From positions 1 to 64,000 of the forward strand of contig NZ_JSBW02000067.1 in NCBI RefSeq assembly GCF_000772705.2: a DNA stretch of 64,000 nucleotides, in the 5' to 3' direction. Both the position numbers and the translations under genes were made by a program. The stretch comes from Xanthomonas vasicola (lineage in GTDB: Bacteria; Pseudomonadota; Gammaproteobacteria; Xanthomonadales; Xanthomonadaceae). Under the pieces are notes generated by a model. That model was given only the letters and a program-made list of their open reading frames with translations. It had not been told where the DNA came from and made no database searches. Below, piece after piece: positions 1-64,000 of this stretch (position 1 is its first letter; every line of letters starts with the position of its first letter).

Positions 1-455
1 CGTGCGGATGAAGGTGAAATCGCTCGCCCAGGCCGTGTTCGGCTCAGCGACATCGAACTGCCGATCAAGCAGGTTGGCTGCGGCGACGTACTCAGTCCCG
101 CAATGGAAGCGGGGTTTGCGCCCATAGTCCCCACATGCGCACGTAACCCTTCCGCACGCATCAACCGATGCACCCGATGGCGACTGCAGCGCTCCGCCAG
201 ATCGCGCAGATCCTTGGTGATCTTGCGATGCCCATAGACACTGCCGCTGGCCAGCCACTGGCGCTTGATTAACCCCAGCAGGCGTTCGTCTTCCTTGGCG
301 CGCTCACTCTTGGGCGACTTTAGCCAAGCGTAGTCACCGGCCCGGTTCACCCGCAACACCCGGCACATCGCGCACAGCCTAAATTCCCCGCGATGGGTCT
401 GCATGAAGGCGTACTTTGCCTTTACCCCTTGGCAAAGTACGCGGCGGCCTTTTTT
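1..455 (-). pseudogene. IS3-family transposase OrfB, frameshifted and cut by the window edge
   Basis: In the -1 frame after the slippery run the translation gives the start of an IS3 OrfB, including VYGHRKITKDLRDL and RVHRLMRAEGLRAHVG. At about 126-135 the frame breaks. The family continuation, with DYGRKPRFHCGTEYVA and WASDFTFIRT (containing the first catalytic Asp of the DDE triad), is found in another frame and stays open to base 1. A one-base gain or two-base loss explains this. The rest of the catalytic domain lies outside the window. Confidence 0.75.
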
Positions 456-694
456 AGGATGTCGCGCTCCTCGGTCACTCGGCGCAACTCGGCCTTCAGG
501 CGCCGAACCTCGGCGCTCTGGTCCACCTCGGCGCGCTGCACGACGCCGCGCTTGCCGAACTTGCGCATCCAGGCGTACAGGCTGTGCGTGGTGACACCCA
601 GGCGCTCGGCAACTTCTGCCACCTTGAACCTGTGATCGGTCACTTGCCGGACCGCTTCGATCTTGAACTCATCCGTATACCGCTTGCTGCTCAT
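422..694 (-). CDS. IS3-family transposase OrfA
   Basis: About 90 residues starting MSSKRYTDEFK. An N-terminal helix-turn-helix of the transposase-8 type (roughly residues 5-50, with VAERLGVTTHSLYAWMRKFG) is followed by a leucine-zipper-like helix (AEVRRLKAELRRVTEERDILKKA). OrfA binds the IS ends and is the N-terminal part of the OrfAB transposase. I chose the ATG at 694 because GGAGG lies 5 bases upstream; an in-frame ATG at 715 would add 7 residues but lacks such a site. The frame is intact and ends ...AAAYFAKG. Confidence 0.85.
   Translation of the reverse strand: MSSKRYTDEFKIEAVRQVTDHRFKVAEVAERLGVTTHSLYAWMRKFGKRGVVQRAEVDQSAEVRRLKAELRRVTEERDILKKAAAYFAKG
449..455 (-). promoter_or_regulatory. 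A6G programmed -1 frameshift site
   Basis: On the minus strand the sequence AAAAAAG lies in the OrfA codons for KK near the OrfA C-terminus. OrfB is open in the -1 frame from exactly this run (AAA AAA GGC). This is the typical IS3-family signal for making the OrfAB fusion transposase. Confidence 0.65.
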
Positions 695-757
695 GGACAC
701 CTCCGAATTAGCCATTTTCCATGGCCTTGAGATGTCTAGAAAAGCCTGGGCGTATCA

Positions 758-1410
758 GATCGAATCCAGCCATCGGCGTGAGACAAGCACGCGAAGCAAA
801 GAAACACCGGATGCCAACGCCGACCGCCTTCGAAAAGGTGCTGGCCTTCGCTAGAGAACGCGGCTCGCTTCCGCCGCATACAAAGGGAAGCTGCCCAAGC
901 TATCTCGCGCCAGTCATGGTGCTGGCGTATAGCGCGCGCCTACGCGGCATCGAGGTGTGCACACTCAACGACACACATAAGCAGCCAACAGGCATCCATG
1001 CTCAACGGCGCAAGGGGTCACGCGACACGCTCACCGAGTGGGATCCAGAAATGATCGAAGCGTGGAATTTCCTCGTAGCACGACGCACCGCTATCTGGAC
1101 TAAAAACGGTCGAAATTTTGCAGTGCCCATTAAGGCTGAGGATCGGCGCCTACTGGTTGAACAGTCAGGTAACCCGATGGCTAAGTCATCGCTGGATAGT
1201 GCCTGGCAGCGATTCATCACACTTGCAATGACAGACGGGATCATTTCGAAGCAGGAGCGCTTTTCGCTACACGGCCTCAAGCATCGCGGCATTACCGACA
1301 CAGTGGGTAACCGGGGCGACAAACAAGACGCTGCAGGGCATGTGACAGCAGCAATGACAGGCCGCTATGACCATGCACTGCCGGTGGTAAAACCGCCAAA
1401 GCGCCGCTAA
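758..1410 (+). pseudogene. Tyrosine recombinase (phage-type integrase), C-terminal remnant
   Basis: About 217 codons without a native start, matching the catalytic half of phage and island integrases. Visible parts: box I region AYSARLRGIEVCTL with the first Arg, a basic beta-hairpin AQRRKGSRDTL, the HGLKHRGITDT segment (HxxK in place of the usual HxxR), a later GH, and the candidate Tyr in AMTGRYDHALPV. The N-terminal DNA-binding half is missing, apparently removed where the IS inserted. Base composition is less GC-rich than the neighbours. It reads toward the 3' end of the tRNA-Ile gene, the usual position for an integrase beside its att site. Activity is unlikely. Confidence 0.75.
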
Positions 1411-1465
1411 TTTTCCCGGCAGCCTCGAATCAAGGCGCCTGGCGTGAGCTAAGCCTTTGATTTCA

Positions 1466-1541
1466 TGGTGGGCCCACCAGGATTCGAACCTGGAACCAAA
1501 GGATTATGAGTCCTCTGCTCTAACCGTTGAGCTATAGGCCC
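1466..1541 (-). tRNA. tRNA-Ile(CAU), lysidine-type isoleucine tRNA
   Basis: 76 nt cloverleaf on the minus strand: acceptor GGGCCTA pairs with TGGGCCC (one G-T pair), D-arm GCTCAACGGTTAGAGC, anticodon loop CTCATAA with CAT anticodon, T-arm with GGTTCGAATCC, and an encoded CCA at 1466-1468. The anticodon stem-loop and overall sequence match the minor isoleucine tRNA (E. coli ileX type), in which C34 becomes lysidine to read AUA, rather than elongator or initiator tRNA-Met. Its 3' end faces the integrase remnant. Confidence 0.9.
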
Positions 1542-1694
1542 GTGTGTCTGGCAGCGAGATGGCGAGCATGTCGGGCCGTGCAGCGGACGCGAAAGTTTAC
1601 CTGTCTACGCGTCACCCTGTCTGCTGGGCGGCGTGTACCTACAACGATTCAAGCGTCTATAGCTGCAAGATCGTGTATCGGTAACCACAACGAA

Positions 1695-1718
1695 AAAGCC
1701 CAGCGGCGGCTGGGCTTT
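1695..1718. terminator. Hairpin with A/T flanks, likely bidirectional terminator
   Basis: AAAGCCCAGC pairs with GCTGGGCTTT across a GGCG loop, preceded by a further A run, so either strand gives a GC stem with a short U tract. No gene ends immediately beside it; it may belong to a deleted gene. Confidence 0.55.
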
Positions 1719-2020
1719 GAGAATCATATTTAAGAGTTACGTCCCGCCGCCGCTCTACAAACGCCTTTGACGGACCGATGCACCCGAGCAGATTACCGCA
1801 TGGTGTGGAGCTTGGTGATGCCGAAGCTGGTTTAGTTAGCAGTCGATCGCAGCGCCATATGTGCGTCACCGTTAGCGCAAGCATGGCAATGAACACAATG
1901 TTGGCGGTCAATCGCAGCGTGACAATCAGCACGCTGTAGCAGCGGACGCGATGATCGCAACAAAGCGCGGGGTGGCCCTAGAAAGGCGGTACCTAGAAGC
2001 AACCAGCAGAACCTACCGAT

Positions 2021-2062
2021 CCCGAATCACCAATCCCGCCCCCTACTCCCAATCCCAGCCCA
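2021..2062 (-). repeat. G-rich 3' motif directly after a stop codon (possible G-quadruplex)
   Basis: Read on the coding (minus) strand, five runs of three or more G separated by 1-4 bases begin two bases after the TAA of the 81-aa gene. The units resemble GGGATTGGGA and recur in the def-fmt spacer and after the M20 amidohydrolase gene. Confidence 0.55.
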
Positions 2063-2308
2063 TTACGCATCGGCGGTCTCAAACTGCCCATCGATCAACT
2101 GCCGGCCCGCACGAAACCCGTGCGCGATCGCCTCCTGGTACGTCCCATAACCTGGCCCGTTACCGGCAATGCGCGGTTGGCGCTTGCCGCCGAGCGCGTA
2201 CACATCCACCCACAGCGTCCACTTGGCATCCGGGGAAGCCTGCTCGACGCGTACGCGGACCTCGTGTTCGCGGTACGTGGTTGTTTCGAAGCGGCTTTGC
2301 CTACTCAT
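2063..2308 (-). CDS. Conserved hypothetical protein, 81 aa
   Basis: Starts MSRQSRFETTTYREHEVRVRVE and is a compact alpha/beta-looking protein ending with a helix-rich AGRQLIDGQFETADA segment. No signal peptide or membrane segment. I recognise no function; it resembles small uncharacterised proteins of Xanthomonadaceae. The frame is open upstream to 2554, but that extension has poor composition and runs into the rpoD terminator, so the ATG at 2308 is preferred. A G-rich motif follows the stop codon immediately. Confidence 0.6.
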   Translation of the reverse strand: MSRQSRFETTTYREHEVRVRVEQASPDAKWTLWVDVYALGGKRQPRIAGNGPGYGTYQEAIAHGFRAGRQLIDGQFETADA

Positions 2309-2518
2309 AAGACGATCCCGTTTCCATTCGTCCGCCAACTTAGAAGTCACGGTCAGAACGCGACGTGAGGTTTGCAGAAACATCTGTTTAATGTTGCGTG
2401 GCCGTGTGGCTTCGTCGCCGCTGCGTGAACGCATCAGCGCGCCGTTCACAGCGCGCAGCGTCTTCCAAGCCTCATGCCGCCATAGGGCAAGCATAGCCAA
2501 CTGCCCACGCCACAATGC

Positions 2519-2544
2519 AGCAGCCCCGCATGAGCGGGGCTGCT
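2519..2544 (-). terminator. Terminator hairpin downstream of rpoD
   Basis: AGCAGCCCCGC pairs with GCGGGGCTGCT around a four-base loop, about 30 bases after the rpoD stop codon. The stem is strong but no clear U tract follows on the minus strand. Confidence 0.6.
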
Positions 2545-2575
2545 GTGTGATCACTGCACGGTTACGACTGAGGCA

Positions 2576-4450
<1,875 letters not shown>

Positions 4451-4494
4451 GAGTGCTCGCGCCACCGGCTTTGAGATTGGAAAGAGAACCTAGC

Positions 4495-4500
4495 ATTATA
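4495..4500 (-). promoter_or_regulatory. Extended -10 promoter of rpoD
   Basis: On the minus strand TGGTATAAT gives a perfect TATAAT with the TGn extension, about 45 bases before the rpoD ATG. No good -35 hexamer sits 17 bases upstream, which extended -10 promoters tolerate. A transcript would start near 4488. Confidence 0.6.
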
Positions 4501-4558
4501 CCAGCGTGAAGCCCGGTCTGCCGGATTCAAGACGGGACCGCTGGTGGACGTGTTGTAT

Positions 4559-4999
4559 CTAGGGTCTGAGAAGGAAAGTCACCGGGCCATCGTTGACCAG
4601 GTCGACAACCATATGGGCACCGAAGCGCCCCGTTTCCACCCCGCCGCGGTGTTTTTCGCGACAAATGCCCACTAATTGATTGAACGCCCGTTCAGCCTCT
4701 TCGGGCGGCGCCGCGGTGCTGAAGCCTGGGCGATTTCCGGAACTGGTGTCAGCGGCCAGGGTGAACTGGCTTACCAGCAGCAGGCCGCCGCCGGTATCGG
4801 TGAGTGAGTGATTCATCTTGCCGGCGTCGTCGCCGAAGACGCGGTAGCTGAGCAGGCGCTCGGCCAGGCGCCGGATCTGCGCATCGGTGTCGCCGGGCTC
4901 CACGCCGACCAGCGCCAGCAGCCCGGGGCCGATCTGCCCGACGATCTGGTCATCGACCGTGACGCTGGCGCGGATGACGCGCTGGATCAGTGCAAGCAT
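4559..4999 (-). CDS. dtd: D-aminoacyl-tRNA deacylase
   Basis: 146 residues, the full family length. It hydrolyses D-amino acids (and mischarged glycine) from tRNA in the cytoplasm. Shows the family motifs SQFTLAAD (about residues 77-84) and the cis-Gly-Pro-type C-terminal NDGPVTF (136-142). The N-terminus [17 protein letters not shown] matches the family, supporting the ATG at 4999; an ATG two codons earlier is also possible. It lies 108 bases upstream of rpoD on the same strand and diverges from the acyltransferase gene. Confidence 0.95.
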
Positions 5000-5099
5000 G
5001 GGCATTCTCGGGCGGCAAACTGTGCCGCGCAGCATGCCCAGCGCTGCCGGCACTGTCACGCGCGGGCCTTCGCGGTCTGCGCTGTTTAGAATTGCGCCG

Positions 5100-6014
5100 A
5101 TGACACCTGATGTTCGCGCTCGCCTGTTGTATGCCACCGCCGCCACCGTGGGACGTTTGCCGTGGCCGTTGCTCAAGCGCGTGGCCGACACGCTGGCCTG
5201 GAGCTGGGGCAAGCTCAACGCACGCGAGTCACGCGTGGCGCGCCGCAATCTGGAGCTGGCGTATCCGGAACTGAGCGCCGGGCAGCGCGCGCGCTTGCAT
5301 GCGCAGGTCCTGCAATCGACCGCGCGGCAGACGCTGGAAGTGCTGCGCACCTGGACCCGCCCGCCGGCGGAGAATCTGGCCCGCCTGCAACGCAACGGCC
5401 AGGAACTCTACGACGCCGCGCTGGCCTCCGGGCGCGGGGTCATCGTGGCGGCGCCGCACTTCGGCAACTGGGAACTGCTCAACCAGTGGCTGTCCGAACG
5501 CGGGCCCATCGCCATTGTCTACCGGCCGCCGGAGTCCGAGGCGGTGGACGGTTTCCTGCAGTTGGCACGCGGCGGCGACAACGTGCGCCAGGTACGCGCC
5601 GAAGGGCCGGCGGTGCGGCAGTTGTTCAAGGTACTCAAGGACGGCGGCGCGGTCGGCATCCTGCCCGACCAGCAACCGAAGATGGGCGATGGCGTGTTCG
5701 CACCGTTCTTCGGCATTCCGGCCTTGACCATGACCTTGGTCAACCGGCTGGCCGAGCGGACCGGGGCGATCGTGCTGTACGGCTGGTGCGAGCGCGCCGG
5801 CGACGATCTGCAGTTCGCACTGCATGTGCAATCGGCCGACCCCGCGGTGGCCAATGCGGATCCGGCACGTGCGGCCAGCGCGCTCAACGCCGGCATCGAA
5901 CAGATTGCCCGGCGCGACCCGGCGCAATATCAGTGGACCTACAAGCGCTACACCCTGCGCCCGCCGGGCAGCGGCGAGGCCAATCCGTATGCGACCGAGC
6001 GGCATCCGCATTAG
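5100..6014 (+). CDS. Lipid A biosynthesis acyltransferase (LpxL/HtrB family)
   Basis: 304 residues. Members transfer a secondary acyl chain from acyl-ACP to lipid A at the inner membrane. The HX4D/E catalytic motif is present as HFGNWE, His120 and Glu125; DQQPKMGDG and the FFGIPALT segment match the family. The N-terminus is only weakly hydrophobic. The ATG at 5100 fits the family start; the frame is open further upstream but that part overlaps dtd antisense. The gene starts 100 bases from the divergent dtd. Which of the lpxL/lpxM roles applies cannot be told. Confidence 0.9.
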
Positions 6015-6323
6015 CGACGGGCGGCATCTGCAGCGCGACCTGTCAAGCGAGCGCGGCGGCGGCTCGCAAGGCTGGTCCTTTGGTCCGCCAGGTGTTTCAC
6101 GTTGCGGCTCGACCACTTGGTCGCTGCTGGCGTGGATGCCGGCAACGCAAGATGCAGCGCGCCCCAATCACGCCTGGTGCGTTTGCGTTCCACCCCTTCA
6201 GTACCTCCGTGCGACCGCGCAACCGCGCAACCGCACTGTTCGTCATGCCAGCGGACCATCCGGCCAGCGCAGTGCGACTGGCGCAGCGCAACCGAACCGT
6301 GTCGCGCGGTGCCCGCATCGCAC
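6015..6323. other. Intergenic spacer, no gene seen
   Basis: The 309 bases lie between convergent genes (acyltransferase on plus, GNAT on minus). I see no supported ORF or RNA; a short ACCGCGCA tandem occurs near 6213-6235. Confidence 0.45.
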
Positions 6324-6845
6324 TCAGTCGTCGTGCGGATCGGCAGGCGTGGCCAAAATGCGTTGATAAAACGCCAGATCCAGCCAGCGCCCGAACTTGA
6401 AACCGGCTTCGCGCACGGTGCCGGCATGGGTGAAGCCGAACTGTTCGTGCAAGGCGATGCTGACCTGATTGTTGGCATCGATGCCGCCCACCAGCACATG
6501 CACGCCGCGCGCTTGCGCCGCCGCGATCAAGGCTTGCAGCAGCAGGCGCCCCAGGCCTTTACCGCGATGGTCGCGGTGCACATAGATCGAGTGCTCGACG
6601 CTGTACTTGAACGCCGGCCAGGCGCGGAAGGTGCCGTAGCTGGCAAAGCCCATCAGGGTGCCGTCAACGTCCTCCACGCCAATCACCGGAAAGCCGCCCG
6701 CCTGCTTGGTGGCGAACCAGCCGACCATGCTCTCCGGTGGCCGTGGCCGGTAGTCGTACAGCGCAGTGGAATTGGCGATGGCTTCGTTGAAGATGTCCAG
6801 AATGGCGCTGGCGTGGCGCGCTTGGCTGCAATCGACAATGTGCAT
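6324..6845 (-). CDS. GNAT N-acetyltransferase, phosphinothricin/methionine-sulfone type
   Basis: 173 residues. The acetyl-CoA pyrophosphate-binding motif A is clear as RDHRGKGLGR (91-100), preceded by a beta strand SVEHSIYVH and followed by VLVGGIDANNQVSIALHEQFGF, which is characteristic of the PAT/YncA (MddA) subgroup acting on glutamate or methionine analogues. The ATG at 6845 (MHIVDCSQA) matches family N-termini; 32 upstream codons are open but look non-coding. It stands alone between convergent and divergent neighbours. The substrate is inferred from the subgroup only. Confidence 0.85.
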   Translation of the reverse strand: MHIVDCSQARHASAILDIFNEAIANSTALYDYRPRPPESMVGWFATKQAGGFPVIGVEDVDGTLMGFASYGTFRAWPAFKYSVEHSIYVHRDHRGKGLGRLLLQALIAAAQARGVHVLVGGIDANNQVSIALHEQFGFTHAGTVREAGFKFGRWLDLAFYQRILATPADPHDD

Positions 6846-7089
6846 GGTGCCCGACGAACATGGAGGTCGCCCGATTAGAAAGCATTGCCAGGCGCTGAAC
6901 AACGCGGGCCGCAGGCAACCAATCGGCACATGGCGCGCCACTCAATCGGCAGCGGCTGGATGCAGCGTTCTACCCGGTCGTGGCGACTGCCTGTTGCCAG
7001 GCGCGCGACAATGGACAGACGCGATCATGCAGTGACCGCGGCGGCGCCCGCCTTGAAGCGGCCGTGGCAATCCCCATCTGGAGTCGTGC

Positions 7090-8223
7090 ATGAGCAGCCC
7101 CGTCCCCTCCCCCAGCGCACAGGCCTTCGGCGATCCGGCGGCGATCCGCTGTGAGCGCGCCGCTTCCGAGCTGCGTGCCGGGCGCCCGGTGCTGCTGACG
7201 GCGGCGCACGGTCAGGCGCGTGCGGTGCTGGCATTGGACAGCAGCACCGCGCAGTCGTACGCCGCCTTCGCCCGCGCCGCGCAGGGGCGCCACTATCTGT
7301 TCGTGACGCCCACCCGCGCCCAGGTGCTGGGCCTGAGCGCGCCGCAGGGTGCGCGCGTGGGCTTGGTCGATCACAGCTACGACCAGCTCGCCGCGCTGGC
7401 CTACCTGCGCGACACCCCGGTGCCCACGCAATGGACGGCCGGCGATGCGCTGGATGCCGGCGGCGCGGAGATCGCGCGGCTAGGCTTGCTGCTGCCGGCA
7501 CTGCTGGCGGTAGAACTGCGCGATGTGCACGACCATGCTGCGTTCGCGGGCTGCCAGTCGCTGGCGCTGGACGATTTGAGCCGCGGCTGCGCCACCTCCG
7601 CAGCGGCCGGTTACGAGTTGGTGACCCGCACCCCGGTGCCGCTACGCGGCCTGGGCATGAGCGAATTTGTGGTGTTCCGCGGCGGAGTGGCGCAGCGCGA
7701 CCAGGTAGCCATCGTGGTCGGCCAGCCAGACCTCACGAGTGCCGTGCCGGTGCGTGTGCATTCGTCGTGCCTCACCGGCGACCTGTTCGGCTCGCTCAAA
7801 TGCGATTGCGGCGACCAGCTGCGACACGGCCTGGCCAAGCTGAAAGAACTCGGTGGCGGCGTGCTGCTGTACCTGGATCAGGAAGGCCGCGGCACCGGCA
7901 TCGCCGCGAAGATGCGTGCCTACGGCTACCAGCATGCCGGCCTGGACACGATCGATGCCGACGCGCAGCTGGGCTTCGGCCCAGACGAGCGCCGCTACGG
8001 CAGTGCGGTGGCGATGCTGCGCGGGCTGGGCATTGGCCGGATCCGGCTGTTGACCAATAACCCGGCCAAGGCCGAGCGCCTGCGCGCAGCCGGCATTGCG
8101 GTCGAAGATCGCATCGCGATCACCGGCGACATTACCGCCGAAAACGAGCAGTACCTACGCACCAAGGCTGCACGCGCAGGCCATGCGCTGGATGTGGATG
8201 CGTTGATCCTGGCTGCGCAATAG
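7090..8223 (+). CDS. ribA: GTP cyclohydrolase II with N-terminal extension
   Basis: 377 residues. It opens GTP to the pyrimidine that begins riboflavin synthesis. The C-terminal half (about 175-375) is a complete RibA domain: zinc ligands C227, C238 and C240 in SSCLTGDLFGSLKCDCGDQL, then YLDQEGRGTGI, YGSAVAMLRGLGI and RLLTNNPAK. The first 170 residues resemble a worn RibB (DHBP synthase) domain (GRPVLLTAAHG, FVTPTRAQVLGLSAP) but lack its acidic catalytic motif. It is therefore unlikely to make 3,4-dihydroxybutanone phosphate. Confidence 0.88.
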   Translation: MSSPVPSPSAQAFGDPAAIRCERAASELRAGRPVLLTAAHGQARAVLALDSSTAQSYAAFARAAQGRHYLFVTPTRAQVLGLSAPQGARVGLVDHSYDQLAALAYLRDTPVPTQWTAGDALDAGGAEIARLGLLLPALLAVELRDVHDHAAFAGCQSLALDDLSRGCATSAAAGYELVTRTPVPLRGLGMSEFVVFRGGVAQRDQVAIVVGQPDLTSAVPVRVHSSCLTGDLFGSLKCDCGDQLRHGLAKLKELGGGVLLYLDQEGRGTGIAAKMRAYGYQHAGLDTIDADAQLGFGPDERRYGSAVAMLRGLGIGRIRLLTNNPAKAERLRAAGIAVEDRIAITGDITAENEQYLRTKAARAGHALDVDALILAAQ

Positions 8224-8295
8224 CGCGCCCGGCGCCGGATGCGCCTGCACTCGGCGGCCGGCTATGCTTGCGAACCGCTTCTGCAGGCTCGCCTC

Positions 8296-8838
8296 GTGCA
8301 CGACGCTCCACCGCCGCACCCCGACGTCATCGTCGCGCCTGCTTCGCCAGAAGCGCCAGCCGTGAACCACAGCCAGTGGCAGTCGCTGCCGCGCCGCGGT
8401 GCGTATGTGGCGGCGGTCAACGGTGCGCTCGGCGGCGGATGTGCGGGCCTGATCGCAGGCGGCGTGACGGTTGTCTGGCTGCACGCTTGGCATCAGTGGC
8501 CGGCGGTGCTGGGCGTAACCGTGGCCATCGCCCTGCTGGGTGCCTGGTTTGCTGTCAAACGGCATCGGCTAACGCATTGGAAACTCGATCAGTATGGCTT
8601 GGCGCTACAGCGCGGCCATCTGTGGCAAAGCGATACGCGCGTTCCGATCTCGCGCGTGCAGCACGTGGATCTGCGTCGCGGGCCGATCGAACGCGCGACC
8701 CGCCTGACCACGCTGGTGGTGCATACCGCCGGCAGCCGGCTCAATGCCGTGGCGCTGTCGGGGCTGGATCAGGACGATGCCGAACGCCTGCGTGATCGCC
8801 TGGCGCGACAGCTCGATCACGACGACGACGCGCTATGA
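8296..8838 (+). CDS. Membrane protein with bacterial PH domain (YdbS-like, DUF304)
   Basis: About 180 residues. Two hydrophobic segments (GCAGLIAGGVTVVWLHAW and VLGVTVAIALLGAWFAV) are followed by a bPH_2 domain recognisable from GLALQRGHLWQSDTRVPISRVQHVDLRRGPIER. The GTG at 8296 has a GCAGG site 8 bases upstream; an in-frame ATG at 8239 would add 19 residues but has no ribosome-binding site. The next gene overlaps by 4 bases and has the same domain, so the two probably form one membrane complex, as YdbS and YdbT do. The function of these families is unsettled. Confidence 0.8.
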   Translation: MHDAPPPHPDVIVAPASPEAPAVNHSQWQSLPRRGAYVAAVNGALGGGCAGLIAGGVTVVWLHAWHQWPAVLGVTVAIALLGAWFAVKRHRLTHWKLDQYGLALQRGHLWQSDTRVPISRVQHVDLRRGPIERATRLTTLVVHTAGSRLNAVALSGLDQDDAERLRDRLARQLDHDDDAL

Positions 8839-10340
8839 GCGCCATCGAACATCCCGGCAACGACGAGCAGCGCCTGCATCCGTTGTCGTGGGTGTTCGTG
8901 TTGCTTCAGCAGATCCGTCAGTTCCTGATTCCGCTCGCCGCACTGGTGCTGTTTGGCAGCCGCGACGGCAGTAGCGATTTTGCCGACCAGATCGCCACTG
9001 GCGTGGTGATCGCGGTGCTGGTGGCGATTTCGGTGCTGCGTTACTTCACCTACCGCTACCGGATCGGCAGCGATGGCGTGGCGATTCGAAGTGGTCTGCT
9101 GGAACGCAGCCGGCGTGATATTCCGTTTGCGCGCATCCATAACGTGGTGGTGCATCAATCGCTGCTGCACCGCCTGGCCGGCGTGGCCGAGGTCCGCCTG
9201 GAATCGGCTGGCGGGCACAAGCCGGAAGCGGAAATGCGCGTGCTGCGGCTGGATCAGGCTCTGGCGCTGGAAGATCTGATCCGTCGCCGCGTGACGGACG
9301 CAGATGTCCAGGCAGCGCACATCGACGAAGACAGCGGCAGTCTGCTGCGCCTGTCGATGAACGAAGTGATCCGGCTGGGGCTGATCTCCAATCGCGGCAT
9401 GGTGGTGGCGGCGGCCAGCTTCGGCGTGATTTACCTGATGATTCCGCGCCGCACGGTGTCCAACTTCGTCGAGCACAACGGCGAGCTGGCGTACCGCTAC
9501 GTCAGCCAGACGCATCCCGGCGTCGCGGTCACGGCAACGCTGGTGCTGATCGCCACGCTTGCCGTGCTTGCGGCGATGCGCGCGCTGTCGGTGGCCCTGG
9601 CGGTGACGCAGTACCACGGCTTTCATCTAAGCGAATCCGAGCGCCGCCTCACCGTGGAGCGCGGGCTGCTGACGCGGATCCGCAGCAGCGTGGCCTTGCG
9701 GCGGATCCAGTCGTGGACGCTGTACGAAGGCCTGCTGCATCGTTTGTTCGGACGCCGCCAGTTGCGGGTGGACACCGCCGTGGCCGGCAGAGGCGATAAC
9801 GAAGGCAGCGCACTGAAGGAACTCGCACCCATTGCCGACCCGCAGCACTGCGATGCCTTGCTGCAGCGCCTGCTGCCCGGTATCGCATGGCCGCCGGCGC
9901 AGTGGCAGTCGATCGCCACGCATTGCTGGTGGCGATTGAGTCTGCCCACGGCGCTCGTGCTGCTGCCGCTGGTGGGAGGCCTGGCATGGCAGTTCGGCAG
10001 CCAGGCCTTATGGTTGCTGGCATGGCTGCCGTGGAGCGCCTTCAAAGCGCAGCGCCAGGTGCAACGCATGGCGTATGCGATGGATGCGCGTTACGTTGCG
10101 GTGCGCGGTGGCTGGTGGAAGCGCTGGTGGCGACTGGCCGAGCTGGACAAGCTGCAGGCGCTGCAACTGCAACGCTCGCCGCTGGACCGGCTGTCCGGCA
10201 CTGCCACGCTGTGGCTGGATACAGCCGGCGCGAGTGCAACCGGTCCGGCGCTGCGGCTGCGGTTTGTGCCGTTTGCCCAAGCGCAGGCGTTGCAGGCGCA
10301 ACTCGGTGCCGCGTTGGCGCGGCGCAAGTTGCGCTGGTGA
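8835..10340 (+). CDS. Membrane protein with tandem PH domains (YdbT-like, DUF304)
   Basis: 501 residues. Repeated units of paired transmembrane helices plus bPH_2 domains are visible: RIGSDGVAIRSGLLERSRRDIPFARIHNVVV, then GFHLSESERRLTVERGLLTRIRSSVALRRIQSW, then a third near AMDARYVAVRGGWWKRWWRLAELDKLQ. The partner gene ends in an ATGA overlap at 8835-8838, pointing to translational coupling. Residues after each membrane pair are cytoplasmic in homologues. No catalytic motif is seen. Confidence 0.85.
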   Translation: MSAIEHPGNDEQRLHPLSWVFVLLQQIRQFLIPLAALVLFGSRDGSSDFADQIATGVVIAVLVAISVLRYFTYRYRIGSDGVAIRSGLLERSRRDIPFARIHNVVVHQSLLHRLAGVAEVRLESAGGHKPEAEMRVLRLDQALALEDLIRRRVTDADVQAAHIDEDSGSLLRLSMNEVIRLGLISNRGMVVAAASFGVIYLMIPRRTVSNFVEHNGELAYRYVSQTHPGVAVTATLVLIATLAVLAAMRALSVALAVTQYHGFHLSESERRLTVERGLLTRIRSSVALRRIQSWTLYEGLLHRLFGRRQLRVDTAVAGRGDNEGSALKELAPIADPQHCDALLQRLLPGIAWPPAQWQSIATHCWWRLSLPTALVLLPLVGGLAWQFGSQALWLLAWLPWSAFKAQRQVQRMAYAMDARYVAVRGGWWKRWWRLAELDKLQALQLQRSPLDRLSGTATLWLDTAGASATGPALRLRFVPFAQAQALQAQLGAALARRKLRW

Positions 10341-10641
10341 TCAGCAACAGCGATCAGTCATGGCGCTGATCAGCACCGGCCATCAGCAGTTGTGCTGATT
10401 GACATTGGCACTCGGGTCGGTGACCTGATCAATGACGGCGATCAGCTGCGGCAATGCGTTGCCGGCAACCATCGCCGCGCTGGTTACGGCTGATGAAGCT
10501 TGGAGCGGCTCTCAACACGTAGCCAGCGATCGTCAGGCGGATGCGACGGCGCGGAGCAACCGCAGTGTACGCGTGGTATGTGCCGCACTGAGGACGGGCC
10601 GCACTCGCCTGGCGGCCGCGCAGTCGGTTGGGTAGCTGCGC
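10341..10641. other. Intergenic spacer with clustered GATC sites
   Basis: 301 bases between the convergent YdbT-like gene and the CDP-glycerol transferase-like gene. No coding support. Five GATC tetranucleotides, mostly as GATCAG, fall within 10339-10443. Confidence 0.45.
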
Positions 10642-11697
10642 TCAGCGTTGCGCCGGCCCCCAGTAGCCCAACTCACGACGGATCTGCAGCCCGCGCCACA
10701 CCGCGCCCAGCGGTTTGCGCCGCAGTTCGCCGAGCTTGCCGACAATGAAATCCTCGGTGGCGGCAATCACCCGCTCGGAGGAATGCCCGTCGCGATACGG
10801 GTGGATCGCATCGGCGTAGCTGGCAAGTGCACTGCGCAATGCCGCATCCGGGGCCAGCGCGCGCGTCAGCTGTTGCGGCAACTGCTGGGCCTGTTGGAAG
10901 TCGAGCATGTGCGGCTGCGGCACGCGATTGCGAAAGGTCACCACCGGTTTGTGCTGCACCACGAACTCGGACACGATCGATGAGGTATCCGAGACCAACA
11001 CGTCGGCCGCGCGCTGCGCCGCCATGACGTCTTCGGGCTCGATGAAGCGTGCGTTGGCTCCCGCCAGCGCGCGATAGCGATCGAACAACTCCGGCGCGCA
11101 CTTCGGGTGCAAGGTCAGCAGCCAGTAATGCGCGCCGCGCGCGATATCGGCGGCAATCTCCTCATAGAGCGCAGGCGCCGCGCTCAGCCGCTCGGTAAAG
11201 GTGGAACCGAACAGGATCACCGGGCGGCCAGCGGCTCGAGCGCGCAAGCCGGCGCTGCGGCCACCATCGTCGCGAAACACCGGATCGAGCTTGGGCCAGC
11301 CGGTTTCCACCACCGCAAAATGCCCTTCGCGCTGCGCCAGTGCGCGGAACGGCGCGGTGGTGGCCGGACCTTGCGTGCAATACAGATCGAACAAACCGCG
11401 CACGCGGAAATGACCGCGATTGTCCTCGCGCTTTTGCACATTGAAGCCGTGGAACAGCTGCACTTTGGCGCCCGACACGAACGGCGGCACCCAGTTGGCC
11501 GCGCTGAATACCGCGCGCGGACGCAAGGCCAGCGCCTCGCGCAGGCCGACCTCGCGCACGCCCGGCAGCGCCAGCCCGCGCGCGCCACCTTCGAACCAAG
11601 CCGACACCGCGTGCCCGGAGGCCTGTAATGCCTGCGCCAATGGCGCCAGAATAGGCAACGCGTAACGCTCCGTTGCGAACAGCAGGTAATCGGCCAT
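10642..11697 (-). CDS. CDP-glycerol glycerophosphotransferase-like family protein
   Basis: 351 residues with the GT-B-like fold of the Glyphos_transf family: FSAANWVPPFVSGAKVQLFHGFNVQKRED near residue 70-95, PVILFGSTFTERLSAAP, LLTLHPKCAPELFDRY, and the C-terminal signature DVLVSDTSSIVSEFVVQHKPVVTFRN. In Gram-negatives such proteins are placed in LPS or capsule gene clusters, and here it neighbours a GT2 transferase, WaaL and a GT39 protein. The ATG at 11697 is chosen because GAGG sits 7 bases upstream; the frame also has a GTG one codon earlier. Its start is only 3 bases from the divergent GT2 gene. The donor is unknown. Confidence 0.75.
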   Translation of the reverse strand: MADYLLFATERYALPILAPLAQALQASGHAVSAWFEGGARGLALPGVREVGLREALALRPRAVFSAANWVPPFVSGAKVQLFHGFNVQKREDNRGHFRVRGLFDLYCTQGPATTAPFRALAQREGHFAVVETGWPKLDPVFRDDGGRSAGLRARAAGRPVILFGSTFTERLSAAPALYEEIAADIARGAHYWLLTLHPKCAPELFDRYRALAGANARFIEPEDVMAAQRAADVLVSDTSSIVSEFVVQHKPVVTFRNRVPQPHMLDFQQAQQLPQQLTRALAPDAALRSALASYADAIHPYRDGHSSERVIAATEDFIVGKLGELRRKPLGAVWRGLQIRRELGYWGPAQR

Positions 11698-11700
11698 CAC

Positions 11701-12525
11701 ATGTCCTCTTCGACCGCACCCGACGAACGGCCTCGCATTTCGGCCTGCATTATCGCGTTCAACGAGGCCGATCGCCTACGCGACTGTTTGACCTCGCTGG
11801 CGTTCTGCGACGAGATCGTGGTGGTGGACTCCGGCTCCACCGATGCCACCGCTGCCATCGCCAGCGCACACGGCGCGCGCGTGCTGCAACGCGCTTTCGA
11901 TGGCTACCGCAGCCAGAAAGCGTTCTGCGTGGCACAGGCCAGCCACGACTGGGTGTTGTGTCTGGACGCCGACGAACGCGTCAGCGATGACTTGCGCGCC
12001 TCGATCATCGCTACACGCGATGCTGGGTTCGTCACGGCGGCCGGCTACCGCTTCGCACGCTTGTCCGACTACTTCGGCCGCTTCCTGCGCCACGGCAACG
12101 CGTATCCGGACCGAGTGCTGCGCTTGTTCGATCGTCGCCGTGGTGGCTGGCGCGGCAAGCGCGAGATCCACGAAGCGGCCAGCGTGGATGGCGCGGTGGC
12201 GACGCTGGCGGGCGATCTGATCCATTACCCGTACCGATCGCTGATGCAGCAACTCGCCAAAACCCAGCGCTACGCGCAGATGATGGCCGAACACGAACAC
12301 GCACGCGGCAAACGCGCCACCTGGAGCAAGCTGGTGCTGGCACCGGCCTGGCGCTTCTGGCGCGGCTATCTGTTGCGCGGCGGTTTTCGCGATGGCTGGC
12401 ACGGGCTGATCTACGCCTACGTGCGCGCCAACTACGTGCGTCAGAAGACCATCATGCTGTGGTTGCTGCAGCACAACCAGCCGGTGCAGGATCCACCGCG
12501 CCCGCCGGATCATCGCAGCGAGTAA
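11701..12525 (+). CDS. Family 2 glycosyltransferase, WaaE/KdtX-like (LPS core)
   Basis: 274 residues. A GT2 core: ISACIIAFNEADRLRDCL, then VVVDSGSTDATAAIA, the DxD-like CLDADERVS, and a C-terminal helical region with LIYAYVRANYVRQKTIMLWLLQHN. The length and motifs match beta-1,4-glucosyltransferases of the LPS inner core (WaaE) group. Acts on the cytoplasmic face of the inner membrane. Its ATG is 3 bases from the divergent CDP-glycerol transferase-like start, so any promoter must lie inside that gene. The acceptor sugar is inferred from the family. Confidence 0.8.
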   Translation: MSSSTAPDERPRISACIIAFNEADRLRDCLTSLAFCDEIVVVDSGSTDATAAIASAHGARVLQRAFDGYRSQKAFCVAQASHDWVLCLDADERVSDDLRASIIATRDAGFVTAAGYRFARLSDYFGRFLRHGNAYPDRVLRLFDRRRGGWRGKREIHEAASVDGAVATLAGDLIHYPYRSLMQQLAKTQRYAQMMAEHEHARGKRATWSKLVLAPAWRFWRGYLLRGGFRDGWHGLIYAYVRANYVRQKTIMLWLLQHNQPVQDPPRPPDHRSE

Positions 12526-12722
12526 GTTCGGATAAAAACGTCGAAAGCAGCCGTAAAGCAACTACACATGGCGCGAACGCTGCTAGAAGCCGACATGTCC
12601 AAGTGACACGCGCCGATTCCAGCAACGGCTGCACATTCTGCTTCTGCGCAGGTATTTGATCGGCCACTCAATGCGCACGCTGCGGGCAAGTGCGCCACAT
12701 GCAGCCGGTGGATCACCCGTCG

Positions 12723-14000
12723 CTACCGGGTGCTCGTCACACCTGACTCGGCCTGCTGCGCCTGACGCGCTGCCAGCCCCACCAACACGCCGACCATGGC
12801 CGTGTAAAAGCTCGCCGCCACTTGGTGCGCAAACATCGATTGAGTCAGCCCGCACAACGCATAACTGATCACGAGCATGACCCCGGCCGCAGCCGGGCCA
12901 CGGAACTGCTTCTGCCCACTGCGCCGATGCAGCCGCACGAAGATCCACAGCGGCACACCATAGACGGCAAGCAGCAGCAACAGGCCGGGCACGCCCTGGG
13001 TAGCTGCCCATTCGGCCAAATCGTTGTGCGCATGTCCCAACTGGCAACGAAACAACGCCGGGTTGGCGGCACAGGCCGGCAGGTCGTGCATCGCATCGTC
13101 GAAACGACCAACGCCCACACCCGTCAACGGATGCGCCTTTACGGTATCCCAAGCCACATGCAGGCGTTCGATGCGGGCACCGGCCGACGAATCGGTGTCG
13201 CCCACTTCGTAACGTTGCAGGTCGCTCTGCAATTCGCCCAGGCGCATCTGGTCGGTCAGGGCCGGCACGCTGAGCGCAACGCCCACCGCCAGCACCGCGC
13301 CGCCGATGAAGGTCAGCAAGCGCGCACGCGCGCTATGCCAGGGTGCACCCCAGATCAGCACGCCCAGCGTCGCCAGCAGTGACAACAACACCCCACGGCT
13401 GCCGCTGAGCACGACCACCACCACGGTGGCCACCGCCGCGCTCACCAGCCAACGCACATTGCCGTCCGGGCGGCAGAACACCGCCACCACGAGCAACATC
13501 AGCGCGATGTCGGCAAACACAATGGCGTTGGTGAAGCCTTCGGCGCGGTCGGCACCGTTCATCACCTGCAGCAGCGCAATCAACATCGCCGCGAACACAC
13601 CAGCCAGGGCACCGCGCCATAGCCAGACTTGGCGCGGCTGCAATGCATACGCCCACAGCGCCGCCCATGGCAGCACCAGGAAGCGTGATCGGTTGCCCAC
13701 ATCGCGCAGCCCGTGTTCGAACAAGGCGATCGACAGCAGCGACATTGCAATCACCGCCACCGTCAGCCAGCCCGCCACGCGCAACGACCACTCGCGCGCA
13801 GCAATGCCCTGACGCAGGCTGCGCCAGCCCACCAGCGAACCAAGCAACAGGCACAGGCCAAACGGCAGCAGCCCGCTCGGCATGCTGACAACCAGCGCGG
13901 TCAATGCGAACACGCCCAGCTCGGCAATACGCACGCCTGCCCGCGATGTGATCGGGGCAGACGGCGAAAGAGATGCGGGCTGGGTGTGCGAAGAATTCAT
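12723..14000 (-). CDS. O-antigen ligase / polymerase family membrane protein (WaaL-like)
   Basis: 425 residues with about ten hydrophobic segments and a large periplasmic loop. The Wzy_C signature is present: SGSRGVLLSL, HPLTGVGVGRFDDAM and GHAHNDLAEWAATQG, whose His-containing loop is essential in ligases. It probably joins O-antigen to lipid A-core in the periplasm. The ATG at 13998-14000 is part of a 138-bp tandem duplication; the upstream copy has an equivalent ATG that runs into TAG after six codons. No good ribosome-binding site precedes either. Sits within the LPS cluster. Confidence 0.85.
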   Translation of the reverse strand: MNSSHTQPASLSPSAPITSRAGVRIAELGVFALTALVVSMPSGLLPFGLCLLLGSLVGWRSLRQGIAAREWSLRVAGWLTVAVIAMSLLSIALFEHGLRDVGNRSRFLVLPWAALWAYALQPRQVWLWRGALAGVFAAMLIALLQVMNGADRAEGFTNAIVFADIALMLLVVAVFCRPDGNVRWLVSAAVATVVVVVLSGSRGVLLSLLATLGVLIWGAPWHSARARLLTFIGGAVLAVGVALSVPALTDQMRLGELQSDLQRYEVGDTDSSAGARIERLHVAWDTVKAHPLTGVGVGRFDDAMHDLPACAANPALFRCQLGHAHNDLAEWAATQGVPGLLLLLAVYGVPLWIFVRLHRRSGQKQFRGPAAAGVMLVISYALCGLTQSMFAHQVAASFYTAMVGVLVGLAARQAQQAESGVTSTR

Positions 14001-14180
14001 CTAAAGATCGGTGGGAAAAGGGAGGCAACGCAGGGCCGGGCATGCGAACACTCCCAGCTCGGCAATACGCACGCCTGCCCGCGATGTGATCGGGGCAGAC
14101 GGCGAAAGAGATGCGGGCTAGGTGTGCGAAGTATTCATCTAAAGATCGGTGGGAAAAGGGAGGCAACGCAGGGCCGGGCA
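13905..14180. repeat. 138-bp tandem duplication over the 5' end of the waaL-like gene
   Basis: Copy 1 is 13905-14042 and copy 2 is 14043-14180. They differ at only a few positions. 138 is a multiple of 3. On the minus strand copy 1 holds the real start codon and about the first 32 codons; copy 2 repeats them as MNTSHT followed by TAG. The leader before the ATG is also duplicated. Confidence 0.92.
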
Positions 14181-14302
14181 TCGGCAACGCCGGCCAAGCT
14201 AACGATGCGGCGCATGAATCCCTGCTAGACAGCCACTGACCGCTGCATGGTCACCGCGCCGCTGGCGCCTGGCACGTGCGCGTGCCTGTGGGGTCCGCTG
14301 GC

Positions 14303-16024
14303 TCATTCGGTGTCCAGGTTGCCCTGCTCTTTCGCTTCCACCGCACGCTCGCTGGAGCTGGCCACGCAGTCGCCGCGCACCGCATCGGCCGGCACCAGCC
14401 ACCAGCGCCGGCGGTTAGCCACGCCCACCAACTGGCTGCGGCTGCGATCCACGCAGGCCAGCAATGCGGTCTCTTGCGCCATCAGCCAGCGCTGGCCGGG
14501 TTGTTCTGCCTGCCAGGCCACGCCGCGCTGCAATTGGGTTTCCCATGGCACCTTGAAGCCGAAGGTCTGCGCCGGGCGATCGGCCATCAGCAGGTTCTGC
14601 TCCTTCCACGCCACCAGCCCGAGTTGCGCATCCGGGCCGATGCGGCGCCCGGCCTCGCGCATCACCGCTCCGGCCGAACTGGAATCGTTGAAGATGGGGT
14701 AGCAGACCAGGCCGAACGCCACCCACCACGCGCCCAGCAGCGAGACCACCGCAAACGCGGAGCGACGCACGCGCATCAGCAGCAGGCTGGCGATGCCCCA
14801 GGTGCCTACCGCGAGCAGCAGCCAGCCGAGAGGGTCGGTGGCTTCGCTGCCGACCCCGCGGCTGTCCATGATCTTCTGCTCAAAACCCGGGTGCCCGATC
14901 AGCATCGCCGCGCCACCCGCACTGAACACCAGCGCCAGCAGCAACCCGAACCCGAACAGCAGCCGCTGCACACCAGCCCGGCGCAGCAGGCCTGGCACCA
15001 ACGGCGCCAGCGCCAGGCAGAACATCGGCAGCGCCGGCAGGATGTACACATCGCGCTTGCCGCTGGGAATGGTGAAGAACACCAGCACCAGCAGCCACCA
15101 GGCCAGCGGCAGCAAATAGCGCGGATCGCGCCGCTTGAGCCGGCGCCTCCACGCTGGAATCGCCCACGGCAGCAGCAGGATGGTCGGCAACCACATCGTG
15201 GCCATGCTTTGCAGGTGGTACCAGACCGGCTGCGCATGATCCCAGGAGCTGGCGTAGCGCTTGGCGGTCTGGCGCAGCAGGATGTCGTTGAGATACACGC
15301 GGTATTCGGGCTGGCCGGCGGTGAGCGCGGTCACCATCATCGGCACGAACCACAGCAGGATCGCCACGAAGAAGAACAGCGGCCCCAACCAAAAGCGCCG
15401 GTCGCGCACATGCACGCGCACGCCCGGCCAGCCACGCGCTGCGGCAATCCCGGCCGGGATCAGCATCAGCAGCGCGATGATGCCCACGCCCTTGGTGATC
15501 ACGCCCAAGCCGGCGGCGAACCAGCCCAGCGTCCACCAGCGCCAGGCCGGACCCATCAGCAGATGGCGCAGCAAGCCGTAATTGGCCAGGGTGATCCAGA
15601 ACACCACCAGCGGATCGATCTGCGCTTTCTTGGCCTGAAAGGTGAAGTGCAGCGTAAACAGCAGCATCCAGGCCGCATAAACCCCGACGCGGCGTGTCCA
15701 CAGCCGCCGGCCCAGATCGTAGACGCAGGCCAGCGTGCCCAACGCGGCGAGCAACGAGGGCAGCAAAAACGCCACCCGCCAGTTGCCCAGCAGCGTGTAG
15801 AACAACGCCTGCAGCCACATCAGCATCGGCGGCTTGTCCGAATACAGCTCGTTGCCGCGATGCGGGAACAACCAGTCGCCGCTCACCACCATCTGCTTGG
15901 CGACCAGCGCAAAGCGCGGCTCGTCCGCCGGCCACGGGTCACGCAAGCCCAAGCCCGCGCCGATCACCAGCACGGCGGTGATGGCCAGCAACCAGACATC
16001 GGTGGAAGCGCGGTTCTTGAGCAT
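14303..16024 (-). CDS. Family 39 glycosyltransferase (ArnT/PMT-like), multi-pass
   Basis: 573 residues, about 11-12 transmembrane helices. The N-terminus has the family pattern LRDPWPADEPRFALVAKQMVVSGDWLFPHRGNELYSDKPPMLMWLQALFY, with the Asp-Glu pair (DEPR) that is catalytic in ArnT-like enzymes, and later FTIPSGKRDVYILPALPMFCL. Such proteins move sugars from polyprenyl phosphate to lipid A or LPS in the periplasm. The C-terminal 150 residues form a soluble domain. It lies 50 bases beyond rsmB on the same strand and belongs functionally with the LPS genes. Whether aminoarabinose is the donor cannot be told. Confidence 0.82.
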   Translation of the reverse strand: MLKNRASTDVWLLAITAVLVIGAGLGLRDPWPADEPRFALVAKQMVVSGDWLFPHRGNELYSDKPPMLMWLQALFYTLLGNWRVAFLLPSLLAALGTLACVYDLGRRLWTRRVGVYAAWMLLFTLHFTFQAKKAQIDPLVVFWITLANYGLLRHLLMGPAWRWWTLGWFAAGLGVITKGVGIIALLMLIPAGIAAARGWPGVRVHVRDRRFWLGPLFFFVAILLWFVPMMVTALTAGQPEYRVYLNDILLRQTAKRYASSWDHAQPVWYHLQSMATMWLPTILLLPWAIPAWRRRLKRRDPRYLLPLAWWLLVLVFFTIPSGKRDVYILPALPMFCLALAPLVPGLLRRAGVQRLLFGFGLLLALVFSAGGAAMLIGHPGFEQKIMDSRGVGSEATDPLGWLLLAVGTWGIASLLLMRVRRSAFAVVSLLGAWWVAFGLVCYPIFNDSSSAGAVMREAGRRIGPDAQLGLVAWKEQNLLMADRPAQTFGFKVPWETQLQRGVAWQAEQPGQRWLMAQETALLACVDRSRSQLVGVANRRRWWLVPADAVRGDCVASSSERAVEAKEQGNLDTE

Positions 16025-16074
16025 GTTGGGCCGCAGTCGGACGCAGAGGGTGGAGCGCTGAGCTCAGCGCGCGA

Positions 16075-17385
16075 TCAGGGGGCTTTTAGCAAAAGCGCGT
16101 AGAAGAATCCGTCGCAGTGCTGCTCGCCTGGAAACCGCTGACGTCCGGGGCCGGCCGCATGCCCGAACTGCGCACCCAAGGGCTGCGCCTGTGCGTCGGC
16201 GGTGCGTTGCAGGAATGCCTCGACCTGGGTCTGGTTCTCGCGCGCCAACAGCGAGCAGGTGGTGTACAGCAACTGCCCACCTTGGCGCAGCGTGCGCCAA
16301 GTCGCATCCAGCAGCCGCGCCTGCAGCGCACACAACGCATCGATATCGTCGGCACGCCGGTGCAACAGCACATCCGGTTGACGGCGCACCACGCCGGTGG
16401 CCGAACACGGCGCGTCCAGCAGCACCGCATCGAACGGCTGGCCATCCCACCACGCATCCGTGTCTGCAGCATCGGCCGCATGCAAGGCGACCCGGGCGTT
16501 TGGCACGGTACGCTGCAAGGTCTGCTGCACGCGCTCCAGGCGGCGCGCGTCCACATCCAGCGCAGTAAGCTGCAACCCGGGATAACGCTCCAGCAGATGC
16601 GCCGCCTTGCCGCCTGGTGCGGCGCAAGCATCGAGCACGCGTGCCGACGGCGCCAACGTCAGCGCATCGGCCACCTGCTGCGCAGAGCCGTCTTGCACCG
16701 AAACATCGCCTTCGGCAAAGCCTGGCAACTGGCTCACCGGCACTGCGCTGTGCAAGCGCACCGCATCCGGCAACACCGCATCGGTGTGTGCACGAATGCC
16801 CAATTCGACAAGTCGTGCGACATAGGCAGCCGGGTCGATGCGCGAACGCTGCACGCGCAGCCACATCGGTGCCATCTGCGCACTCGCGGTAAAAATCCCT
16901 TCGGCACGATCGCTCCAGTCGGCGCGCAACTGCTTGCGCAGCCACGACGGCCAGCCGGCATCATCCGATACCGCCGGAAATCCTTCGCGCTGGGCGCGCC
17001 GCAAAATCGCATTGACCATGCCGGCCTGACGCGGCCGCCCCAGCGCGCGGCATGCATCCACGGTGGCCGACAACGCGGCGTGCGCGGGCAGTTGCAGCAC
17101 ATCGAGCTGGGCGAAGCCGACCATCAGCAGCGCCTTGAGTTCGGCATCGCGGGGCGGCAACGGGCGCTCCAGCCATTGCCGCAGCGCGACGTCATACGCC
17201 GGGCGGCAGCGGATGACCGCAAAGCAGATCGCCTCCACCAGTGCGCGGTCGCGCGGATCACCGATCCCGGGCAGCGTCGCGGCCAGCTCGGTTTTCAGCG
17301 AGCGGCCCTGATCGAACACCGCTGTCAGCACGCGTGCGGCTGCCAGGCGCGAGGCAACGCCAGCGGTTGCGGTGTCGGCCGACAT
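16075..17385 (-). CDS. rsmB: 16S rRNA (cytosine-967-C5) methyltransferase RsmB
   Basis: 436 residues. The N-terminal NusB-like RNA-binding domain (about 8-140) is followed by a SAM-dependent methyltransferase: SAM motif [16 protein letters not shown] (251-266), and the two catalytic cysteines C327 in LDAPCSATG and C377 in YTTCSLL. Its ATG overlaps the fmt stop codon by one base (TGATG), so the pair is translationally coupled. This is the usual def-fmt-rsmB order. Confidence 0.97.
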
Positions 17386-18308
17386 CAGCGCAGCGCCGGC
17401 AGGTCGCGCCGCGCGTTGAGGTAATCGGCGGCGGTGATCGCCTTGCCACCTTCGCGCTGGAGCACGCGCACCCGCAGTGCACCTTCGCCGCAGGCGATAT
17501 CGATGCCCTGCTTGCTGGCCGCCAGCAGGGTGCCGGGCGGCTGCTGATGCGCCAGCTCCAACGCCACTGCGCCATGCAGGCGCACGCGTTCACCAGCCAG
17601 GATCGCCTCGGCCACCGGCCACGGGTTGAATGCGCGCACGCGCCGCGCCAGTTCCTGCGCCGGCTGCGCCCAATCCAACCGCGCCTGCGCCTTGTCCAGT
17701 TTGTGCGCGTAGGTCACGCCTTCGGCCGGCTGCGATTGCGCCACCGGGCGGATGCCGGCGCGCAACAGGCCCAGGCCGTCGGACAACACCTGCGCACCCA
17801 GCGCGGCCAGACGGTCGTGCAGCTGACCGCCGGTTTCCTGCTCGCCGATCTCGATGCGCTGCGACAGCAGCACCGGGCCGGTATCCAAACCGGCTTCCAT
17901 CTGCATCAGGCAGACACCGGTTTCGGTATCGCCAGCCTCGATCGCGCGCTGGATCGGCGCCGCGCCGCGCCAGCGCGGCAGCAGCGAGGCATGCACGTTC
18001 CAGCAGCCGTGGGTCGGCGCAGCCAGCACCGCCTTGGGCAGGATCAATCCGTAGGCCACCACCACCATCAAGTCTGCATTGAGCGAACGCAGCGTGGCCA
18101 GCGCTTCGGGCGAACGCAGCGTCTGCGGCTGGAACACCGGAATGCCGCGCGCAATTGCCTCGATCTTGACCGGCGAAGGCGTCAACCCGCGGCCGCGCCC
18201 GGCGGGCCGATCCGGCTGGGTATACACCGCCACCACCTCATGCCGCTGCGCGGCAGCGCGCAACGAAGAGACAGCGAAATCCGGCGTACCGGCAAAGATG
18301 ATTCTCAT
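17385..18308 (-). CDS. fmt: Methionyl-tRNA formyltransferase
   Basis: 307 residues. It formylates Met-tRNA(fMet) using 10-formyl-tetrahydrofolate. The N-terminal Rossmann domain begins [16 protein letters not shown]; catalytic residues N104, H106 and D142 lie in [15 protein letters not shown] and LDTGP. The C-terminal OB-fold domain starts near residue 205. The frame is open 59 codons upstream, but that part is non-coding repeat sequence. Unlike most relatives, the gene is separated from def by about 380 bases. Confidence 0.97.
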
Positions 18309-18690
18309 AGGGCTGGAATTCGGCATTCGGGAGTGGGGAGTCGCAACGGCAGGTGTGCTGCCCGGGGGCGAGAATGGCGTGGAGCTAAGAGGTAGGAGCA
18401 GATTTGTGGGGGGATTTGGAAACTTGGCGCCAGAACCGGCGTTGCCCGTCGCCATCGAGCGCAAGGCGGGAATCGCGGCCGGCAATTCGATGCCTGCGAC
18501 GGCAATGCCTTATCCAATCCCGAATCCCGAGCTTCAAGACCATCCGTCTGCAGACTGGCCGGTATCGCGATGCGCGGGCAAAGCCCATGAGCCAGATCGC
18601 AGCAGACTTCGCATTCGAGGGTTCGACACCAGCAGATTCAAAACACTGCAAAAACCCGCTTTTGCCAATCCCGACTCCCCAATCCCGCCC
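18309..18690. repeat. def-fmt spacer flanked by inverted G-rich motifs
   Basis: The 382-base spacer has no supported gene. At its left edge (18312-18341, plus strand) lies a GGAATTCGGCATTCGGG / GTGGGGAGTCG motif, and at its right edge (18665-18690) the inverted form, which on the minus strand gives four G runs with GGGGAGTCG in common. A third partial copy (CCAATCCCGAATCCCGA) is at 18506-18524. The arrangement resembles a small non-autonomous repeat element inserted between def and fmt. Confidence 0.55.
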
Positions 18691-19203
18691 TCAAGCCACA
18701 TGCTTACGCTGTTTGGCCAGCTTCTTGCGCACCATTTCGCGCTTGAGCGGCGAGAGATAATCCACGAACAGCTTGCCATCCAGGTGATCCATCTCGTGCT
18801 GGATGCAGACGGCCAGCAGGCCATCGGTGTGCAGTTCCTGTGGCTGACCCTGGCGGTCGAGATAGCGCACCGTGATCGCATCGGCGCGGCTGACATCGGC
18901 ATAGATGCCGGGCACGGACAGGCAGCCTTCCTGATACAGCTGCTCGCCCTGCTTGCTCACGATTTCCGGGTTGACGAACACCTGCGGCAGATTCTTCTCG
19001 TCGCTGACGTCGATCACCATGAAACGCTTGTGCACGTCCACCTGACTGGCAGCCAGGCCGATGCCAGGCGCCTCGTACATGGTCTGGAACATGTCATCCA
19101 GCAGCGTCTGGAACGCCGGGCTGGTGAGCTCGGCAGCATCAACCGGCACGGCCTTGGTACGCAGCCGCGGGTCGGGAAACTCGAGAATTGGTAGCAAAGC
19201 CAT
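18691..19203 (-). CDS. def: Peptide deformylase
   Basis: 170 residues. It removes the N-formyl group from nascent proteins and uses a metal held by C94 in EGCLSVP and by H136 and H140 in HEMDH (E137 catalytic). Motif 1 is GIGLAASQ (47-54). The ATG at 19203 gives the family N-terminus [17 protein letters not shown]-rich motif with four G runs on the coding strand begins directly after the stop codon. Divergent from the LysM gene, with about 130 bases between. Confidence 0.97.
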
Positions 19204-19266
19204 GGGGTTACCCGTCTGGGAACACCGGCGCGGCGCCGGCAAGACGGTGTCATTCTAGCGCAATGC

Positions 19267-19297
19267 TTGCGTGGCGCCCCTGTTTCTGGACTATAGT
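19267..19297 (+). promoter_or_regulatory. Candidate sigma-70 promoter for the LysM gene
   Basis: TTGCGT (19267-19272) and TATAGT (19292-19297) are separated by 19 bases, slightly long. It would give a leader of about 30 bases before the ATG at 19335. Confidence 0.4.
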
Positions 19298-19334
19298 GCG
19301 CAGACCTGTTGGGGAATCAGGCAAGAAGGTACTC

Positions 19335-20471
19335 ATGTTAATCCGACTTCGTACGGTCGTCGCTGCGGCGATGTTGACCGTCGCGACCTACGCTGCCGCG
19401 CAAGCGGTGGGCGAGCATCCAGACACCTATGTGGTCCGCAAGGGCGATACCTTGTGGGACATCGCTGGGCGTTTCCTGCAAAAACCATGGCTGTGGCCGG
19501 AAATCTGGCAAGCCAATCCGCAAATCCAGAATCCGCACCTGATCTATCCGGGTGACGTGATCAGCCTGGCCTATCTGGACCGCGTCGGCAAAGGCACGAT
19601 CCAGCCCGGCCCACGCCAGGAAGCGCCGATCAATGCCATTCCATTGGCCGACGTCGAGCCGTTCCTGAAGAACCTGCGGGTGGTCGACCACTTCGACGAA
19701 CTGCCTTACGTGGTGGGTCTGGAAGGCGGGCGTTCACGCGCCACCACCGGCCAGGTCGCCTATGTGGTCGGTCTGGAAAACGCACAGCCGGGCCAGCGCT
19801 TTGCTGTCGTGCGTCCGACCGTGAAGTTCAGCCTGCCCAAGCACAACGAAGACTTGGACGCGGCCGGTAACATCACCGCCGGCTCGGGCAACATCTGGAA
19901 GAGCTTCATCGCGCCGAGCACGCGCCGTGAGTTCCTCGGCTATGAGATGGCGCAGGTCAACATTGGCACCATCACCCGCAGCGCAGCGGGCGGCAACTCC
20001 AAGGCAGCGACGCTGCTGTTGCAGGACAGCGGCCGCGAAGTGCGGGCCGGCGATCGTATCGTCGCGGTCGAAGCGCAGCCGTACGACCTGCAGTTCATCC
20101 CGCATCCGCCGTCGGAACAGGCGCTGCAGACCGAACTACGCGTGCTGGCCATCTCCGATGCCTCCACTGTCAGCGGCACCCGCGATGTGATCGCCATCTC
20201 CGGCGGCGCCCGCGAAGGTATCAACAACGGCACGGTGTTCTCGATCTGGCGCAAGGGTCGCACCGTCAGCGATCGCGTCAAGCATTCGCGCTTCTCGCGG
20301 ACAGACGACGACTTCAGCGGCCCTTCCGGTTCCACCGTCGGCCTGCCCGACGAGTACGCCTCGCATGCGATGGTGTTCCGCACCTTTGACAAGGTCAGCT
20401 ATGCGTTGGTGATGGAAAGCGTCAAGCCGACAGGCCTGGGCTATTTCGTCAAGCATCCTGACGCGCAGTAG
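19335..20471 (+). CDS. LysM peptidoglycan-binding domain protein, exported
   Basis: 378 residues. A signal peptide (about 1-23, cleaving after AAAQA) is followed by one LysM domain (31-78: TYVVRKGDTLWDIAGRFLQKPWLWPEIWQANPQIQNPHLIYPGDVISL). The remaining 300 residues are conserved in this family but unnamed. The placement beside dprA-smg-topA is common in gammaproteobacteria. AAGG lies just before the ATG at 19335. Probably a periplasmic cell-wall protein; no enzymatic motif is seen. Confidence 0.88.
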   Translation: MLIRLRTVVAAAMLTVATYAAAQAVGEHPDTYVVRKGDTLWDIAGRFLQKPWLWPEIWQANPQIQNPHLIYPGDVISLAYLDRVGKGTIQPGPRQEAPINAIPLADVEPFLKNLRVVDHFDELPYVVGLEGGRSRATTGQVAYVVGLENAQPGQRFAVVRPTVKFSLPKHNEDLDAAGNITAGSGNIWKSFIAPSTRREFLGYEMAQVNIGTITRSAAGGNSKAATLLLQDSGREVRAGDRIVAVEAQPYDLQFIPHPPSEQALQTELRVLAISDASTVSGTRDVIAISGGAREGINNGTVFSIWRKGRTVSDRVKHSRFSRTDDDFSGPSGSTVGLPDEYASHAMVFRTFDKVSYALVMESVKPTGLGYFVKHPDAQ

Positions 20472-20494
20472 GCGAAAGTTCCGATGCATCAACG

Positions 20495-20518
20495 CGACGG
20501 CGCCCGAGGGCGCCGTCG
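20495..20518 (+). terminator. Terminator hairpin after the LysM gene
   Basis: CGACGGCGCC pairs with GGCGCCGTCG around CGAG, about 25 bases after the stop, followed by TCGTTT. dprA starts 24 bases later. Confidence 0.6.
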
Positions 20519-20542
20519 TCGTTTACTGCCTAGCCTGGATGC

Positions 20543-21688
20543 ATGGCCCTGACTGCTTCCGACGTGCGCGCATTCCTGATCCTGCTGCTGGCAGGTGGCC
20601 GCAGCCCACCGCGCCGAAAATTGCTGGCCTCGTACGGATCGGCGTCCGAGATGCTGGCAGCCGGGCCTGCTGCGTGGCGCTCCGCCGGCTGCGACGAGCT
20701 GCAATCTGCGCTACTGCGCACGCCTGACCCGCGTGCGCTGGACACAGCGCTGCGCTGGTGCGAGCAACCGGGGCACCACCTGATCGGCTGGCACGACCCG
20801 GATTACCCTGCCTTGCTGCGCCATATCGCCAACCCGCCAATGGCCTTGTTCGTGGACGGCGACCCCAATGCGCTCTGGCACCCGGGCGTAGCGGTGGTCG
20901 GCAGCCGCTCGGCCACCGCTGGCGGGCGCGACCATACCCGTGCATTCGCCTCCAGCCTGGCAAGCGCAGGGCTGAGCATCATCAGTGGCATGGCCGCAGG
21001 TGTGGATGCGAGCGCGCACGAAGCCGCCCTGGCCCAGCACGAGGGCATCACCGTGGCGGTGGTCGGCACCGGCACCGATGTGGCCTATCCCGAACGGCAC
21101 CAGGGTTTGCGCGATCGCATTACCGAACGCGGCGCGGTGGTCAGTGAGTACCTTCCGGGCACCGCCCCGGTCGCAGCGCATTTTCCGGCCCGCAACCGCA
21201 TCATCGCCGGGCTGGCATTGGGGACGCTGGTGGTCGAAGCGGCCATGCGCTCGGGCGCACTAATTACCGCCCGGCTGGCGGCCGAGGCCGGGCGCGAGGT
21301 GTTCGCCTTGCCCGGCTCCTTGCACAATCCGCTCGCACGTGGCTGCCATCACCTGATTCGGCAGGGCGCCACCTTGGCGCAAGAGCCGGCTCAGGTCATC
21401 CAGGGACTGGGCCAGCTGTCGGGCGAATTGGCCAGCGCCTTGCGCGAGCGCCTGGCCGCCCCCACTGAGTTGCCCAGGAAGACAAAGACCGGCGCTGGCG
21501 CCGGTCTTGCCCGCTCCGATCCCGACTACCAGCGCTTGTGGCAAGCGCTGGGCCACGACCCAACCTCTATGGATTCATTGGTGCAGCGCACCGGATTGAC
21601 GGCCGCCGCGCTGTCCTCCATGCTGCTCATCATGGAACTGGAGGGAGACGTGGTCACCGAGCACGGTCGCTATACCCGCAATCCTTAG
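20543..21688 (+). CDS. dprA: DNA-processing protein DprA
   Basis: 381 residues. It loads RecA onto incoming single-stranded DNA during transformation. An N-terminal SAM-like region is followed by the extended Rossmann fold: VAVVGSRSATAGGRDHTRAFA, SIISGMAAGVDASAHEAAL, VAVVGTGTDVAYPERHQGL, ISEYLPGTAP-type VSEYLPGTAP, and FPARNRIIAGLALGTLVVEAAMRSGALITA. A C-terminal winged-helix (about 320-381) is present. Heads the dprA-smg-topA-tsaC run. A second in-frame ATG does not exist nearby, so 20543 is used. Confidence 0.95.
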   Translation: MALTASDVRAFLILLLAGGRSPPRRKLLASYGSASEMLAAGPAAWRSAGCDELQSALLRTPDPRALDTALRWCEQPGHHLIGWHDPDYPALLRHIANPPMALFVDGDPNALWHPGVAVVGSRSATAGGRDHTRAFASSLASAGLSIISGMAAGVDASAHEAALAQHEGITVAVVGTGTDVAYPERHQGLRDRITERGAVVSEYLPGTAPVAAHFPARNRIIAGLALGTLVVEAAMRSGALITARLAAEAGREVFALPGSLHNPLARGCHHLIRQGATLAQEPAQVIQGLGQLSGELASALRERLAAPTELPRKTKTGAGAGLARSDPDYQRLWQALGHDPTSMDSLVQRTGLTAAALSSMLLIMELEGDVVTEHGRYTRNP

Positions 21689-21730
21689 TTTCTTCACCTC
21701 CACAGCGTCGCGCGACGCAGGCCGAGGGCA

Positions 21731-22204
21731 ATGAAAGAGAGCATTCTCGATGTACTGCTGTACCTGTTTGAACATTATTTCAGCGAAGACGCGGACCTGG
21801 TCCGTGACCGTGACTCGCTTCAGAACGGCCTGATCCAGGCCGGTTTCAGTCCCGCAGAAATCAGCAAAGCCTTCGATTGGCTGGACGCGCTCTCCGAGCA
21901 GCGGCCCAGCGTTGCGCGCCCGCATGTCGATGGACCGGTGCGTATCTATCACGGGCCGGAGCTGGACAAGCTTGATCTGGACTGCCGTGGGTTTCTGATG
22001 TTCCTTGAGCAACACCGCATTCTGGACGCCGATCAGCGCGAGTTGGTGCTCGACCGCGCCATGGCGCTGGACCAGGACGAACTGGATCTGGACGACCTCA
22101 AGTGGGTGGTGCTGATGGTGTTGTTCAACCAGCCCGGCGCCGAAGCTGCCTATGCCTGGATGGAAACCCAGATGTTCCTGGACGAACCTGAACCCGTACA
22201 CTGA
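21731..22204 (+). CDS. smg: Smg family protein (DUF494)
   Basis: 157 residues, all-alpha and acidic. It matches the Smg family from its start [20 protein letters not shown] through [31 protein letters not shown] to [14 protein letters not shown]. The role is not known; the gene is nearly always found after dprA and before topA, as here. No signal peptide or membrane segment. Confidence 0.92.
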
Positions 22205-22244
22205 GCGTTGAAGTAGCCACGGATGTGCGTGCAAGGGGACGGGG

Positions 22245-22967
22245 ATGCGCAGTTGGTATTACGCCGATGGTCACCGCCATCGGCACGGTCCGGTGGCCGA
22301 CGACACCTTGGTGGGCCTCTATCGCGATCGCGTGATCACCCTGGATACGTTGGTCTGGCGCGAAGGGCTGGACCACTGGTTGCCACTGTCTGCCTGTGCC
22401 GACACGCTTGGCCCACCCGTTCCCACTGACGTGTGTGCGGCCGCGGTTCCGCCGTCGTTGCCGCCTGCTGCGGTACAGCCTCCGCGTACGCATTCTTCCG
22501 CAATTCCAGCACAGCCGCGCAGCAACTGCCCTGGCTGGCCGCTGGTTGCGGTGCTCGGCGCAGTGGTCGGGTTTTTTGTGCTGGTGGGCGTCATCGGCAT
22601 CCTCGCCGCGATCGCGTTTCCGGCGTACAACGATTATCTGGGCCGGGCCAAGGTTACCCAAGCGGTCGGCGAGTTGGCAGCATTAAAGCCGCAGATCGCC
22701 GAATTTCTCGCGCGAGAAGGCCGCTGCCCGGTCAATGGCGACGCTGGCTTCAAGCCGCCCGAGCAGTACGCGAGCGAGCGCTTGAGCAGCGTGCGCATCG
22801 GCCGCTTCGAGGGCAGCGAATGCGGTATCGAGGCCGTCATCCATGCGCCCAAGTCGGCCAAAATCGACGGCAGGGCGCTGTGGCTGGAGCTGGACGCAGA
22901 TGCCGGCAGCTGGCATTGCAGTTCCGAAATCGACGACAGCCAACTTCCACCGAACTGCCGCGGCTGA
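22245..22967 (+). CDS. GYF_2-domain protein fused to a pilin-like membrane domain
   Basis: 240 residues. Residues 1-55 form a GYF_2 domain (WYYADGHRHRHGPVADDTL, LVWREGLDHWLPL). A Pro-rich linker (60-95) leads to one transmembrane helix (about 100-127) whose sequence VGVIGILAAIAFPAYNDYLGRAKVTQAVGEL is that of a type IV pilin stem. The Glu5 and the prepilin peptidase site are missing. The C-terminal head has paired cysteines as in minor pilins. AAGGGG lies 7 bases before the ATG. The next gene also begins with GYF_2. The function is unknown; membrane anchoring with a cytoplasmic GYF_2 domain is inferred. Confidence 0.75.
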   Translation: MRSWYYADGHRHRHGPVADDTLVGLYRDRVITLDTLVWREGLDHWLPLSACADTLGPPVPTDVCAAAVPPSLPPAAVQPPRTHSSAIPAQPRSNCPGWPLVAVLGAVVGFFVLVGVIGILAAIAFPAYNDYLGRAKVTQAVGELAALKPQIAEFLAREGRCPVNGDAGFKPPEQYASERLSSVRIGRFEGSECGIEAVIHAPKSAKIDGRALWLELDADAGSWHCSSEIDDSQLPPNCRG

Positions 22968-23008
22968 CCGCCTGCTGCATGCCGATCGCTACACGTTTAG
23001 GGGACAAC

Positions 23009-24289
23009 ATGACGCAATGGTATTACGCCGACGCACAGCGGCAGCGCCAGGGGCCGGTGGACACGGACACGCTTCGCGCACGCCTGACGCAGGGCATCAT
23101 CGACCGTTCCAGCCTGGTCTGGCGGGAAGGTCTGGCGCAATGGGTTGCGCTGCACGAAGTGGGGGCCGAACTGGGCCTGGACAGTGCTGCGTCTGCGGCT
23201 CCGGGGTCCGCCAGGTCAACGCCTGCGGATGCGCTGATCGATGCGCCGCTGCCGGCTGCGTACCCCGGCGGCAGCGCCTCAGCCACGGCGCCGCGAGCTG
23301 CGACCTCACCGTTACATGACCATGTGCCTGAGACATCGCCGTGGCAGCCGGCAGCAGCTGGCGGTGGCATCGTCACTGCCAGTGCCAGCGATGCCGCCGC
23401 GACTGACCGCGCCAACCACCACCCAGCCGTCGACTCCCCGCTACACCCGCCACACAAACAGGCTCCAACATCGGATGCGTCGGCGTGGTCCACCGCACCA
23501 GCAGACACGGCGACCACGCCGCTGACGTCAGGTCCAAGCCTGGCCAAGACCGCGGACGCGACATCGCCACCGGGTTACACCCCGGCAGCTGCGACCACGC
23601 CACTTCCAAGCGCCTGGGACGCTCCGGCCTTCGCCGCGCCCGCGGCAAGCGTCGCGCTGCAGGACGCGCCGGTGGTCTACGCCGGCCTGTGGCGGCGCGT
23701 GGCCGCCAGCATTCTGGATAGCCTGATCACCACCTTTGCGGTGTACCTGATCGTGATCCCGCTGGTGTTCGTGGTAGCGCTGATAACCACGCGTGGCGAT
23801 TCGGGTTCGGCGCTGGACGATGGAAGTGCACTCGGCATCGCCATCGTGGTGATGTCCTACGGCATCGGCCTGGCGATCCCGACGCTGTATTTCGCCTGGA
23901 TGCAATCCAGCCGGCATCAGGCCAGCCTGGGCAAGCTCGCCTGCGGCATCAAGCTGGTGCGCGCCGACAGCAACGGCGGCCGGGTCGGGTTCTGGCGCAA
24001 TGTATTGCGCTATCTGGCCTATATGCTGATCAGCGTGCTCACCCTGGGCATCGGCGCGATCGTGGCGGCCTTCATGGCCGGCATGACCGAGCGCAAGCAG
24101 GCGCCGCACGACAAGGTCTGCGACACCCTGGTCGTGGACCGTTGGGCCTTCACCGAGTATCCGGAACGGCAATCCAGGGGTCTGGATACCGTCTCCATCG
24201 TGGTTCTGGCCATTTATGCGGTGATCCTGGTGCTGTCGGTAGTGGTCGTGGCCTTCATGCTGGCGGCGATCAGAATGAGCCAGAGCTAG
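23009..24289 (+). CDS. GYF_2 and RDD-domain membrane protein
   Basis: 426 residues. A GYF_2 domain (1-50: WYYADAQRQRQGPVDTDTL, LVWREGLAQWVAL) is joined by about 160 residues of Ala/Pro/Thr-rich low-complexity linker to an RDD domain (about 218-370: AGLWRRVAASILDSLI, HQASLGKLACGIKLVRADSNGGRVGFWRNVLR) and a last transmembrane helix. AGGGG sits 6 bases before the ATG at 23009. The shared N-terminal domain suggests duplication with the preceding gene and a common partner. The function is unknown. Confidence 0.8.
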   Translation: MTQWYYADAQRQRQGPVDTDTLRARLTQGIIDRSSLVWREGLAQWVALHEVGAELGLDSAASAAPGSARSTPADALIDAPLPAAYPGGSASATAPRAATSPLHDHVPETSPWQPAAAGGGIVTASASDAAATDRANHHPAVDSPLHPPHKQAPTSDASAWSTAPADTATTPLTSGPSLAKTADATSPPGYTPAAATTPLPSAWDAPAFAAPAASVALQDAPVVYAGLWRRVAASILDSLITTFAVYLIVIPLVFVVALITTRGDSGSALDDGSALGIAIVVMSYGIGLAIPTLYFAWMQSSRHQASLGKLACGIKLVRADSNGGRVGFWRNVLRYLAYMLISVLTLGIGAIVAAFMAGMTERKQAPHDKVCDTLVVDRWAFTEYPERQSRGLDTVSIVVLAIYAVILVLSVVVVAFMLAAIRMSQS

Positions 24290-24353
24290 CAGCTCACGGC
24301 GCTGGCCGCTTGACACGGCGGCGTCCGCCATGATCTTTCTAATAAGCGAACTG

Positions 24354-24380
24354 AACGCCCGGGAGCACTTCCCGGGCGTT
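24354..24380 (+). terminator. Terminator hairpin between the GYF_2-RDD gene and topA
   Basis: AACGCCCGGG pairs with CCCGGGCGTT around AGCACTT. The U tract is short. It could separate the membrane-protein pair from topA. Confidence 0.55.
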
Positions 24381-24471
24381 AACGTGTGGGAAACGGCCGA
24401 TCTGCTTCCCTCGACCGGCCAATTAGGCCACGCTACCCGCCCCCCGGGCTCCGCCCCAAGAAGTTGCCATC

Positions 24472-26964
<2,493 letters not shown>

Positions 26965-26974
26965 GAGACGCAGC

Positions 26975-27538
26975 ATGGCCCACACACTCACCCTGGATAA
27001 CGCCGTCGACACCCTGACCCAGGGCGGCGTGATTGCCTACCCGACAGAAGCGGTGTGGGGCCTGGGCTGCGACCCGCGCCAGGAAGCGGCCGTGATGCGG
27101 CTGCTGGAGATCAAGCGGCGCCCGGTCGACAAGGGCGTGATCGTGGTGGCGTCGAGCGTGGACGTATTGCGCAACTGGGTCGACATCGACGCACTGGAGC
27201 CGGCACGCCGGCAGGACGTGCTGGCCAGCTGGCCCGGCCCGCATACCTGGATTCTGCCGGTCACCGAACGGGCGCCGCGTTGGGTGACCGGCGAGCATGA
27301 TGGACTGGCAGTCCGCATCAGCGCCCATCCGGTCGTGGCAGCGCTGTGCGCGGCCTGGGGAGCACCGCTGGTGTCGACCAGCGCGAACCTGGCCGGCGAG
27401 CCGCCAGCGCGCAGCCGCGCTGCGCTGGACCCGGCCTTGCTGGCAACGATCGACGGTGTGGTGGACGGCGAAGTGGGCACACTGGCGCAGCCCACCCAGA
27501 TCCGCGACGCGCGCAGTGGCCAGATTCTGCGCGACTGA
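26975..27538 (+). CDS. tsaC: Threonylcarbamoyl-AMP synthase TsaC (YrdC)
   Basis: 187 residues. It makes threonylcarbamoyl-AMP from Thr, bicarbonate and ATP for t6A37 of tRNAs. The YrdC motifs are present: GGVIAYPTEAVWGLGCDP, the KR-P segment IKRRPVDKGVIVV (family KxR), WPGPHTWILP and APLVSTSANLAGEPPARS. The length fits the short TsaC form without the Sua5 domain. Directly follows topA, probably co-transcribed. Confidence 0.95.
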   Translation: MAHTLTLDNAVDTLTQGGVIAYPTEAVWGLGCDPRQEAAVMRLLEIKRRPVDKGVIVVASSVDVLRNWVDIDALEPARRQDVLASWPGPHTWILPVTERAPRWVTGEHDGLAVRISAHPVVAALCAAWGAPLVSTSANLAGEPPARSRAALDPALLATIDGVVDGEVGTLAQPTQIRDARSGQILRD

Positions 27539-27752
27539 GCGCAGCTGACAAACCACTGCGCAGCCACTCGCTGCCTGCGGTCCTGCTCGGTGCGGTTTGT
27601 CTCCACTCGCACGCCTATTCTTCGCGCTGCCATCCCCTTTTGAAGGCTGTCGGCAGCAGAGCTCAGCTGAGTGCCGCGTTGTTGTATTCACGCCGCACGC
27701 CGTTCAGCCGCGCCCTCTTTGCGGCAGCCGCACAGACGCGCACACTGCGCCC

Positions 27753-28538
27753 ATGCGTACCGTCCTGACCCTTCTGCTGCTGGCCGCGGCGCTGCCTGCC
27801 TCGGCCGCCAAGCCCGCGAGCAAGCCCGACCCGAACGTGCGAGTTTACCGCTGCGTGAGCAGCACCGGCACCGTCGCCCTGCAGGACGCGCCCTGCAGCA
27901 GCGGTCGCCAGCAGGTGCTGGACATGCAACGCCCGCAGGACCCACCGCCGCGTGCGGCGCGTGCCGAGCCACCGGCGCCGGTCGCCGCAGCGCCCGCGCG
28001 CGAGGTCCGCATTGTCACAGTGCAACCGCCGCAGCCGATGTACGAGTGCACCACCGAAGACGGCAACCGCTACACAAGCGACAGCCCGGAAGGCAATCCG
28101 CGCTGGGTACCGACCTGGGGGCCGGCCTATGTGGGCAATGGCGTTGGCCGCCCGGTGAATGGCGGCGGCATCCAGCGCCCGCCGATCTCGGTGAACCCGC
28201 GCCCGGCAATCTCGGTGCAAGGCGGCTCCGGACGAGGAAGCATCCGCGGCAGCGCGAGCTTCGGCGCAGAGACCTATCAGGGCAGCTACCAGGGCGGCTA
28301 TCAGGGCGGTTACAACGACGGCGGCTACGGCGGCACGGTGATCGTGCCGTACGGCAATGTGCAGATCCGCGACGAATGCCATGCCCTGCCCGCGCAGGAA
28401 GTCTGCGCGCGCCTGGCCGACCGCCGCTGGGAGCTGATCCGCCGCTACAACAGCGCGCTGCAAAGCGAGCGCGAAGATCTCAGCCGCGAACAGCGCGGTA
28501 TCGAAGCGCGCCAGCAACGCGACTGTGGCGGCGCATGA
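27753..28538 (+). CDS. DUF4124-domain exported protein A
   Basis: 261 residues. Signal peptide about 1-19 ([19 protein letters not shown]). A DUF4124 domain follows with VRVYRCVSSTGTVALQDAPCSSGRQQ (about 29-54), then a Pro-rich linker, a segment CTTEDGNRYTSDSPEGNPRW, a Gly/Tyr/Gln-rich stretch (QGSYQGGYQGGYNDGGYGG) and a C-terminal helical pair with Cys residues. The next gene overlaps by ATGA and is a paralogue in layout. Both are likely periplasmic and disulfide-bonded. No activity can be assigned. Confidence 0.75.
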   Translation: MRTVLTLLLLAAALPASAAKPASKPDPNVRVYRCVSSTGTVALQDAPCSSGRQQVLDMQRPQDPPPRAARAEPPAPVAAAPAREVRIVTVQPPQPMYECTTEDGNRYTSDSPEGNPRWVPTWGPAYVGNGVGRPVNGGGIQRPPISVNPRPAISVQGGSGRGSIRGSASFGAETYQGSYQGGYQGGYNDGGYGGTVIVPYGNVQIRDECHALPAQEVCARLADRRWELIRRYNSALQSEREDLSREQRGIEARQQRDCGGA

Positions 28539-29209
28539 GGCGCTGGCAGCTGTTGGTCATGATGGCGTTGAGCATGACCGCGATGGGTTCGCTGGCCGAC
28601 GCGCAGGAAGTGGCGATCTACCGCTGCACCGATCCCACCGGTGCGCTGACGGTGCAGAACATGCCGTGCCCGAAAGGCATGCAGCAGCAGAAGAAGCTGA
28701 TGACCGCACCGGCGGCGGTGCCCTTCGCGCCAGGCGGAGTCACCGCATCGCCGGCACGTGCGACGCCGGCGACGCAACCACGCGCTGCTGCGCCAGCGGC
28801 TGCATCGGCGCCAGTGGCACCTGCCACGCCCGTCGCACCACCAGTACCGGCGGTGACCTCTACCTCGACGCTGCCGCCGCCACCGCTGTTCGAGTGCACC
28901 ACGCACGACAACGGGCGTTACTTCACCGAAGACCGCGAACCCGCCACGCGCTGCTTGCCGATGCAGACCACGAATCTGGCCGGCGGGCCGGCGACCGGTG
29001 GCGGCAGCGCCTGCGAAGTGGTCACCGACCGCTGCGCGCCGGTGCCCGACCAGAGCCTGTGCGAGGCCTGGCGCAAACGCGCCGAGCAGGCCGAATCCAC
29101 CTGGCGCTTCTCCGACGAAGCGCAAGCGGCCGAACGCAAACAGCGCTTTGATCAGATGCGCCGGGTACTCGATGAAAGCCGCTGCGCCAATCCGGCCGCA
29201 GCGCCCTGA
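28535..29209 (+). CDS. DUF4124-domain exported protein B
   Basis: 224 residues. Signal peptide about 1-23 (ending SLADA). DUF4124 domain VAIYRCTDPTGALTVQNMPCPKGMQQQ (about 26-52), an Ala/Pro/Thr-rich linker, FECTTHDNGRYFTEDREPATRC, and a C-terminal helix (CEAWRKRAEQAESTWRFSDEAQAAERKQRFDQMR). The same order of parts as the preceding gene, with which it overlaps by 4 bases, shows a duplicated pair under translational coupling. The role is unknown. Confidence 0.75.
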   Translation: MRRWQLLVMMALSMTAMGSLADAQEVAIYRCTDPTGALTVQNMPCPKGMQQQKKLMTAPAAVPFAPGGVTASPARATPATQPRAAAPAAASAPVAPATPVAPPVPAVTSTSTLPPPPLFECTTHDNGRYFTEDREPATRCLPMQTTNLAGGPATGGGSACEVVTDRCAPVPDQSLCEAWRKRAEQAESTWRFSDEAQAAERKQRFDQMRRVLDESRCANPAAAP

Positions 29210-29435
29210 GTGCGTTTGCTGCTGTGTCTGGGCACGCATGCAGGTGCAGGAATGTGACACGCTGAGTCGGTACGTCTGCGCTGCTGCACCGCCCTTTTGC
29301 AAGCGACTGACGGCAACCTGGCAAGCACTCACCAGATGGATGAAAACTGCGCGCTCAATCCGGCATGCGCAAGAACATGCCCGCTCAGCGCGCCTGTGAA
29401 GCCAATCGCGCGATGACGGTGATTGATTGGCCGCG

Positions 29436-30212
29436 CTAAAACCCGTAACGCAAGAATCCGCCATCCACCGCGATGCATTCGCCGGTGATGTAACTGGCGG
29501 CGGGCAGACACAGAAACCCCACCGCGGCGGCCACTTCTTCCGGTTCGCCGATGCGCCGCATCGGGGTGCGTTCGATCACCTGCTCGTAGTAATCCGGATC
29601 CGACAACGGCCCGGACGTGCGGCGTGTGCGGATGTACCACGGCGCCACCGCGTTGACGCGGATGCCGTCTTCGGCCCATTCCACCGCCAGGTTGCGCGTC
29701 ATCTGCTGCAACGCCGCCTTGGTCATGCCGTACGGCGCGCCGCTGCGCACATGCATGATGCCGGAGACACTGCCGACATTGACGATCGCCGAGGCAGCAT
29801 GTTGCGTCAGCAACGGATGCGCATAACGCGACAATTCGAAGGCGGAAAACACATTGGTTTCGAAGATGCCGCGCCACTCGTCCTCGGTGTAGTCGATCGC
29901 GGCGCGGGTGACGTTGCCGCCGGCATTATTGATCAGTAGATGCAAGCCATCAGCGTGGTCTTCCACCCAATCCAGGATCGCGCGGCGCTCTTCATCGTCG
30001 GACACATCGGCGGCAAGCCCGTGCAGTTCGCGCTCGGGAAATTCCTCGGCAAGTTCATCGCGTGCCTGCGCCAGAGCATCGGCATCGCGCGCCACCATCA
30101 GCAGGTCGGCGCCGAAGCCGAGCAGTTCGCGCGCAATGGCCAAGCCAATCCCGGCGCTGGCGCCGGTGATGAGGGCGGTCTGTCCATCCAGCCGCCAACG
30201 GTGTGTTGTCAC
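29436..30212 (-). CDS. Short-chain dehydrogenase/reductase (tropinone reductase-like)
   Basis: 258 residues, a classical SDR. Cofactor motif TGASAGIG (16-23), NNAG (96-99), catalytic Ser near 149-151 in NVGSVSG, Tyr162 and Lys166 in YGMTK. It resembles tropinone reductase-like SDRs in [23 protein letters not shown]. The start is a GTG at 30212 with GAGG 9 bases upstream; no ATG fits the domain start. The substrate is unknown. Confidence 0.85.
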
Positions 30213-30317
30213 GTGGGTGATCCTCTTCAATCCGCAGGAAACGGCCGCTGCTGCGCAACTGACGCGCACGCGTGGCCCGAGCGTTAGGATACCGCCACCC
30301 CAAGCGAGGTCACGACG

Positions 30318-30533
30318 ATGAAGATGCAGTGGATGCTTGCAGCGGGCCTGGCATTGTCGCTGAGCGCCTGTCAGCGGCCGCAGCCCGCGCCCACCGAACA
30401 GAAGCCCGACCCGCAGGCCACCGCGCTGCGCGACCACATCCAGGAACCGTTGAACAAGGCGCACGCGGTGCAGGCCGCAACCGACCAGGCGGCCGACGAT
30501 CAGCGTAAAGCGATCGATGCCGCCACGCAGTAG
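30318..30533 (+). CDS. Small lipoprotein
   Basis: 71 residues. A lipoprotein signal with lipobox LSAC (Cys18) is followed by a Pro-rich stretch and an amphipathic helix ([27 protein letters not shown]). GAGG lies 8 bases before the ATG. It is probably anchored to the outer membrane by lipidation. No relatives of known function are recognised. Confidence 0.75.
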
Positions 30534-30770
30534 CGAAACCTCGGTAACCGGGTGAACTGGCGCCCTGAAGCGCCTGCTTTTGGTGCCAATCAGCGCACGG
30601 ATGTGCCAATACCTGTCGGTGAACGCCTGCCAAGGCTGTAGCTGTGCTCAGCACAACATGCGCGATGGCGAGTGGCTGATGGTTGCACGCTCGACGATTC
30701 CTGCATGGGTCTTGCAGCCTGCTTCGTTCGTTCGGCCGTTCAAACCATTGCATCACCCGCGCGCGCACAA

Positions 30771-30795
30771 CAACGCCGGCACATGGCCGGCGTTG
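30771..30795. terminator. Hairpin between the small lipoprotein gene and sppA
   Basis: CAACGCCGGC pairs with GCCGGCGTTG around ACATG, about 35 bases past the sppA stop codon. It probably ends sppA transcripts; the U tract is weak. Confidence 0.45.
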
Positions 30796-30828
30796 TCGAT
30801 GCATCACTCGCTCACTGAGCGCGCCGCA

Positions 30829-32730
30829 TCAGAATCCGCAGAAGCAATACGCCAGCGACTTGACCGGCGTGCCGCCTGCCTTGCTGTCGTGCACGGCGCT
30901 TTCGACAAAGCGCAGCTGCGTATCCACTTCCGGCAACGAGCGGGCCACTAATGCGCGTGCCATGCCCGAGTCGCTCAGCATCCAGGCGCCCATGCGGCTG
31001 CCGGCAAACCCGCTCATCAACTGCGAGAACGGCGTAGCCGGCTTTTCCACATAGCGCACGCGGAACTTGCCGCGGCTCAGCTTGGCGCGGTCGGCCGCAT
31101 CGGCTACCGCTTCCTGCATGCCGCCGAAGGCATCCACCAACCCACGCTCCTTGGCCTGCGCGCCGCTCCACACACGCCCACGCGCAACCTTGTCGATCGC
31201 ATCCACCGACTGGTGACGCGCCTGCGCCACCTTGCCGGTGAAGTCGGCGTAGCCCTTGTTGATCACCGCCTGGATGACCTGGCCGGCCGCCGGATCCAGC
31301 GGACGGGTGATGTCGAACGCACCGGCGAACCGCGTGGTGCCCACGCCGTCGGTGTGCACGCCAATCTTGTCCAGCGCGCGGGTCAGGTTCGGCACCATGC
31401 CGAAGATGCCGATAGAACCGCTGATGGTCGACGGATCGGCGTAGATGCGATCGGCATTCATACTGATCCAGTAGCCGCCGGAAGCGGCCAGATCGCCCAT
31501 CGACACCACCACCGGCTTACCGGCCTGCTTGAGCGCGACCACTTCGCGGCGGATCTGCTCAGAGGCGAACACTTCGCCGCCGGGCGAATCCACGCGCAGC
31601 ACCACCGCCTTCACTTTCTCGTCGTCACGCGCCTGGCGCAGCAGCGCCGCAGTGGACTCGCCACCGATGCGTCCGGCCGGCTGTTCGCCGCCGCTGATTT
31701 CGCCGGTCGCCACCACCACGGCCACCTGCGGGCGGCTGTCCATCGGCGAACCCTGGGCCTGCAACTGGCTCAGATAATCGTTGAACCCGATATTGCGGAA
31801 ACCGCTGTCGGCATCGCTGTCGGCCACGCCGCGCTCGACCAGCAACGCATCGACTTCTTCGCGGGTCTTGAGCCCGTCCACCAGCTTCTGTTGCAGCGCG
31901 AACTTGGCCAGGTCGCCACCGGCGGCGGCCACGCCTTCGGGCAGCGTATCGATGCCGGCGGTCAGCTGCGCCGGGCTCAGCTTGCGCGCGGTGCCGACGT
32001 CGGCCAGATAGCGCTGCCATACATCGTTCATCCAGAACAGATCCGCTTCCTTGGCATCGGCCGAGGCCGCGTCGAGGATGTACGGCTCGGCCGCAGACTT
32101 GTACTCGCCCACGCGGAACAGATGAACGTCCACGCCGAGCTTGTCCTGCAGGCCTTCGCGGAAGTACTGGCGATAGCGGCCCAGGCCTTCCAGCATCACG
32201 CTGCCCATCGGGTCCAGATACACCTCGTTGGCCTGCGCAGCGAGCAGGTACTGGCCCTGGCTCATGCTCTCGCTGAAGGCCACGATCTGCTTGCCGGAGG
32301 CACGCAGCTTCTGCAGCGCAGCGGCCACTTCGCGCTGCGAGGCAAAACCGGACGGCTGGAACTTGTCCAGATTCAACAGCACGCGCTCGATCTTGCGGTC
32401 CTTGCCAGCCGCCTCGATCACCCGCACCAGGTCGCGCAGCTGCACTTCTTCAGCGCTCTTGTCGCCCACTGCCTTGGCCAGCGACCGGCTCACCGGGTCA
32501 GCGCTGAACTGCTCGACCAGCGTGCCTTCCGGGTTGATCACCAGGGTGGTGCGCTCGGCCAGCGGCTTGGTGCCGTCGCCACGCGCGAGCGCCACCACGA
32601 ACAACAGCAGCAGCAAAAACAGGAAACCGAAGAACACCAGGTTGAAAATGAGGCGCCGGGTGAAATTCATCACATCCCACAGGCCGACGAAGAAGCTGGC
32701 GATGGGACTGCGACGCACGGGGTGGTTCAT
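30829..32730 (-). CDS. sppA: Signal peptide peptidase SppA, 67K type
   Basis: 633 residues. It is an inner-membrane serine protease that degrades cleaved signal peptides. One transmembrane helix (about 27-49: LIFNLVFFGFLFLLLLLFVVALA). Two tandem S49 domains: the catalytic Lys211 is in VGEYKSAAEPY in the first and Ser417 in DLAASGGYWI in the second, the expected Ser-Lys dyad. The ATG at 32730 has GGAG upstream; an extra 9 codons are open. The C-terminus ends in YCFCGF, an unusual Cys pair. Confidence 0.93.
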   Translation of the reverse strand: MNHPVRRSPIASFFVGLWDVMNFTRRLIFNLVFFGFLFLLLLLFVVALARGDGTKPLAERTTLVINPEGTLVEQFSADPVSRSLAKAVGDKSAEEVQLRDLVRVIEAAGKDRKIERVLLNLDKFQPSGFASQREVAAALQKLRASGKQIVAFSESMSQGQYLLAAQANEVYLDPMGSVMLEGLGRYRQYFREGLQDKLGVDVHLFRVGEYKSAAEPYILDAASADAKEADLFWMNDVWQRYLADVGTARKLSPAQLTAGIDTLPEGVAAAGGDLAKFALQQKLVDGLKTREEVDALLVERGVADSDADSGFRNIGFNDYLSQLQAQGSPMDSRPQVAVVVATGEISGGEQPAGRIGGESTAALLRQARDDEKVKAVVLRVDSPGGEVFASEQIRREVVALKQAGKPVVVSMGDLAASGGYWISMNADRIYADPSTISGSIGIFGMVPNLTRALDKIGVHTDGVGTTRFAGAFDITRPLDPAAGQVIQAVINKGYADFTGKVAQARHQSVDAIDKVARGRVWSGAQAKERGLVDAFGGMQEAVADAADRAKLSRGKFRVRYVEKPATPFSQLMSGFAGSRMGAWMLSDSGMARALVARSLPEVDTQLRFVESAVHDSKAGGTPVKSLAYCFCGF

Positions 32731-32814
32731 GGAAAACTCCGTCGAAAGACGCTGCATATAGATCGATGGTGCCCAGCATACCGGCTGCGCAGCGCGCGCG
32801 GCATGCGCAGGAAG

Positions 32815-34191
32815 TCAGAGTGTCGCGGTGGCGGTCAGCCGCCGGCTGGTCTGGCGGAAGCGCAGCCCCATCAGGATCGAGGCCACCGTCAGGCCCAGGA
32901 TCAGGCCGACCCACATGCCCTTCGGTCCCCAGTCCAGCCCCAGGCCAAGCCCGGCGCCGATCGGCATGCCCACGCCCCAATACGAAAAAATCGCCAGGAA
33001 CATCGGCACGCGGGTGTCCTTGAGCCCGCGCAGCGCGCCGGCCGAGAGCACCTGAATGCCATCGGGAAACTGGAATGTGGCGGCAAACAGCAGCAACACC
33101 GAAGCTAGCGCGGCCACCGCCACATCGTCGGTATAGACGCCGACGATGGCATCGTGGCCCAGCAGCAGCGCACTGGCCGATAACGCTTGAGTGCCCAGCA
33201 CGATGGCATAGCCGGCCCAGGCCGCGCGCCGCATGCCCAGCGGGTCGCCGCGCCCCACCGCATGGCCAACGCGCACGGTGGTGGCCTCGGCCACGCCCAT
33301 CGGGATCATGAAACACAGCTGCGCAACGTTGATCGCAATCTGGTGCGCGGCCGCTTCGGTGGAGCCCAGCCGACCGATCAACAACGCGGTGACGATAAAC
33401 AGCCCGCCTTCCATCAACACGGTGATGCCGATCGGCAAGCCGGTGCGCAGCAACTCGCCGATGGCGCGCCAGCGCGGGCCTTCCAGGTGGGTGAACAAGT
33501 GCAGATGCGCAAAGCGCCGCGCGCGCCCCAAATACAGCGCGAATACGCTCGCCTGCACCCACATGGTGATGGCCGAGGCCATGCCCAGCCCTTCAGCACC
33601 GTGCTCGGCAAAGCCGAACTTGCCGTAGGTCAGCGCATAGCCCAGCGGCGCCAGCACCAGCAGACCGCCAAAGCCCAGCAGCATGGTCGGCAGCGTCCAG
33701 TGCATGCCCTCGCTGAGGTAGCGCATGCAGAAGTAGAACGTCAGCGCGGGTACGCCCCAGCGCACTGCATGCAGAAAGTCGGTGGCGCCAGGCACGATGT
33801 CCGGCGCAATCCCAAAGGTAGGCAGTAGCGGCGGCACCACGCTCAGGAATGTGAACATCAGCGCACTCAGCCCCAGCGACATCCACAGCGCCTGCCGGAA
33901 CAGCGGCCCGATCTCGCGCTCGCGGCCGGCGCCCATCAGCTGCGAGACCGAGGCGGTCAATGAGATCAGCGTGCCAATCGGCACCAGCATCGGCAGCCAC
34001 AATAGCGAGGTGCCGATGGTCACCGCAGCCAGCGTGGCGGTGCCGTGGTGGCCGGCGATGACGTTGTCGACAAACCCGATCAGGCCGGTGGAGACGTGGC
34101 CGAGCACTAGCGGCAACGCAAGCAGGCCAGTGGTGCGCACTTCCGAGGCGAGGCCTGGCGTCGCAGACGGGGGTGCAGAAGAAACAGACAT
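32815..34191 (-). CDS. MATE-family efflux transporter (NorM-like)
   Basis: 458 residues with 12 predicted transmembrane helices in two halves. Matches NorM: ALPLVLGHVSTGLIGFVDNVIAGHHGTATLAAVTIG and MIPMGVAEATTVRVGHAVGRGD in the second half. Exports cationic drugs or metabolites in exchange for Na+ or H+. The ATG at 34191 is chosen over a TTG three codons earlier. It is monocistronic. Confidence 0.9.
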   Translation of the reverse strand: MSVSSAPPSATPGLASEVRTTGLLALPLVLGHVSTGLIGFVDNVIAGHHGTATLAAVTIGTSLLWLPMLVPIGTLISLTASVSQLMGAGREREIGPLFRQALWMSLGLSALMFTFLSVVPPLLPTFGIAPDIVPGATDFLHAVRWGVPALTFYFCMRYLSEGMHWTLPTMLLGFGGLLVLAPLGYALTYGKFGFAEHGAEGLGMASAITMWVQASVFALYLGRARRFAHLHLFTHLEGPRWRAIGELLRTGLPIGITVLMEGGLFIVTALLIGRLGSTEAAAHQIAINVAQLCFMIPMGVAEATTVRVGHAVGRGDPLGMRRAAWAGYAIVLGTQALSASALLLGHDAIVGVYTDDVAVAALASVLLLFAATFQFPDGIQVLSAGALRGLKDTRVPMFLAIFSYWGVGMPIGAGLGLGLDWGPKGMWVGLILGLTVASILMGLRFRQTSRRLTATATL

Positions 34192-34461
34192 GAAAACCAA
34201 TCGCTGCGCGGACTACGGCCGTGCCGGGAGGCGCTGGCACCGGGTCGCGTGGGCCGTCTATCTTACCCGGACTTTCCGACTGCGCCCTTGTCGCCCAAGT
34301 GGGTAGCGCCTGCTGCGCGTAAGCGCGTGCGGACAAGACGCGAAGGCTGCTGCCACCGGGCCAGCGCGGGATACCGTTGCACGCGTGCGCCAACGCTGCT
34401 CCTTCGGGATCACATCTTCGGCAACGCGCCCTTCCCACGACCCGCCAACCGGACCTGGCTC

Positions 34462-35595
34462 ATGTCACTGCATTCGACCGCGCACCACCGCACGGATTGC
34501 GAAAACTGTTCGACTGCATTGCACGGCGCGTTCTGCCACGCCTGCGGGCAAAGCGCGCATAACCGGTGCGCAGCGTCGCGCATGCGGTGGAAGAAGTCTT
34601 CGAATCGTTCTGGCATCTGGATGGGCGCATCTTCCGCACCCTGCGCGATCTGCTGGTGCCCGGACGCCTGGCACTGCGTTTGCTGAGCGGCCAACGCGTG
34701 CGCTATGTGGCGCCGATGCGGCTATTCCTGATCCTGAGCTTGTTGACGTTCTTCATCGCGCGCATCGCCGTGCACGCGTCCGACGCAGACGACGACGCCA
34801 CGGCGCCCGGTACCAGCCAGACCACGGTGCCCAAGGATTTCGCGCACGCACGCACGCCGGCACAGGTGGAAGCGCTGCGCAGGCAACTGGTCGACATACT
34901 CACGCAGACGCGCACAGTGGTGCCGACCGGCATCGCGCGCACCAATGCCGAAGCGCAGCGCCGCTTGACGCAGTTGCAGGCCGATGCGCGCCCGACCAGC
35001 GCCGTGCCTACCGCGGAGACAGAGAACGACAGCACGTTCTTTTCAGTGATGGGCAAGCCGTGGGATCCGGTGAGCAACCCGCTGCACTATGCGGCGCTAC
35101 CGCAATTGGCCAACCGCTGGATCAACACGCAACTGAGCCACATCCGCGACAACGTGCCGCGCCTGCGCAGCAATCCGCAGCTGCTCTACAACGCATTCTT
35201 CGCAGCGGTGCCGTCTGCGTTGCTGATGCTGGTGCCGCTGTTTGCGCTGCTGTTGCGGGTGTTTTATGTCCGCAGCGGGCAGGTGTATCTGGAGCATCTG
35301 GTGGTGGCGTTATACAGCCATGCATTTTTGTGTCTGAACCTGCTGGTGCAGCTGTTGTTGTCGCTACTCAGCGATGCTTTGGCGCATATTGCCAGCCCGA
35401 TCATCTGGAGTATTGGACTGGTGCAGTTCGGCCTGACGGTGTGGATGCCGGTGTATCTGCTGTGGATGCAGCGACGCGTGTATGCGCAGTCATGGTTGAT
35501 CCGTGCTCAAGTACGTCGGACTGAGCGGGGTGTATCTGGTGTTCGTGACGGTTGCCGCGGCGCTGTTGATGGTGGCGAGTCTGGCGCGTCTTTGA
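34462..35595 (+). pseudogene. DUF3667 membrane protein, two frameshifts
   Basis: The start gives a DUF3667 zinc-ribbon (CENCSTALHGAFCHACGQSAHN). Near 34561 the frame must change: one C appears lost in AACCGG, and the expected PVRSVAHAVEEVFESFWHLDGRIFRTL continues in another frame. That frame carries the long middle with four hydrophobic segments. Near 35501 a second shift returns to the original frame for KYVGLSGVYLVFVTVAAALLMVASLARL and TGA at 35593-35595. The shifts cancel in phase, but about 940 bases are misread. It is either a decayed gene or two sequencing errors. Confidence 0.72.
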
Positions 35596-35783
35596 TGCGG
35601 CGCCGATGTGGATGCGACTTAGCGATAACAGCCGCGTTGCAGCGTGACGCATCGTTGGGCCTGCGCGCGTGATTCGCAGTACGTGGCGGCGCTATCTGAC
35701 GCCAACAGCCGCTTGAACCAATGCCGCGCGCAATCCGCAACATCACGCGCACGCTTACCGCAGCGAAATCGTGCCGTGACCGA

Positions 35784-36386
35784 TCAGCGCGCCAGCTGCC
35801 GCTTCAACCAGGTGCTGCGCGTGGCCGGCGCTTCGGCCAGGAAAGCATCGCGCAAACCATCGCGTTCCTGGGGCGGGGTGCGCTGTGCCAACACCGCCAG
35901 TTGCTCTAGCTGGCCGGCATCCAGGCTGCGCAGCGCGGCGAGCATGGCGTCGCGCTGGGCCAGTGGCACGTAGCCGATCAGCGGCTGCAATTGTGCATAG
36001 AACGCCCCCACCTGCGAGCCCAGGCGCCAGCCATCGCGATGCAGGCGATCCATCGCGCCGAACTGCGTGCGCAACGCGCGTTGCTGATCCTTAGGCAAAG
36101 CCTGCAGGCGCTCGCGAGCCTGACGCAGCACCACGCGGTCCGTCGCAGTCAGCCCCTTCCAGGCGGCGTAGCGGGCACGCAACTCGGCCTGCTGCGCGGG
36201 CGTCATCGCCTCCCAGCGCGCGCGTTGCTGCGCGGCGCTCGGGGTTGTACTCGCCGTTGCGGCAACCGCCGTGGATGCGAGGGGCGCAGCGGCGGATTCT
36301 TCCAGCGGCGTCGGCAAGGTCTGCGCGCCGGCAATGCCGGCAATGGCGCAGAGCAACAGGCCCCACCAGTTAGTTGGCTTCATCAT
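35784..36386 (-). CDS. DUF3106-domain exported protein
   Basis: 200 residues. Signal peptide about 1-22 (MMKPTNWWGLLLCAIAGIAGAQ). The rest is helical with the DUF3106 pattern AQQRARWEAMTPAQQAELRARYAAWKGLTATDRVVLRQARERLQALPKDQQRALRTQF, repeats in which Trp and Pro recur. The ATG at 36386 has GGAG 7 bases upstream and overlaps the end of the upstream gene by 17 bases, so the two are coupled. In other proteobacteria DUF3106 genes often follow a sigma-factor gene. The function is unknown. Confidence 0.75.
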   Translation of the reverse strand: MMKPTNWWGLLLCAIAGIAGAQTLPTPLEESAAAPLASTAVAATASTTPSAAQQRARWEAMTPAQQAELRARYAAWKGLTATDRVVLRQARERLQALPKDQQRALRTQFGAMDRLHRDGWRLGSQVGAFYAQLQPLIGYVPLAQRDAMLAALRSLDAGQLEQLAVLAQRTPPQERDGLRDAFLAEAPATRSTWLKRQLAR

Positions 36387-37410
36387 CGACCGTCTCCAGA
36401 GGGGCGGAAGGCTGCTCGGCCGCGGTGGCATGCGCGCCAGATTCATCGACCGGCACCGGGTGGCCGGCGGCATACCAGGCATAGAAGTCTGCAGCACGTG
36501 CCAGCTCCAGATCGGGGTCGGCCAGCATGGTCTGGTCGCGCGGGTCCAGGCCCGGCTTGGCCACTGCTTCCGGCAGGTCGGCCGCGGGCAGTTCTTCCAC
36601 CAAGACCGGCGCCGCGTCGGTCACATGCAGCACGCCAGCCGGCGCCTGCGACACGGGCTCGGGCGGTAGCGCCGGCCGGCGGTGGGTCCACCACCAGCCC
36701 AGCACCGCCAGCAGCAGCGCCACCACCAGCACGCCCAGCGCCATGCCTGCGTGGCGGCGCTCCAGCTGCGGCCACTGCCATTGCCGCCTGGGACGCGTGC
36801 GTGCGGTGGCCGGACCCGGACGATGCGGCGCCGGTGCTGCCGCGGCCGGCGCGGCCGTCTGTAGCGACATCCCGGCCAAGGCCGAATCGCGCAGCTGGCT
36901 GAGCCGGGTCAACTGGGCCGGGGTCAGGTCGCGCAGTTCCACTTGCGCCGCCTCGGCCAGGGCCCGCCAGGCCTGTGCATCGGGGTTGCCGGCAGCATCG
37001 CGCGGGCAGGCGCGCGCCAGCGACTGTCGGTAGTCCGCCGCCTCGACACCCTGCACCTCGCTGGCCACTACCTCTTCCAGCCCGGCCACGATCCGCAGCA
37101 GCAGGGCCAGGCGGTCGGCGGTCTGCATCTGGCCCAGCGCGGTGAATGGGGGCAGCCAGGTGCCCGGCATTGGCTCGCGTCGCAGCGGTGGCGCGGTGGC
37201 CAGCAAGCTCCAGAAGCGCATCGGCCAGCCAGCCATCGGCCGACCTGCCGCCTGGCTGCTGAAGGCGCGCAGAGCCGCTGCGAGGGTGCGCTCGGCGGTG
37301 GCAACGTCGCCGCATTGCAATTGGGCGAGTACCAGACCCCGGCGCTCGACACCGCGCAAGAAGGCAGATAGCGCGGCAGGGGTCACGGGGGCGTCGGGGA
37401 CTACGGTCAT
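36370..37410 (-). CDS. Membrane protein with a degenerate sigma-factor-like N-terminus
   Basis: 346 residues. Residues about 5-70 (LRGVERRGLVLAQLQCGDVATAERTLAAALRAF, WPMRFWSLLATAP) follow the spacing of ECF sigma region 2, and residues 90-130 (ADRLALLLRIVAGLEEVVASEVQGVEAADYRQSLARA) follow region 4. The usual acidic and aromatic residues for core and promoter binding are absent. An Ala/Pro linker leads to one transmembrane helix (about 220-240: GMALGVLVVALLLAVLGWWW) and a periplasmic tail. GGAG lies 7 bases before the ATG. The sigma likeness is my reading of the sequence, not a confirmed homology. Confidence 0.55.
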   Translation of the reverse strand: MTVVPDAPVTPAALSAFLRGVERRGLVLAQLQCGDVATAERTLAAALRAFSSQAAGRPMAGWPMRFWSLLATAPPLRREPMPGTWLPPFTALGQMQTADRLALLLRIVAGLEEVVASEVQGVEAADYRQSLARACPRDAAGNPDAQAWRALAEAAQVELRDLTPAQLTRLSQLRDSALAGMSLQTAAPAAAAPAPHRPGPATARTRPRRQWQWPQLERRHAGMALGVLVVALLLAVLGWWWTHRRPALPPEPVSQAPAGVLHVTDAAPVLVEELPAADLPEAVAKPGLDPRDQTMLADPDLELARAADFYAWYAAGHPVPVDESGAHATAAEQPSAPLETVDDEAN

Positions 37411-37876
37411 GAGAACTCCAGCATCGGCCGGCATGATACCGACGCGATTGGCCACCGCCGATGGCTTGACAGATCGGCCCGGCCCAGCTCCGCCTTCACG
37501 CCAGCCGCGCCCATCACCGCTGCGGGTTGTGCACAGCGGCAGACATACCGATACGCGGGCATCTGTCAACTGTTGTTTTTTCTTTGTTGCAATCGTGTTT
37601 CACGCCTAAGTGATTGAAATTTATTAACTTATGCATGTTGGCTAAAAAATGTCCAAGGGGTTGAAGAGACTAGTGAATCCGTCGTCATAGCGTGGAGCAC
37701 GAGACTAATTCACAGGTTTATCCACAGGCGGTGTGGATAAACCCGTTTCCTTAACCCTCACATAGGTTTACGTCGGATTTATCACTTCCGTCACAGAACG
37801 CGGCGCCGCTCCGGCGCCGATTTGAACCGGCTCGGGTCGGCTGCCGGCCTCTGGACAGGGTCGGTAGACTGGTCGG
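37411..37876. promoter_or_regulatory. AT-rich divergent spacer upstream of priA
   Basis: 466 bases between the divergent sigma-like gene and priA. 37560-37660 is markedly AT-rich for this genome, with runs such as GTTGTTTTTTCTTTG and AAATTTATTAACTTATGC. It is followed by two perfect inverted DnaA boxes at 37715-37743. It probably contains both promoters. No ORF is supported. Confidence 0.6.
37715..37743. promoter_or_regulatory. Inverted pair of perfect DnaA boxes
   Basis: TTATCCACA at 37718-37726 and its reverse complement TGTGGATAA at 37732-37740 are separated by GGCGG. They are the centre of a longer palindrome, GGTTTATCCACA / TGTGGATAAACC. Both match the strongest E. coli DnaA-box consensus exactly. 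No U run follows, so a terminator is less likely. Confidence 0.7.
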
Positions 37877-40099
37877 ATGTCTTCGACCGTCGCCACCCTG
37901 CGCGTCGCCTTGCCGGTGCCGCTGCCTCAGTTATTCGACTATCTGCCCCCGGCCGATGCGCCGCTGACCGATCAGGCACGGGTCGGCTGCCGGGTGCGGG
38001 TGCCGTTTGGGCCGCGCGAGCTGGTCGGCGTGGTGGTGGAGATCGGCCAACTGCCAACGGCCGACGGCCTGCGCCTGGCATTGGCCTGGTGCGACCAGGC
38101 GCGGCTACTGGTCGATGAACTGGCACGCTCGCTGCAGTGGCTGGCCCGCTACACCCATGCGCCGCTCGGCGAAGCCCAGGCCAGCGCCCTGCCCGGCCCT
38201 TTACGCCGCGGTGAGCCCTTGGCCGACACCCACGCCTGGGCCTGGCAGCTGACCGAAGCCGGCCGCAGCGGTGCCGCCAGCCTGCGCGCGGGCAGCCGCC
38301 CCGCTCTGTTGGCGGCTCTTCTGCTCACCGGTGCAGTCGGCGAAGAGCAACTGGACCCGCTCCTGCCGCAGTGGCGCGAGGCCGCGCGCAGCCTGGCCAA
38401 GCGTCACTACGCCGAGCGCGTGGCGATGCCGGCGGACACCATCTCACCGCGCCCGGGCAGCGGCCCCCAACTCAACGACGAACAACAGGCGGCGGCCGCC
38501 GCGATCCGCGCGCACAGCGGTTTTGCCACCTATCTGCTCGATGGCGTCACCGGCAGCGGCAAGACCGAGGTCTACCTGCAGGCGATTGCCGATTGCCTGG
38601 CCGCCGGCAAGCAGGCGCTGGTGCTGGTCCCCGAGATCGGACTGACCCCGCAGACGCTGGGCCGCTTCCGTGCACGCCTGGGCGTGCCGGTGCACGCGCT
38701 GCACTCAGGACTCTCCGATGGCGAACGCGCACGGGTGTGGGCAGCGGCCTGGCGCGGGGAGGCCAAGCTGATCGTCGGCACCCGCTCGGCGGTGTTCACC
38801 CCATTGCCCAACGCCGGCCTGATCGTGATCGACGAAGAGCACGACGGCAGCTACAAGCAGCAGGACGGCATCCGCTATCACGCGCGCGATTTCGCGCTGG
38901 TGCGCGGCAAGGCGCTGGATGTGCCGGTGATCCTGGGCAGCGCCACCCCATCGCTGGAGAGCCTGCACAATGCCTACTCCGGCCGCTACCAGCATCTGCG
39001 CTTGTCGCGCCGTGCCGGCGAAGCGCGCCCGCCGCGGGTACGTGTGCTGGATGTGCGCAAGCGTCCGCTCAAGGACGGCCTGTCGCCCGAGGTGCTGGCC
39101 GGCATCGGCGCCACCCTGGCGCGCGGCGAACAGGTCCTGGTATTCAAGAACCGCCGCGGCTATGCGCCGGTGCTGCTGTGTCACGACTGCGGCTGGACCG
39201 CCGCCTGCCAGCGCTGCAGCACGCCGCTGCATCAGACCCCGATGACCGTGCATGCCGGCGGCCGCCGCCTGCAGTGCCACCACTGCGGCGCGCGCCAACC
39301 CGCACCGCTGGCCTGCCCGGCCTGCGCCAGCCTGGCGCTGCAACCGCAGGGCATCGGCACCGAACGGCTGGAAGAGCGTTTGACCGAGGCGTTCCCGGAC
39401 TTCCCGGTGGTGCGCATCGACCGCAGTACCACCCAGCGCCGCGACGCACTGGAAACTCAGCTCGCCCGGCTCGGCACCGATGCCGGCATCCTGGTCGGCA
39501 CGCAGATCCTGGCCAAGGGCCACGATCTGCCACGGCTGACCATGGTGGTAGTGGTCGGCATCGACGAAGGCCTGTTCTCGGCCGACTTCCGCGCCGCCGA
39601 AAAACTCTCCCAGCAGTTGATCCAGGTGGCAGGACGCGCCGGGCGTGCCGATCGCCCGGGTGAAGTCTGGCTGCAGACCCACCACCCCGAGCATCCCTTG
39701 CTGCAGACCCTGGTCAATGGCGGCTACCACGCCTTTGCCGATGCCGAACTGCAGCAGCGCGAAGCGGCTGGATTCCCGCCCTTCGCGCACCTGGCCTTGT
39801 TCCGTGCCGAAGCCAAGGATGTGACGGCGGCCAATCAGTTCCTGCTGGCGGTGCGTGGCTTGACCAGCGCCGACCCCAGCACGCAATCGCCGGCATTTGC
39901 TGCAGTGGAATGCTACGGCCCGATGCCGGCACCGATGCCGCGCCGCGCCGGTTTCCAACGCACCCAGCTGCTGTTGTCGGCGCAGCAACGCTCGGCATTG
40001 CATCGGCTGCTCGATACGCAACTGCCGGCGATCTATGCATTGCCGCAAGCCCGCCGGGTGCGCTGGTCGCTGGATGTGGACCCGATCGACTTGTATTAG
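37877..40099 (+). CDS. priA: Primosomal protein N' (replication restart helicase PriA)
   Basis: 740 residues. It recognises stalled forks and reloads the replisome. The N-terminal 3'-DNA-binding domain (about 1-105) begins with VALPVPLPQLFDYLPP. The helicase has Walker A GVTGSGKT (223-230), DEEH box IDEEHDGSYKQ and LGSATPSLESL. Eight zinc-binding Cys are seen in CHDCGWTAACQRCSTP and CHHCG...CPACAS. The C-terminal helicase lobe includes ILVGTQILAKGHDLPRLTMV and QVAGRAGRADRPGEV. The start lies about 134 bases from the DnaA-box pair. Confidence 0.96.
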   Translation: MSSTVATLRVALPVPLPQLFDYLPPADAPLTDQARVGCRVRVPFGPRELVGVVVEIGQLPTADGLRLALAWCDQARLLVDELARSLQWLARYTHAPLGEAQASALPGPLRRGEPLADTHAWAWQLTEAGRSGAASLRAGSRPALLAALLLTGAVGEEQLDPLLPQWREAARSLAKRHYAERVAMPADTISPRPGSGPQLNDEQQAAAAAIRAHSGFATYLLDGVTGSGKTEVYLQAIADCLAAGKQALVLVPEIGLTPQTLGRFRARLGVPVHALHSGLSDGERARVWAAAWRGEAKLIVGTRSAVFTPLPNAGLIVIDEEHDGSYKQQDGIRYHARDFALVRGKALDVPVILGSATPSLESLHNAYSGRYQHLRLSRRAGEARPPRVRVLDVRKRPLKDGLSPEVLAGIGATLARGEQVLVFKNRRGYAPVLLCHDCGWTAACQRCSTPLHQTPMTVHAGGRRLQCHHCGARQPAPLACPACASLALQPQGIGTERLEERLTEAFPDFPVVRIDRSTTQRRDALETQLARLGTDAGILVGTQILAKGHDLPRLTMVVVVGIDEGLFSADFRAAEKLSQQLIQVAGRAGRADRPGEVWLQTHHPEHPLLQTLVNGGYHAFADAELQQREAAGFPPFAHLALFRAEAKDVTAANQFLLAVRGLTSADPSTQSPAFAAVECYGPMPAPMPRRAGFQRTQLLLSAQQRSALHRLLDTQLPAIYALPQARRVRWSLDVDPIDLY

Positions 40100-40164
40100 C
40101 GCATGGCGTATCAAACACGGCCGCTGGCAGCCCCACGCATGTTTTTGCGCGGTGTGCTCACGTC

Positions 40165-40231
40165 GTGGAGGAGCGCGCTTGCGCGCGATGGGGCATTACC
40201 GGCAATGCCCTCGCGCATAAGTGCGCTCCTA
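40165..40231. repeat. REP/BIME-like inverted repeat
   Basis: Two inverted units: GGAGGAGCGCGCTTGCGCGCGA on the left (20-base core GAGGAGCGCGCTTGCGCGCG) and on the right the reverse of GTAGGAGCGCACTTATGCGC, around a second stem GGGCATTACC/GGCAATGCCC. The layout and GTAGGAGCGC head match REP sequences common in Xanthomonas spacers. It follows the priA stop codon and lies before the convergent GST gene. Confidence 0.65.
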
Positions 40232-40264
40232 CCCGCAACTGCTCACCACGTTGTGTTAGCCGCT

Positions 40265-40921
40265 TTACGTCAATGCCGTCATTACGGCGCGCTGGTACGC
40301 CGGCCGCGCACGCAGGCGCGCGTACCACGCCTGCAGATGCGGCAATTCCGGGCGCTCGATCGGCATTTCGAACCACGCGTAGATGAAGCTCCCCAGCGGA
40401 ATATCACCCATCGCGAACTGCTCGCCGGATAGATACGGCTGCTGCGCCAATGCCGCATCCGCGCGTGCGAGCAGATCGCCCGACTGGCTCAACGCCGCAT
40501 CTATGCGTGCGTGATCGCGCTCGGCCTCCACTGTGCGCACAACGCCCCAGAACAGGTCGCGAAACACACCGGCGAACGTGGAGGTAGTCCAATCCATCCA
40601 GCGGTCGCCCAGCGCGCGTTCGGCCGGTGCCTGCGGATACAACGCCGGCGCATAGTGCGCGGCCAGATAACGCACGATCGCATTGGATTCCCACAGCACC
40701 AGCGCGCCATCCTGCAAGGTCGGCACGACGCCATTCGGATTCAAGGCGCGATAGGCCGGCGTGTCGTTGCCGCCGAACGCACCGCCCACCTCGATCGAGG
40801 TGTAGACCACCCCGGCTTCTTCGGCGCACCACAACACCTTGCGCACGTTGCTGGAATTGCGCCGTCCCCAGATCGTGATGGCGGGCATCGCTGCGGCGGG
40901 CAGATTTGCGTCCTGCGTCAT
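40265..40921 (-). CDS. Glutathione S-transferase family protein
   Basis: 218 residues. Thioredoxin-fold N-terminal domain: ITIWGRRNSSNVRKVLWCAEEAGV (Ser or Asn in place of the tyrosine of older classes), then NPNGVVPTLQDGALVLWESNAIVRYLAAHY with the cis-Pro and the ES glutathione motif. The C-terminal helical domain ends YLSGEQFAMGDIPLGSFIYAWFEM, with the family Asp N-cap. It lies 2 bases beyond the NYN gene on the same strand, so may be co-transcribed. The substrate is unknown. Confidence 0.88.
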   Translation of the reverse strand: MTQDANLPAAAMPAITIWGRRNSSNVRKVLWCAEEAGVVYTSIEVGGAFGGNDTPAYRALNPNGVVPTLQDGALVLWESNAIVRYLAAHYAPALYPQAPAERALGDRWMDWTTSTFAGVFRDLFWGVVRTVEAERDHARIDAALSQSGDLLARADAALAQQPYLSGEQFAMGDIPLGSFIYAWFEMPIERPELPHLQAWYARLRARPAYQRAVMTALT

Positions 40922-40923
40922 GC

Positions 40924-41754
40924 TCAGCCCCCTGCTGCAGGTTTGGCTGGCGCACGCGCGGGGCGCTTGGCAGCCGCTGCCGGTTGCGCCTTCGCAGCGG
41001 CCGGCTGCGCCGGTTTGGCGCGCCCACCCTTGGGCGTGTCGCGCACCCACAACGCCTGTTCGTCCTGCTTGATCTCGAACAAGCCGATCGCGCGCACCAG
41101 ATCGCTGAGCTTGCGATAGCCGTAGTTGCGTGGATCGAACGAGGCCTGGTTGGCGACCTGTTTACCGACTGCACTCAGCAATGCCCAGCCATCGTCTTCG
41201 CAGGCGCTGACGATCGCGTTGCGCAGCATTTGCACCAGGCGCGTATCGCCGCGTAATGCGGTGGCGTCCTTGCGACCGACAGCGGTCTCGCTGGCAGCCG
41301 CCGCCTGTTCGCCGAGCGCTTCGACATAGGTGAATTTGGAGCACGCATTGACGAACGGCGCCGGTGTTTTCTTCTCACCGAAGCCATACACTTTCACGCC
41401 GTCGGTGAGCAGGCGCATCACCAGCGGCGTGAAGTCGGCATCGCTGGAGACAATCGCAAATCCGTCCAGATTGCGCGCGTACAACAGATCCATCGCGTCG
41501 ATCACCATCGCCATGTCCGAGGCGTTTTTGCCGGAACTGTAGGCAAACTGCTGGATCGGGCGGATCGCGTAATCGTGCAACGCTGCTTCCCAGCCTTTCA
41601 GATGCGGGCTCTTCCAGTTGCCGTAAGCGCGGCGCACGTTGGCCACGCCGTAGCGCGCCACTTCGGCCAGCACCACGTCGATCTTGCCGGCCGGCGCATT
41701 GTCCGCGTCGATCAGCAGCGCGATGCGTTTGTCGGGATTGTCGATCATGCTCAT
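40924..41754 (-). CDS. NYN-domain putative ribonuclease with C-terminal OST-HTH/LOTUS-like region
   Basis: 276 residues. A PIN-like NYN domain with the acidic set D16, D18 (LIDADNAPAG), D80 (NASDMAMVID) and D105, D107 (SSDADFTPL), consistent with a metal-dependent RNase of the LabA/Limkain type. Residues 170-235 (LRNAIVSACEDDGWALLSAVGKQVANQASFDPRNYGYRKLSDLVRAIGLFEI) fit the OST-HTH RNA-binding fold. The tail is Ala/Pro/Lys-rich. The first ATG (41754) overlaps the stop codon of the broken upstream gene (ATGA); an ATG two codons later is better spaced from GGAG. Confidence 0.85.
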   Translation of the reverse strand: MSMIDNPDKRIALLIDADNAPAGKIDVVLAEVARYGVANVRRAYGNWKSPHLKGWEAALHDYAIRPIQQFAYSSGKNASDMAMVIDAMDLLYARNLDGFAIVSSDADFTPLVMRLLTDGVKVYGFGEKKTPAPFVNACSKFTYVEALGEQAAAASETAVGRKDATALRGDTRLVQMLRNAIVSACEDDGWALLSAVGKQVANQASFDPRNYGYRKLSDLVRAIGLFEIKQDEQALWVRDTPKGGRAKPAQPAAAKAQPAAAAKRPARAPAKPAAGG

Positions 41755-42296
41755 TGCTCCAGGGACGCGGCAGATTCAGCAGATTCGGTCTTGATATCGG
41801 TGTCGGTGTCGACGTCCGCCTCGGCCTCGACCGGCAAGGTGTACTAGGTGACATCGCGCAGCGTGAGCACGCCTGTGCTCAGGATCTCGCGTTCGGCGCG
41901 GTCACTGATCTAAGTGGCATGCACGCGTCCAGTGCCGCGATCGCCTTCCACATCGAACACGAACTCATCGCCACTCGGTGCCAGACTGGTGCGATAGAGA
42001 TCCACCCGCATGTCGCGGATCTGCCCGATATGTTCCTGCACGACTGCATCGTCCTGCAACGCGCTGCGCGCCTGATCGGCAAACAACGACCAGCCGATCG
42101 ATATCAGCCAGACGAGTGCGCCGAGCACTAGCATCCCGAACCGCACCACACAGGTCACCACGACGACCAGCCCGATCGCAACGCCGCTGAGTGGCTTTTT
42201 GGCCGCGGGCGCGGATGGGACCAGTGGCGGCGCAGCGCACGATGCAGCTGGCGGCACAGACGACAATGGCGGCAACGGGGGCGGTAGCGACGACAT
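41751..42296 (-). pseudogene. Coa1-like membrane protein, two in-frame amber codons
   Basis: The gene starts MSSLPPPLPPLSSVPP with a Pro-rich head, has one or two hydrophobic segments (VAIGLVVVVTCVVRFGMLVLGALVWLISIGW) and a domain DAVVQEHIGQIRDMRVDLYRTSLAPSGDEFVFDVEGDRGTGRVHAT, which resembles cytochrome oxidase assembly factor Coa1-type proteins. TAG codons at 41910-41912 and 41844-41846 interrupt the same frame, which otherwise runs on (ISDRAEREILSTGVLTLRDVT) to a TGA that overlaps the NYN start. The uninterrupted length would be 181 residues. The family call is tentative. Confidence 0.65.
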
Positions 42297-42413
42297 GCGG
42301 TCACCGGAAGCAAGGATGCGACATGATGCCGCAGCAGGGCCGCGCTGACGCGGCATGTTCATTGCCGATGCGGCATGCTGTGGAGCCCGCGTCGCAATCC
42401 ATCGGACCTTACG

Positions 42414-43706
42414 ATGACCCCTCCCCCCTCCCAAGCTCCACTGCACCTTGTTGTGGTTGGTGGCGGTTTCGCCGGCTTATGGGCGACCCGCGCGCTCGAT
42501 GACCCCAATATCCGCATCACCTTGATCGACCGCCAGAACCATCATCTGTTCCAGCCACTGCTGTACCAGGTCGCCACTGCCGGCCTGTCGGCGCCGGACA
42601 TCGCCGCACCGCTGCGGCACATCCTGCGCGAGCAACGCAATGTCGAAGTGCTGCTCGGCGATGTCACCGACATCGCACCGGCCCGCCGCGAAGTGGTCCT
42701 GGCCGACGGCAACACGCTCGGTTACGACATGCTGCTGCTGGCCACTGGCGCCACGCATGCCTATTTCGGCAACGACCACTGGGCCGAACACGCACCGGGC
42801 CTGAAAACGCTGTATGACGCGCTGGTGCTGCGGCGCAAGCTGCTGCTCGCCTTCGAACGCGCCGAAGCCGAATCCGACCCTGCCGCACGCGCCGCCTGGT
42901 TGAGTTTTGCGGTGGTCGGTGGCGGGCCGACCGGCGTGGAACTGGCCGGCACCCTGGCCGAAATCGCCCGCCACACGCTCAAGAACGAGTTCCGCCACAT
43001 CGACCCGCAACAGGCGCGCGTGCGCTTGGTTGAAGCCGGCCCGCGCGTGCTGCCGTCGTTTCCGGAAGATCTCACCGACAAGGCGCGCAAGCAGTTGGAA
43101 CGCCTGGGCGTGGAAGTGCACACCGGCACGCCGGTCACCCACATCGATGCGCTGGGCTACCAACTCGGCGACACCTTCGTGCCGGCGCGCACCGTGGTGT
43201 GGGCGGCCGGCGTGGCTGCCTCGCCGCTGGCGCGCACGCTGGGCGTGCCGCTGGATCGCGCCGGTCGCGTACTGGTGGAGCCCGACCTCAGCGTGCCGGG
43301 CCACCCGGAGATCTTCGTCGGCGGTGACCTGGCGTCTGTGCAGCAAGACGGTCGCCCGGTGCCGGGCGTGGCGCCTGCCGCCAAGCAGATGGGCAAGCAC
43401 ATCGCCAAGGCGATTGGTGCACGCCATCGCGGCCAGACGACGCCAATCTTCCGTTACCAGGACTTCGGCAACCTGGCCACGATCGGCCGCATGGCGGCCA
43501 TCGTGCATGTCGGCAAACTCAAGCTCTCCGGGATCGTCGCCTGGTGGTTCTGGCTGGCCGCGCACGTGTACTTCCTGATCGGCTTCCGTAACCGGTTCGT
43601 GGTGCTGGTGAACTGGGCGATGGCGTACTGGAGCTATCAGCGCGCTGCACGCATCATCTTCGGCGGCGCCACCGACGACCCGCCGCCCAGCAGCAAGGAC
43701 GGGTGA
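42414..43706 (+). CDS. ndh: Type II NADH dehydrogenase (NDH-2)
   Basis: 430 residues. It passes electrons from NADH to quinone without pumping protons, on the inner face of the membrane. FAD motif VVVGGGFAGLWATRAL (about 13-28), NADH motif FAVVGGGPTGVELAGTLAEI, and the FAD motif near the C-terminus IFVGGDLASV; quinone-site sequence VAPAAKQMGKHIAKAI. The C-terminus has an amphipathic/hydrophobic segment (IVAWWFWLAAHVYFLIGFRNRFVVLVNWAMAYW) for membrane association. The ATG at 42414 gives the normal N-terminus. Confidence 0.93.
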   Translation: MTPPPSQAPLHLVVVGGGFAGLWATRALDDPNIRITLIDRQNHHLFQPLLYQVATAGLSAPDIAAPLRHILREQRNVEVLLGDVTDIAPARREVVLADGNTLGYDMLLLATGATHAYFGNDHWAEHAPGLKTLYDALVLRRKLLLAFERAEAESDPAARAAWLSFAVVGGGPTGVELAGTLAEIARHTLKNEFRHIDPQQARVRLVEAGPRVLPSFPEDLTDKARKQLERLGVEVHTGTPVTHIDALGYQLGDTFVPARTVVWAAGVAASPLARTLGVPLDRAGRVLVEPDLSVPGHPEIFVGGDLASVQQDGRPVPGVAPAAKQMGKHIAKAIGARHRGQTTPIFRYQDFGNLATIGRMAAIVHVGKLKLSGIVAWWFWLAAHVYFLIGFRNRFVVLVNWAMAYWSYQRAARIIFGGATDDPPPSSKDG

Positions 43707-43758
43707 CAGCGGCGCAGGCCGTGCGCGATGCTGTGCGGCCTGAGTCGATGGCCTGATC

Positions 43759-44373
43759 GTGGCAACTGTCCTGTTCCTGCTGGATCTGCTTGGCACCTTC
43801 GTGTTCGCCCTCAGCGGCGCGACCGTGGCGGTGCGCAACCGCCTGGATCTGTTCGGCGTGCTGGTGCTGTCCTGCGCGGCCGCGGTGTCCGGCGGCATCG
43901 TGCGCGATGTGCTGATCGGCACCACCCCGCCGGCCGCGCTGGTGCAGCCGCAGTATTTGCTGGTCGCCTGCCTGGCCGGCGTTGCCGGCTTCTACTGGCA
44001 TGCAGCAGTGGAACGCCTGCGCAACCCCGTGCAGATCTTCGACGCGGCCGGGCTGGCGCTGTTTGCGGTGTACGGCACCAGCAAGGCGCTGGACTACCAC
44101 CTCAGCCCACTGAGCGCGACGCTGCTGGGCATGCTCAGCGGCATCGGCGGCGGTATCGCGCGCGATCTGCTGGTGGCACGCACGCCAGTGGTGTTGCAGG
44201 CCGAATTGTATGCCGTCGCCGCGCTGGCTGGTGGCGGGCTGGTCGCGGTCGGGCACATCTTGGACGTGCCGCAGGCCTGGTCGCTGGCAACCGGTGCCGG
44301 CGTGTGTTTTGGCCTGCGCTTTATGGCCATCCGTTACGGCTGGCATCTGCCGGTAGCGCGCGCGCCGGAGTAG
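43759..44373 (+). CDS. Trimeric intracellular cation channel-type protein (UPF0126/YicG)
   Basis: 204 residues with seven transmembrane helices. Two repeats of the family with GGIVRDVLIGTTPP (about 45-58) and GGGIARDLLVARTP (about 130-143), the glycine-rich kinks of bacterial TRIC channels. The start is GTG at 43759 without a clear ribosome-binding site; the frame allows no better start. Follows ndh on the same strand and ends before a strong bidirectional terminator. Confidence 0.88.
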   Translation: MATVLFLLDLLGTFVFALSGATVAVRNRLDLFGVLVLSCAAAVSGGIVRDVLIGTTPPAALVQPQYLLVACLAGVAGFYWHAAVERLRNPVQIFDAAGLALFAVYGTSKALDYHLSPLSATLLGMLSGIGGGIARDLLVARTPVVLQAELYAVAALAGGGLVAVGHILDVPQAWSLATGAGVCFGLRFMAIRYGWHLPVARAPE

Positions 44374-44395
44374 CGATTGCGTAGCACCTCATATG

Positions 44396-44423
44396 CAAAC
44401 GGCCCGGAAAACCGGGCCGTTTG
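44396..44423. terminator. Bidirectional terminator between the TRIC-type gene and rpoH
   Basis: CAAACGGCCCGG pairs perfectly with CCGGGCCGTTTG around AAAA. It serves the plus-strand channel gene and the minus-strand rpoH, which converge here. Confidence 0.8.
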
Positions 44424-44450
44424 CGCAACAACTCCTGCGTCATCGCAAGA

Positions 44451-45326
44451 TCAGGCGACGAACAGCGCCTTCATCTTCTTTAGCGCATTCGCTTCGATCT
44501 GGCGGATACGCTCGGCCGACACGCCGTACTCGTCGGCCAGCTCCTGCAGCGTCACCTTGGAATCCGAATCCAGCCAGCGGCGCTTGACGATGTCACGCGA
44601 ACGCGTGTCCAGGCCAGCCATGCCTTCACGCAGCAGCTGCAGCTGATTGTCTTCACTGTCGTGACGCTCGTACGCCTGCGACGGATCTTCTTCGTTGGCG
44701 ACCAGGTAGCTCACCGGCGACGGCGGGCCGTGATCGTCGTCTTCATCCGACGACGCATCGAAACCGATATCGCGACCGGACAGACGCGACTCCATCTCCA
44801 TCACTTCACGCTCGGAGACGTTCAAGTCTTTGGCGACCGCAGTCACTTCCGACGCATTGAGCCAGCCCAGGCGGGTCTTGGACTTGCGCAGATTGAAGAA
44901 CAGCTTGCGCTGCGCCTTGGTCGTGGCGACCTTGACGATGCGCCAGTTCTTCAGGATGAACTCGTGCATTTCGGCACGAATCCAGTGCACCGCGAAGCTG
45001 ACCAAACGCACGCCCATGTCCGGGTCGAAGCGCTTGACCGCCTTCATCAAGCCGATATTACCTTCCTGGATCAGGTCGCCCAGCGGCAGGCCGTAGCCGT
45101 TGTAGCCGCGGGCAACGTGCACCACGAAGCGCAGGTGGGAATGGACCAGTTCGCGCGCGGCGTCCAGATCCAGCTCGTCGCGGAAGCGGCGGGCCAGATT
45201 CTGTTCCTCATCGACCGACAGCACCGGAATCTGGTGCACGGCACCGATGTAGGCGTCCAGCGAACCGAGCGCACTGGGAATCGGGAGATTGTTTGCCACA
45301 AGGGCAGTCGAGGTAGTCTGGTTCAT
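44451..45326 (-). CDS. rpoH: RNA polymerase heat-shock sigma factor RpoH (sigma-32)
   Basis: 291 residues. Region 2: [61 protein letters not shown]; the RpoH box [10 protein letters not shown] that sets it apart from RpoD; region 4 [28 protein letters not shown]. It directs transcription of chaperone and protease genes. The ATG at 45326 (MNQTT) is used; an ATG three codons earlier is possible. Upstream lies a perfect 14-bp palindrome at 45385-45398. Confidence 0.96.
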
Positions 45327-45384
45327 AGGCACCATCTTAGCAGTCGAACTATTGGACTGCCGGGTATAGAAAGAGTTCCCAGAA

Positions 45385-45398
45385 TTCTATTTATAGAA
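45385..45398. promoter_or_regulatory. 14-bp palindrome upstream of rpoH
   Basis: TTCTATTTATAGAA is a perfect inverted repeat about 60 bases upstream of the rpoH start. On the minus strand it contains TATAAA, so it could be a promoter -10 overlapped by an operator. Confidence 0.4.
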
Positions 45399-45526
45399 CA
45401 TTCGGGCTTTTTATGCCGCCGGTGTTCTACAGTCCGGCAATCCGAATTCGACACCTACGTTACCACCCAGCCCCTCTGCAAACCATGACACATTGGTTGC
45501 GAAAACGAGGCTGTCGGCAACGCTGT

Positions 45527-46252
45527 TCAGGCACCGGCGGAGGTAGTGTCCAACTCATTGCGCGGCGGCAGCGACCAGTCGATCGGGCTGATCCCGCGCC
45601 GTTGCAAATGCGCGTTGGTCTTGGAGAAATGCTGGCAGCCCAGGAAGCCGCGGTGCGCCGACAACGGCGAGGGATGCGGCGCCTTGAACACGCGATGGCG
45701 CGCCTGGTCGATGACCTTGCCCTTGGACTGCGCGTAGCTGCCCCAGAGCAGGAACACCAAGCCTTCGCGCTCGCGATTGAGGGTTTCCACCACATGATCG
45801 GTGAAGCCTTCCCAGCCCTTGTTCTGGTGGGCGCCGGCGCGTCCCTGCTCCACCGTCAGCACGGCATTGAGCAGCAGCACGCCCTGGCGCGCCCAGGGCA
45901 TCAGGTAGCCATGATCCGGCCGCGCGATGCCCAGATCGTCCTGGATCTCTTTGTAGATGTTGAGCAGCGACGGCGGCACCGGCACGCCCGGCAGCACCGA
46001 AAAACACAGCCCGTGCGCCTGGCCTTCGCCGTGATACGGGTCCTGGCCCAGGATCACCACCTTGACCTGATCGAACGGGGTGGCGTCGAAGGCAGCGAAG
46101 ATCTGCGGGCCGGGCGGAAACACCCGCGCACCGGCAGCCTTGCGTTGGCGCAGGAATGCCGACAGCTCCTGCATCTCCGGGCGTAGCAGCCAGTCGCCCA
46201 CCTTTGCCTTCCACGACGGTTCCAGCTGGATACGTGCTTCCACTTCAGTCAT
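45527..46252 (-). CDS. ung: Uracil-DNA glycosylase
   Basis: 241 residues, family 1. It removes uracil from DNA. Water-activating motif [18 protein letters not shown], and the DNA-intercalating loop [17 protein letters not shown]. The start ATG overlaps the stop codon of the upstream receiver protein (ATGA), so the two are coupled. Confidence 0.97.
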
Positions 46253-47091
46253 AGCGTGACAGCCTGATCCTCTAAGCGTGCCAGGCGCAGCTGGAACAAC
46301 ACCTTGGTCACCAGCAGGCGCTCTTCGATCGGCTTTTGCACCAGATCGTTGGCACCGGCGCGCAGCAATTCGGACTGATTGCGCGGGTTGGTATCGCCGG
46401 TCATCACCAGCAGCGGCAGACGGCGCTTGCCGTAGGCGAAATCGATGCGGATACGCTCGACCACATCGCGGCCGTTGAGCTCGCCTTTCAGGGTCACGTC
46501 GGTCAGCACCACGTCGATACGGCGCTCGGTGCGGCCCAGCGATTCGGCGGTAAGCAGTGCAAAGGCATCTTCGGCGGTGAGTACGTGCACCACTTTCAGG
46601 CTCTGGCGCTCGAGCATGCGTTTGGTCGCCTCGGCCACCACGCGACTGTCTTCGATGTAGAGCACGGTCGCGCCCACCACCGGCTCGGGCTGCACGTAGC
46701 CGCGGATGAAGGTGGCAAGGGCTTCATGCCCCAGCGCCTTGTCGAAGTAGTCGGTGACGTATTCGGTAAAGCGACGCTCCACCAGATGCTGCTGCGCATC
46801 GCCGGAAACCACGATCACCGGCACATACGCCTGCCCGGCGGTTTCGCGCACGCTGCGCGCCAGAGTCAGGCCATCGCCATCGGGCAGCGAGAGCGAGGTG
46901 GTCACCAGATCCACTGCCCCAGCTTCCAATGTCTGGCGCGCTTCGGCAATGCTGGAACAGCCGATCACCTGCACGTTGGGCAGGTCGCGCTTGAGCACGT
47001 CGGCAATCAGCTTGCGTACCAGCTTGGAGCCATCGACCACCATCACGCGCGGCGCGTCGCTGATCAGGTGTTTGAGATCTGGTGAATGCAT
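46249..47091 (-). CDS. Double-receiver response regulator, first receiver degenerate
   Basis: 280 residues with two REC domains and no output domain. REC2 (about 141-265) is complete: E147-D148, phosphoacceptor D198 in [11 protein letters not shown]231 and K253. REC1 (about 14-130) keeps Asp20, Ser96 and Lys118 but has Gly21 instead of the second acidic residue and Ser66 where the phosphoacceptor Asp should be ([11 protein letters not shown]). REC1 should not be phosphorylated. The ATG at 47091 (MHSPDLKHL) is used. It lies 8 bases beyond ftsX and is coupled to ung. The partner kinase is not in the window. Confidence 0.88.
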
Positions 47092-47099
47092 GGCAGGTC

Positions 47100-48050
47100 T
47101 CAGGTCTCGGTGGGGCGGGTCTGGCGAAGGAAATGGCCGGTCACCAGCCAGGCGCCCAACCATCCCAGCACCAGTGTGCCGACCAGTACCATCGCAGAAT
47201 GCAACAGATCTAGCCCGTGCAGGGTAAAAGAACTACCGTAGCTGTCGGCTAATGTCGCCAGTGGCGCACGCAACGCCAGACCCGAGGCAGCAATCAAAGC
47301 GAGCGCAACGGCGCCGGCACCGAGCCCGTACCACGCGCCCAGATACAGGAACGGGCGACGGATGAAGCCATCGCTGGCGCCAAGCAACTGCAGCACGCCG
47401 ATTTCTTCGCGCCGCGACTGGATATCCAGTCGCACGGTGTTGCCAACTACCAGCACCGCACCGATGCCGAGCAAGGCCGACAACACCTGCACCAGGCGCT
47501 CGCCAAAGTGCAGCCAGCCATCCAGACGCTTGCGCCACAGCGCGTCGTGCTGCACTTGATCGGTCTGCGGCAGCGCCTGCAGCGCGCCGGCCAGTTGCGC
47601 ATCGTCGGCCGCATCGGCGGGGGTGACGATCAGCAAGGTGGGCAGCGGGTTTTCGCCCAGCGCATCGGCGGCTTCATCGAGCTTGGCGCTCTCGCGTAGC
47701 TCGGCCAAACCCTGCTCGGGCGTGCGCAAGGTGACCTTGGCAACGTCCGGGCGCGCACGCAGCTCGCCAGCCAGCGCCTGCGCCGCGTCGGCGGCCACGT
47801 CCACCTTCAGAAACAGATTGATTTCGCGCGACTGCTGCACGCTGCCTGCCAGCAGCTTGACGTTGTCCAACGCAATCGACAGCCCCAGCGGGAGCGCAAG
47901 CGCCAAAGCCATCACAACGATGGTCAGCAAGGTGGCCCACGGCTTGCGCATCGCACGGCCCAGGCTGAAGGCGATGCTGTGCAGGTGGTGGTCGATCCAT
48001 ACGCCGAATCGCGACGGCGCGACGGCTTCGGTATTGGCGGGCTTGCTCAT
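47100..48050 (-). CDS. ftsX: Cell division protein FtsX
   Basis: 316 residues. An N-terminal transmembrane helix (about 40-60: ATLLTIVVMALALALPLGLSIAL), a periplasmic domain (REINLFLKVDVAADAAQAL...PLPTLLIVTPAD), then three helices of the FtsX permease fold (VVGNTVRLDIQSRREEIGVLQLLGASDGFIRRPFLYLGAWYG). With FtsE it relays division signals to cell-wall hydrolases. Its start overlaps the ftsE stop (ATGA). Confidence 0.95.
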   Translation of the reverse strand: MSKPANTEAVAPSRFGVWIDHHLHSIAFSLGRAMRKPWATLLTIVVMALALALPLGLSIALDNVKLLAGSVQQSREINLFLKVDVAADAAQALAGELRARPDVAKVTLRTPEQGLAELRESAKLDEAADALGENPLPTLLIVTPADAADDAQLAGALQALPQTDQVQHDALWRKRLDGWLHFGERLVQVLSALLGIGAVLVVGNTVRLDIQSRREEIGVLQLLGASDGFIRRPFLYLGAWYGLGAGAVALALIAASGLALRAPLATLADSYGSSFTLHGLDLLHSAMVLVGTLVLGWLGAWLVTGHFLRQTRPTET

Positions 48051-48733
48051 TCGGCCAGGTCCTGCGGCGAGATGTCGTCGACCAGGCGGCCGTGATCCAG
48101 GATCAGCACGCGTTTGCGCATCTGCTTGAGCAGGGCAAGGTCGTGGCTGACCACCAGCACGCTGGTGCCACGCGCAGGAAGTTCGGCGAACAACTGCATG
48201 ATCTCTGCGGCAAGCGCCGGGTCGAGATTACCGGTGGGCTCATCGGCCACCAGCAGGCGCGGTTCACCGACGATGGCGCGCGCGATGCCCACGCGTTGCT
48301 GCTCGCCCGCAGACAATTGCGACGGCAAGGCTTTTTCGCGATGGGACAGACCAATACGTTCCAGCGCAGAGCGCACGCGCTTGCCGATCTCGGCACGCCG
48401 GGTGCCGCGCAGGATCAGCGGCAACGCCACGTTCTCGGCGATGCTGCGGTCGTTGAGCAGACGGTGGTCCTGATAGACCGCACCGACCTGGCGCCGATGC
48501 AGCGGAATCTGCCGGCCGCGCACCTTGAGCAGGTTGCGTTCGCCCAGCAGCACCGCGCCCTGGCTTGGCCGCTCGCTGAGGTGGATCAATTTGAGCAAGG
48601 TACTTTTGCCGGCGCCGGAGTGGCCGGTCACGAACAGCATCTCGCCATCGGCCACTTCGAAGCTGACATCGGTCAGCGCCTGGTGGCCCCCGGCGTAGTG
48701 CTTGCTGACGTTGTCGAAACGCAGAACGGTCAT
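48047..48733 (-). CDS. ftsE: Cell division ATP-binding protein FtsE
   Basis: 228 residues. ABC ATPase: Walker A GHSGAGKST (37-45), signature LSAGEQQRVGIARAI, Walker B LLVADEPTGNLD and the switch His in VVSHDLALL. FtsE-like from its first residues (MTVLRFDNVSKHYAGGHQAL). Forms a cytoplasmic dimer under FtsX. The two genes overlap by four bases. Confidence 0.96.
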   Translation of the reverse strand: MTVLRFDNVSKHYAGGHQALTDVSFEVADGEMLFVTGHSGAGKSTLLKLIHLSERPSQGAVLLGERNLLKVRGRQIPLHRRQVGAVYQDHRLLNDRSIAENVALPLILRGTRRAEIGKRVRSALERIGLSHREKALPSQLSAGEQQRVGIARAIVGEPRLLVADEPTGNLDPALAAEIMQLFAELPARGTSVLVVSHDLALLKQMRKRVLILDHGRLVDDISPQDLAE

Positions 48734-48767
48734 CTAACGATTATGCCGGAGCGCCAGTGCTTGCGTC

Positions 48768-48790
48768 GCATCGCCGATGCTCGGCGATGC
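48768..48790. terminator. Hairpin between rhlB and ftsE
   Basis: GCATCGCCGA pairs with TCGGCGATGC around TGC, about 20 bases after the rhlB stop codon. No U tract; it may be a processing stem or weak terminator. Confidence 0.4.
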
Positions 48791-48808
48791 GATCGATACC
48801 GCAAACGG

Positions 48809-50533
48809 TCAGTTGCCCGAGACCAGCGAGCGTAGTCGGCGACCGATCCGGCTGAGCAGCGACGGGCTGCCCGACGGCTTATTTGCAGCGCGCACTGGCG
48901 TGGCAACCACCTGGGTGGGCTTGCGCGGTGCGGCGGGAGCGGCAACCGGCGTGGATGCCACTGCCGGCTCGGCACCTTCAACCGGACGACCGTTGCGACG
49001 ACGACGGCGCTTGCGCGGTGCGCGCTCGGCATCGGCCACGCCCGCGGAAGGCGCCTGCGCCGCTGCGGCAGCAACCACCGGATGTTCGGTCGGCGCGGAA
49101 GTTGCGGGCGCTTCGCCTTCCACACGCGGCTTGCGGCGCGGACGCGGCTTGCCGTCGGCACCGGCGCTGGCACCATCGCGGCGACCGCCGCCACTGCCGC
49201 TGCGCGATGCGCCGCCGGGGCCACTGCGCCCGCCACCGCGACGCTGTTCTTCGGCAGCACGCTGTTCGCGCGCTTGGCGGAAGATCGTGCCCACGCTGTC
49301 GCCAGCGTCGTCATCGACCTCTTCGCCTTCCACCGGCACGCGTGCTGCACGCGGCAACGGCGTCAGTAGCTCGGAGGTCACCGGCTCGACCGGGATCTTC
49401 TGCTCGATGTAAGCCTCGATGTCCGGCAGGCTCATCGCGTAGCGCTCGCAGGCAAAGCTGATCGCATCGCCTTCTTCGCCCAGACGCGCGGTGCGGCCGA
49501 TGCGGTGCACATAGTCTTCCGCGTCGAACGGCAGGTCGTAGTTGTAGACGTACTTGACGCCGTCGATGTGCAGACCGCGCGCAGCCACGTCGGTGGCAAC
49601 CAGGATTTCTAGCTGGCCCTTCTGGAAGCGGTTGAGCAGCGACTCGCGCTTTTTCTGCGGCACGTCGCCCGACAGCACGCCAACGCGGTAGCCATGCCGC
49701 TCCAGGGCACGCGCCACGCGCTCGACGAATGCCTTGGTGTTGACGAACACCATCGTGCGGGCGCCTTCGCTACGCGACAACAAACCCAGCAGTAGTGTCT
49801 GCTTCTCTTCGTCGGACGGGAAATAGATGCGCTGGCGCACCCGCGCGGCGGTGATGGTCTCGGTCTCGACGACGAGCTTTTCCGGCTCGTTCATGTGCTC
49901 GTAGGCCAACTCCAGCACGCGGTGGCTGAGGGTGGCCGAGAACAACAACGTCTGCCGGGTGCCGCGCTCGGGCATGCGCCGCAGCAGGAAGCGGATGTCC
50001 TTGATGAAGCCCAGGTCGAACATGCGATCGGCTTCGTCCAGCACGCAGATTTCGCAGGCGTGCAGCGACACCACCTTGTGCTGCTTGACGTAGTCGATCA
50101 GGCGGCCCGGGGTGGCGATGATCACGTCCACGCCCTGCTGCAGCAGCTCGCGCTGTTTGTCGTAGTCCACACCGCCGTAGACCAGCGCAAAGCGCAGGCC
50201 CAGGTCGGCGCCAAACTTCACTGCGTCCTTGTGGATCTGGATGGCCAGCTCGCGGGTCGGCGCCAGGATCAGCGCGCGCGGGTCTTCGGGCTTGCGGTCG
50301 GCCAGGGCCGGGCGATTCAGCAGGCGGTTCACCACCGTCACCAAGAACGCCAGGGTCTTGCCGGTGCCGGTCTGGGCCTGGCCGGCGACATCGCCGCCCG
50401 GCAGCGCGACCGGCAAGGTCAGCGCCTGGATCGGGGTACAGCGGGTAAACCCTGCGCTCTCCAGGCCGGCGATCAGCGCCGGATGTAGGTCGAACGAGGA
50501 AAAGGTCAAATCGGTTAGCGGTTTGTCGCTCAT
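48809..50533 (-). CDS. rhlB: DEAD-box ATP-dependent RNA helicase RhlB
   Basis: 574 residues. Q motif [11 protein letters not shown], Walker A AQTGTGKT (53-60), DEAD (166-169), SAT, and C-terminal HRIGRTAR. The core (about 1-400) is RhlB-like, the degradosome helicase. A long tail (about 420-574) is disordered and basic, with [10 protein letters not shown] and KRRRRR patches expected to bind RNA or RNase E. The ATG at 50533 is the family start ([11 protein letters not shown]). Divergent from trxA, as rhlB commonly is. Confidence 0.93.
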
Positions 50534-50731
50534 TATTCCGTCTTCGTGGGGCGCCCTGGGCAGCCCGGGCGCGGCTTGCATCGATGCCGACAGCGTCGCA
50601 AACTGCGGCTCTTGTGGCGGACAGCGCGGCTTCAGGACTGACACTTGATTCAGTCGCGCAATGCCCCAGTTTAACGCAATGTAGCGGCCTGCCCGTTCGG
50701 GTGGGCCGTTTTGGTTTCCAGGAGACCCAAC

Positions 50732-51073
50732 GTGAGCGATAAGGTTCAACATGTCGGCGATGCCGACTTCGATACAGCGGTACTGCAATCCGGCGAACCG
50801 GTTCTGGTGGATTTTTGGGCCGAGTGGTGTGGCCCGTGCAAGATGATCGCGCCGGTGCTGGACGATCTAGCTGACACCTACCAGGGCCGCCTGAAGGTTG
50901 CCAAGGTCAACGTGGACCAGAACCGCGCGCTGGCCATCAAGTACCACGTGCGCTCGATCCCGATGCTGTTGCTGTTCAAGGACGGGGAAGTGCAGGCGAC
51001 CCAGATCGGTGCAGTCGGCAAGGGCCAGCTGACCCAGATGATCGACAAGACCCTGGGCGGCGCAGCCGCCTGA
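50732..51073 (+). CDS. trxA: Thioredoxin
   Basis: 113 residues. Reduces disulfides of cytoplasmic proteins. Active site WCGPC (32-36), then the buried Lys in [12 protein letters not shown] and cis-Pro in RSIPMLLLF. The start is GTG at 50732, with GGAG 8 bases upstream; upstream open codons lack a site. The gene sits between rhlB (divergent) and rho, the usual trxA-rho neighbourhood. Confidence 0.96.
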
Positions 51074-51288
51074 GCAGACGGGCGTCCAGCGATGGGCGCC
51101 CGATGGGCGCCGGCAGTTAAATCCTGCCCCGGAAGACGCTTGCGCGTTAACGCGCCGCGGTGATAGTGTCAGTTGGTCCGGCACACGTTCGTGCGCCGCC
51201 GTACCCCTCTAGAAACTCTTCTAGACTCCCATCTACCAATAGTTCGCCCCCTAGCTGGGCGCTCGCACCTTAGCGAGGAATCACGCAC
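51074..51288 (+). promoter_or_regulatory. rho leader with stem-loops
   Basis: 215 bases before rho. A 7-bp stem TCTAGAA/TTCTAGA (about 51209-51226) and a short hairpin CTCGC/GCGAG (51262-51277), the latter taking the first bases of the ribosome-binding site GAGGAA. In E. coli the rho leader controls rho by Rho-dependent attenuation; the same is possible here. Confidence 0.4.
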
Positions 51289-53178
51289 TTGTCCGATCAT
51301 CCTTCCTCCGATACCGGGAGCAGCGTCGACGCTCCCGTCGAGAAGCGCGTGCGCAAGCCGCGCGTGAGCAAGACCGCCGTCGCCAATGAAGACGGTGGCG
51401 CACAGCAGCCCAACCTGCCCTTGCCCGCCAGCCCCCCACCCGAAGCACCCCGTGCCCCGCAGGCACCGTCGCACGCTGCCGATCCGGCACCGGCGCAGAC
51501 GTCCAGCGATAGCGCACACGCCGGTCAGGCGCCCAGCGCCAACCACGGCGGTGACACCCACGGCGAGCCCCGCGAGGGCGGCCAGTCGCGGCAGCAGCGC
51601 TTCAATCAGGCGCAGCAACAGCAGAACCAGAATCAGGCCCAGAGCCAGGGGCAAGGCCAGCAGCAGGGTCAGGCCCAGGCACAAAGCCAGAACCAGAGCG
51701 CCGGCCAGAATCAGCAAGGCCAGGGCGGTCAGGGTCAGGGACAAAACCAGCAAGGCCAGAACCAGCAGGGCAATCGCCGCGATCGGTTCCGCAACCGCCG
51801 TGACCGCGGCCCGCGTGATCGTTTCGGTAACGAAGGCGGCGGCATGCCCTCGTCCGATGGCAGCAACGAGCCGTTTATCGCACGGCCGCATCCGGCCGTG
51901 CCGGAAGGCTTCCCGGTGTATTCGCTGAGCGATCTCAAGCGGATGCCGGCGCAGAAGCTGCTGGATATCGCCGATCAGCTCAATATCCAGGAAGGCGTGG
52001 CGCGTGCGCGCAAGCAGGACGTGATCTTCGCCCTGCTCAAGGTGCTCACCCGTCATGGCGAAGGCGTTGCCGCCGACGGCGTACTGGAAATCCTGCCGGA
52101 CGGCTTCGGTTTCCTGCGTGCTGCAGAAGCCAGCTACCTGGCCGGCCCGGACGATACCTATATTTCGCCCAGCCAGATCCGCCGCTTCAACCTGCGTACC
52201 GGCGACCATCTGTCCGGCCGCATCCGCTTCCCGAAGGACGGCGAACGTTATTTCGCGCTGTCGATCGTCGACACCATCAACGGCGAGCCGCTGGAAGCGA
52301 GCAAGGGCAAGGTTCTGTTCGAGAACCTGACCCCGCTGTTCCCGCGTCGCCGCTTCCGTCTGGAGCGTGGCGATGGCTCCACCGAGGACATCACCGGCCG
52401 CATTCTGGATCTGATGGCGCCGCAGGGTAAGGGTCAGCGTGCGCTGATCGTCTCCCCGCCGAAGGCCGGTAAGACGATGATGATGCAGCAGGTGGCCACG
52501 GCCATTACCACCAATCATCCCGAAGTGCACATGATTGTGCTGCTCATCGACGAGCGCCCGGAAGAAGTGACCGAAATGCAGCGCACCGTGCGCGGCGAGG
52601 TCATCTCCTCCACGTTCGACGAGCCGGCTGCGCGTCACGTGCAGGTCGCCGAGATGGTGATCGAGCGGGCCAAGCGCCTGGTCGAGCACAAGAAGGACGT
52701 GGTGATCCTGCTGGACTCCATCACCCGTCTGGCGCGCGCCTACAACAACGTGGTGCCCAGCTCCGGCAAGGTGCTCACCGGTGGCGTGGACGCCAATGCG
52801 TTGCATCGCCCGAAGCGCTTCTTCGGTGCGGCACGTAACGTGGAAGAAGGCGGCTCGCTGACCATCATTGCCACCGCGCTGGTGGAAACCGGCAGCAAGA
52901 TGGACGAGGTGATCTACGAGGAGTTCAAGGGCACCGGTAACAGCGAAGTGCATTTGAACCGTCGCATCACCGAAAAGCGTGTGTACCCGGCCATCGACAT
53001 CAACCGTTCGGGCACGCGCCGCGAAGACCTGCTGATCGAGCCGGAGCTGCTGCAGAAGATCTGGATCCTGCGCAAGCTGCTGCACCCGATGGACGAAATC
53101 GCGGCAATGGAATTCCTGCTGGACAAGATGAAGACCACCAAATCCAACGACGAGTTCTTCAGTTCGATGAAGCGTTGA
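51289..53178 (+). CDS. rho: Transcription termination factor Rho with Gln-rich N-terminal insert
   Basis: 629 residues, compared with about 420 in E. coli. The start is TTG at 51289 with GAGGAA upstream. Residues 1-100 are disordered, 100-161 are a Gln/Asn/Gly tract (about 31 Gln and 7 Asn in 60 residues), and 162-182 an Arg-rich patch ([18 protein letters not shown]). The canonical Rho follows: the Rho N-terminal and cold-shock RNA-binding domains ([15 protein letters not shown]), Walker A SPPKAGKT, Walker [17 protein letters not shown], and the Q-loop/R-loop region [22 protein letters not shown] perfect intrinsic terminator follows. Confidence 0.97.
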
Positions 53179-53200
53179 TTTCGGTCGGTTTTATCGAAAC

Positions 53201-53229
53201 AAAAAAGCCCCGCGTTGCGGGGCTTTTTT
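53201..53229 (+). terminator. Intrinsic terminator of rho
   Basis: AAAAAAGCCCCGC pairs with GCGGGGCTTTTTT around GTT, ending in a run of seven T. Works on both strands; the minus-strand gene to the right ends at 53281. Confidence 0.93.
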
Positions 53230-53280
53230 TATAAGTGAGGTGACTATCGTGCAGCCGTTAGCCGCTTCGACCAACGGCCC

Positions 53281-54165
53281 TCAACTCTCTTGCAACGGTG
53301 TTACCAGGCGAACACCTTCTCCGCGTGCGGAGAACAATCCACTGCCAGGCAGAGCATCCGGGCTATCGTTCGATGTCCCTGCGCCGCGCTGTTCATTCCA
53401 GGGAGCGCTCTGACGCGGACCAGGCAGATACGACCGCCATTTCTGGACCTGCTTTGCGGCGATCAGATCGCGTGCCGAGGTTTCGAGGTCAAAGCTGACC
53501 GGGACACGCATGACCCAATAAGGCGCATTGACATCCGACCCCTCTGTCGGCGGCAAAAACTTCCACTCACGCGCCTTTGCAGACGCTGCATCGGCTAGCA
53601 CCTGGCGTACCCGTGCACGTTTGGATTCCGGCACCAGCGACGTGAGGTTGACCTGCTCTGCGATCAGATCTTCGACCTTGCCATCGCGCCCGATCTTGAG
53701 CATTAGATAGACCACACCGGTGGCGCCGGCCCGAAACGCCGCTTCCGGGTAGCGCGGTGGTTGCATGTCCTTGGTCCGCACACTCGTTGCGTCTTGCGCT
53801 TGCCCGCCGAAATGCGCGCTGCGGATCGACACCAGATAGTTTTCTCCCTCCCCTTGCTTTGCAACCAGCAGCAGGCTCATCGGCAACTGCGCGGGCAAAG
53901 CGCTGCCGTCCCCGCGCAGAGGGTCGAAGCGCCACGATGCGACCGAGTGCTTGATCCGCTCGCGCACTGCCAGCGGCAAGCTCGCTTCATCGGTAAGTTT
54001 CACTGCCGTGACGACGCCGTCCGGGGTCAATGTCAACTCGCCTGTGACATTCATGCTTGCCTCGGTCTGCGTTTGCACTTGCGCTGCGCTTGTACGCGCC
54101 TGCGCAACTCCAATACTGGCTAACGCCAACAAGATGCCAAGACTAAAACGCTGCTTCCGCTTCAT
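53281..54165 (-). CDS. Exported protein with TonB-C-like regions
   Basis: 294 residues. Signal peptide about 1-22 (KRKQRFSLGILLALASIGVAQA). Residues 135-225 (PPRYPEAAFRAGATGVVYLMLKIGRDGKVEDLIAEQVNL...AREWKFLPPTEG...VMRVPVSFDL) follow the TonB C-terminal fold; residues 30-75 (NVTGELTLTPDGVVTAVKLTD...SWRFDPL) look like a second partial copy. There is no N-terminal membrane anchor or Pro-Lys spacer, so it is not a classical TonB. The ATG at 54165 has GGAG upstream. It is monocistronic, opposite in direction to rho. Confidence 0.72.
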   Translation of the reverse strand: MKRKQRFSLGILLALASIGVAQARTSAAQVQTQTEASMNVTGELTLTPDGVVTAVKLTDEASLPLAVRERIKHSVASWRFDPLRGDGSALPAQLPMSLLLVAKQGEGENYLVSIRSAHFGGQAQDATSVRTKDMQPPRYPEAAFRAGATGVVYLMLKIGRDGKVEDLIAEQVNLTSLVPESKRARVRQVLADAASAKAREWKFLPPTEGSDVNAPYWVMRVPVSFDLETSARDLIAAKQVQKWRSYLPGPRQSAPWNEQRGAGTSNDSPDALPGSGLFSARGEGVRLVTPLQES

Positions 54166-54225
54166 GACCACACTCCTTGAGGGTTGAGTGCGTGTTGTAC
54201 CAGTCTTGCCACTGCCGGTAAATCG

Positions 54226-55965
54226 CTACGCCAAACGCCGCGATTCCGCATAAGGCGGGGTGTCGGGATAATCGTCTTCGCGGAGGCGGCTCTGCAGGTC
54301 GCGCCACCATTGTGGGTTGAACAGTTCCGGGTGCTGGTGTTTGACCGCTTCCAGTTGCGAGGACGGCAGGCCCATGAACAATACGAAACGCTCGGGAAAG
54401 ACGTCGCGTGGTCCGACATGGAACCAGGGTTCTGCGGCCATCTGTTCTTCGTAGGTGGTGGGCGTGGGCCAATCGCGAAAGGTGCATTCGGTGATCAAGC
54501 ACAGCTCGTCGTAGTCGTAGAACACTGCGCGCTGATGGCGGGTGATGCCAAAATTTTTCAGCAGCATGTCGCCAGGAAAGATGTTGTTGCGCGCCATGTC
54601 CTTGATGGCCTGGCCGTAGTCCAGGGCTGCGGCATGCGCGGCTTCGGGCAATTGTTCACGCAGGTACAAATTCAACGGACGCAGACGGCGCTGCACGTAG
54701 CACAGTGCGATCAGCACATCGTCGCCATCTTCGCTCAGGCTCATCGCGCAGCTGGTCTGTAGCTCTTGCAGCAACGCCGGTGAAAAGCGTGCTTTTGGAA
54801 ACCGCAGGAAACGATAGGGCTGCGCATCGAGCAGGCGGCCGATGCGGTCGAGCTGGAAGACCAACTCGTATTTGCCTTCCACCTGCGCGCGGCTCATGGT
54901 TTTGGGATACGCAAAGCGGTCGCGAATGAGCTTGAACACCAGCGGGTAACTGGGCAGCGTAAACACCACCATGACCATGCCGGGCGTGCCATCGGCGTGC
55001 ACCAGTTGTTCGGACGGATGCGCCTGAAAATGGCTAAAAAACGTGCGATAGCGCTCGGTCTTGCCCTGCTTGGCGCGGCCCAGCATCGTGTACAGCTCAT
55101 CGACCGGTTTGTGCGTGAGCAGGCTGCGTAGAAACACCACCGCATCGCCGACGGTGGACAGGTCGGCCTGGAAATAGCTGCGTGAATTACTGAACAATTG
55201 CGCGACATCGCTGCGCCGCGTCAGCACTGCTTCGGCGCGCATGCCGGCATCATCGTTGATCAGGGCAATCACGCACGGCGAGAAGCGATGTTCGCCGAAT
55301 ACGCGTCCGACCAGATAGGCGCGACGCTCGCGATAGAACACGGTCTCCAGCAATTCCACGCTGCGCACTGGATGTTCGCCCCAGTGCGCAAGGTCGTCTA
55401 GCAAGCGCACCGCAATCGCAGCCGCGCAGCGGGTGCGGTGCGCATACGGCACCGCGAACGCATAGTCGCCCAGCACCCGCACCAGCATGTCGGTCAAGCG
55501 GCCAGGCGAGACGGCATAGGTATGGCGCGCCACCGGCACAGTGATGGCATCGGTGGGTTCGATATCCAGCGCGATGAATTCGATCTCGGCATCGACGCCG
55601 TGGGTGCCGAAGTAGCGCCGGGTCAGGGTGTTGTAGAAGGTCTTGTACAACTCCTGATCGATCAACCCGCTCAGCAATGCGGCGTAGTGATCGCGGGCGC
55701 GCATCCACAGCGCGCGATCGTGCGCCTGGCCCAGCAGCACGGCACGCAAGCGCGACATGCATTCGGCAATGTAGTGGTCGTAAAGCGCGATACGTGCCAC
55801 TGCGTCGTCGCGCGCACCGCTCCAATCGCGCGTTTCGAACCGCTGCTTGGCACGTGCGGTAATCGCGGAAAAGTGTGCGTGATAGTCCTCGAAGGCTTCA
55901 TACACGGCCTGCGCGATGGCCAGTGCGCGACGCTCGGATTGCGGTGGTAACGATGGCTGACTCAT
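54226..55965 (-). CDS. aceK: Isocitrate dehydrogenase kinase/phosphatase
   Basis: 579 residues, full length. One active site both phosphorylates and dephosphorylates isocitrate dehydrogenase to split carbon between the TCA cycle and the glyoxylate bypass. The ATP-binding loop [23 protein letters not shown] and kinase-core sequences [26 protein letters not shown] and [10 protein letters not shown] are present. Its start overlaps the stop codon of the LysR gene (ATGA). The presumed substrate gene icd is 1.4 kb away, but encodes the monomeric enzyme. Confidence 0.95.
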
Positions 55966-56909
55966 GGCGGCAGTGTCCTTGAGCGCTTGCGACGGCGCAC
56001 CGCGGAGGGCACGGTAGTCAGCTGCTGCGCGTGCGCGGCGTGTTCGCGCGCCTGCCCCTGCAGCCAGGCACGGAACGCGAGAAGCCCGCCATGCGTGGTG
56101 GAACGCGGCGGATACACCAGGTAATGCGACCAGCTGGTCTTGAGACGTTGCGTGGACAACGCCACCAGTTGCCCGGACTCAAGCAACAGGCGTGCGCGCG
56201 TCACACGCCCCAATGCAACGCCGACACCATCCAGGGCGGCACGGTGGTGCGCCTCTGATTCGTCGAGCACGGCGACATACCGCCGCGGCGCATCGCCGCC
56301 GAACGCAGCAAACCAGCGCAACCACGCGTCATCCGGGTCACCCAGCAATGGCCACTGATGCAACGGCGGCGCCTCCCTGCCGCCCATGCGTGCGATCAAG
56401 GCGGGGCTTGCCATTGGCACCAGCCAGTCGTCGAACAACGGTTCGGCGATAACGCCCGACCATTGTCCGGCACCGATGCGCATGGCGGCATCCACGTGCT
56501 GCTGGCGCTCGAAATCGACCAGTCGCTCGCTCGACAGCAGATTGATTTCGATGGTGGGGTGGATGGCCAGAAATTCGCCCAGTCGTGGCACCAGCCAAGC
56601 CGATGCCATCGACGGCGTCAGGCTCAGCGTCAACGTGTCTTCGCGACGCGCACCGAATGGCTCGAACGCTTCGGCAATCGCATCCAGATGCGGTGCGATG
56701 CGATCGAGCAGTTGCTGGCCCTGCAGCGTGGCGGTGACGCCACGCGCGTGCCGCTGCAGCAGCGGATACCCCAGCCGTTGTTCAAGCGCGCGCATCTGGT
56801 GGCTGAGCGCGCTGACGGTGAGATGCATCGCGCTGGCGGCACGCGACAGGTTGCCCAGGCGCACCGCGCTGACGAAGCCCTGCAATGCGTGAAGCGGCGG
56901 ACGCGCCAT
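55962..56909 (-). CDS. LysR-family transcriptional regulator (GcvA-like)
   Basis: 315 residues. N-terminal winged helix ([56 protein letters not shown], about 6-60) and a LysR substrate domain (about 90-295) of the GcvA/AmpR type ([35 protein letters not shown]). It overlaps aceK by four bases, so aceK is likely translated with it. A perfect 19-bp palindrome lies just upstream, shared with a divergent small gene; this is probably its operator. Confidence 0.88.
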
Positions 56910-56942
56910 GGCTCACCCTTGAACGGAATTCAACACCCACTT

Positions 56943-56961
56943 GTAAAAGCCTCGCTTTTAC
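56943..56961. promoter_or_regulatory. Palindromic LysR-type operator
   Basis: GTAAAAGC CTC GCTTTTAC, a perfect inverted repeat of two 8-base arms, 33 bases upstream of the LysR gene and 50 upstream of the divergent small gene. The T-N11-A pattern of LysR sites occurs within it. Confidence 0.65.
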
Positions 56962-57011
56962 GTCCCCTAGCCTGCGCCTACTGTGGATTCCACTCAAGTG
57001 GAGGCAGGGTC

Positions 57012-57215
57012 ATGCGCATCTTTACCGAGCTGTTGTTCCAGCATGGCCACATTGCCGATGTGGCGCTCGCGCAGCGTCTGGCGGAGCCGTACGCGGCTTT
57101 GGAGCCAGTGGAACAAGTGAGGCCGCGGGAATCCATCGCAACGGCCGCACAGGACCCACAGACTGCCGGCGATACCACGCAGCAGACCCGCGCGAGCGGC
57201 GCATGGCGCGGCTGA
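57012..57215 (+). CDS. Small hypothetical protein divergent from the LysR gene, 67 aa
   Basis: 67 residues beginning MRIFTELLFQHGHIADVALAQRLAEPYAALEPVEQ. The first half is a possible amphipathic helix; the second is polar and Gln/Thr/Ala-rich. GGAGG lies 7 bases before the ATG, a strong site. The divergent position around the operator suggests control by the LysR protein. A hairpin follows. I recognise no function. The coding case rests on the ribosome-binding site, operator and terminator. Confidence 0.65.
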   Translation: MRIFTELLFQHGHIADVALAQRLAEPYAALEPVEQVRPRESIATAAQDPQTAGDTTQQTRASGAWRG

Positions 57216-57269
57216 GCCGGCGCCTGGTACGCGAGAGATCACGGCATTGTCGCCATTACGCTGAAACGA

Positions 57270-57299
57270 CAAGGCCCGCCTCTAACGAGACGGGCCTTG
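57270..57299. terminator. Bidirectional terminator between the small gene and icd
   Basis: CAAGGCCCG pairs with CGGGCCTTG, with an inner CTC/GAG pairing and TAAC loop. It serves the plus-strand small gene and the minus-strand icd. Confidence 0.65.
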
Positions 57300-57338
57300 A
57301 TGGCAGCGCGTCGATGCACTGACACGCGGTGCGTTGGT

Positions 57339-59931
<2,593 letters not shown>

Positions 59932-60486
59932 TTACTTGACCGTGATGGTCTGCGGGTTGCCCGCCGGCTTGCCGTCCACCATCACCTGCGCGGTGTAGGT
60001 GCCGGCCGGCCAGCCGTCGGGCTTGCTGAAGCTGAGGTTGGTGGTTTCGGCGCCAGTGGTATTCAAGGTGGCGTTCTGCTCGCCTGCCACCTGACCATCC
60101 TGATACGTGAGCTTGGCCGAGACGGCAACATTGCTGGCGCTTCCATCCGTCTTGACCGACACGATGATGGTGTCCTTGGTGCCAACGCTGGACGCTGGGG
60201 TGACCGTCTTATCGGCTGCGGCCTTGGTGCCGACGGCCACGCTGGAAACCGTTACCGTACTGCCCATTGCAGCGCCGCTATCGGTGCTGGCTGCGCCGGT
60301 TGCGCTGCTCTGGCCTGCTTGATCGCTGGCCGGCGGTGTAGCAGCCGGGCCAGGCATGGCCTCGGTGGGAGCACCGGAGGTTGGATCCTTGGACACGCTG
60401 TCGTCGGTCTTCTTGCTGCAACCCGACAACGCAAGGACGCCGGCTAACGCAATAACGAGGCTGCTGGAAACGGATGTCGTGCGCAT
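59932..60486 (-). CDS. Putative lipoprotein, Ser/Thr/Ala-rich
   Basis: 184 residues. Lipobox LSGC at about residues 20-23 (ALAGVLALSGCSKK). A low-complexity linker rich in Ser, Thr, Ala and Asp (about 25-95) leads to a beta-rich domain (about 100-184) with DTIIVSVKTDGSASNVAVSAKLTYQDG and FSKPDGWPAGTYTAQVMVDGKPAGNPQTITVK, which looks like an Ig-like fold. GGAG is 9 bases before the ATG. Its function is unknown; outer-membrane anchoring is inferred. Confidence 0.82.
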   Translation of the reverse strand: MRTTSVSSSLVIALAGVLALSGCSKKTDDSVSKDPTSGAPTEAMPGPAATPPASDQAGQSSATGAASTDSGAAMGSTVTVSSVAVGTKAAADKTVTPASSVGTKDTIIVSVKTDGSASNVAVSAKLTYQDGQVAGEQNATLNTTGAETTNLSFSKPDGWPAGTYTAQVMVDGKPAGNPQTITVK

Positions 60487-60594
60487 AAATAATTTCTCCG
60501 ATAACGAACACCAGCATTTCATGGTGCCCGAATGATTTTCTGAATTTAGGTATTGGTAATCGGCTAGAAGCTAGCTCTTAGAAACCAGCTACCT

Positions 60595-60888
60595 TCACGA
60601 TTTCGCAGGAAGACGCAGTACCTGACCCGGAAAGATCTTGTCAGGATTTTTCAGCGTTTCGCGGTTGGCTTCGAAAATACGTGTCCACAAATTGCCGTCG
60701 CCCAGATGGCGCTTGGCGATACTGGAAAGGCTGTCGCCAGCTTGCACGGTGACCGATTCTTCTACGAGTTGCGCGGTGCTTTGCACACTGGTGCGCACAT
60801 TGGAAAAATCGGGCGCAGGCGTCACCGCAGCGGTACTGTCGACCGACGAGGTGACGTTGGAAAAATCTGCTTTCTTGTCGACACTCAT
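60595..60888 (-). CDS. Small LysM-domain protein
   Basis: 97 residues. A C-terminal LysM domain (about 47-95: [49 protein letters not shown]). The N-terminal part has two short repeats beginning [13 protein letters not shown] and [13 protein letters not shown]. No signal peptide, like E. coli YgaU (Kbp), a K+-binding LysM protein, though without the BON domain. AGGGA precedes the ATG. The function is uncertain. Confidence 0.8.
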
Positions 60889-60988
60889 TGCTGCAATCCC
60901 TGTGCATCGCGGTGTCAGCAGGGTGCGCGGGGCGCCGTTAAGCGTGGATCGCGCCACTGTGAAGCTGGCGCGATTCCATCAGTGGCGC

Positions 60989-61804
60989 TTACTGGCGCAG
61001 GTCCCGAAAAAACGACAGCGGCGTCGGCACGCTCGGCGAGCTGCGCAGCGGATTGATGTCCAGGCCGCCACGGCGCGTATAACGGGCCTCGACTACCAAC
61101 CACTCCGGTGCGCACTGCGTCAGCACGTCATTGAAAATGCGCTCGACGCATTGCTCATGAAATTCGGCGTGGTCGCGGAAACTCACCAGATAGCGCAGTA
61201 GCCCTTCGCGGTCGATCGGTGTGCCGCGGTAACGCAGGGTGACGCTGGCCCAATCGGGCTGACCGGTGACCGGGCAGTTGGATTTGAGCAGGGCCGAGGT
61301 CAGCACTTCTTCCACCACGGGCTGGGCGTGTGCGGCGAGGTACGCGGCATTTGGCGGGCCGTAATCGTCGATGCTGACATCCAGCGCATCGATCGATTCA
61401 CCCTCGCCTACCGCGTCGATCGGCGGCAGTCCGAATTCCACCGCCACATCGGCACCCGCGCGCGTGGACAGATCGGTGGCAATACGGGTACGCACCGCTT
61501 CGGCGCTGTTGAAGCGGGTGGCGTTGAGCGAATTGAGATACAGCTTGAGCGATTTGGATTCGATCAGCGCCGGCGAGTCGCACGGCACATGCAAGGTGGC
61601 GGTGGCCACGCAAGGCTTGCCTTGCGCATCGAGCCAGCTGAGCTCGTAGGCATGCCAGCGATCGCGGCCGATAAACGGCAAGTCGCCGCTCAGCCCGATC
61701 GCCTCGCGCCCGGCCGCACGCGGAATCGGAAACAGCAACGACGGGTCGTAGCCGCTTGGATAGGCGACCTCACGACCGAGGGTGGAATCTTCTGGGGTAT
61801 TCAT
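60989..61804 (-). CDS. queF: NADPH-dependent 7-cyano-7-deazaguanine reductase QueF
   Basis: 271 residues, the long unimodular (two-domain) form of the family. It reduces preQ0 to preQ1 in queuosine synthesis. The active-site Cys in [16 protein letters not shown], the QueF motif [11 protein letters not shown], and [13 protein letters not shown] are visible. The ATG at 61804 gives a normal N-terminus. It is monocistronic. Confidence 0.96.
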
Positions 61805-61942
61805 CTGCCCATTTTAGGCCGCACGGGCTGGCCGTGAGGTGTATGGGCAGGCGCATCGCGGAGCCAACGAACCACTTGCAGTTCACCGCGCGTACCCAAT
61901 CATCCCGCACCGCCGCAGGAGGAGGGAATCGCCGAGCCCGCA

Positions 61943-61969
61943 GACGATTCCCTATTCCCGATTCAGCCC
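61943..61969 (-). repeat. G-rich 3' motif overlapping the M20 stop codon
   Basis: On the minus strand the TGA lies inside GGGCTGAATCGGGAATAGGG, three G runs, with a fourth 10 bases further. Same family as the motifs after def and the 81-aa gene, though weaker. Confidence 0.45.
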
Positions 61970-63279
61970 GCTTCACCCTGATGCAGATAATCCAGCGACA
62001 CCTGCAGCAGCGCGCGCAAGCCCACATCCAGCGACGACTCGTCCAGCAGGAACTGCGGCGAATGGTTGCTGGGCGCGGTGGCCGGGTCGATGCCCTTGGC
62101 GGTGGAGCCGACGAAGAAGAACATCGACGGCACCTGCTGGGCGTAGAACGAGAAATCTTCCGCGCCCATCTGCAACGGCGGTTCGTACACATTGTCGGCG
62201 CCCACCACGGCCTGCAGGCTGGGCAGCATCTTGGCGGTCAGTGCGGGGTCGTTGACGGTGGCCGGGTTGCCTGGCTGATCCGGCACCTGCGCCTCGACCT
62301 TGGCCCCATGCGCGGCGGCGGTGTGTTCGGCCACGTTCTTGAGATCGGCAAAGATCTGCTGGCGCATGCCTGCGTCGAAGGTGCGGATGGTGCCGACCAT
62401 TTCCACATCGTCGGGGATGATGTTGTAGCGGATACCGCCCTTGATCGCGCCGAAACTGAGCACGGCCGGCTGCTTGGACAGGTTGGCGCGACGGCTGATC
62501 ACCGTTTGCGCGGCGCCGATCATGTCGGCGCTGGCCACGATCGGGTCGATGCCGTTCCACGGCGCCGAGCCATGGGTCTGGCGGCCGATCATCTTGATCG
62601 CGAAGCGATCCGACGCCGCCATCAGCGGGCCGCCGCGCACGGCGATCTTGCCGGCCTGCACGCTGGAGAACACATGCAGGCCGAACACCGCCTGCGGCTT
62701 GAAGTCGGCAAACAGGCCTTCCTTCAGCATCAGCGAGGCGCCGCCCTCTTCGTTGCCGGGCGCGCCTTCTTCGGAAGGCTGGAAGATCAGCATCACTTCG
62801 CCCGGTAACTGGTCGCGCATGCCGACCAGCGCCTCGGCCACGCCGAGCAGGATGGCGGTGTGGGCGTCGTGGCCGCAGGCATGCATCACCCCAACCTGCT
62901 CGCCGCGGTAATCGGCGGTGGCCTTGGAGGCGAACGGCAGCCCGGCCTGCTCTTTCACCGGCAGCGCGTCCATGTCCGCACGCAGCGCGATCATCGGGCC
63001 GGGCTTGCCGCCCTTGATGATGGCCACCACGCCGTGATGGGCAATGCCGGTGCGCGGCTTGAGGCCCAACTTGCGCAGCTGCGCGGCCACCGTGGCGGCG
63101 GTGCGCTCTTCGCGGTTAGACAGCTCGGGGTGCTGGTGGAAGTTGCGGCGCCATTGCACCACCTTGGCCTGCAGCGGGGCGGCGGCGGCCTGGACTTCGG
63201 GCCGTTGCGCGGTCTGCGCAGCGGCGAGCGTGGGCAGGGCGAGCAGCAGCGCGCTGGTCAGCAGATGGGAGGGGCGCAT
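61963..63279 (-). CDS. M20-family amidohydrolase, exported
   Basis: 438 residues. Signal peptide about 1-21 (MRPSHLLTSALLLALPTLAAAQ), unusual for this mostly cytoplasmic family. Metal ligands in HACGHDAH (about 128-135), FQPSEEGAPG, LHVFSS and the last His in NHSPQFLLDE; dimerisation domain RFAIKMIGRQTHGSAPWNGIDPIV. Resembles IAA-amino acid and hippurate hydrolases, so it may release amino acids from N-acyl conjugates in the periplasm. The ATG at 63279 has GAGG 7 bases upstream. The substrate is unknown. Confidence 0.88.
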   Translation of the reverse strand: MRPSHLLTSALLLALPTLAAAQTAQRPEVQAAAAPLQAKVVQWRRNFHQHPELSNREERTAATVAAQLRKLGLKPRTGIAHHGVVAIIKGGKPGPMIALRADMDALPVKEQAGLPFASKATADYRGEQVGVMHACGHDAHTAILLGVAEALVGMRDQLPGEVMLIFQPSEEGAPGNEEGGASLMLKEGLFADFKPQAVFGLHVFSSVQAGKIAVRGGPLMAASDRFAIKMIGRQTHGSAPWNGIDPIVASADMIGAAQTVISRRANLSKQPAVLSFGAIKGGIRYNIIPDDVEMVGTIRTFDAGMRQQIFADLKNVAEHTAAAHGAKVEAQVPDQPGNPATVNDPALTAKMLPSLQAVVGADNVYEPPLQMGAEDFSFYAQQVPSMFFFVGSTAKGIDPATAPSNHSPQFLLDESSLDVGLRALLQVSLDYLHQGEAG

Positions 63280-63436
63280 CGGCAATCCTCGACAGGTGGT
63301 TTCTTAATGTAGTGCAGGCGCGCGCCGGATGGGCTGCAGTGGGGCCCGATTCAGCCCGGCGGTCAACCGCGGTAGCCGTGGCGCGTTGCCGCTGCAGTGC
63401 AAGTGTGAACGTTGCGGCCGTTTCGCCGGCCGAGCC

Positions 63437-63450
63437 GTTACTTCAGTAAC
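63437..63450. promoter_or_regulatory. 14-bp palindrome upstream of the RND adaptor gene
   Basis: GTTACTTCAGTAAC, two perfect 6-base arms, about 87 bases before the ATG of the efflux adaptor. A possible TetR/MarR-type operator. Confidence 0.35.
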
Positions 63451-63537
63451 GTCCAATCGGTAGAGCGCAACGATATGCTTTGCACAGCCGCCCCACGGTC
63501 GCACCCACGCGGCCGGCCCGCCCTCAGGAGTTGTCGC

Positions 63538-64000
63538 ATGTCGCGTTTTTGGAAGATCACACTGCTGGTTATAGCGGTGTTTGTCGTGATGTTCGTCGCA
63601 ATGCGGATGATGGGTGGGGGCAATCATGGCAAGCGCGCAGGCACGCCGGACGGCAATGACCCGGACAACAGCGGCCCGGTACCGGTGACGGTGGTGGCGG
63701 CCTCCACGCAGGATGTGCCGGTCTATGCCAGCGCGCTGGGCACGGTCACCGCGCTCAATACGGTCACCGTCAGCCCGCAGGTGGGCGGCCAGTTGATGAG
63801 CCTGAACTTCAAGGAAGGCCAGGAAGTGAAGAAGGGCGATCTGCTGGCGCAGATCGATCCGCGCACGCTGCAGGCCAGCTACGACCAGGCGTTGGCGGCC
63901 AAGCGCCAGAACCAGGCGCTGTTGGCGACCTCGCGGGTGAATTATCAGCGTTCCAACGACCCGGCCTACAAGCAGTACGTCTCGCGCACGGATCTGGATA
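63538..64000 (+). CDS. RND efflux periplasmic adaptor protein (MdtA-like), partial
   Basis: The first 154 codons; the rest is outside the window. One N-terminal transmembrane helix (FWKITLLVIAVFVVMFVAM, about 4-22), then the barrel-sandwich start VPVTVVAASTQDVPVYASALGTVTALNTVTVSPQVGGQLMSLNFKEGQEVKKGDLLAQIDPRTLQASYDQALA, typical of MdtA/AcrA adaptors linking an RND pump to an outer-membrane channel. AGGAG lies 8 bases before the ATG. The pump genes are expected downstream. Confidence 0.9.
   Translation, partial: MSRFWKITLLVIAVFVVMFVAMRMMGGGNHGKRAGTPDGNDPDNSGPVPVTVVAASTQDVPVYASALGTVTALNTVTVSPQVGGQLMSLNFKEGQEVKKGDLLAQIDPRTLQASYDQALAAKRQNQALLATSRVNYQRSNDPAYKQYVSRTDLD

Follow-up and report, generated by a model that had tools for sequence, protein, structure and literature searches.

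The recharging of DnaA has been worked out in E. coli. In the parts of the literature covered here, the opposed DnaA boxes I and II are described as essential for a DnaA-reactivating sequence (DARS) and box III as helpful (PMC10380432, PMC8682772); DARS2 requires IHF and Fis, and moving either the IHF or the Fis site alters its activity (PMC4245941). E. coli has 52 box pairs of similar arrangement with 0 or 1 misfit, from which its two DARSs were identified (PMC5835720), so a matching geometry is not sufficient to make a DARS. Another E. coli site, datA, acts on DnaA in the direction opposite to DARS; it depends on boxes 2 and 3 plus an IHF site, and the box-to-IHF spacing matters for each (PMC4585315). 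As to distribution, Kasho 2014 reported that conservation of the DARS2 core is specific to relatives of E. coli (PMC4245941), and a later review describes DARS-like sequences as conserved in many proteobacteria (PMC10380432).

The window analyzed here is a stretch of 64,000 nucleotides from Xanthomonas vasicola. A sequence-only reading had pointed to two perfect inverted DnaA boxes five bases apart in an AT-rich spacer beside priA, and the coordinates of the boxes as well as the drop in GC content were confirmed. That reading lacked a third box, the flanking IHF- and Fis-type sites, and the interpretation that fits the arrangement best, that of a DARS core. The features are as follows.

37732 to 37740, minus strand: DnaA box I, TTATCCACA on the minus strand and thus TGTGGATAA on the plus strand; exact consensus; the box nearest priA
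37718 to 37726, plus strand: DnaA box II, TTATCCACA; exact consensus; inverted relative to box I across a gap of 5 bp
37706 to 37714, plus strand: DnaA box III, TAATTCACA; same direction as box II across a gap of 3 bp; one mismatch to TTWTNCACA
37640 to 37654, no strand given: Fis-type site, GGCTAAAAAATGTCC, at +86 from box I; perfect match to GnnYAnnnnnTRnnC; a candidate by consensus
37607 to 37619, no strand given: IHF-type site, TAAGTGATTGAAA, at +121 from box I; one mismatch to TAAnnnnTTGATW; a candidate by consensus
37550 to 37699, no strand given: AT-rich segment with GC of 36% and 41% in 100-base windows, which holds the Fis- and IHF-type sites
37877 to 40099, plus strand: priA, the neighbor gene, with the PriA_3primeBD, PriA_C, Zn_ribbon_PriA and helicase Pfam domains

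GC content is lowest at 37550-37649 (36%), as compared to 64-80% in 100-base windows outside 37500-37849. The identity of priA as one flanking gene stood, and its product is 92-97% identical to PriA of named Xanthomonas. The gene on the other side of the spacer, earlier described as sigma-like, is doubtful as such: it had no Pfam match at E 0.001 and scored 21 bits against a sigma-factor model, far below the cut-off of 173. Single copies of TTATCCACA are not enriched, with 14 in the whole X. vasicola genome as compared to 24 for the reversed word, and single boxes with one mismatch occur in the window at chance level (3 found, 3.83 expected). The genome-wide count of the pair, TTATCCACA followed by TGTGGATAA at a gap of 0-60, returned one occurrence in 4.92 Mb and none for the reversed control. 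It is thus the paired geometry, and not the number of single boxes, that stands above chance in both window and genome.

For comparison, the E. coli K-12 DARS1 and DARS2 regions were measured in the same way, with core boxes assigned by place and pattern. The DARS1 region reads TTATCCACT, a gap of 5, inverted TTATCCACA, a gap of 3 and TAATACACA; the DARS2 region reads TTATTCACC, a gap of 5, inverted CTATCCACA, a gap of 3 and TTCTTCACA. The gaps and directions of boxes I, II and III in the window are identical to those of both E. coli cores, and box III, which is TAATACACA in DARS1 and TAATTCACA here, follows at the equal gap. By sequence, then, the element answers to the definition of a DARS core, and release of ADP from DnaA would be its predicted activity. 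Boxes I and II at a gap of 5 and box III at a gap of 3 are both present, and a location at uvrB or mutH is not: the element lies at priA, whereas E. coli DARS1 occupies the bioD-uvrB spacer and DARS2 lies upstream of mutH. Counting the start of box I as 0, E. coli DARS1 has no IHF consensus (at most one mismatch) from +30 to +220, unlike the window with its IHF-type site. In this respect the element resembles DARS2, since in both the IHF- and Fis-type sites, as matches to consensus, lie beyond box III. The order of these sites is opposite, however: DARS2 runs core-IHF-Fis, with one-mismatch IHF matches at +93 and +109 and a perfect Fis match at +145, whereas the window runs core-Fis-IHF, with the Fis-type site at +86 and the IHF-type site at +121. 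The DARS2 region also has a further perfect box at +211, where the window has the near-consensus TTGTGCACA at about +205. In its arrangement the element is a predicted DARS variant, linked to priA and with its Fis- and IHF-type sites in the order opposite to that of E. coli DARS2. We consider it likely, judging from these comparisons and those that follow, that it is a DARS acting like those of E. coli.

The spacer was present in all 35 genus genomes searched, and boxes I and II were invariant in the alignment of these 35. Across the family, whose sequences, like those of the genus, are related and not independent, the exact pair occurred in 227/247 genomes, with reversed controls of 0. It was single copy in all positive genomes but five (G179, G209, G224, G237 and G248, with 2 or 3), and the gap was 5 at every place among the matches listed, although 3-8 was permitted. 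Fourteen of the 20 genomes without an exact pair had a core at up to 3 mismatches (241/247 in total; reversed controls zero), which leaves 6/247 with no core by either search. The best third box lay at gap 3 in 30/30 family loci, with 1-3 mismatches. A PriA match accompanied 44 of the 46 family loci with a core match (29/30 exact-pair loci and 15/16 from the mismatch search); the two without were L081, which was ended early by its contig, and L102, a 3-mismatch second place in G092. In one genome, G246, a single priA is accompanied by two DARS-type cores (L088, L101), which are separated by about 400 bases. That a conserved DnaA site lies here, as had been proposed, is strongly supported by these comparisons.

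The pair also forms the center of a 29-base palindrome at 37715-37743, GGTTTATCCACA-5-TGTGGATAAACC, which was present as described. Such a palindrome could encode an RNA hairpin, either a transcription terminator or a structured RNA. The fold of the plus strand at 37600-37780 was more stable than that of any of 200 shuffles (z -3.15), and there is one terminator-like match, where shuffles average 0.7. Outside the genus, however, the boxes were kept and the palindrome was not: all three outer stem pairs are retained in 21/35 genus genomes and in 0/30 family loci, which argues against a hairpin. The sequence-only reading had named lack of conservation in sister species as a refutation; the boxes stood up to this and the 29-base palindrome did not. 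The two 9-mers stay in the family while the 5-base loop varies, and no Rfam match near gathering score was obtained in 36500-38500. A structured RNA, first considered for the stable plus-strand fold, was dropped on the family comparison and the lack of an Rfam match, and we regard an RNA hairpin of either kind as very improbable.

A site that lowers free or ATP-bound DnaA, by titration or in the manner of datA, was also weighed. High-affinity boxes near an IHF-type site, together with a pair that is usually single copy in the family, fit such a role, and E. coli datA and the element share DnaA boxes plus an IHF site (in the window, an IHF-type consensus). Three boxes, though, would hold few DnaA molecules. 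In a datA site the two essential boxes flank the IHF site; here the IHF-type site has boxes I-III together to one side and only the weak TTGTGCACA to the other, which makes a datA-like arrangement unlikely given the dependence of datA on box-to-IHF spacing in the parts of PMC4585315 covered. The titration site proposed by the sequence-only reading found no specific support, and a site of either type is improbable here.

Beyond the family, the core at up to 2 mismatches was found in 119/121 genomes of the order sample and 214/276 of the class sample, with the reversed control at 0 in both; 62/276 class genomes had no core at this threshold. Some cores in the class are near-identical to E. coli DARS1. 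The phylum sample yielded the core in 118/249 genomes, where, outside the class, families f186, f190 and f194 often had it and no core was found in families f185, f195, f198 and f202. The E. coli DARS1 stretch itself occurred in 5374/5426 E. coli genomes, a count that is uninformative on the window.

The position beside priA suits another explanation, in which the site is a promoter under DnaA control that serves priA or the divergent gene and at which DnaA, Fis and IHF would set transcription through the cell cycle. The N-terminal domain of PriA was found in 149/158 class genomes (the X. vasicola genome and two of its family among the 149), and the scan took in as many as 600 bases ahead of each gene. 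With up to 3 mismatches allowed, the core preceded priA in 61/149 (31 perfect) as compared to 0/745 shuffles, and other gaps between boxes I and II (0 to 12) gave 0 or 1 of 149. Orientation was uniform, with box I nearest priA in 61/61 class priA-linked cores, and the third-box word TGTGNA was exact at gap 3 in 53 of these 61. The corresponding test of third-box gaps was not sharp (other gaps 10-48/149 as compared to 61), because two perfect boxes leave three mismatches free in a five-base word. No core stood within 600 bases upstream at up to 3 mismatches for 88/149 class priA genes, and the E. coli priA-rpmE spacer has none. A set of 80 named loci gave a similar result, as 56 of them carry a core with no more than 3 mismatches ahead of priA: L395 and every testable locus of L316-L372 (55 in number), most of these being Xanthomonas, Stenotrophomonas and Lysobacter relatives. 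Two of the 80 (L359, L367) begin at or inside priA and were outside the test. The 22 loci L373-L394, which include Buttiauxella, Enterobacter, Kluyvera and Leclercia and also Salinisphaera, showed no core; L380 among them is only 543 bases long. L340 of this set is recorded as a Bacillus subtilis SK7B5 contig; its priA is Stenotrophomonas-like and has a core, and the contig is probably mislabelled or contaminated. A link to priA that is far above chance and of one orientation therefore suggests some local advantage or cis role. Against a promoter as the main function, the PriA domain lies at a variable distance from the core in the class, roughly 70 to 350 bases when measured from the core's far edge (approximate values), and a crude scan of 37300-38000 gave no sigma-70-like promoter.

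The flanking sites bear on the same question. Matches with at most one mismatch were sought at +85 to +87 for Fis and +119 to +122 for IHF; the test omitted 5/45 family loci by the core filter and, for length, 1/61 class priA sequences and 1/22 priA loci. In the genus the Fis-type site was in place in 35/35 (shuffle mean 1.43), the IHF-type site in 33/35 (shuffle mean 0.14) and both in 33/35. The family counts were 19/40 for Fis-type, 38/40 for IHF-type (shuffle mean 0.10) and 17/40 for both, so that in the family the IHF-type site is well established, the Fis-type site less so. Within the named set, the Stenotrophomonas mori locus (L335) retains both flanking sites. Class priA-linked cores had the Fis-type site in 47/60, the IHF-type site in 42/60 and both in 35/60, and cores without priA had them in 30/38, 27/38 and 25/38, respectively; shuffle means for both sites together were 0.00-0.02. 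The X. vasicola genome encodes a Fis homologue (51% identity over 75 residues).

These cores without priA came from 38 of 60 loci (L103-L162) of the class and order searches, where priA was absent from the fetched flank; absence here means that tblastn with the window PriA gave no match in the fetched sequence, so that a very divergent priA could escape, and several of the loci are shortened by contig ends (e.g., L115, L117, L133, L148, L149). Twenty ORFs beside 18 of the 38 cores, each the longest on one side, were examined. Sixteen fell into diverse Pfam families, including photolyase, class II tRNA synthetase, peptide release factor, DctM transporter and GTP cyclohydrolase, with an integrase family at two loci; 4/20 matched none at E 1e-8, and a PriA domain was found in 0/20. 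When neighbors in L103-L162 were compared with E. coli UvrB, MutH, RppH, YgdQ, PtsP (partial), BioD, CytR and RpmE, only RpmE matched, at 2/38 non-priA loci and 0/22 priA loci. Equal spacing of DnaA boxes, Fis- and IHF-type sites at cores beside such diverse genes points to a function in trans, so that a trans-acting DARS is more probable for the element than a priA promoter. The DnaA-controlled promoter proposed earlier may hold as a side role; as the whole explanation it is unlikely, given the equal site spacing at cores without priA and the variable distance to priA.

The X. vasicola DnaA is 58% identical to E. coli DnaA (257 of 442 aligned residues; 65 of 94 in the DNA-binding domain), and it agrees with E. 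coli at L290, R281, R285, D269, R334, R399 and T435. E. coli R227 is replaced by Q, and in E. coli the R227A substitution severely impairs DARS2, according to the part of PMC4245941 covered. The dnaA region (L045:4060-8085) lies on a contig (C64) other than that of the element, which is therefore outside the dnaA-dnaN neighborhood; consensus boxes occur upstream of dnaA and in two spacers after it, with rpmH, dnaN and recF recognized by eye. The spacer before the recF-like gene holds a pair in the opposite sense, TGTGGATAA and then TTATCCACA, at a gap of 27 bases. Across nine genomes of the genus, the distance between dnaA and the element was 0.62-0.88 Mb in 7/9 and 42 and 63 kb in two, where a path across the contig end (G007, G011, G024) presumes a circular contig.

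These distances also bear on a secondary replication origin or melting region. AT-rich DNA does adjoin the DnaA boxes, but the dnaA region with its box-bearing spacers lies on another contig and, in the nine genomes, 42 kb to 0.88 Mb away, and the boxes stand head to head, whereas the oriC arrangement is head-to-tail in the covered part of a review (PMC10380432). The melting region put forward in the sequence-only reading found no specific support, and we give an origin or melting region hardly any weight.

If the element is a DARS, boxes I and II would be occupied by two ADP-DnaA molecules in head-to-head arrangement, and a third DnaA on box III would strengthen the complex. IHF and a Fis-type protein would bend and brace the AT-rich flank, which would lead to release of ADP, and the apo-DnaA could then take up ATP and become able to start replication at oriC. 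Binding of the proteins, ADP release and an effect on initiation are what we infer from the arrangement of sites. Several observations argue against the DARS reading: the 52 similarly arranged pairs of E. coli, the Q at the position of R227, the Fis consensus in only 19/40 family loci, the differing order of the flanking sites, the oriented link to priA and the genomes that lack the core.

A tentative evolutionary account, which we hold to be somewhat doubtful, can also be given. A priA-linked DARS of the order core-Fis-IHF, present in many families, may be ancestral in the class, with E. coli DARS1 and DARS2 arising later, relocated and rearranged; besides recharging DnaA in trans, such an element might couple expression of the PriA replication-restart helicase to the state of DnaA. 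Among the matches listed, titles and abstracts on DARS, DnaA boxes, priA and the Xanthomonas oriC described no DARS at priA; the covered part of PMC13220808 names only the E. coli DARS sites, and PMC12371093 makes no mention of priA. The priA link and the Fis-IHF order were thus not found in print in the literature covered. Wide occurrence of DARS is partly known, because DARS-like sequences in many proteobacteria are reported in the covered part of PMC10380432.

A DARS-type core in 214/276 class genomes would allow the ADP-to-ATP switch of DnaA to be tested in a broad variety of bacteria. In the Xanthomonadaceae, where the exact pair is usually single copy, the system would be simple, since a single deletion would remove the site. 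The order of the Fis- and IHF-type sites, fixed yet different from that in E. coli, would allow a test of models in which DNA bending drives the release of ADP.

Other stretches of the spacer are conserved as well. Between box I and priA, at 37760-37795, CACATAGGTTTACGTCG followed by ATTTATCAC is strongly conserved in the genus and is perhaps the priA promoter, and on the minus strand at 37561-37569 the largely conserved TTGACAGAT could be the -35 element of the divergent gene. The weak box at about +205 is part of GTTGTGCACAGC (37526-37537), a palindromic near-consensus DnaA box (TTGTGCACA) that is apparently invariant in the alignment of 35 genomes. Finally, TGTTTCACGC at 37596-37605 adjoins the IHF-type site and is conserved in the genus; we take it to resemble half of a ParB parS site.
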